Source: a virus
Length of the DNA: 26,453 bases
Reading direction: 5' to 3' (one strand)
IMG/VR virus record: IMGVR_UViG_3300046010_003325
Location: 1-26,453 of that record
Shown here: piece after piece, positions 1 to 26,453 of the stretch
Position numbering within the stretch: position 1 is the first letter of the stretch
How the letters are laid out: each line of letters starts with the position of its first letter
Translations under genes and position numbers: made by a program
Notes under the pieces: model-generated
Databases searched by the model: none
Seen by the model: only the letters and a program-made list of their open reading frames with translations
What the model was told of the DNA's origin: nothing

Positions 1-218
1 GACCCGCGTCTGATTTTCAGCTTTCGCCGTTCATGGTTGACCATCGCAATCCATTTCTGATGCCAGTACTTTTCGCCGTCAAATTCCCACTTAGCGACGC
101 CGCGTCGCTTGTGCCACCAATCTCGAAACATCGCGTATAGGTCGCCTGAGTAATCGTTCTCTTCGTACTTCAGATACCACCGAACGCGGTCTTTTGTTGG
201 CTGATCGATCGCTAGCAT
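1..218 (-). CDS. Partial small phage protein, WWH-motif family (3' end off window)
   Basis: The frame is open from the ATG at 216-218 to the left window edge (72 codons read, no stop), so the C-terminus is missing. The start is supported by GGAGG just upstream. I do not recognise a function. The segment MFRDWWHKRRG, followed by EKYWHQKWIAMVNHERRK, resembles LFQLWWHRKRK and DYWYEKWIDAVAEVR in the gene at 8224-8541, so the two are probably paralogues. That paralogue ends in a CxxC-x9-CxxC zinc-binding tail, which may also exist here beyond the edge. A tandem pair of palindromes lies directly upstream. Confidence 0.7.
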   Translation of the reverse strand, partial: MLAIDQPTKDRVRWYLKYEENDYSGDLYAMFRDWWHKRRGVAKWEFDGEKYWHQKWIAMVNHERRKLKIRRG

Positions 219-225
219 GTCTCCT

Positions 226-275
226 CCGTGATATGTTGAATTCCACATAAAGCCGTGATATGTGGAATTCCATAT
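226..275. promoter_or_regulatory. Tandem 23-bp repeat, each with a GAATTC-centred palindrome
   Basis: Positions 226-248 and 253-275 match at 21 of 23 bases with a 4-base spacer. Each contains GGAATTCC or TGAATTCC inside a near-palindrome, and the two copies can also pair with each other as a long bulged hairpin. They sit 8 bases before the start codon at 218 and overlap its ribosome-binding region. A paired operator is one reading. A degenerate attC-like hairpin ending in the GTTATGC core at 283-289 is another. Confidence 0.5.
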
Positions 276-293
276 AATGATTGTTATGCTTGG

Positions 294-590
294 CTAGTAC
301 CGTTCCACTTTGATCTTGGATACCAACTCTTCCAAAAGCGACTCTGTAACTAACTGCTCGACCTTCGCTCGCAACATTGCTTGGAATTCTACGTTCCCTT
401 CAATGAACTCCCTGGCGTGTCGCGTCATGTGTTCTCGCACCACTGATTCGATGCATTGCCGTACTTGATAGTTATTCGCTGCGCCCTGCAACATGCTCAT
501 CACAACGTCACCGACTACCGAACCGGCCAACGCCTTTGTGAGAGCGTCCTTGAATTCTTGCGTTTCGAAATTTTTGATTTCTACCTGCAT
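294..590 (-). CDS. Small hypothetical phage protein (98 aa)
   Basis: Unrecognised 98-aa protein. I chose the ATG at 590 (MQVEIKNFETQEF) because AGG lies about 7 bases upstream; a TTG at 620 would start inside the repeat. The sequence is predicted mostly helical, with many charged residues in the second half and no Cys pairs, signal peptide or membrane segment. It lies between GTTATGC at 283-289 and its reverse complement GCATAAC at 612-618, the arrangement expected of an integron-type cassette with the gene reversed relative to attC. Function unknown. Confidence 0.65.
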   Translation of the reverse strand: MQVEIKNFETQEFKDALTKALAGSVVGDVVMSMLQGAANNYQVRQCIESVVREHMTRHAREFIEGNVEFQAMLRAKVEQLVTESLLEELVSKIKVERY

Positions 591-611
591 AAAACACCTG
601 CCTTTGAAATC

Positions 612-701
612 GCATAACAAAGCGGTGAACCGAAGTCGCCGGTCACCTAGTTCTTAAACCCGAGTCTCTTGGCGGCGACTCGGTTACCGCTGGCGTTATC
701 G
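612..701 (+). repeat. attC-like structured repeat A (90 bp)
   Basis: Left core GCATAAC (612-618) and right core GTTATCG (695-701). Between them the arm 621-640 pairs with 674-691 as AGCGGT, AACCGA and GTCGCC, leaving two single unpaired bases in the left arm (g627 and a634). This is the layout of integron attC sites: R''/L'' arm with extrahelical bases, variable centre, L'/R' arm. It shares about 79 of 84 aligned bases with repeat B at 1065-1153. The attC identity is my inference; the repeat and its folding are seen in the sequence. Confidence 0.6.
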
Positions 702-1052
702 TCAAATGTTTTTGCGACCCTGCTCGTTCTGGCCGCGTTGACCGAATGCTAGCGGGTAATAGTAGAACGCTCCGTCTCCATCGTCCTCAATGGTTCCCAT
801 GACACAATCATTCCAATAGACCTCCAGCTTCCCCTCGATGACGAGATCGTTACACCCCGTTTTCGCAGGCCACTGTCGCAGATACTCCAGAAGCTCACCA
901 ACTGCCTTGCATTCAGCGTCGTTGTGCTGAAAACGAACATTAGCGATTGCGTCGTTGAATCGCTCCTCCCATCCGTCCTGTAGCTTCTTTACGCAATCCA
1001 AACACCAGCCCGAATCCAAATGGTCGCAATTCATTAAATGCGGCATTGTCAT
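702..1052 (-). CDS. Hypothetical protein with N-terminal Cys/His zinc-binding motif (116 aa)
   Basis: The ATG at 1052 is preceded by GGGAG at 8 bases; a TTG at 1073 lies in the upstream repeat and was rejected. The N-terminus reads MNCDHLDSGWCLDCVKKL, giving C-x-H and CxxC ligands typical of a small zinc knuckle, as in phage proteins with a GWCLDCV motif. The rest is acidic and ends in a polar tail. The stop codon directly abuts the GTTATCG core of repeat A. The reverse complement CGATAAC begins repeat B at 1065, so this gene fills one complete repeat-to-repeat unit. Function unknown. Confidence 0.7.
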   Translation of the reverse strand: MTMPHLMNCDHLDSGWCLDCVKKLQDGWEERFNDAIANVRFQHNDAECKAVGELLEYLRQWPAKTGCNDLVIEGKLEVYWNDCVMGTIEDDGDGAFYYYPLAFGQRGQNEQGRKNI

Positions 1053-1064
1053 AATCCAATCTCC

Positions 1065-1153
1065 CGATAACAAAGCGGTGAACCGAAGTCGCCGGTCACC
1101 TAGTTCTCAAGCCGAGTCTCTTGGCGGCGATTCGGTTACCGCTAGCGTTCGCC
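1065..1153 (+). repeat. attC-like structured repeat B (89 bp)
   Basis: Left core CGATAAC (1065-1071), right core GTTCGCC (1147-1153). The left arm AGCGGT, AACCGAA, TCGCC (1074-1093, with unpaired g1080 and g1088) pairs with 1126-1143. Compared with repeat A, a C-to-T change at the pairing position moves the second bulge by one base but keeps the helix, which suggests selection for the folded form. The left core is the exact reverse complement of the GTTATCG core closing repeat A, as expected for the two ends of one cassette. Confidence 0.6.
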
Positions 1154-1182
1154 GTATCAATCCTTTGTCATAAAATTACGGA

Positions 1183-1380
1183 TTATTTAACAACTGACGC
1201 AAGGTAATCGACGGCAGACTGCAATCGATCCGTTCCAACGAGTTCTCGTATCAACCGCAAAACCTTTTTCGGGTTGTCTTGGAAGTTCCTAGCGATCCTG
1301 TAAACCAACACTTGCTCATCAGGTGACAAACCCGACGAACAATCGGATGACCCCAAGTGTTCGTTGGCGTCTTCTGTCAT
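1183..1380 (-). CDS. Small hypothetical protein (65 aa)
   Basis: Unrecognised protein starting at the ATG at 1380 with AGGA about 8 bases upstream. The N-terminal 20 residues are polar and Ser-rich; the remainder (SPDEQVLVYRIARNF and following) is predicted as two or three amphipathic helices. It has no recognisable domain. It lies between repeat B and the short repeat half-site at 1395-1423. A longer reading from 1473 would translate that repeat, so I rejected it. Confidence 0.55.
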   Translation of the reverse strand: MTEDANEHLGSSDCSSGLSPDEQVLVYRIARNFQDNPKKVLRLIRELVGTDRLQSAVDYLASVVK

Positions 1381-1394
1381 TGTTGCTTTCCTTT

Positions 1395-1423
1395 CTCGCA
1401 CTGGGTTATCCTGTGCGTTCGCC
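1395..1423 (+). repeat. Short attC-like half-site C
   Basis: CTCGCAC, 15 bases, then GTTCGCC. The right half resembles the right end of repeat B (CGGTTACCGCTAGC before the same GTTCGCC core). CGCAC and GTGCG can form a small stem. It is read as a shortened relative of repeats A and B. It lies just upstream of the gene starting at 1380. Confidence 0.4.
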
Positions 1424-1427
1424 GGAC

Positions 1428-1688
1428 TTACTCGCCACACTCTTCTGGCCAAATTGTCTGAAACTTGTGCCACGCTTCGTTAAAGCATTCAACCGCTGAT
1501 TGATCTCCGATGTTGTCGAAAAACTGCCAGTGGTCTCGCCATAAATGTACATGCCAACTGTCCTTGCCTAACCTCATGTAACGTCGAGGATGCAAGCTAC
1601 CCTGATTGAAGCAGACAAAAATATCTGGCAAATCAACAGCCGACAAACAATGCGATGCAACCGAGTTCTCGATTTCGTCTTTTTTCAT
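1428..1688 (-). CDS. Small hypothetical protein (86 aa)
   Basis: The ATG at 1688 has AGGAG six bases upstream, a strong start. The 86-aa product is rich in Trp, His and Phe in its second half (HVHLWRDHWQFFDN) and has no motif I recognise, no signal peptide and no membrane segment. It is flanked by short repeat half-sites C and D. The apparent N-terminal extension to 1781 is translated repeat sequence. Function unknown. Confidence 0.6.
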   Translation of the reverse strand: MKKDEIENSVASHCLSAVDLPDIFVCFNQGSLHPRRYMRLGKDSWHVHLWRDHWQFFDNIGDQSAVECFNEAWHKFQTIWPEECGE

Positions 1689-1702
1689 TTTTATCTCCTT
1701 TT

Positions 1703-1731
1703 CTCGAACCGGCTGATCGCTGACGTTCGCC
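1703..1731 (+). repeat. Short attC-like half-site D
   Basis: CTCGAAC, 15 bases, then GTTCGCC: the same length and end sequence as half-site C, and close to the right end of repeat B. CGAAC pairs with GTTCG and CCGGC with GCCGG. It is placed immediately before the ribosome-binding site of the gene starting at 1688. Confidence 0.4.
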
Positions 1732-1767
1732 GGGACATCTTCGCAAGTCCAGACGCTTCCTAAACAC

Positions 1768-2064
1768 CTAACCAACACCAAGTTCCTTTAATGCCATATC
1801 GCACTCCCAAACAATCCTCGCGTTGATGTGTGCAACATGATCGTCTGGCGACAGATCTCCGAAGTCAGCTTCAGGGTCGTAATGCCAAGACGCCAGTAGC
1901 TTGATGCCTTGCAGCACAGCAATCTGCCGATAGCGCATCTCCATCCGTTGCTGCTCCAGAATCTTGATATGGGCGATGACAACAGCCAACTTTGCTTTGA
2001 CCGCGACAGACTCGCTTTCGTGGGCGAGGTCTTCGAGTAATTCGATCGGTGTTTTCATTGTCAT
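1768..2064 (-). CDS. Hypothetical helical protein (98 aa)
   Basis: Starts at the ATG at 2064, overlapping the stop of the upstream gene by 4 bases (ATGA), which indicates translational coupling; the ATG at 2058 is an alternative. The sequence PIELLEDLAHESES through QQRMEMRYRQIAV is predicted as long helices, possibly a coiled coil, followed by an acidic segment. No catalytic motif, Cys cluster or membrane segment is visible. Function unknown. Confidence 0.65.
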   Translation of the reverse strand: MTMKTPIELLEDLAHESESVAVKAKLAVVIAHIKILEQQRMEMRYRQIAVLQGIKLLASWHYDPEADFGDLSPDDHVAHINARIVWECDMALKELGVG

Positions 2065-2273
2065 TTCTTTTCATCCTCCCAACCTTTCTCTAGTTCCCTT
2101 CGCATCACCTCTGCCCAGATCTCAACGACATCAGGAGGCAACGACTCTCTGCCGAACATCGACCGACATACTCGATAGGCATGCTTAACCGCTTCGGCTT
2201 CGCTACGCTGACCGTCAACGATCATTATCGCTACTCGTTCGCGGAAGTATTCTAGGATGTCGGAGGGATGCAT
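2061..2273 (-). CDS. Small hypothetical protein (70 aa)
   Basis: ATG at 2273, with the last GGCGAGG of the upstream pentanucleotide array about 10 bases before it, so the array may supply the Shine-Dalgarno sequence. The 70-aa product (MHPSDILEYFRERVAIM...) is helical with a charged C-terminus (ELEKGWEDEKK) and has no recognised domain. It is coupled by a 4-base overlap to the next gene. Confidence 0.6.
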   Translation of the reverse strand: MHPSDILEYFRERVAIMIVDGQRSEAEAVKHAYRVCRSMFGRESLPPDVVEIWAEVMRRELEKGWEDEKK

Positions 2274-2302
2274 TGTAGTTAAACCTCGCCTGTCATATCA
2301 AA

Positions 2303-2572
2303 CCGAACCACGCCATGCCCTGCCGAGCCGCAACTCTCCTCGCCCCGCCTTGCCTGCCTTGCCGAGCCCCAACGTAACGCACCCAGCCTTGACGAACCAG
2401 GCCTGCCGTACCATGCCTCACGCCGCCGGAACCTGCCTAGCCTAAACCAGCCTGCCTTGCCCTTCCTAGCCTCGCCACGCCCCGCCTTGCCCTTCCGCGC
2501 CTTGCCTGCCAAACCATACCGTGCCGAACCACGCCTTGCCATTCCAAGCCTTGACCGACCCTGCCTGCCACA
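2303..2572 (-). repeat. Degenerate pentanucleotide array 1 (GGNNN on the minus strand)
   Basis: About 270 bases built almost entirely of five-base steps, CCNNN on the plus strand and GGNNN on the minus strand. GG is strongly kept, the other three positions vary, and some units are four or six bases long. The period of five rules out a conserved protein, although an 87-aa frame stays open. Regularly spaced GG with short loops is the formal pattern of a two-tetrad G-quadruplex in the minus-strand DNA or RNA. This fills the whole gap between the genes at 2061-2273 and 2574-3086. Confidence 0.8.
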
Positions 2573-2573
2573 A

Positions 2574-3086
2574 TTAATTCACCGCTTCCTTGTCAGCGAT
2601 CTGCTCGATCGTCTGATCGATTGCAACCATCAAGTGATGCAACTCCTGCAGCGCAGCAAATCGCTTTCGCCAAGCCATCAACGTTCGCACCGCTTCGGCA
2701 ATCAATCGAGCGTGATTATCTGGATCCGACGCCGCTTCCTCGGCAGTCTTGTAGACCGTCCTCGATTCAGCGTCACCGGTCTTCTTCTTGTATTGAATCT
2801 CGAACGCCCGACGCTCCATCTTGGGAGCTTCCTTGTAGACGATCTCAATCGATCGGATTAACACACCGGCTTCCATGAGCCGATACTTGCGAGCCGCTTC
2901 CGTATCCTCCCAAGTAAACCATGCATGCATGACTGACTCAGGATTCTTTGCCGACTCAACAACGTCATCCGGTGTCAAATTGCCACCGTTTGCTTCTTTT
3001 ACTTTAAGCAACTCCTGGTAGGCAACCTCTGCGGGTGCATCGAGTTGCTTGCCGTGCTGCTTCCAACGAACCGATTCAACCTTCAT
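2574..3086 (-). CDS. Conserved phage protein of unknown function (170 aa)
   Basis: The ATG at 3086 (MKVESVRWKQHG) has GGAGG at 8 bases; a TTG at 3101 overlaps that site and was rejected. The pattern of an N-terminal RW segment, then NGGNLTPDDVVESAKNP, then WFTWEDTEAARKYRLMEAGVLIRSI, matches from memory a common phage family with the sense 'LTPE.VVE.A', 'F.WDD..AA..yR...A..LIRS'. It usually lies near recombination genes and its function is not established. The C-terminal third is helical. It stands alone between two GGNNN arrays, an unusual setting in this otherwise compact genome. Confidence 0.75.
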   Translation of the reverse strand: MKVESVRWKQHGKQLDAPAEVAYQELLKVKEANGGNLTPDDVVESAKNPESVMHAWFTWEDTEAARKYRLMEAGVLIRSIEIVYKEAPKMERRAFEIQYKKKTGDAESRTVYKTAEEAASDPDNHARLIAEAVRTLMAWRKRFAALQELHHLMVAIDQTIEQIADKEAVN

Positions 3087-3120
3087 CAAACTATCCTCCA
3101 AATTGAAATGAAATTAAAAA

Positions 3121-3287
3121 CCTTGCCTTGCCTCGCCGCGCCTCGCCTCGCCGCGCCTCGCCTCGCCGGGCCATGCCTCGCCTCGCCCTACCCTGCCTGC
3201 CAGATCTCGCCAGACCGCGCCGCACCTCGCCGCAACGCGCCCAGCCGCGCCATGCCCAGCCTAGCCTGCCACACCAAACCGAGCGGA
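3121..3287 (-). repeat. Degenerate pentanucleotide array 2 (GGNNN on the minus strand)
   Basis: About 167 bases of five-base steps. The part nearest the gene at 3086 is the most regular, with minus-strand units GGCGA, GGCGC, GGCAA repeated in near-tandem. Units farther away are more diverged. The array ends at TTTTT on the minus strand, before the ribosome-binding site. It fills the gap between the stop at 3288 and the gene starting at 3086. Confidence 0.8.
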
Positions 3288-3893
3288 CTACTCGACCTCG
3301 ACAGGTCGCGTCGTGTCTACGCTGAACCTGCCAAACTCGCCTCCTTTCTCTGGTCGCCACTCGCAAATACCAACACCAAATCCAGCTCGGTTGACCAAAG
3401 TCAAAACGTCGTCCGGTTGAAGCAATTCGGCATCAACCTCGAACTCGACATCGATCGACCAGTTATCCCACTGCGGACGATAACGCATGTCGGTCTGATT
3501 CATCCCGACTCGCACCATGTCCTCTCGCATCGTCGGCTCTTCGGCCATCACCAACGGGATGATCTTGTTCGGATCGTCTGTCCGAAGAAACAACGACTTG
3601 CGAACCAACGTCTTTTCAATACCGAGATCCTTGTGCGCCGCATTGATGATCGCCGCTTTCAATGCCAAGCCTGGGACTCCATACGAGCCGTCAGCTGTTC
3701 GATAGGTCGCCGCTTCCATCTCTGCCTTTGCGTCTCGAATCTCACGATTCTTGGTCTTTTTGCCAGCGTGCTTTTCACGCATTTGCAATTTCGCCTTCTC
3801 GCTCCATGCGTGCGTAATCAAGGGCGATGTGCCCTTGATCGTAAACCGCACCAAAGCGCGAGTAATCGGTTTCAACATTGCTTTCTCAGCCAT
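3288..3893 (-). CDS. Conserved phage protein, GTSPLI/GVGEWRPE-type family (201 aa)
   Basis: ATG at 3893 with AAGGA about 8 bases upstream. The sequence IKGTSPLITHAWSEKAKLQM, then YGVPGLALKAAIINAA, then MREDMVRVGMNQTDMRYRPQW, and finally GFGVGICEWRPEKGGEFGRF fits a widespread phage family known to me only by its conserved pattern (a SPLI.H.fS.KA start and a G.GEWRPE..G..GRF end). Its role is not established. It typically lies next to the family of the gene at 2574-3086 and near phage recombination genes, as here. An interleaved inverted-repeat structure lies in its 177-base leader. Confidence 0.75.
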   Translation of the reverse strand: MAEKAMLKPITRALVRFTIKGTSPLITHAWSEKAKLQMREKHAGKKTKNREIRDAKAEMEAATYRTADGSYGVPGLALKAAIINAAHKDLGIEKTLVRKSLFLRTDDPNKIIPLVMAEEPTMREDMVRVGMNQTDMRYRPQWDNWSIDVEFEVDAELLQPDDVLTLVNRAGFGVGICEWRPEKGGEFGRFSVDTTRPVEVE

Positions 3894-3966
3894 AACAAAC
3901 AGTCCTTCTCATTGTGCAGCTCTTTGAAACGGTTGCTGCGTCTCCGTTGCCTTTCGGCGTTAATCT

Positions 3967-4051
3967 AAAAACCCTCGCCGATGTTTTGACCGCCAGATGC
4001 ACAGAATGCAAAGACACATCGGCGAGGGAGTGAATCGTTTCTGGCGGTCAA
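3967..4051 (-). terminator. Two interleaved perfect inverted repeats followed by T5 (attenuator-like)
   Basis: On the plus strand the arms are A 3972-3984, B 3986-3997, A' 4016-4028 and B' 4040-4051. A pairs perfectly with A' over 13 bases and B with B' over 12, in crossing order A-B-A'-B'. In the minus-strand transcript the A'/A stem is GC-rich and is followed at once by TTTTT (3971-3967), which looks like an intrinsic terminator with a large loop. B'/B forms earlier and competes with or knots it. It lies between the stop at 4071 and the start at 3893. Nothing else is seen in 3894-4070 except a weak AACGG/CCGTT hairpin. Confidence 0.75.
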
Positions 4052-4070
4052 CCATTACGCACATTTGTAG

Positions 4071-4406
4071 CTACACTTGAGGATCTGTCAACCGATAGAC
4101 CGTCGCCTTTTTTCCGCTGACTCGGCACACCCTAGCATCGATCTCCTGCACCAGACCGAGACGAACGAGATCCGTTGCTCGCCGTCGAATCGAATCGTGT
4201 AGTGCAATCCTGTCCGCGACCGCCGATGCAACCTCTCTTGCTGTTCCGGTTCCTCCAATCAGGTTCAGGCCTTGAAGGAACTGCTTCGCCCTCGCAGTCA
4301 GTCTAGGCTCGATCTCCGATGCCGATTGCGTGCTAGTCGCCGGATCGTTTGATCGACTTCTAGCCCAGTCGAACAGTTCTCCGAACTCGTCACTCTCCAG
4401 ATTCAT
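4071..4406 (-). CDS. Winged-helix DNA-binding phage protein (111 aa)
   Basis: The ATG at 4406 has GGAGG at 7 bases; a GTG at 4424 was rejected. The first third has the segment RSNDPATSTQSASEIEPRLT, a pattern typical of phage winged-helix proteins ('R..DP.TS..A'). After it come helices (GTAREVASAVADRIALHDSIRRRATDLVRLGLVQEI) and a basic wing (RVSGKKATVYRL). It probably binds DNA, perhaps as a regulator or replication accessory. It overlaps the RuvC-like gene by 17 bases. The attenuator-like structure directly follows its stop. Confidence 0.65.
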   Translation of the reverse strand: MNLESDEFGELFDWARSRSNDPATSTQSASEIEPRLTARAKQFLQGLNLIGGTGTAREVASAVADRIALHDSIRRRATDLVRLGLVQEIDARVCRVSGKKATVYRLTDPQV

Positions 4407-4863
4407 CTTCGATCCTCCATTCACGTTCCGTCCTCTCCGAATCCATTGCCGTTACCGCAACCGCTAGTGCAGGCCAACGATGACCCGAAACTCCCCAGAG
4501 TGGGCCTGGATTCTTCTTCGTTCCTGTTGGACCAAACCTGTCTAGCAACGCCTGACGAATGTTCGCATCCTTCGCCCTAGTCGATTGGCAGATATGTAGC
4601 TTGACATCGATCCTAGGTATAAGCCGCACCGGTCTTGCTTGATAAATACGTCCGATCTGAAAGACCGTCTGAAACACCTCCTTGCCGACAGCCATACCGA
4701 ACGAAGTAATCCACTCGCAAGCGACCGGAGCAGTTGCCTGCCGCAGAAACTCGACGAGTTCTTCGGTCGTCATGTCTTCGGCAGCAAAGACCTCCGTTCC
4801 AGTCCAGCCGACAACTCCGTGCAGCTTCGGCCCTGGATCGATGCCGATGTATGCCTTAGTCAT
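4390..4863 (-). CDS. RuvC-like Holliday junction resolvase / RNase H-fold nuclease (157 aa)
   Basis: Begins YIGIDPGPKLHGVVGW, the first RuvC strand with Asp9. Glu50 lies in VACEWITS, and the C-terminal part has KDANIRQALLDRFG (Asp99) and GVSGHRWPALAVAVTAMD, matching phage RuvC-like proteins with a 'KK.PGPL.G...H.W.ALAVA' end. The usual late acidic residue appears to be His128, as in some RuvC relatives. The protein likely cuts branched DNA made during phage recombination and replication. The ATG at 4863 overlaps the upstream stop by 8 bases. The longer frame to 5064 is a shadow of the upstream gene. Confidence 0.75.
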   Translation of the reverse strand: MTKAYIGIDPGPKLHGVVGWTGTEVFAAEDMTTEELVEFLRQATAPVACEWITSFGMAVGKEVFQTVFQIGRIYQARPVRLIPRIDVKLHICQSTRAKDANIRQALLDRFGPTGTKKNPGPLWGVSGHRWPALAVAVTAMDSERTEREWRIEDESGE

Positions 4864-5326
4864 TCTTGCGCCGCTTTCTTCGTTGGTGAATTTGCACTTG
4901 TGCGGCAGCGTATGCTTCCTGTGCCAAGATGTTAAGCGTTCCCTCGACGTAGCCTTGATCTCGAACGATGCCGCGCAGCTTCGCCAAAGGATCGACATCC
5001 ACGCCGTACTGCTTTGCGAGATCGAGATCCGGTGCATCGCCGTAGTGATCGCACCTGAAACCAATCCACCAGCCCTCTGCTTGATCCTCGTCTAGATACT
5101 TGTCGGGTCCGCAATAATCGATTCCGCGATGCGCCTCCTGAAAAACTTGATCGGAAAAGTCTCGAAGCATGAACCAAGGATGACCTTCAATAACTCGCAA
5201 GTATCCAGCTCTGCAACCTAGACCTGAGTGTGTGACGATCCAAGAATACCCGAGGTATCGACCGATCGATTGAATGTCGGTTATCGTTTGCACGCAGTAC
5301 GGCAGCATGATTCTCGTCGCCTTCAT
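4856..5326 (-). CDS. Conserved phage protein, GYxRxxEGHP/WWxGFxCxHxGD family (156 aa)
   Basis: The motifs GCRAGYLRVIEGHPWF, RGIDYCG and GWWIGFRCDHYGDAPDLD follow the order of a common phage family whose members read 'GYv...egHP', 'vHGGlty' and 'WW.GFDCaHaGD'. The function is unknown. The C-terminus (YVEGTLNILAQEAYAAA) is helical and ends in a basic tail. Its ATG at 5326 overlaps the upstream stop as ATGA, and its end overlaps the RuvC-like gene, so it belongs to the replication-recombination operon. Confidence 0.7.
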   Translation of the reverse strand: MKATRIMLPYCVQTITDIQSIGRYLGYSWIVTHSGLGCRAGYLRVIEGHPWFMLRDFSDQVFQEAHRGIDYCGPDKYLDEDQAEGWWIGFRCDHYGDAPDLDLAKQYGVDVDPLAKLRGIVRDQGYVEGTLNILAQEAYAAAQVQIHQRRKRRKND

Positions 5327-5781
5327 AGTCTTGGCCCTTGCGGTATGAGTTCGTTCAGCTTATCGAAATAGATCCTCTTTGCCCTCTCCGGTCCCATTGT
5401 CCCATCCTTGACTTGCTGGAGCAACGGAAGCCAATGCGTCAGGTAGATGTCATCCTGCGTTGGGTGATAGGTAGGCTTGCCGATCGTCTCTACAAGATCT
5501 TCGCTTTCCTCTCGTCGCATCCGCTTCGATCGATCGAACATTACGCAGGCTCGGAGTTCGGCAACAAAGCTGTCTCTCAGGAATCTCGGCGGCGGTATCT
5601 GACCGCTGACCCACTTGGCGACGATCGCTTCGCATTCTTCCCAGGTCAGATCTGTTAGTGCTGCTCGCCACATGTCTGCCGTCTTCTCCGGTCTCTCGGT
5701 CGAACGTAGCCACTCTCGCACAGACGGGAATGCAACGAACGCTACATCGGAGAGGAATCGTTTTGCTTCTTCGGGTATCAT
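5323..5781 (-). CDS. Putative replicative helicase loader (G39P/DnaT-like) (152 aa)
   Basis: I took the ATG at 5781 because it overlaps the initiator stop by one base (TGATG); a longer frame to 5967 reads through that gene. The N-terminal half, FPSVREWLRSTERPEKTADMWRAALTDLTWEECEAIVAKWVSGQIPPPRFLRDSF, resembles the N-terminal domain of phage helicase loaders such as SPP1 G39P (a helical repeat ending in a Pro-rich 'PP...'). The C-terminal part is basic and then helical. Position directly after a replication initiator supports the role. Remote similarity only; an unrelated replication accessory protein is possible. Confidence 0.5.
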   Translation of the reverse strand: MIPEEAKRFLSDVAFVAFPSVREWLRSTERPEKTADMWRAALTDLTWEECEAIVAKWVSGQIPPPRFLRDSFVAELRACVMFDRSKRMRREESEDLVETIGKPTYHPTQDDIYLTHWLPLLQQVKDGTMGPERAKRIYFDKLNELIPQGPRL

Positions 5782-6494
5782 CAATAGGTAAACTCCTTCT
5801 TCTTTGAATCTCCAACCCAGTCCGCTTTGAATCCAGTCCAGCCACGCAGTACGGACTCCTGCATTGCCTCCGAGAGAGACACGCCTGCTTTCTCCGCTTC
5901 GATCCTCATCCGATCGATTACGAGATCGCTGACGCTTGCTTTCTTGGTCTTCCGATGTTTGATCCATGCTTCCCAGACTTCATTCGAAATATCGTCAGGA
6001 CGGCTTGCCCGTCTATCTTTTCCTTTTCCCTTTCCTTCTCCTTCTCCTTCTCCTTCTCCTTGCGGCAGATGACCGGCAGACGACTGGCAGATAGGTGGCA
6101 GATGACTGGCAGATTCTGTACTTTCCCTGTGTTTTTCGATAGTTTCGGAGTCTCCGATTCTCTCGATCCATCCGATGTCTGGGTGACAAAGAATCTCCAG
6201 AGACCGACGAACAACCTCGATTGGCATTCTTAACGAAGCAGCAATCTGCCGTTCGTCTGCCGGTTTCCCGCTACTTCGTGCCAGCTTGCCCCGAACATGT
6301 GGCAGACAAGTGGCAGACCACTGGCAGATTGCCAGGAAGACCGCGAACGCCTTAATTCCATCTTCGCCGTAGGACATCAATTCGATGTATCCTGCCGACT
6401 CGACTCCGCTAGGACAGAGGAACCAACCGAGACGAACTCGCTTCCGAGTGTCGGCGTTTTCGAATGTCTCGTTCCACTTTGCGATGACGTACAT
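5781..6494 (-). CDS. Phage replication initiator-like protein with intragenic origin (237 aa)
   Basis: Starts at the ATG at 6494 with AAGGGAG 6 bases upstream. Residues about 1-115 look like a phage initiator or replisome-organiser domain with a winged-helix core (ADERQIAASLRMPIEVVRRSLEIL). Residues about 130-160 are low complexity with GEGEGEGKGKGKD. The C-terminal part (NEVWEAWIKHRKTKK...RGWTGFKADW) is a helical domain common in such proteins. The middle encodes the 11-bp iterons at 6064-6118 and 6301-6333, as lambda O carries its origin. The linker repeats LP.ICQ.SA..LP, a by-product of the DNA repeats. The next gene is a putative helicase loader. Confidence 0.65.
   Translation of the reverse strand: MYVIAKWNETFENADTRKRVRLGWFLCPSGVESAGYIELMSYGEDGIKAFAVFLAICQWSATCLPHVRGKLARSSGKPADERQIAASLRMPIEVVRRSLEILCHPDIGWIERIGDSETIEKHRESTESASHLPPICQSSAGHLPQGEGEGEGEGKGKGKDRRASRPDDISNEVWEAWIKHRKTKKASVSDLVIDRMRIEAEKAGVSLSEAMQESVLRGWTGFKADWVGDSKKKEFTY
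6016..6061. repeat. Polypyrimidine/polypurine tract beside the iterons
   Basis: 46 bases of uninterrupted pyrimidine on the plus strand (hexamers CCTTCT), encoding the GEGEGEGKGKGKD linker on the minus strand. It directly abuts the first iteron. Such a tract could help strand separation or form a triplex; that role is inferred. Confidence 0.6.
6064..6118 (+). repeat. Five 11-bp direct iterons, GGCAGATGACT type (likely phage origin)
   Basis: GGCAGA occurs at 6064, 6075, 6086, 6097 and 6108, exactly 11 bases apart, each followed by a five-base variable part close to TGACT. Eleven is not a multiple of three, so the array cannot be explained by protein repeats and points to a DNA-level function. 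The position inside a replication-initiator gene matches origins of the lambda O type. Confidence 0.75.
6245..6333. repeat. Second iteron cluster: two inverted and three direct 11-bp units
   Basis: Two TCTGCC units at 6245 and 6256 are the same motif in the opposite orientation, again 11 bases apart. Three GGCAGA units follow at 6301, 6312 and 6323 in the orientation of the first cluster. Both spacings keep the 11-base step. Together with 6064-6118 this gives ten copies within 270 bases. Confidence 0.7.
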
Positions 6495-6524
6495 ATCGAT
6501 CTCCCTTAGTGCTTTACCTCGACC

Positions 6525-6559
6525 GGAAGATGAGATAACATCTCTTTATCTCATCTTCC
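6525..6559 (-). promoter_or_regulatory. Perfect 14-bp hairpin in the initiator leader
   Basis: GGAAGATGAGATAA (6525-6538) and TTATCTCATCTTCC (6546-6559) pair perfectly around a 7-base loop. The stem lies 30 bases before the initiator start codon and has no T-tract after it, so it is more likely a translational control element, processing site or operator than a terminator. Confidence 0.6.
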
Positions 6560-6567
6560 TTGCTGTG

Positions 6568-6591
6568 TATCGGCGAACGGATTCGCTGATA
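6568..6591 (-). promoter_or_regulatory. Second hairpin after the annealing-protein gene
   Basis: TATCGGCGAA (6568-6577) pairs with TTCGCTGATA (6582-6591) with one G-T position and a CGGA loop. It lies just after the stop at 6598 in the direction of transcription. CGGCGAACG within it also appears, in the opposite orientation, at repeats B, C and D at the left end. Confidence 0.45.
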
Positions 6592-6597
6592 CCTTTT

Positions 6598-7377
6598 CTA
6601 TTTCACCTCTGGACTCTTGACCTTCTTGACTGCCGGTTCGTCGTCCCGCCTAAGCGCAACATCGACTCCAAAACCTTCCTCTTTCATCGCAGTCCAAAGA
6701 CCTCTTAGTAGGACGAGATCGTCGATCGTAACGTCTTCAATTCCTTTGCGATCGAGAAACGTCAGCACTTGCTGATCGGTTGCTCCAGCTTTCTTCCATG
6801 CCGCAAAACAATCGTCTCGACTCTTCGTCAGAGTCTTGCCAGCACCCACCGAGGTCTTCTTCGCCTCTTCGAGAATAGAGTTCCAGTAGGCCCGCGGGAC
6901 GACCCGAAAAATCGCTTCTCGCAGTGCGATACTGCACGCTGCCCGTGCCGCCATCTGAATCATGTCTTCGTTAAAACGCTGACCGTTGCTGTTGGTGATT
7001 CGTCGCCTGACTTCAATTGAACAGGAATTGTTCTTCTCGTAGTCATAACAAACACCCTGAGCAACAACCACCTTATCTTGCACTTCGACGACTCGGGATC
7101 CGTATTGCAGATTGCCGTAGCTCGCCGCGATGATCTCCGCGAACCGAACACTTGGACCTTCGATATTCTTGCCGCCTCTGGGCAAGACATAGAAGCAACT
7201 ACCTGCCGTATCTTCGTCAAGACAAGCCAGTTCACGGACATTATTCCGAAACTGCTTGATTGACCTTGGATACATCTTTGCTGTTGCAACCTTCGTTTCG
7301 TGATCGCTGTTGCCGATGATCGACAGACCAGCGTTGGAATCGACTTCCTCAACTTCACCTTCAATAAGACTACTCAT
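6598..7377 (-). CDS. Probable phage single-strand annealing protein (259 aa)
   Basis: I chose the ATG at 7377, which overlaps the exonuclease stop by 8 bases. The core EGPSVRFAEIIAASYGNLQYGSR, VVVAQGVCYDYEKN, VEVRRRITNSNGQRFNEDMIQMAARAACSIALREAIFRVVPRAYW matches a phage family I associate with annealing proteins. The C-terminal segment (GATDQQVLTFLDRKGIEDVTIDDLVLLRGLWTAMKEE) is the small helical domain usual at its end. Pairing with a PD-(D/E)XK exonuclease immediately upstream repeats the Redα/Redβ and RecE/RecT arrangement: the exonuclease makes single strands and this protein pairs them. The subfamily (RecT, Erf or Rad52-like) cannot be decided by eye. Confidence 0.65.
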   Translation of the reverse strand: MSSLIEGEVEEVDSNAGLSIIGNSDHETKVATAKMYPRSIKQFRNNVRELACLDEDTAGSCFYVLPRGGKNIEGPSVRFAEIIAASYGNLQYGSRVVEVQDKVVVAQGVCYDYEKNNSCSIEVRRRITNSNGQRFNEDMIQMAARAACSIALREAIFRVVPRAYWNSILEEAKKTSVGAGKTLTKSRDDCFAAWKKAGATDQQVLTFLDRKGIEDVTIDDLVLLRGLWTAMKEEGFGVDVALRRDDEPAVKKVKSPEVK

Positions 7378-8227
7378 CAAATCCACCTTGCTTTCCGACA
7401 AAAGGCACATAGAACTTAGACGGACCCAAGCGTATCGTGCCTTCCGAATACGCAGGAGCCCAGTTGTTTGTTACGATCGAAGTTTGAATCGCACCGATAG
7501 CGGCATCGACTTCTGCTTTGGCAATCGAATACATTTCGTCAGTCAACGTGTACGTTGCGATCTCATACGGGAATCGATTCCTGACCGCAACGAACAGGAA
7601 CTCGAAGTCTGCATCGTAGATCGATCGCACAGCCTGCCTATACCAGAACGCTTGGCGATGCCTGCCGTTGTCCATGTTGTAGCGACGAAACGCAGCTGGC
7701 GATGGATCGTTTGTCGTTTTCAAATCGACGATCAGTTGCGAGTCTGGAAGCACCATATCCGGAAGAGCTTTTGCTTTCATGCCAGCATACTCAAACTTGA
7801 TTCCTCGTTCGCAAATGCGTTGAACATCTCCAACGAATATCTTGTTTGCGTATTCGTGTTCAACCAGCGAACCAGCAACGCCTTCGACAATCGCCATCTG
7901 TTCAGAGTCGAGCAACTTCGCCGAACCGAACTGGTCTACAAACTGTTGCCAAGTTGCCTTGCCCTCCTTGGTTCGACGATCGCATTTAGGAGCAACCGCA
8001 AACTCTTTGCAGAACTTGCTGGGTTCCAGCATGAAGCAATGGATTGCTTGCCCGAGCAGCATGTCCGGCGTTGTCTCTCTCTTCAAATCGCCTCTGACGT
8101 ATTCGTGGAAATACATCGCCGAAGACTCAATGTAGCGATTGATAGCACCATTGTTGAGCCGTTCCTTGTCTGCGTAGTAGTCGTCAGTTGATTCGTAAAA
8201 TCGTTCGTCTGTAGTCTCATTTGTCAT
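7370..8227 (-). CDS. PD-(D/E)XK exonuclease, RecE/lambda Exo-like (285 aa)
   Basis: Start ATG at 8227, overlapping the upstream stop as ATGA. The nuclease motifs appear in order: LLGQAIHCFMLEP (about residues 57-69, the G..iH helix), ALPDMVLPD with the first Asp at about 157, LIVDLKTT with Asp-Leu-Lys at about 168-170, and HRQAFWYRQAV (about 190-200), the QA..Y helix of this superfamily. The best comparison is the DUF3799 / RecE C-terminal group of phage exonucleases. It likely resects double-stranded ends 5' to 3' for the annealing protein encoded immediately after it. Confidence 0.88.
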   Translation of the reverse strand: MTNETTDERFYESTDDYYADKERLNNGAINRYIESSAMYFHEYVRGDLKRETTPDMLLGQAIHCFMLEPSKFCKEFAVAPKCDRRTKEGKATWQQFVDQFGSAKLLDSEQMAIVEGVAGSLVEHEYANKIFVGDVQRICERGIKFEYAGMKAKALPDMVLPDSQLIVDLKTTNDPSPAAFRRYNMDNGRHRQAFWYRQAVRSIYDADFEFLFVAVRNRFPYEIATYTLTDEMYSIAKAEVDAAIGAIQTSIVTNNWAPAYSEGTIRLGPSKFYVPFVGKQGGFDE

Positions 8228-8541
8228 ATGTGATCTTTCCGTTTCATCTTCTTGATTAAATCGCAGGCCAAACACCTGCTAGTCTTCAGTTTCGCGCCGC
8301 ATTCGACGCAACGCCCGTTCTTTCGGCTCGTCATTGCAGACCGAACCTCGGCTACCGCATCGATCCATTTCTCATACCAGTAGTCTCTGCCGCGATCTGC
8401 GTAAGACGCGACCTTGCGTTTCCGATGCCACCACAGTTGAAACAACTCGGAACACAGGTCCGTCGCTGTTTCGCAGTAGGACAAGTGCGCCTCGATGTCT
8501 CTCAGCGTTCGATCGTCAATCTTCGGAGCGTGAAACATCAT
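8224..8541 (-). CDS. WWH-family phage protein with C-terminal zinc finger (105 aa)
   Basis: Two adjacent ATG codons (8541, 8538) follow CGGAG; the second has the better spacing. The central part FQLWWHRKRKVA and GRDYWYEKWIDAVAEVR resembles the partial gene at 1-218. The C-terminus CVECGAKLKTSRCLAC is a CxxC-x9-CxxC zinc finger followed by a basic tail, so nucleic-acid binding is plausible. It precedes and overlaps the exonuclease gene by 4 bases. Function otherwise unknown. Confidence 0.7.
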   Translation of the reverse strand: MMFHAPKIDDRTLRDIEAHLSYCETATDLCSELFQLWWHRKRKVASYADRGRDYWYEKWIDAVAEVRSAMTSRKNGRCVECGAKLKTSRCLACDLIKKMKRKDHI

Positions 8542-8629
8542 CAACTCCGATTCCTACGAAGATCATCACGCCGACGAGCAGCGCAACGCACGCAGCCCAG
8601 ATCAGTTCTTCGGTTATTGCTTCTGGCAT
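8516..8629 (-). CDS. Tiny single-pass membrane protein (37 aa)
   Basis: ATG at 8629 with AAGGA about 9 bases upstream. The product has an acidic N-terminus (MPEAITEE), one hydrophobic segment of about 21 residues (LIWAACVALLVGVMIFVGIGV) and an acidic C-terminus (DDVSRSED). It overlaps the upstream gene end by 16 bases and the next gene start by about 26, an overlap pattern common among small phage genes. Function unknown; a superinfection or membrane effector is possible but not shown. Confidence 0.5.
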   Translation of the reverse strand: MPEAITEELIWAACVALLVGVMIFVGIGVDDVSRSED

Positions 8630-8949
8630 TCGATCGCATCCTTGCGTAAAAGCGTCAGATCCGGAGGTTGCTGGACGAAGTGATCGCCTAGAACACGCCT
8701 GTGAAACAAGTGCAACCTGACCGCCGAAGACAACGAGGCATTGAGGCAATCGACATCTCCTGCCATGCCTGACGGCCTATACGCCAATTCGGGAAACGCA
8801 TCAGTGACCGTTCGCAGTTCTTCGAGCGTTTCGGCCCGATGCAAACTTAGGTCGAAATAAACCTTTTCGGCGAGGTCGTCAGGCAGCGCCTCGTAAGCAG
8901 CTAGCATCTGATGCAAAGCTTCGATCGTCTCTTCTTTTCGTCTACTCAT
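8614..8949 (-). CDS. Hypothetical phage protein (111 aa)
   Basis: The ATG at 8949 overlaps the upstream stop by one base (TGATG) and has AGGAGG seven bases upstream. The N-terminal 35 residues are a helical, acidic segment (KEETIEALHQMLAAYEALPDDLAEK). The middle (VYFDLSLHRAETLEELRTVTDAFPEL) may form a small alpha/beta unit. No known motif, signal peptide or membrane segment. Part of the tightly overlapping run from 9607 to 7370. Confidence 0.65.
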   Translation of the reverse strand: MSRRKEETIEALHQMLAAYEALPDDLAEKVYFDLSLHRAETLEELRTVTDAFPELAYRPSGMAGDVDCLNASLSSAVRLHLFHRRVLGDHFVQQPPDLTLLRKDAIECQKQ

Positions 8950-9194
8950 CACTCACCTCCTACGCGAACAAAAGTTGTCTTCGAAACCAAAGCGTCGATA
9001 GCCCAAGGGTTCCAGTCATCTCCGAGATGCTGAGCCGCGAGTTCGCAGACTCGGTAATCGATGCGATTCACTGGCAAAGAGTGCCAGTCCATCATGGTTG
9101 CGACCGCCTCAGAGGCTAGAAACTGATCTCGACTTGCAACGCCGACGATTTCCCATTCGACATAACACGGCATGATTGATCTGGATCGACTCAT
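8949..9194 (-). CDS. Small hypothetical phage protein (81 aa)
   Basis: ATG at 9194 overlaps the upstream stop as ATGA; an internal ATG at 9173 (MPCYVEWEIVGV) is a possible shorter start. The sequence has a beta-rich opening and several Trp residues (MDWHSLPVNRIDYRV, DDWNPWAID). No family recognised. Translational coupling on both sides shows it belongs to the same operon as the recombination genes. Confidence 0.6.
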   Translation of the reverse strand: MSRSRSIMPCYVEWEIVGVASRDQFLASEAVATMMDWHSLPVNRIDYRVCELAAQHLGDDWNPWAIDALVSKTTFVRVGGE

Positions 9195-9607
9195 GATCGC
9201 ACCGCTTTCTTCAGCATGTCGAATACGATCATGCTTTCATTTACTTCAACTTCGCCTTCTTCGAGAATGCGATGCTCGCTTCCTGGCTGAATTAAAAGAT
9301 TGATAAACTTGTTTTCTGCTGCCATGCGAAAGTAAAGCAATCCAGCGTCCTTTGAATCCTTATTGTTATTAATTAACTTGTAACCGCTTTCGCCGGGTAT
9401 GCGGTTGACGCAAGCTAATCCAGCATCTTCATCTAGCCCAAGACAAACACGGTCGCCGAGTTGCCACTTCATCTTCTTCAGCAGATTGCGTCCAATATAC
9501 ACGCTTACTGAAGTACGACCGTTTTTGTCTCTGTGCCTTCGCAGGCGAAGGTCATAACTACTTGTGTTGTGCCCGCAGTTAGGCTTTGTGAAAAACTGAA
9601 AACCCAT
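9191..9607 (-). CDS. Hypothetical phage protein (138 aa)
   Basis: The ATG at 9607 (MGFQFFTKP) has GGGAG at 8 bases, better than the ATG at 9622. The segment RTSVSVYIGRNLLKKMKWQLGDRVCLGLDEDAG resembles the swapped-hairpin opening of AbrB-like DNA-binding proteins ('v.iP..ll..l....GD.v.v...'), but the match is weak. The rest is beta-rich without motifs. It is the first gene of a run of overlapping genes after the 120-base gap at 9608-9727. Confidence 0.6.
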   Translation of the reverse strand: MGFQFFTKPNCGHNTSSYDLRLRRHRDKNGRTSVSVYIGRNLLKKMKWQLGDRVCLGLDEDAGLACVNRIPGESGYKLINNNKDSKDAGLLYFRMAAENKFINLLIQPGSEHRILEEGEVEVNESMIVFDMLKKAVRS

Positions 9608-9642
9608 AATCTCATCTCCCATTACAGAACTCTAAAACCTCC

Positions 9643-9706
9643 GTCACACTAGACGGCTTCTCGCCCTCCCTCGGGAGAGCAGGAAGCCGCCCCTGCTACG
9701 AGCAGG
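9643..9706 (-). promoter_or_regulatory. Cluster of small hairpins, including a shared-arm switch
   Basis: CCGTC/GACGG at 9643-9658, CTCCC/GGGAG at 9666-9677, then AGCAGG (9678-9683), CCTGCT (9692-9697) and AGCAGG (9701-9706). The middle arm can pair with either neighbour but not both. There is no clear T-tract. Located between the DUF932 stop and the gene starting at 9607. Confidence 0.4.
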
Positions 9707-9727
9707 AGCGACCGGCCACCAGGGAGA

Positions 9728-10723
9728 TCAGGTAGCCAAAGCCAAGGCGAATGCTTCGTCGGATCGTTCGATGTCCGTTCCGAATAGCCTTCGATGAATC
9801 TTTCGTTCGCTGGAAGACAATCGCTCAACTTTGCGGTCGTGCTGTAACCATCCGGTATAGGCATTCGCCATAATCCATCGAGTCGACCCAAACTTGCCAG
9901 ACTCTCGATCGAAACGCAAAGCATACCGAGAGTAGTGTTCAAGTGCCTTGTCCTTCTTCTTCTTCTCGGCATCCGTCGCAATCACATCGTGAAACTGTCG
10001 AGAATACATCTCAAGAAAAAATTGAGTCATCTCCGCAGAGCTTACTTGCCTGGCTGCTAACTCAGAGGCTCGACTCGCCGAGACATCTGCCGCTTCACGA
10101 AATAGATCAAGAGCGGCACGCACATCGTTAATTCGACTCTTGATGTTGCCGATGTGTTTGCATGTATAGGCGTTCTCTCCGGCAACGAACCGTTGTCCTT
10201 CCATGCGAGGTATCACCGCATGCAGCGTGTTACTGCACACTACTCGAACGTCAGTAGGAGTGACTCGAATAGCTGTCTTGCCGTCGAACCCATTCGATAC
10301 GCAAATGTACTGCTTGGTCTCGTCGCCGCCGTGCGTGTAAAACGAATCGCCACGCAAAAGAAACCAAACTTTAGCACCGCCTTGGATTGATCCGCAAGTC
10401 TCGATCGTTACCTTGCCTTCCCTCGAAAGATCGTCGGCGAACTCTGCAAGTTCTCGATTCTGAACGATCTGCCAGTGATTGCTAACCACGCCGAGAATCT
10501 GTTCGGTATCTGCCCGGACGTTGATTCGGTAGTCCTTCATCTCTCGAACCGTACCGCTAGGCAGGAGAATCGTCGGAACGATCTGATCGACATGCCACAG
10601 CAAGCCGACTCGCTCCGCACCTTGGACCGCACCGAGATCTTCGTTGACAATCGTTCCTAGACCATGCCAAGCTGCATCGTTCCGAAGCAGCAAACTGTCT
10701 GTACCTGTAATTTCGTGAGCCAC
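9728..10723 (-). CDS. DUF932 / phage-plasmid-like protein (331 aa)
   Basis: I chose a GTG start at 10723 (VAHEITGTDSLLLRNDAAWHGLG) because GGGAG lies 8 bases upstream and family members begin with this sequence; the frame continues to 10816 but only as unrelated AT-rich codons. Conserved family features are AWHGLGT near the N-terminus, VSNHWQIVQNRELAEF, GGAKVWFLLRG, YICVSNGFDGKTAI and VRVVCSNTL. DUF932 proteins (TIGR03299) are common on phages and plasmids and have no firm function; a link to DNA metabolism is often suggested by location, as here. Confidence 0.88.
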   Translation of the reverse strand: MAHEITGTDSLLLRNDAAWHGLGTIVNEDLGAVQGAERVGLLWHVDQIVPTILLPSGTVREMKDYRINVRADTEQILGVVSNHWQIVQNRELAEFADDLSREGKVTIETCGSIQGGAKVWFLLRGDSFYTHGGDETKQYICVSNGFDGKTAIRVTPTDVRVVCSNTLHAVIPRMEGQRFVAGENAYTCKHIGNIKSRINDVRAALDLFREAADVSASRASELAARQVSSAEMTQFFLEMYSRQFHDVIATDAEKKKKDKALEHYSRYALRFDRESGKFGSTRWIMANAYTGWLQHDRKVERLSSSERKIHRRLFGTDIERSDEAFALALAT

Positions 10724-10778
10724 AATAAACTCTCCCTGAGTAAAACAAACTGAAAAACAAACACAACAAACAAACTGA

Positions 10779-11009
10779 CTACGAATCGATTTCGTTTTCG
10801 TAAAGATAAAAAGCATAAGCCAACTTGGTTCCGTCGATCACTTGTCTGCCTTCGCTAGTCTCGATAAAGATTCCTGTCGGTGTGAATGAATTCGCACCGT
10901 GGACCTTCCTGATCCTTTTCTGAAAACGAATGTCTGCCTTGACCGCTGCCGGTAGCGTGCGATGCCGACTGATAGTCTTGTCGTTGAAGTTGTCGAATAA
11001 AACGTACAT
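10779..11009 (-). CDS. Small conserved phage protein (76 aa)
   Basis: ATG at 11009 with GGGAG about 9 bases upstream. The opening MYVLFDNFNDKTISRHRTLPAAVKADIRFQKRIRKVHGANSF follows a pattern I know from short phage proteins ('DNFNDRVISRHRT..AA...'). The function is not known. A terminator-like hairpin lies just upstream. Its leader repeats that of the next gene upstream almost exactly. Confidence 0.65.
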   Translation of the reverse strand: MYVLFDNFNDKTISRHRTLPAAVKADIRFQKRIRKVHGANSFTPTGIFIETSEGRQVIDGTKLAYAFYLYENEIDS

Positions 11010-11026
11010 CTCTCTGTCTCCCTGTT

Positions 11027-11061
11027 GAAAAGCCGGAGCCCACCCGGCGGAAGGGCGGGTG
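11027..11061 (-). terminator. Overlapping hairpins with T-tract
   Basis: On the minus strand GCCGG (11048-11044) pairs with CCGGC (11036-11032), followed by TTTT. An overlapping stem CACCCG (11041-11046) / CGGGTG (11056-11061) shares bases with it. It follows the stop at 11064 by a few bases. An intrinsic terminator or attenuator between the first two early genes is likely. Confidence 0.6.
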
Positions 11062-11063
11062 AA

Positions 11064-11249
11064 CTAGTTGCCGTTGCGTGTAGCGTATGCTGCTTGCAAC
11101 TTCGCATTGAGCATTTCAGTTGCTTTACGTTTTACGGTTGCCCGACTTTCGCCTTCGTCGCCGATGTATCGCACTCGCAAAACTCCTTCAATCGCTTCTG
11201 CTGCAAACTTCCAAGGATCGGTTGAAATTGTTTGTGTCTTGACCGTCAT
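11064..11249 (-). CDS. Small hypothetical protein, first early gene (61 aa)
   Basis: The ATG at 11249 has GGGAG about 9 bases upstream; the frame extension to 11300 has no good site. The product (MTVKTQTISTDPWKFAAEAIEGVLRVRYIGDEGESRATVKRKATEML...) is charged and helical with no recognised domain. It is the first gene after the probable promoter at 11305-11334, suggesting strong early expression. Leader and ribosome-binding site are nearly identical to those of the following gene. Confidence 0.6.
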   Translation of the reverse strand: MTVKTQTISTDPWKFAAEAIEGVLRVRYIGDEGESRATVKRKATEMLNAKLQAAYATRNGN

Positions 11250-11304
11250 CTTTCTGTCTCCCTGTTCGTGTCCTGTCGTTTGCACCGTTGCCCCCGACAC
11301 AAGA

Positions 11305-11355
11305 ACTATAATCGACTACTACCGCCGTAGTAAATAGGAATAGTCCAATAATTGG
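11305..11355 (-). promoter_or_regulatory. Probable early promoter with two palindromic operators
   Basis: On the minus strand TTTACT (11334-11329) and TATAGT (11310-11305) are 18 bases apart, a plausible sigma70-type promoter. The perfect palindrome TACTAC-CGCC-GTAGTA (11317-11332) covers the spacer and part of the -35 box, and CCAATAATTGG (11345-11355) lies just upstream. This suits repression of the early operon. The rest of 11250-11505 holds two hairpins and no gene I can support. Confidence 0.55.
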
Positions 11356-11366
11356 CAAGATTGTTG

Positions 11367-11440
11367 GATTCCCTTGTTTTTGCTAGGGAATCGTCAGGAA
11401 CTTTCCCGGTTGGACACTTAGGATTTGAGACAAACCGGGA
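11367..11440. other. Two 8-bp hairpins in the late/early gap
   Basis: GATTCCCT (11367-11374) pairs with AGGGAATC (11385-11392) around 10 bases, and TCCCGGTT (11404-11411) pairs with AACCGGGA (11433-11440) around 21 bases. Neither has a good T-tract on the minus strand. They could end late transcripts weakly or bind a regulator. Confidence 0.4.
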
Positions 11441-11505
11441 TTTCCAGATCGGTTCCTATGGAGTTGCCGAACTTGCAGGATGGGCAGAAACGCCCGAGAA
11501 GGTCG

Positions 11506-11790
11506 CTAGGATGCGTCAGAATCGATCGGAGAAGCCGGTTCCTGTCTCCGGTAGCCAAGTCTCCAAAGCACTCTAGCGAGGTCTTTGGCGGTTTCTTCGA
11601 TGGACTCTTCGGCGAGATCCCAGTGTGCCGCATGGAGCAGTTCGTGGAGCAGCGTATCGAGTTGTGCCTCGCCTCGCTGATTTCGTCGGATTGTGATCGT
11701 TCGATGCTCGAAGTCGCAAATGCCGTCAGTCGATTTCGGCAAGCGATCGAAGACCAGCCGGAAATAACGGCCTCGGATTCGAACTCTCAT
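11506..11790 (-). CDS. Small HELLH zinc metallopeptidase-like protein (94 aa)
   Basis: LDTLLHELLHAAHWDLAEESIEETAKDLARVLWRLGYR contains HELLH (His49, Glu50, His53), the zinc-binding helix of gluzincin and minimal metallopeptidases. A downstream helix carries the EE..EETA..LARVLW pattern usual in short phage proteins of this kind. The N-terminus is a beta hairpin. The ATG at 11790 overlaps the phosphoesterase stop as ATGA. Whether it cleaves proteins is unknown; phage relatives of SprT or ImmA are compared by motif only. Confidence 0.7.
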   Translation of the reverse strand: MRVRIRGRYFRLVFDRLPKSTDGICDFEHRTITIRRNQRGEAQLDTLLHELLHAAHWDLAEESIEETAKDLARVLWRLGYRRQEPASPIDSDAS

Positions 11791-12791
11791 GCCGTTCGCA
11801 CCTTCCAGTCTTTGCTAATCCGATAGTTCTCAAAATCGAAGTCGCCGTCAGAACCGATCGACACAAACGCAAACCCGTGATTACTTTTGGCGAATCGATT
11901 GTACTCTGGATTGAGCGCACACAAACAACCGACACTCCAGACCGCAACCTCTCGCCCGAACATATCCGGTTCAACGTGTGTCGAAGTTCGGTGACTGTGA
12001 CCAACCGCTAACGTGTGCAGCGATCGCAGGAACGCACCTCTTGCTGGATTGACCGGAGCAGAGATTCCTTTCTGAAGTTCGTGACCGTGCAGGACCGGTA
12101 GTTTGCCGATCATTACCGGACGCTGATCGGCGACGATCTCGATTCCCATCGACGAGAGCTTTAGCAGTTCGTGGATTCGACATGATTCGATTGAGTACAG
12201 TTCCGGCGCACGTTGCCAGATAAACGCATCCCAGCGTTCTTCGTGGTTGCCAAGTTTGAACACGATCCTTGCCTTGGGAAACTGCGATCGCAACCACTCA
12301 AGTCCTTCGCGGCACATTCGCAGTTCGTCGCCGAAGGATCTCGCCTCTGGATCTTTTTGGTATCTGGAGATCGAATAGAAGTCGCAGTAGTCGCCGTTAA
12401 TCAAAAGACCGTCGCAGTTGTTATCGAGTAGTTTGCCGACTGCCGCTTCGCAGGCTTGATCCGAATGATAAGGAATGTGTAGGTCGCTAATGATTCCGAT
12501 TCGCGAACAACCGTCCATTGTAAACTCGGTAAACGGTTCCGCTAATGACTCAGGCAACTTCGGTCTTTCGCCTGCCTTGCCTATCGGTTTTGGAAGCGTT
12601 GCCTCAGGTCTTGCCTTCTCGCCTTTTACGCCACGGACAAGACGAACAAAACTTCTAGCCGCCTCGATATCCCTATACTGACGAGGATGTTTAGCGTGTA
12701 GCATTCGCGCCAACTGAAGACTGGGAGCGTTGGGAAATTTTGCGCACAACTCTTCGGCAAGCAGTCGAGCTTTGGTTTTCTTTGCCGCCAT
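11787..12791 (-). CDS. Calcineurin-like metallophosphoesterase with helical N-terminus (334 aa)
   Basis: All core motifs are present: GIISDLHIPYH (Asp103, His105), NGDYCDF (Asp134), GNHEERW (Asn182, His183), LHGHE (His235, His237) and VGHSHR (His265, His267). Together they bind two metals and hydrolyse phosphomonoester or diester bonds. Residues 1-60 form a helical domain (KFPNAPSLQLARMLHAKHPRQYRDIEAARSFVRLVRGVKG) of a type often fused to phage phosphoesterases and possibly DNA-binding. The ATG at 12791 has AGGAG upstream. The substrate is unknown; it lies between the sugar/nucleotide fusion gene and the HELLH gene. Confidence 0.88.
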   Translation of the reverse strand: MAAKKTKARLLAEELCAKFPNAPSLQLARMLHAKHPRQYRDIEAARSFVRLVRGVKGEKARPEATLPKPIGKAGERPKLPESLAEPFTEFTMDGCSRIGIISDLHIPYHSDQACEAAVGKLLDNNCDGLLINGDYCDFYSISRYQKDPEARSFGDELRMCREGLEWLRSQFPKARIVFKLGNHEERWDAFIWQRAPELYSIESCRIHELLKLSSMGIEIVADQRPVMIGKLPVLHGHELQKGISAPVNPARGAFLRSLHTLAVGHSHRTSTHVEPDMFGREVAVWSVGCLCALNPEYNRFAKSNHGFAFVSIGSDGDFDFENYRISKDWKVRTA

Positions 12792-12816
12792 TTTCGGGTC
12801 TCCTAAAGAGTGTCGA

Positions 12817-14829
12817 TTAAGCGTTTGATTCTTTTAGCTTTGCAGCGCAAGGTTTAGGCTCAATAGAAATCACGGTCTTTCGCAGAATCTGAGACATGAC
12901 CTTAGCCTGTTCGTAGCTAGACTCTATGAACCAGCCGACATTGAATTTTTGGCACTGCTCTGCTTTCCAAGCACCCATGCAAGAACGATTTCGTTCTTCA
13001 AGTGTGCCTGGATACATCACGAGTTGACCGTAGCTAATGCGATATCGACTTAGCCACTCCTTCGTCAAATCTCGGTACGCCTCTCGTCTAGCAGTGATAA
13101 TAAAAGGTACAGTGTAATCCCGAGGAGTTCGTATGGGCTTGCGAGTCATCATCCACTCTCGATACCTCGGTCCATCGTCGTCGTCACCTATCGGGCAGTC
13201 GTCGCACAACACGCCGTCAAAGTCGATGCCCACATTCATCGTTCGAAACGTATAGCCATTATTGAACAAGTTCCAGTCAAAAAGGTGAGGCATTTCCAAG
13301 TCTACGGCACAACCCGTTATCTTTTGTTTGCCGCGATTGGTTGCATAGACGACATAAAAAGGCAAGTCAGTGTTTATTTCTTCAGCCGAACGTCCAGTAC
13401 ACGATGAATCATCTACTACGATGATTTCTCCGCCATGCTCAATGCGTTGCCCGTGTACACTTGGAACTCGAATGCGAGAACCGCCACCCATGTATCGCAA
13501 GCCAGCGGCAGTGATTTCATACAACGGAACACCTAGTCGAATAGATATATCGCAAGCTGCACGCATGCCAGAACGCGGGATGCCAGCAATGCCAGCTACA
13601 TCTGGATGTTTGTCGAGAATAACTTGCGACAAGGTCAAAGTATCTCGAGTAAACTGGTCCCATGTTATGACCGACTGCACCAAATCTTTACCTTGAAGCA
13701 CATCGATGTACTCTTTAATGGCTTCACATCTATGCGGATGGGCAGCGAAATGTGCAATATACGCATCTCGCAAGCCAGCATCAAATTCTCCTGCGTTGTT
13801 ATTGTTGAACCACCACTGCCAATTCCACTTGGAGTCTAGTGTTTTGAGCGTTGCACCATTTTTCACTGCTTTTCTAAGTTGCTCTCCCACCCAAGTTTGT
13901 TCTATGCAATGGGATGTGCCGATATACTGTTCTGGTCTTTTCCAAATGTCACATGCGAGCTTGCGAGACAAAACCACTCCAGAATTAAAACATTGAGAAG
14001 TGTGTGGAATGCTTTCTCCAGTGACTGCTGCAATCGCCTTTCGGTCCCGCCTAAGCCACTCGGCATCTCCGATTTTTGGTCCGTCATCGTGTACGCAGAT
14101 TGTTTCGCTGTACTCGTCAAAAATATTGGGGGCTGTTGGCTTGACAACGCAGTCGGCATCAAGGAACAAAACTTCGTCATATTGTTGGCAAAAGTGCCAA
14201 GTTCGGAACTTCTCCATGAGTGCCCATTCTTCTGTCTGATTATCCAGACCGATAAAATCCGCTTCGCATCTATCGGCATACGCCTGCATCAGAGGCCATG
14301 TGAGCCTTGACATCGCGATGTAGTCATAACAAGTTGCCACCGAAACAATACATCGCTTACGTCCCGTGTCTAGCCTTCTGTGCCTCCAAAGAGCGTAAGC
14401 GCGATCGAGACTGCAAACAGGTTTATTAAGCGCCTTGTTCACTTCGTTGTGCAAAGCAATAGAAGATTCAAAAAACGCTTGCTCAGATTCAAAAGATATT
14501 GGGTGCGTTTTTTCGAGGCTCGCAAAATGATTTCCGCAACCACATTTACTCCCTACAACCTCATCTTTCCATGCTTTATACCAAATTCGGCTACAGTCTT
14601 TATTAAGGTGCAAGGCTTTCCATCTTTTGCGTCCCTGCTCTTCTTTGAAACGTTGCGATTCCCTGACCTTTTCTCTGTTCGCCGCACGGGCTTCGCTTTG
14701 CAGCTTTTGCAAACCAGGAATTTTCCATGTGCGCCGTGTCGTCAAAACTGCCTTGGTACATGTGCAAACATACGGCAAGCGACAGTCGCCAGGAACCTCT
14801 TTAGAACATTCTGGGCAAATCTCAAGCAT
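12817..14829 (-). CDS. Glycosyltransferase + phosphoribosyltransferase + HAD phosphatase fusion (670 aa)
   Basis: Residues 1-100 hold Cys clusters (CPEC at 5-8, CTC at 22-24, CGC at 96-98), probably zinc-binding. Residues about 158-370 look like a GT-A glycosyltransferase of the GT8 kind: FLDADCVV with DxD at 224-226, CFNSGVVLSRK at 280-290, and WNWQWW. Residues about 400-515 are a type I PRTase: AGIPRSGMRAACDIS at 415-429 and the PRPP loop IIVVDDSSCTGRS at 469-481. Residues 531-660 are HAD-like: VGIDFDGVL (Asp536, Asp538), FIITAR (Thr579) and a late acidic FIESSYEQA. The start at 14829 overlaps the tail gene by 8 bases. The set could make and attach a nucleoside or sugar product; the target is unknown. 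Confidence 0.82.
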   Translation of the reverse strand: MLEICPECSKEVPGDCRLPYVCTCTKAVLTTRRTWKIPGLQKLQSEARAANREKVRESQRFKEEQGRKRWKALHLNKDCSRIWYKAWKDEVVGSKCGCGNHFASLEKTHPISFESEQAFFESSIALHNEVNKALNKPVCSLDRAYALWRHRRLDTGRKRCIVSVATCYDYIAMSRLTWPLMQAYADRCEADFIGLDNQTEEWALMEKFRTWHFCQQYDEVLFLDADCVVKPTAPNIFDEYSETICVHDDGPKIGDAEWLRRDRKAIAAVTGESIPHTSQCFNSGVVLSRKLACDIWKRPEQYIGTSHCIEQTWVGEQLRKAVKNGATLKTLDSKWNWQWWFNNNNAGEFDAGLRDAYIAHFAAHPHRCEAIKEYIDVLQGKDLVQSVITWDQFTRDTLTLSQVILDKHPDVAGIAGIPRSGMRAACDISIRLGVPLYEITAAGLRYMGGGSRIRVPSVHGQRIEHGGEIIVVDDSSCTGRSAEEINTDLPFYVVYATNRGKQKITGCAVDLEMPHLFDWNLFNNGYTFRTMNVGIDFDGVLCDDCPIGDDDDGPRYREWMMTRKPIRTPRDYTVPFIITARREAYRDLTKEWLSRYRISYGQLVMYPGTLEERNRSCMGAWKAEQCQKFNVGWFIESSYEQAKVMSQILRKTVISIEPKPCAAKLKESNA

Positions 14830-15952
14830 CTAATGCGCAAACCTCAACTAAATATCTGCAACTTCCCCTGTTGTCTGGGTTCATAGGGTCAATTGGAACA
14901 GTGGTGCAAAAACAAAGCAAATTACCTGAAACTACAGTTATAGGTCCAAACATTGCACACGGTTGGCTGCAATCAGTACTGTAGGCTGGCAAAGAAAATT
15001 GAGCCGAACATCCAATCAACACACTTAAATTTAACAAAGTGCCGCCGTATCCGTTGCTTCCGCAACTGACCTCTAACGAAAAGTATTCATCTCCTAAACA
15101 ACAAAAACCATCTCCTTCCCATCTGCTTTCTACCCTATTCCACTGCAACACAATTTCGCAAGGTGCGTTTATTTGCTCCATCTTGTCCAGGCGAATGCAG
15201 GGAACGTCGTCTGGATGAACGTAAATTTTAGCTACTAACGTCGGACCCCATTCAACCGAACCGTCAATACCATCGCACGTGCAAATACACGAATTGCATA
15301 CGCCAAACGGAGCTGACTCTAAAAGATATCTGAAAAACGAAAACTTCCTTATAGTCATTCCGACTTCACTCAGCGAAAAACCAGAATAGTATCCGTTGTC
15401 GAACAAGCCACCATGAACTGTCGAAACAAGAGACAAGACTGCATTACTTACACTTCCGCATAAAACATTGTCGGTGATAAACGCCGAAACAGTTCTTGTG
15501 TCTCCAGTCAAACCTATGATGTCATCTTCTTTGAGGATTGCTTCGACACCACCGCTGACTATCCCCAGCCGCAGAACAGAATTGGCTGTGCCTTGCACCT
15601 CGAACTCGACAAAATAGTAATTCTCTGAATCGCACACCAACGGATCGCCGCTTGCTGTTCTATCTACGTTGACGAGCACTCTGTATTTGTCACCGCTATC
15701 AACCACTTCATCGCAAGTGACCAAAGAAGCGATCATACTTCCTTCGGACACTGGATGCTGGACATTAAGAATGGCAAGTGCGTTTGCGACCAAACATCTC
15801 GCTCCTCCGCACTGCTCGTCGATAATTGCCGCTGCTATTTCGTAATCGCCCTCTTCGTCGCACCAGCGTCCACGCAGAGGTGTACCAGGGGTTCTGTCGA
15901 AATCATCTTCGTGGATGGTACAAGAACAGCAACAGTTTCCAAATCGTCCCAT
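14822..15952 (-). CDS. Cys-rich tail-associated protein with DDFDR motif (376 aa)
   Basis: The ATG at 15952 lies 5 bases after the upstream stop; an ATG at 15982 is possible. The N-terminus MGRFGNCCCSCTIHEDDFDRTPGTPL resembles proteins starting with Cys-rich stretches and a DDF-R motif, after which a beta-sandwich (concanavalin-like) fold is usual. More Cys clusters occur at CNSCICTCDG, FCCLGDEYFSLEVSC and CSQPC near the end, an unusual content for a virion protein. It closes the tail module and may be a distal tail or receptor-binding component. Similar proteins, from memory, occur in planctomycete prophages. Confidence 0.55.
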   Translation of the reverse strand: MGRFGNCCCSCTIHEDDFDRTPGTPLRGRWCDEEGDYEIAAAIIDEQCGGARCLVANALAILNVQHPVSEGSMIASLVTCDEVVDSGDKYRVLVNVDRTASGDPLVCDSENYYFVEFEVQGTANSVLRLGIVSGGVEAILKEDDIIGLTGDTRTVSAFITDNVLCGSVSNAVLSLVSTVHGGLFDNGYYSGFSLSEVGMTIRKFSFFRYLLESAPFGVCNSCICTCDGIDGSVEWGPTLVAKIYVHPDDVPCIRLDKMEQINAPCEIVLQWNRVESRWEGDGFCCLGDEYFSLEVSCGSNGYGGTLLNLSVLIGCSAQFSLPAYSTDCSQPCAMFGPITVVSGNLLCFCTTVPIDPMNPDNRGSCRYLVEVCALDA

Positions 15953-15957
15953 TTGTA

Positions 15958-16641
15958 TCAGCAGATTGCGACTGCCGCCCATTTAGCATCTACAGGAAAG
16001 CATATTACAAGAGCAGCGTTTGGGATGTCAGTTGGCGATGGATTTCGTACCGTATAAGTAACAGACCCAGCAACCCAGTCTCCAGATGATGGGTCTTTCT
16101 TAGTAACTTGCCCGTCGCCGTTTCCTGGTATTGCCGCATCAGTGATTGCAAGAATCGGAGTTTCGTTGCTGATGAAACGAATGCAATCGGTCTCGATCGT
16201 ATCGGTTTCAATCATTGAGTACATGCAACCCTTGCCGACCTTCCAAGAGTTGTTGATAGGACCGATACGCACATTGATGCCAAGCGTAACGCTACTGTCT
16301 TTTATGGCTCGAAACACAGGACCAAACTGAGCCGTACCGTAATCTCCGTTTGCGACCTCCCAACCCGTATTGAACAGGAACGGACCGACAAGTGCGTTCG
16401 TCCACAAAAACGGTTTTTTGACTCTTAGAAGATGACGACCGGCTTCCTCTGCTTTGCCGTCCACTTGCATACAAGCGTAAGGCGGAATCGTTTCTCCGCT
16501 TGCGTTCTTGAATTGGATGTACTCGTGTCGCTGTTCTTGCGTTTGATTGCTGTTACGACCTAGCCAACGCTCGACATCTAGCGTTGCTTGCCAGACTCTA
16601 CGAGCGTTTGGTTCCGTGAATACTCCAATTTCGCCTGCCAT
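15958..16641 (-). CDS. Hypothetical tail/baseplate protein (227 aa)
   Basis: ATG at 16641 with GAGG at 7 bases, 3 bases after the upstream stop. The N-terminal 40 residues are helical and polar (RRVWQATLDVERWLGRNSNQTQEQRHEY). The rest is beta-rich with IPPYACMQVDGK and a region resembling capsid or tail decoration repeats (VSVTYTVRNPSPTDIPNAA-like end). No specific family is identified. Position after the distal tail genes makes a minor tail role likely. Confidence 0.6.
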   Translation of the reverse strand: MAGEIGVFTEPNARRVWQATLDVERWLGRNSNQTQEQRHEYIQFKNASGETIPPYACMQVDGKAEEAGRHLLRVKKPFLWTNALVGPFLFNTGWEVANGDYGTAQFGPVFRAIKDSSVTLGINVRIGPINNSWKVGKGCMYSMIETDTIETDCIRFISNETPILAITDAAIPGNGDGQVTKKDPSSGDWVAGSVTYTVRNPSPTDIPNAALVICFPVDAKWAAVAIC

Positions 16642-16644
16642 AAA

Positions 16645-17283
16645 CTAGCCTCGCGTATCGCAAAGCAACGCAACCGAAATAATAACTGGAGTTACCGCCG
16701 TGCCCGTTCCGGTATCGCTAACATCAATTGAGAGTCTGCACTGAAGAACATCGCCAGGATTGACCGACGAAGCATCAATCGTGAAATCTTTGTTCGCTGC
16801 CGTTAGCGAGTTCATGTCCGTTGCTGCGGTAGTTACGAGATCCGAACCTACTGTCGTTCCGCTTCCTACGACAAACGCTTCAAGATCGACCGTGCATGAT
16901 GTGCTTGCAACGGTCGTTTCCATCTTGGTTCTGACTCGAATTTGAATTGTTTCTCCATCGTCGTAATTCGGCGGGACTGGCACAAAAAACGCAACTCGTC
17001 TCGTAGTGGCTCCGAGATTCTTGCAGTCACCGGCACTTAAAAGGATCGTTGCTCCTGAGCCAGTTAGCGCAGCAGTCGTAACTGCTAGATCGTCGCTAGC
17101 GGCTGTCCCTACTGCATTCGTGTGGTTTGCATCCCAGACTCGATAATCAGACCAGTTAACAGGAAACGTCTGAAGAGTTCGCTGCCGAAGTTGCGTATGC
17201 AATATCTCGGCGTTTCCCGAAATAGTCGCCGACGTAATTACTCCATCTGGAAGCTGAATAAAACTGTTCGGTATTTGAGTCAT
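16645..17283 (-). CDS. Beta-rich tail protein, unknown (212 aa)
   Basis: ATG at 17283 with AAGGA about 7 bases upstream. The protein is rich in Thr, Ser, Val and Ala, with repeated beta segments (AVTTAALTGSGATILLSAGDCKNL, DGETIQIRVRTKMETTVASTSCTVDLEAFV), typical of a secreted-looking beta-sandwich or fibre-associated phage protein. No signal peptide or membrane segment. Placed between a baseplate-like gene and the 227-aa gene, it is probably part of the tail tip or a fibre. The family is not recognised. Confidence 0.55.
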   Translation of the reverse strand: MTQIPNSFIQLPDGVITSATISGNAEILHTQLRQRTLQTFPVNWSDYRVWDANHTNAVGTAASDDLAVTTAALTGSGATILLSAGDCKNLGATTRRVAFFVPVPPNYDDGETIQIRVRTKMETTVASTSCTVDLEAFVVGSGTTVGSDLVTTAATDMNSLTAANKDFTIDASSVNPGDVLQCRLSIDVSDTGTGTAVTPVIISVALLCDTRG

Positions 17284-17292
17284 GATTGATCC

Positions 17293-18168
17293 TTACAAAA
17301 GTCCTAAAGCATTATACGGAAGATAGTCGAAGATTCGAAATTCTAGCCAATACGCCAGCGCACCTTCTGGGAGTTGGTATCCGTTTTCGTCTAACAAGAC
17401 TGGTTTCGTTACTGGTTCACGCAGCGCTTTATCGACCGCTCGCACGATTGCAGTACCGCCCCCAGGCTTGTCGATGCGTACATAAAATCCTTCATGCCGA
17501 ACTCGCTTCCACCAAGCATTTGCAGCGATCGTTTTGTAGGGATAGCGAAATTGAATTTGTGCCGTGATTTCCCAGTAGCCAATATCTTTATCGTATACAT
17601 TCGAGGCTGAGAACTTAGTCAATCTCGCAGTGCCTCTTGGCCACCCGAGGAATGTATCTGAGTTGACGGACTGTCTATATCGAGCCTGAATCCAGGGATT
17701 AAAGGTTGAAAAGTTACGTCGAATCGTCACCGTCTGATCTGGGACTGGTCTCTTTAGCCCTGCGATCTGTTCGTAGTTTTTTGTGACGATCGGAAAGCCA
17801 AGCGCATCTTCGTCTACTTCCTCTTCGGTCTCTACGTCGTCCCAGTCGATTTTTGGTGGAGACAATAACGGACTTGTTCCTTGAACTGATTTTGCGATCT
17901 CTCCGCTGTAAGTGATAGTAACAATAGAAAAGATCGGCGAGACTCTTTCAATGCTTGCACCGTCTGCATAACAGAACGGGAAGCCTTCGTAAGACGATCC
18001 CGCCGCCGGAATGCCTGGAGCTTGGTAGATGTTTATGTCAGGTTCGTTTGGATCGTGCAGTATCTGAAACGCAGAGGTAAAGGATATATCAAACTTGCGA
18101 AAGTTATCGGTCAACCGCACATCGCTATTTGCTTTCGACCACATTTTATCGACTGACTTAATTGCCAT
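17293..18168 (-). CDS. Distal tail/baseplate-like protein (291 aa)
   Basis: Start ATG at 18168 follows the tape measure stop with no gap. The sequence is beta-rich and includes NVYDKDIGYWEITAQIQFRYPYKTIAANAWWKRVRHEGFYVRI and a C-terminal ENGYQLPEGALAYWLEFRIFDYLPYNALGLL, a style seen in phage tail or baseplate proteins coded right after the tape measure. An acidic linker (DDVETEEEVDEDAL) lies in the middle. The role is inferred from position; no catalytic motif is seen. Confidence 0.6.
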   Translation of the reverse strand: MAIKSVDKMWSKANSDVRLTDNFRKFDISFTSAFQILHDPNEPDINIYQAPGIPAAGSSYEGFPFCYADGASIERVSPIFSIVTITYSGEIAKSVQGTSPLLSPPKIDWDDVETEEEVDEDALGFPIVTKNYEQIAGLKRPVPDQTVTIRRNFSTFNPWIQARYRQSVNSDTFLGWPRGTARLTKFSASNVYDKDIGYWEITAQIQFRYPYKTIAANAWWKRVRHEGFYVRIDKPGGGTAIVRAVDKALREPVTKPVLLDENGYQLPEGALAYWLEFRIFDYLPYNALGLL

Positions 18169-19794
18169 CTATGCTCGGAATGCACCGCCTCCTACGAAAC
18201 GAACTTGCATACCCTTAGCCGCCGCCGACTTCTCTGTAGCGACAGCTATTCTTGTCTGCGTCTGCAATTGTTGGTTTGCGACCTGTAGCATCGGATTGGC
18301 ACTCGGTCCTCTTGTCAGAAGACGAGATTCGACGGCAGATAATGGTCCTGGTCCTTGAGCGAGTTTCTTCTGAAGTTCCTTTTCCTTTTCTTGCGATCTT
18401 AGTGCCGCTTCCTGTGCTGCAACTCTATCTGCTTCGTCTTTGCCGAAACCTTCTTGCTGCAAAGCGAACGATCTCGCGGCTTCTTCGCCCTGTTCGATTA
18501 AAACCTTTTGCTTGGCAAGATCGTCCAAAACTTTTTTACGAGACTCGGCAAGTTTTTCTTCTCGACGTTGCTTTTCGTCTGCCGCTTTAATCTCTGCCTC
18601 TAGTGCCGCTTCCTTTGCTGCGATCTCTGTCGCAAGGCCTGCATCCATTCCTTGGCGTATCAACTCTTCCTTCTTGGCGGCTTCCGCACCTTGTTCTAGT
18701 GCTATTCGTTTAAGTTCGAGTTTTTCTAGTTCTGATTTTGATAGCTTTTCAAGTTGCTCTCGCTGTCTAACTTGATCCTCTTGCGACTTCTTTGCGTCTT
18801 CCTCGGCTTTCTTTTTTTCTTCTGCGATTTTGTTTTGCTCGTCGATCAAGCCGAGAAGGTACGACGCTTGCAACGCACCTTCGTCTGTGAACGTATTTTG
18901 CTCTGCCGTTAATTGATTGAATTCGCTTTGCCCTTGATTTTTTGCTTCTAGCAGCAACAGCTGTTTTTCAAGTCCAGCAATATAGCTTTCCTCTTTATCA
19001 AGTTCTGAGTTACGCTTTTTTATTTCCTCAAGCTCTTTCGCTCTTTCGTTCGTCAACTCCGATATGGACTGACGTTGTTGCATTTGAAGAGATAATCTTT
19101 CTCTTGCTTGTTCGATTTCTTGCTCAATGTTTTTTCTTTCTGCTCTTCGCTCGTTAGCTTGGCTCGCAAAAATCCCCCCTTGTTCCTCGTTCCAGTAGGT
19201 TGCCCATGACGAATAGTGCTCTAATCTTTTTTGTGCGTCGGCGATTGCAGATTCCGTTGCTCTAATGTTTGCATTCGTTTTTTCGGTCAGGCTTTTGTAT
19301 GCTGCGGCTTTCGCCTCTGGATCGCGTATTAGCTCTATGTCTTGCATCTCTTCGCCAAAGAAACGCTGCATGCTCTGCTGCGCCTTGTTCGCAAAATCAA
19401 TGCTTTTCTTTTCTGCTTCAGCGACATTTTTGTTAAATTCTTCAAGACCAAGCACCGCATTGCTGATTGCCGCTCCGACTTGATAGCCGAGAACTCCAGC
19501 CATCGCAATCAGTCCACCCTTAAAAGCCAAGGCACCCGCACCGCCCTTTGTAGACACTTCGGAGAATTGAGAAACCTTTTCCGATATCTGTCCTATCTGA
19601 CCCGCGATCTGACCGAACGCAGAACCACCCATTAGGTTGCCGAGGACTCCAGCAAACTCGGCTGTTGACTTTGTTGCCTTGGTTGAGTCTTTGATCTTAC
19701 GAACCGATTGTTCAGCATTAGCCGCGATCTGCGCAAACTTCTGGCTAGCCTGATCGTCTGCGCTAACGATAACTTGAACTGCTTCACTCGCCAT
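18169..19794 (-). CDS. Tail tape measure protein (541 aa)
   Basis: Starts MASEAVQVIVSADDQASQKFAQIAANAEQSVRKIK, a typical tape measure opening. A Gly/Ala-rich hydrophobic stretch spans about residues 85-117 (GGAGALAFKGGLIAMAGVLGYQVGAAISNAVLG), and a long charged coiled coil fills about 120-480. Two internal repeats, about 363-410 and 429-475, share LEQG.EAA and AA.EAAL. The protein sets tail length and is short for the class; at about 0.15 nm per residue it implies a tail near 80 nm. It follows the two-frame tail assembly chaperone. AGGAG lies upstream of the ATG at 19794. Confidence 0.88.
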   Translation of the reverse strand: MASEAVQVIVSADDQASQKFAQIAANAEQSVRKIKDSTKATKSTAEFAGVLGNLMGGSAFGQIAGQIGQISEKVSQFSEVSTKGGAGALAFKGGLIAMAGVLGYQVGAAISNAVLGLEEFNKNVAEAEKKSIDFANKAQQSMQRFFGEEMQDIELIRDPEAKAAAYKSLTEKTNANIRATESAIADAQKRLEHYSSWATYWNEEQGGIFASQANERRAERKNIEQEIEQARERLSLQMQQRQSISELTNERAKELEEIKKRNSELDKEESYIAGLEKQLLLLEAKNQGQSEFNQLTAEQNTFTDEGALQASYLLGLIDEQNKIAEEKKKAEEDAKKSQEDQVRQREQLEKLSKSELEKLELKRIALEQGAEAAKKEELIRQGMDAGLATEIAAKEAALEAEIKAADEKQRREEKLAESRKKVLDDLAKQKVLIEQGEEAARSFALQQEGFGKDEADRVAAQEAALRSQEKEKELQKKLAQGPGPLSAVESRLLTRGPSANPMLQVANQQLQTQTRIAVATEKSAAAKGMQVRFVGGGAFRA

Positions 19795-20122
19795 CTGATG
19801 CGCTCCTTATAAGAGCTTCTTCAATGCGATAGCAGCGTTCAGCCGAGAGGAACCAAGAGGACTGATCTAGCGCGCCGCCAGAGACAGGTAAGACTCCCTT
19901 GCCGAACAACTCGATAAGGTGGATCGTTGACGACATGGACTTTGCGTATTCGTTTGGGCAACCCATGATTTCGACGTTTCCTTCGTTGCAGTGCGTGCAA
20001 CCTTTGCCGCTACACATCGGACACTCTATCTCGATCGGCTGTTCTTTCGTTCCTTTGTCTACGCAGTGGTTGCCGCACGCTCGACACAGCTTGCCATGTC
20101 GAATAAGTGCCGCAACCCTCAA
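19784..20122 (-). CDS. Tail assembly chaperone, T part (reached by -1 frameshift), zinc-binding
   Basis: The frame overlaps the 115-aa gene and is in its -1 phase. It has no ATG; a TTG at 20122 is the only possible start. I read it as the second half of a G-T type fusion made by slipping on A8 at 20125-20132, giving about 227 aa. It has CRACGNHC, then CPMCSGKGCTHCNEG, a CxxC and DnaJ-like CxxCxGxGCxxC zinc-binding set. In lambda and many other phages, the frame-shifted chaperone just before the tape measure gene coats it during tail assembly. The end overlaps the tape measure start by 11 bases. Confidence 0.75.
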   Translation of the reverse strand: MRVAALIRHGKLCRACGNHCVDKGTKEQPIEIECPMCSGKGCTHCNEGNVEIMGCPNEYAKSMSSTIHLIELFGKGVLPVSGGALDQSSWFLSAERCYRIEEALIRSASDGE

Positions 20123-20466
20123 TCTTTTTTTTCGTCGGCTTGCACGAATTGATTCGCTAGTATTTTGCGAAGCAACTCTCTAGCTTCGTTATGGCTTAGG
20201 AGAGATTGCACATCACAGTCTTCGAATGCAAACGGTCCCATGTTGACCCACCCTGCAAGATACTTTTTCAGCAGATCGCAAGTTGCTTGGAAGATTTGCT
20301 GTGTCGTTTTATCTCGTAGCGATTCGTCCATTTCCTCCGATAGCTTTTGCTGCTCTCGCATCGTCAGCGACCGGCTATAGAAGGTCGGTCGAACGTCTGC
20401 CGGTTTGTCGGCATCGGAGTCCAGAACGACGGAAAACTTTAGGTTGGGTTCAAGCGAGATTGGCAT
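20119..20466 (-). CDS. Tail assembly chaperone, G part (115 aa)
   Basis: MPISLEPNLKFSVVLDSDADKPADVRPTFYSRSLTMREQQKLSEEMDE matches the opening of phage tail assembly chaperones ('v.LD.D....RP.F..R.LT...w..l...~d'), followed by helices. The gene lies between the tail tube and the tape measure, the standard place. It ends in QADEKKD just after the slippery A8 run. The start ATG at 20466 is 4 bases from the upstream stop and has no clear Shine-Dalgarno sequence, so it probably relies on coupling. Confidence 0.78.
   Translation of the reverse strand: MPISLEPNLKFSVVLDSDADKPADVRPTFYSRSLTMREQQKLSEEMDESLRDKTTQQIFQATCDLLKKYLAGWVNMGPFAFEDCDVQSLLSHNEARELLRKILANQFVQADEKKD
20124..20132 (-). promoter_or_regulatory. 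-1 ribosomal frameshift site (A AAA AAA G)
   Basis: The minus-strand codons are GAC GAA AAA AAA GAT TGA. The run A AAA AAA (20131-20125) fits a bacterial -1 slippery heptamer. A slip continues as AGA TTG AGG, entering the T frame three codons before the zero-frame stop would end translation. Confidence 0.8.
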
Positions 20467-20470
20467 AAAG

Positions 20471-21406
20471 TTATGGTGTGAATACGAGTTCGATTTCCTG
20501 ATCTACGGTAGAACCATTCTGACCGCACAGGAACGTAATATCGTTTGTCTGAAGCATATTTCGATCTCCTTCGGCGATCGATTCCATCGATGCCTTGGGA
20601 GCGGTAAAGACAATCTTCGAAGTTGAAGGACCGCCGATTTCGAAGACAAGCGCCGCTTCGGTCGATGCAAGAAATTGCCCGTAATCGTCTCTTGTAGCAA
20701 CTAGCTTTGCTTCTGGGTTGACCGTAACGATCGGTCGTCGGTTTGTAATGACCGTCGAGATAAAACCGGAGTCATTGCTAGCCTCCGATGACTCTCGATA
20801 GGTTACGGTGTTGCCGAGATCGAGACTGACGCTTTGGCAATTGAGCGCAACGCTGTTGAATGTCGTCACGCCTCTTGCGTATCGCAACGGAGCAACCGTC
20901 GGGTAGGTTGGAGAAATCAACGCAACGTCAGTCGGAGGAACCCAAATACCAGAAAACTCGAATTCTGCCGTGACCATCTTACCGGCCTCGCAGTTTAGCT
21001 TCATGTTTCCGCTTGCACCCTTGATCGACTTGAAGAGTCCGTCTTCGTAGATTCCGATCGTCAAAGTTTTAACCGATGTACTCGGAACGCTACTGCTTGG
21101 TCTAAATGTGTTGGTGTTCTTCACCAGTCCGCAGGCAGGCAGGAACGTGTCTGCCCATGAAGGTTCGGCAGATGTTCCGTCCCAGCCGAGATCGATCGAG
21201 AAAGTAACCTTGCCTTTATAGCCGCCTGATACGCTAGACAAATGCCCGAGCGATCCTTGACCCTCTCTAGGAGTCTTCTCGATGTCAGTTTGAATTGCCA
21301 CGTTGTAGGCATTGAATGCAGCATCGGCAGCGGCAAGAGAGATTGCCGTTCCTGATGTCGTTTCAATCTTCGCCGCTAGTATTCGCTTTCTTTTGAGCAG
21401 TACCAT
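20471..21406 (-). CDS. Major tail tube protein (311 aa)
   Basis: ATG at 21406 preceded by AAGGGG, overlapping the upstream stop (TAATG). The opening KRKRILAAKIETTSGTAISLAAADAAFNAYNVAIQTDIEKTPREG and the body (GKVTFSIDLGWDG, WADTFLPACGL, SIKGASGNMKLNCEAGKMVTAEFEFSG) fit phage tail tube proteins, in which a 'G..g.....l..Gk...~~f.~~G' strand is usual. It probably forms the hexameric tube through which DNA is ejected. The order tube, chaperone, tape measure supports this. Confidence 0.8.
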   Translation of the reverse strand: MVLLKRKRILAAKIETTSGTAISLAAADAAFNAYNVAIQTDIEKTPREGQGSLGHLSSVSGGYKGKVTFSIDLGWDGTSAEPSWADTFLPACGLVKNTNTFRPSSSVPSTSVKTLTIGIYEDGLFKSIKGASGNMKLNCEAGKMVTAEFEFSGIWVPPTDVALISPTYPTVAPLRYARGVTTFNSVALNCQSVSLDLGNTVTYRESSEASNDSGFISTVITNRRPIVTVNPEAKLVATRDDYGQFLASTEAALVFEIGGPSTSKIVFTAPKASMESIAEGDRNMLQTNDITFLCGQNGSTVDQEIELVFTP

Positions 21407-22071
21407 TATCTACCCCTTGAAGTTTTGAGTTTGATGATGCCTTCTTTTTCCTTGACGATTTCTCGAATGCGACGATTAATCTCTTTCGGCAGTCGATCTT
21501 CTGCGATCGCCCTAGCAATGCCAGCGGCGTTGATTTGTTCGAAGTAATCGCCAGGAGCAGGACCGACGACGCGAACTAGGCGACGAATACCATTCTTCCG
21601 ATAGACGTGATTGCCATATCGCGGAATGATGAATGCATCATCGACGATGCCGTTAAAGTTACCTTTGTGTTTGTAATTGACAGGCTTGTGCGACCACTTA
21701 ACGCCCATCAATTGTTTCTTGCCCTTTTCCTTTTTGACATAGGGTCTGGCGTTATAAAACTTTAGCGGAAAGGGATAACCCTCGCTCAGAGATAAGATGA
21801 CCGTCGGGTTTTCGTCAGTCGGAGCTTGTTTGCGTTTGATAACCTTCTTGAGCGTCTCTGCTTTCTGAAACGCCTTGCCGCCCTTCTGCATACCGTCGTT
21901 CGACTTGAGGTACATTACTTGACCGAGTTTCGACGCGACCTTGACTCGTATCGTTTTGCCAACCTTCGAAACAATCGTTCGAAGTTGCCTTGGAAGCTCA
22001 TCCCGAAACTCGCCAAGTTCGGTTAGTAGCTTCGTAAACTGTTCTTGATTGACGGTTAGCTTGATATCCAT
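21406..22071 (-). CDS. HK97 gp10-like / minor tail protein Z-like protein (221 aa)
   Basis: The first 60 residues (MDIKLTVNQEQFTKLLTELGEFRDELPRQLRTIVSKVGKTIRVKVASKL) match the amphipathic helices of gp10-like and Z-like tail completion proteins. A basic middle follows (KKEKGKKQLMGVKW), then AFIIPRYGNHVYRKNGIRRLVR and a helical end. Such proteins act at the head-tail junction or tail end. ATG at 22071 with GAGGA upstream, 1 base after the previous stop. The assignment to the gp10 or the Z branch is uncertain. Confidence 0.7.
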   Translation of the reverse strand: MDIKLTVNQEQFTKLLTELGEFRDELPRQLRTIVSKVGKTIRVKVASKLGQVMYLKSNDGMQKGGKAFQKAETLKKVIKRKQAPTDENPTVILSLSEGYPFPLKFYNARPYVKKEKGKKQLMGVKWSHKPVNYKHKGNFNGIVDDAFIIPRYGNHVYRKNGIRRLVRVVGPAPGDYFEQINAAGIARAIAEDRLPKEINRRIREIVKEKEGIIKLKTSRGR

Positions 22072-22072
22072 T

Positions 22073-22552
22073 TCAGATCCTCGACACGAATGGAGAGTAT
22101 TCTGAAACGCGATACGTTACCGAGACAGGAACATTTACTCCGTCAGGCCCACCGTCGAAATTAACGTACTCGAACTTGCCGATCTCGGAGTCCATTGCGA
22201 GTCCGTTCATCGTATGCCAAGTAGAGTTCGGCGTTGTGATTGCTTGGATTATGTCCGCTGCCGCTTGATTCACGACATCCTCGCCGCTAGTCTCGTCAGG
22301 CATTAGATGGCAACGTACATTGAAGGTCTGTCGTCTTGCGATACCAGGAGGATTGCCAGGAATGTCGAGTTCGTTCACTCGTTCGTCGTCGCCTTGAATA
22401 ACTAGCACCTGACGGTCTCTAGGAGTGAACTCGCCAACCCGAGTAGGACGAATCACCTCGACGATCCCAATATCGTAGGTATCATTGTCTCGCATTGCTT
22501 CCAAGCGATCGACCAAGACTTCGTAAATTTGTTCGACGATCGCTAGCGACAT
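22073..22552 (-). CDS. Probable tail terminator/completion protein (159 aa)
   Basis: The opening SLAIVEQIYEVLVDRLEAM, a central RRQTFNVRCHLM, and an end with NGLAMDSEIGKFEYVNFDGGPDGVNVPVSVTYRVSEYSPF follow the gpU-like pattern: a helix, a beta sheet and a C-terminal strand of the type 'v.~~Y~v~~~dp~'. Tail terminators cap the tail tube. The gene overlaps the head-tail joining gene by 10 bases and is followed by the gp10-like gene and the tail tube, which fits. Sequence similarity alone is weak. Confidence 0.6.
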   Translation of the reverse strand: MSLAIVEQIYEVLVDRLEAMRDNDTYDIGIVEVIRPTRVGEFTPRDRQVLVIQGDDERVNELDIPGNPPGIARRQTFNVRCHLMPDETSGEDVVNQAAADIIQAITTPNSTWHTMNGLAMDSEIGKFEYVNFDGGPDGVNVPVSVTYRVSEYSPFVSRI

Positions 22553-22890
22553 TCGAGTGTAAGCATCCCTTCGTCGTGCTGAGTAATTCGAACAATAGAC
22601 CGCCTAGACTCCGGTTGCCCGACTCGCTGCGGAAACTCAAGCATATCGCCACCGATATTAATCTCGTCGCTAGCGATTCCTTTGGTGGAGTCGTTAGCAA
22701 CGAAGACCTCGAAGACCGGCGTTATCGTGTCGCCGTCCTCCGGGTTGATCGCAAACGCTTCTCGCTGAACAACTGCGTTGATTGAACGAGAAAGGCCGTT
22801 CCTTTTGTAGTAGGTAACGGCCTCTGCAAAATCGTTGACATTGCAGAACACCGCCGAAGCATCAGCTTGCATGGTGTCCTTAAGTGTCAC
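22543..22890 (-). CDS. Probable head-tail joining protein (115 aa)
   Basis: A GTG start at 22890 with GAGG at 8 bases; the ATG at 22872 with AAGG close by is an alternative. The sequence DASAVFCNVNDFAEAVTYYKRNGLSRSINAVVQREA and FEVFVANDSTKGIASDEINIGGDMLEFPQRVGQPESRRSIVRI resembles small head-tail stopper proteins such as lambda FII-like ones ('F...~dFae~vty', 'v~v~~~d~~~G~~~~~d~i'). It would sit between the neck and the tail. The gene is 4 bases after the lectin-like gene and before the tail terminator, as in other siphophages. Confidence 0.65.
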   Translation of the reverse strand: MTLKDTMQADASAVFCNVNDFAEAVTYYKRNGLSRSINAVVQREAFAINPEDGDTITPVFEVFVANDSTKGIASDEINIGGDMLEFPQRVGQPESRRSIVRITQHDEGMLTLECR

Positions 22891-22894
22891 CGTC

Positions 22895-23560
22895 TTATCC
22901 TCGATTCGACTTAATCAGAACGTAATCGACAACAGCGACGTCTTCGTTCGTGTTTGAAGCTTTTTGCAGTTGGATTATCGGCTGAAGACCGCCGCTATAA
23001 GCCGACATATCGAAAGTCTGAGTCGAGCAAACCCGCTGACCGTCGATATAGAATTTGACGTTTGACTTGCCGCCGGAGAAGTCGATCACGAATCGCTTGT
23101 AGGTTGTTCCGAGTGCAACTCCTGTCGATACGTCGTTGACATCTCTGGTTCCGTCGTCGGTCTCTGCGTAGACGAGAGTGGTGCTGTTCGCACCTTCCAT
23201 GCGAAACCAAGCATGGTCTGAAACTGAATCAGCGGTATCGTTTCGTGCGGAGCCAACTCCAAATACAAAAATCGATCCGGAAGTAAACGTTGCTGCTCCC
23301 AACTTAACTCGCATTTCGACGCTGCTAATGTCGTCGATATCGAACGCCAAAGCATCGTTATGGTGCAAACCAAGGATCTGAGCCTGACTTGCAGAGGTCA
23401 AGGTCAGAGTAGCTTCCGTTCCGGCTCTAACGTGAGTTGGAGGAGCAGCACCAGTAACGTCCGTGACCCACGGCGTTCCAATGTTCGCCGATGTCGGGAA
23501 CGTCACGGATGAACCAATGAAGTCGTCGAAATACTCTACAAAGTCTTGTACACCAGCCAT
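22895..23560 (-). CDS. Concanavalin/LamG-like virion protein (221 aa)
   Basis: MAGVQDFVEYFDDFIGSSVTFP opens with an 'FDDF' strand. The body (DALAFDIDDISSVEMRVKLG, GSIFVFGVGSARND, AWFRMEGANSTTLVYAETDDGTRDV, YKRFVIDFSGGKSNVKFYIDGQRVCST) follows the strand order of a LamG/concanavalin sandwich, including the usual 'v.fyidG..v' turn. Coming directly after the capsid gene, it is probably a capsid decoration or sugar-binding virion protein. ATG at 23560 with GGAG about 10 bases upstream. Confidence 0.7.
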   Translation of the reverse strand: MAGVQDFVEYFDDFIGSSVTFPTSANIGTPWVTDVTGAAPPTHVRAGTEATLTLTSASQAQILGLHHNDALAFDIDDISSVEMRVKLGAATFTSGSIFVFGVGSARNDTADSVSDHAWFRMEGANSTTLVYAETDDGTRDVNDVSTGVALGTTYKRFVIDFSGGKSNVKFYIDGQRVCSTQTFDMSAYSGGLQPIIQLQKASNTNEDVAVVDYVLIKSNRG

Positions 23561-23609
23561 CTTGTTTGATCTCCAATTAGGGTTGTTCTGTTGAGGTTAA
23601 TTAGACGGA

Positions 23610-26207
23610 TCAAGTGCAACGACTCAGACCACGCCAATCGATTGCGGCTGCACCAAACGTCTGGCGAACCTTATAGCGATAGGTATCAGTTTCGAAGTGC
23701 AGATCGCTTTCGAGAACTGGAGCTTCTTCTCCGTTAAGGAAACTCAGTTCGACAGTGTCGATCTGCGACGTATCAGCAGCAAGGTAGTAAGCACCGTTAT
23801 CGTGACCGTCGATGAGGGGTTCGACAACCACGGTTAGAGGTCGCTGACCATTCACACCGTAGATGTTGATGACTCCTTCGTTGCCGCCGGTCTGTGCGTA
23901 AGACTGGCTGTTGACCAGTTCCAATGCCGTTGCAGACAATGCCGCAGGAACTAGCAAGTAGCGAGGAGTGATGTTGAGGATCGCGTCGGAACTTTGACCC
24001 TTCTGCAACATCATGAACGAAAACATTTCATTCAGAAGCGTTACGTTCAATGCTGCCGTAGTGCTGTTGGTGTTTCGGCCGCTAGCGTGAGAGGCAGAGA
24101 ACAGCGACTGTCCATCGCTCATGGTTGGGTTGGTGAACAGGATGTCGTAAACCGCCTTGTTCTGGACTCGTCGAGCAGCGTTGCCGTGCATCGCAGGAAC
24201 TCGACTGATCGCATCCAAGTCGTCGTTGATGACAGTTTCCCAAGAGATCGTAAAGATCGCACCGTACTTTTCAACCTTGTAACTGGTCTTCGAATCGCTG
24301 ATCGACTTCTCTTTGTATTCCTGAGCCTCTGGAACCATTTCCAAGTTAGGCGACTCGCCGAAGCTAATGCGGTTGATGTTTTTGAAATCATCGACCGATG
24401 CTGCTTGCCGTGCCCAAAGACTCCAAGTGTAAGGAGCCTCTTCGTAAGCTTGACGCAAAGTCTTGTTTGCAGCATCAAGCAACAAGTTCGGGAAAGATCC
24501 AGTCGTGTGATAAGCATCACGCTGAACTCGGTATCGACTTGCAGCACCGGGAGAACCCATCGCCAATCGTGCGATCTCGGCATCCGTCATTCGATCGGTC
24601 TTGATTCCCATGCGCTGCACGCAGTAGGAAGCCAATCGGCGAAGATTCAAGTTTGCGAAGTCGTTCGAGCCAGGAGCATCTTCTGCCTTTGCTTTGATCT
24701 TTGCGTTCTTAAATGCGCGCTTGATAAGTCCGGCAGACATTGCTGCTGCCAACTTTTCGTCGCTGCTTTCGGTGACTGCGATGTGTGCCGACGATTCGTT
24801 CGACTGACCGAGGGGTTGAGTTGCCATCTTGCGAATGATCCTTTCGTTTGCAACCGCTACGGAAACTCCCTCGTCGATCAACTGATCGGCAAAGGATCTC
24901 TCAAGCCTTGCAAGCTTGACGTTGTTGTAGATTGTTTCTCGCCGAACCTTCTCGGCTTTAAGTTGTCGTGCGACCTCTTCGGCAACCTTCTGGTCCATGC
25001 TTTCGACCTTCGGCATTTCTTCGTCTTGCATGTTCTCGACTTTCTTTTCGTCTTCCATGCTTTCGACTTCGACGACAGCCGGTTTCATATGGTCTGCCAT
25101 CCAAGTAATAATCGCCATTGGATCTTCCATTCCTTCTGGCAACCCAAGAGCCTTGAGTTGTTCCATCAATGCTTCGTCCATTCTTTCAATATCCTTTTGG
25201 TTGTAGGAACGTCTTACAGTTGAATTAGGGTCTGCGCCTGTAGCACAAATCGAAGCGTTGTGCGGTTCCCAACGTGTGACAATTTCAGCCGGTCCATTTA
25301 TTACCGTTCCTGAGGTTGTCACATATTGTTCTCCCTCACGCAAATACTTTCGTTCGATAATTACTGCGTCGATACTAAAATCGTTTAAATGACCTTCTTC
25401 ATATCGAGTCGCAACGATCTGCGAGTCTTCGTCCGATGCAAAGTCCGCATCGCCTATAAGCTTGTCACCTTCGATCCGAATATTGCGAATTGACCCGAAG
25501 ACATTGCGAACTGTCTTATCGTTGTGCGAGTCAACAATCGGCAGTTGTCGTTTGTCGTTTCGGAACTGCACTCCGTCCATCAATAGAACTTGACTGAGCC
25601 AACCTCTAGTCTCGTCGTAGATTTCGATCGGAGTCTCGGTTGCTATAACCGCTCGACCGTCCTTGACGTTTTCAAAGTATCGTTTGATTCTAGGCATCTT
25701 CGAGATACGCTCTGTTTTGTCTCTTGCATCCATCGATCGACTCACTTTCGCAGACCAAGCCTGCCCTGGATCTCCGCCCCAAAGTGCCCAAGCGATTCGG
25801 CCTGCACTCGGAAAGCCATCCTCGCCTGGACTCCACCCTTCGCCTTTCTTGTCTACTTGGTGTCGTGCAAAGTAGCTGACCATTCGTCGAATCGTTTCAG
25901 GGCTGACTGACTTTCCGTTGCTGAGGTCTCTTGCCCTAGCAACACCGACAGCCGTACCGCCGCGATTGTATTCCTGTCGCCACTCCAAACCTTTCGCTGC
26001 CTCTTCCTGCACACCCTCGGGAGGAGAAAAGTCGATGTCGTCGTACTTCGCTCGCTCGATTTCTTCGCTTGCGTAAAGTGCTGCGATCTGTTCGTTAGCG
26101 TCGGACTCGCTAGCATGGCAACCCATGACTTGAGCCGTGCCTTCTTTGATGACTCCCCAAGGTCGAGAGATCGGGCAAGCAGCAGTTGTCTTTGTGCTGT
26201 AAGGCAT
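23610..26207 (-). CDS. Prohead protease / major capsid protein fusion (865 aa)
   Basis: ATG at 26207 with GGAGG at 8 bases. Residues about 10-55 (GVIKEGTAQVMGCHASESDANEQIAALYAS) and 72-152 (GLEWRQEYNRGGTAVGVARARDLSNG...GRIAWALWGGD) are two modules often ahead of phage protease domains. Residues about 172-335 form the prohead protease, with His228 in IVDSHND, Ser278 in LNDFSID and the closing GADPNSTVRRS. Residues about 340-430 are an acidic coiled, scaffold-like part. Residues about 565-860 are Mu gpT-like capsid: TGSFPNLLLDAANKTLRQAYEE, EYKEKSISDSKTSYKVEKYGAIFTISWETVINDDL and NPTMSDGQSLFSASHASG. Self-cleavage during prohead maturation would release the mature shell protein. Confidence 0.88.
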   Translation of the reverse strand: MPYSTKTTAACPISRPWGVIKEGTAQVMGCHASESDANEQIAALYASEEIERAKYDDIDFSPPEGVQEEAAKGLEWRQEYNRGGTAVGVARARDLSNGKSVSPETIRRMVSYFARHQVDKKGEGWSPGEDGFPSAGRIAWALWGGDPGQAWSAKVSRSMDARDKTERISKMPRIKRYFENVKDGRAVIATETPIEIYDETRGWLSQVLLMDGVQFRNDKRQLPIVDSHNDKTVRNVFGSIRNIRIEGDKLIGDADFASDEDSQIVATRYEEGHLNDFSIDAVIIERKYLREGEQYVTTSGTVINGPAEIVTRWEPHNASICATGADPNSTVRRSYNQKDIERMDEALMEQLKALGLPEGMEDPMAIITWMADHMKPAVVEVESMEDEKKVENMQDEEMPKVESMDQKVAEEVARQLKAEKVRRETIYNNVKLARLERSFADQLIDEGVSVAVANERIIRKMATQPLGQSNESSAHIAVTESSDEKLAAAMSAGLIKRAFKNAKIKAKAEDAPGSNDFANLNLRRLASYCVQRMGIKTDRMTDAEIARLAMGSPGAASRYRVQRDAYHTTGSFPNLLLDAANKTLRQAYEEAPYTWSLWARQAASVDDFKNINRISFGESPNLEMVPEAQEYKEKSISDSKTSYKVEKYGAIFTISWETVINDDLDAISRVPAMHGNAARRVQNKAVYDILFTNPTMSDGQSLFSASHASGRNTNSTTAALNVTLLNEMFSFMMLQKGQSSDAILNITPRYLLVPAALSATALELVNSQSYAQTGGNEGVINIYGVNGQRPLTVVVEPLIDGHDNGAYYLAADTSQIDTVELSFLNGEEAPVLESDLHFETDTYRYKVRQTFGAAAIDWRGLSRCT

Positions 26208-26453
26208 TATCGAGACCTCCTTGCACAACACGATCTAACGACTCGATCTTTCGCTTGAACGATTCTTGTCGGGCTGTCGTCGATCCATACATCTACCGGA
26301 ATCGAATGCGTCTCGGCGTAGTGTTTCTTGGAGACAGCGCCGCAAAGATAGATTCTTTCTATCGAATCAGGTAGCGACTGACGTAATTCGGTTTGATTCG
26401 ACTCTTCATCGATTCGACCCGATATGCAAATCACTTCGTGACCAGTCTCTTCT
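26207..26453 (-). CDS. HAD-like phage protein, C-terminal part (5' end off window)
   Basis: The frame is open from the right edge to TAA at 26207-26209, which overlaps the capsid ATG by one base, so the two genes are coupled. The readable part GHEVICISGRIDEESNQTELRQSLPDSIERIYLCGAVSKKHYAETHSIPVDVWIDDSPTRIV fits small phage HAD-type proteins: 'GheV..isGR' near motif II, a Lys in KKHYA and the late 'vDvWIDDsP..I' motif. The catalytic N-terminal DxD would lie outside. Phosphatase-type activity is possible; the substrate is unknown. Confidence 0.7.
   Translation of the reverse strand, partial: EETGHEVICISGRIDEESNQTELRQSLPDSIERIYLCGAVSKKHYAETHSIPVDVWIDDSPTRIVQAKDRVVRSCCARRSR

Follow-up and report, generated by a model that had tools for sequence, protein, structure and literature searches.

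Crossing stems with a terminal U-tract beside a phage VIPR cassette: a possible noncanonical terminator

The feature described here is an 85-base element on the minus strand of a virus genome (positions 3967-4051 of the window, by which is meant the whole stretch analysed, a 26.4-kb virus record of 26,453 nucleotides), whose RNA is able to form two interlocked stems and then ends in a run of U residues. With odds slightly better than even (a probability of about 0.5), the element is a Rho-independent terminator that closes a replication/recombination operon, carries an added, probably pseudoknotting stem and insulates or throttles the VIPR cassette. VIPR is an RNA-guided system published in 2026 in which a protein, Vipr, is combined with vrRNAs of alternating GGY/NN motifs; these bind DNA, skipping 1 nt, and repress rival elements (PMC13142463).

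On the minus strand the element reads B' UUGACCGCCAGA, 11 nt, A' CCCUCGCCGAUGU, 18 nt, B UCUGGCGGUCAA, 1 nt, A ACAUCGGCGAGGG and UUUUU. Arms B' (4040-4051) and B (3986-3997) are the 5' and 3' strands of a 12-bp stem with 42 nt between them, and arms A' (4016-4028) and A (3972-3984) are those of a 13-bp stem, the terminator stem, with 31 nt between them; both stems are 100% paired, and the four arms do not overlap and have no base in common. The 11-nt linker between B' and A' occupies 4029-4039, the 18-nt linker from A' to B (3998-4015) could itself fold into a 5-bp hairpin (UGCAU-UCU-GUGCA), and the U-tract, directly 3' of arm A at 3967-3971, is a tail of the terminator type. The initial annotation had described 13-bp and 12-bp perfect inverted repeats that are interleaved, and the arms are exactly as it claimed; its linkers of 1 and 11 nt were also correct, the 18-nt linker having been left unmentioned. 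No other copies of the arms were found in the window above chance. The whole element is spanned by a 34-codon open reading frame (MCVMVDRQKR...FLD*, about 4066-3960, minus strand) that ends at the TAA opening the vipr leader; it is possible as a gene, but would arise by chance about 20% of the time.

Could such an arrangement simply reflect base composition? Among the perfect inverted repeats of the window (loop up to 60) the stems rank second and joint third by length, and they form its sole crossing pair with a summed length of at least 18 bp, the sum being 25. When the window was shuffled 150 times under a first-order Markov model, crossing pairs summing to 14, 15, 16, 17, 18 and 19 bp turned up 341, 153, 62, 22, 9 and 4 times, respectively, and none reached 20; by extrapolation a pair summing to 25 would be expected about 1e-4 times per window. 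The next-best crossing pair in 1.26 Mb of other, mostly viral, sequence sums to 22, with none at 25. The element is real and a composition-driven chance product is ruled out, in agreement with the earlier view that two crossing perfect stems are improbable by chance. Elsewhere in the window, at 6525-6559 between two replication genes, the arms of a perfect 14-bp inverted repeat (GGAAGATGAGATAA/TTATCTCATCTTCC) enclose a loop of 7 nt, and a 27-bp unit with a 12-bp inverted repeat (GAATTCCACATA/TATGTGGAATTC) is present almost twice over at 226-277.

Nearly all genes of the window lie on the minus strand, and their order toward the element is capsid/protease, tail genes, DUF932, exonuclease, an O-like replication protein, a RuvC-like resolvase and, as the last gene before the element, phrog_1123 (4071-4424, minus strand; 117 aa, with a weak winged-helix match). 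The element had been said to divide a replication operon from the gene at 3288-3893, a position that is confirmed, the operon being one of replication and recombination. The identity of the gene at 3288-3893 (minus strand) is new relative to that description: it is vipr of the VIPR system, encoding a RAMP-fold guide-RNA-binding protein that matches the SUSP1 Vipr of PDB 36pp with an E of 2.6e-7, and its predicted structure (mean pLDDT 82) hits Csm3/Cas7-type CRISPR RAMP chains at a TM of about 0.45, a likeness at the level of fold only. A scan of genome contigs yielded one distant Vipr relative only. The GGYNN guide (vrRNA) arrays, which accompany 74 of the 88 loci with a Vipr relative and none of 57 control loci, were detected in the window downstream of vipr only, at 3118-3266 (array 1) and 2300-2565 (array 2), both on the minus strand. 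Array 1 shows GGCAGGCNNGGC register shifts, and with such repeated shifts the arrays of the window may belong to the type that PMC13142463 calls staggered and overlapping. The intervening gene (2574-3101), also conserved in L002 and L003, is a candidate for the VIPR accessory gene.

The element itself lies outside the VIPR cassette, whose leader starts at 3962, just past the U-tract. In the closest relative, L002 (98% Vipr identity), homology begins at window position 3962, an unrelated gene precedes the leader and the element is absent. It is likewise absent from L003 and L004, where a homologue of phrog_1123 is followed by the leader 7 nt from its stop codon, and from L098, which has the same upstream gene and leader, then a different gene, with no vipr and no guide arrays in the 7 kb examined. 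Since these four loci lack it, the block of about 100 bp is something that this phage has gained, on the upstream side. Behind phrog_1123 lies a cargo hotspot: VIPR occupies it in the window, L170 and L171, other genes do so in L167, L168, L169 and L172, and in L165 and L166 it holds a Cas12f/TnpB-like nuclease. The relatives show that whole RNA-guided systems are swapped behind the same replication operon. In L165/L166 the nuclease gene (about 2022-3299) matches PDB 7wju with an E of 7e-16 and is preceded, at about 1848-1990, by a multibranched folded RNA (z = -6.3) that is possibly its guide scaffold. That locus resembles the element in its site and in the pairing of a structured RNA with a terminator, whereas its RNA has no evident sequence similarity to the element and is multibranched, not crossing.

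The case for termination begins with a G+C-rich, perfect 13-bp stem, followed immediately by T5, on the strand that carries the phage genes. In 2.57 Mb of strand sequence only 25 perfect stems of at least 10 bp have a T-rich tail; the element is one of them, and its stem ranks among the longest. The main comparative support comes from L165/L166, where the operon independently ends in a terminator, a conventional one (11 bp, TTTTATT tail) that follows phrog_1123. The earlier proposal that the A'/A stem and U5 make a terminator thus holds up in so far as the element looks like an intrinsic terminator and has a conventional counterpart at the equivalent site. The loop of intrinsic terminators is typically about 3-10 nt, though this is no strict requirement. 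What the element shares with them is a G+C-rich stem leading directly into a U-tract at the end of an operon; it differs in a loop that, at 31 nt, is unusually long and falls outside the typical range, although partly filled by the 5-bp inner hairpin, in a U-tract of only five residues, and in having a second stem, of 12 bp, with the 3' arm placed within the terminator loop and the 5' arm beyond it. Given this loop, and the failure of a standard terminator scan of the window to pick the element up, our claim is for a terminator-like but noncanonical mode of working. L003 and L004 are counter-evidence, for they share the gene order yet manage without a terminator, which makes one nonessential here. 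Moreover, the stretch from the element to vipr yielded no promoter, so that a strong terminator would come at a cost to vipr expression.

How, then, might the two stems work together? As the RNA emerges B'/B would be the first to form, after which the terminator proper, the 13-bp A'/A stem with U5, would form alongside it to give a bent, H-type-like pseudoknot that leaves a compact and probably stable 3' end. The terminator would then insulate the VIPR cassette, with its conserved leader, vipr and guide arrays, or throttle it through partial read-through. Termination itself, the pseudoknot and the tuning of vipr by read-through are each what we infer, and a role of the element in VIPR control is possible but unproven. 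If the element does work in this way, it offers a clean natural test of a terminator whose loop is tied into a second long helix with which it shares no bases.

Folding calculations bear on several of these steps. When only nested pairs are allowed the A'/A stem takes up 99.6% of the ensemble (P = 0.996, z = -2.7). When the RNA is folded in transcript order, B'/B is the stem of lowest energy once the RNA has reached about 74 nt and stays so until almost all of A has been added, which supports in part the initial view that the other stem forms first. With no bases shared the stems are able to coexist, and as a partial or bent pseudoknot this is plausible: when helix energies are roughly added up and a pseudoknot penalty of 9.6 kcal/mol is applied, the crossed structure comes to about -46 kcal/mol, and the most favourable nested fold of that segment to -30 kcal/mol. 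The estimate ignores topology and the threading of a 3' end held by RNA polymerase, and is no true pseudoknot prediction. In terms of geometry, the linkers of 11, 18 and 1 nt permit both helices only when they are bent; 25 coaxially stacked pairs are too long for a comfortable span of 11 nt, which suffices if the helices meet at under roughly 150 degrees (a limit taken from our own reading of the table). The strain that had been foreseen for the two full helices is therefore modest, and a partial or bent pseudoknot is possible by linker geometry and rough energy.

Alternative folds, or attenuation, had also been suggested. Classical attenuation requires that bases be shared between a mutually exclusive terminator and antiterminator, and as the stems here share none, with the nested ensemble so dominated by one of them, it is unsupported. 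The idea of an RNA switch fares no better, for the analysis turned up neither a ligand or sensor nor a leader peptide or conserved homologue, and nothing yet indicates a switch function. The H-type pseudoknot regulators (the preQ1, SAM-II and ZTP riboswitches and similar) likewise place crossing helices just upstream of or within a terminator, but in the element the stems are far longer (12 and 13 bp), the middle linker is 18 nt and the third 1 nt, the helices that would have to compete share no base, and there is no aptamer match. An HDV-like ribozyme was rejected: the crossing order is similar, but P4 and the catalytic-C junction are missing and P1 is too long. Searches for homologues gave no match to the element in Rfam at the gathering score or at E up to 10 (the sole hit, a weak nuoG with an E of 6.9, falls over the leader side), nothing useful by blastn against phages and plasmids, and only chance hits inside unrelated sequence for the exact patterns CATCGGCGAGGGTTTTT and TTGACCGCCAGAAACG in IMG/VR.

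Two rival explanations turn on a promoter-like site, TTGACA-16-TACAAA, at 4091-4064 on the minus strand, a consensus match only, with a predicted start near 4057, some 6 nt before B'. It is one of just four sigma-70-like sites with at least 10 of 12 matches in the window, and the standard scanner passed over it, as its -10 box (TACAAA) has a final base other than T. (A similar site, TTGATA-18-TACAAT, lies at 2301-2272 on the minus strand, at the end of guide array 2.) The site could drive a stand-alone, pseudoknotted RNA of about 90 nt, from about 4057 to 3967, with its own terminator, as a moron-like insertion that would act in trans or on a protein. We regard this as unlikely: the site is placed so that B' would become the 5' end, the block of about 100 bp is missing at the same junction in L003, L004 and L098, and L165/L166 hold another strongly structured RNA with a terminator in the slot, but the promoter-like site has a weak -10 box and a -35 box that runs into coding sequence, the RNA has no known target and the searches returned no relative. 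Alternatively, the same site could make the element an attenuator or riboswitch of vipr, in which folding or a bound factor decides whether transcription stops at 3967 or runs on into the vipr leader. Here the geometry fits, in that a promoter-like site is followed by a structured leader with a terminator and then the gene, B'/B precedes A'/A in folding and no promoter intervenes between terminator and vipr; against it, neither stem excludes the other by pairing, aptamer match and leader-peptide evidence are both wanting, and the element is not conserved along with vipr, all of which renders it distinctly unlikely. A related long shot is a dedicated phage RNA device for deploying the pre-CRISPR, RNA-guided VIPR cassette, a pseudoknotted, promoter-proximal terminator whose action would be delayed or gated by topology and not by base sharing, such that reading of vipr would depend on a phage or host factor holding the first stem. 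No description of expression control at VIPR loci was found, and such a gate would, to our knowledge, be the first element of transcriptional control reported from one.

The remaining alternatives dispense with an RNA function. A protein-bound site or recombination junction in the DNA at the cassette boundary would suit the mosaic break at 3962, where homology to L002 starts, and the nature of the slot as a cargo hotspot; we hold it to be very unlikely, as RNA accounts better than a dimer operator for arm spacings of 31 and 42 bp with T5 on one side only, the arms recur in the window no more than by chance and the same boundary in relatives is without the repeats. Equally improbable is a recent insertion that presently has no function, for which the single occurrence of the element and its absence from all relatives found would speak, since drift would quickly spoil two perfect stems totalling 25 bp.

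Set against these, the reading as a noncanonical terminator also has to be kept apart from the RNAs of VIPR itself. The element is not a vrRNA, having neither the 9-16 YNNGG repeats expected of one nor any period-5 GG repeats within 3967-4051, and it is not a vrRNA target in so far as 235 guides, from the window and all relatives, gave no match above noise when 0-3 skip bases were allowed. A tail pseudoknot has been reported for the vrRNAs of the SUSP1 clade (PMC13142463), and the element resembles it as a pseudoknot upstream of vipr; however, it has another geometry, is preceded by no GGYNN array and lies outside the cassette, and was rejected as a vrRNA tail. The tail-like pseudoknot of the window is a smaller, separate one at 3916-3948.

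This smaller structure belongs to the conserved vipr leader (3914-3962, minus strand), which combines a GCC-GAAA-GGC hairpin (3949-3958) with an H-type pseudoknot, AACGG-AGAC-GCAGC-AA-CCGUU-UCAAAGA-GCUGC, where stem 1 pairs AACGG (3944-3948) with CCGUU (3928-3932) and stem 2 pairs GCAGC (3935-3939) with GCUGC (3916-3920). Stem 2 is altered on both sides in L002, to GCGGC/GCCGC. The pseudoknot stands immediately upstream of vipr in many relatives, and the H-type layout was found before vipr (in L098, before the replacement gene) at 18 of 40 loci, among them L002-L006, L012, L098, L115, L118, L129, L142 and L153, against 5 expected from mononucleotide shuffles. Such shuffles control only weakly for chance, which may account for a few of the 18 that are rich in A+T or in GU. 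A GGYNN array directly precedes the small pseudoknot in L006, L012, L115 and L153, where it abuts vipr and looks like the vrRNA tail; in the window and L002-L004 no array comes before it. It is possible that the leader pseudoknot is a vrRNA tail that doubles as the vipr leader. In SUSP1 (L076) a hairpin-like repeated motif (GTCTT...AGGGT in the stem; 2045-2500 and 3525-4060) precedes each guide array and vipr.
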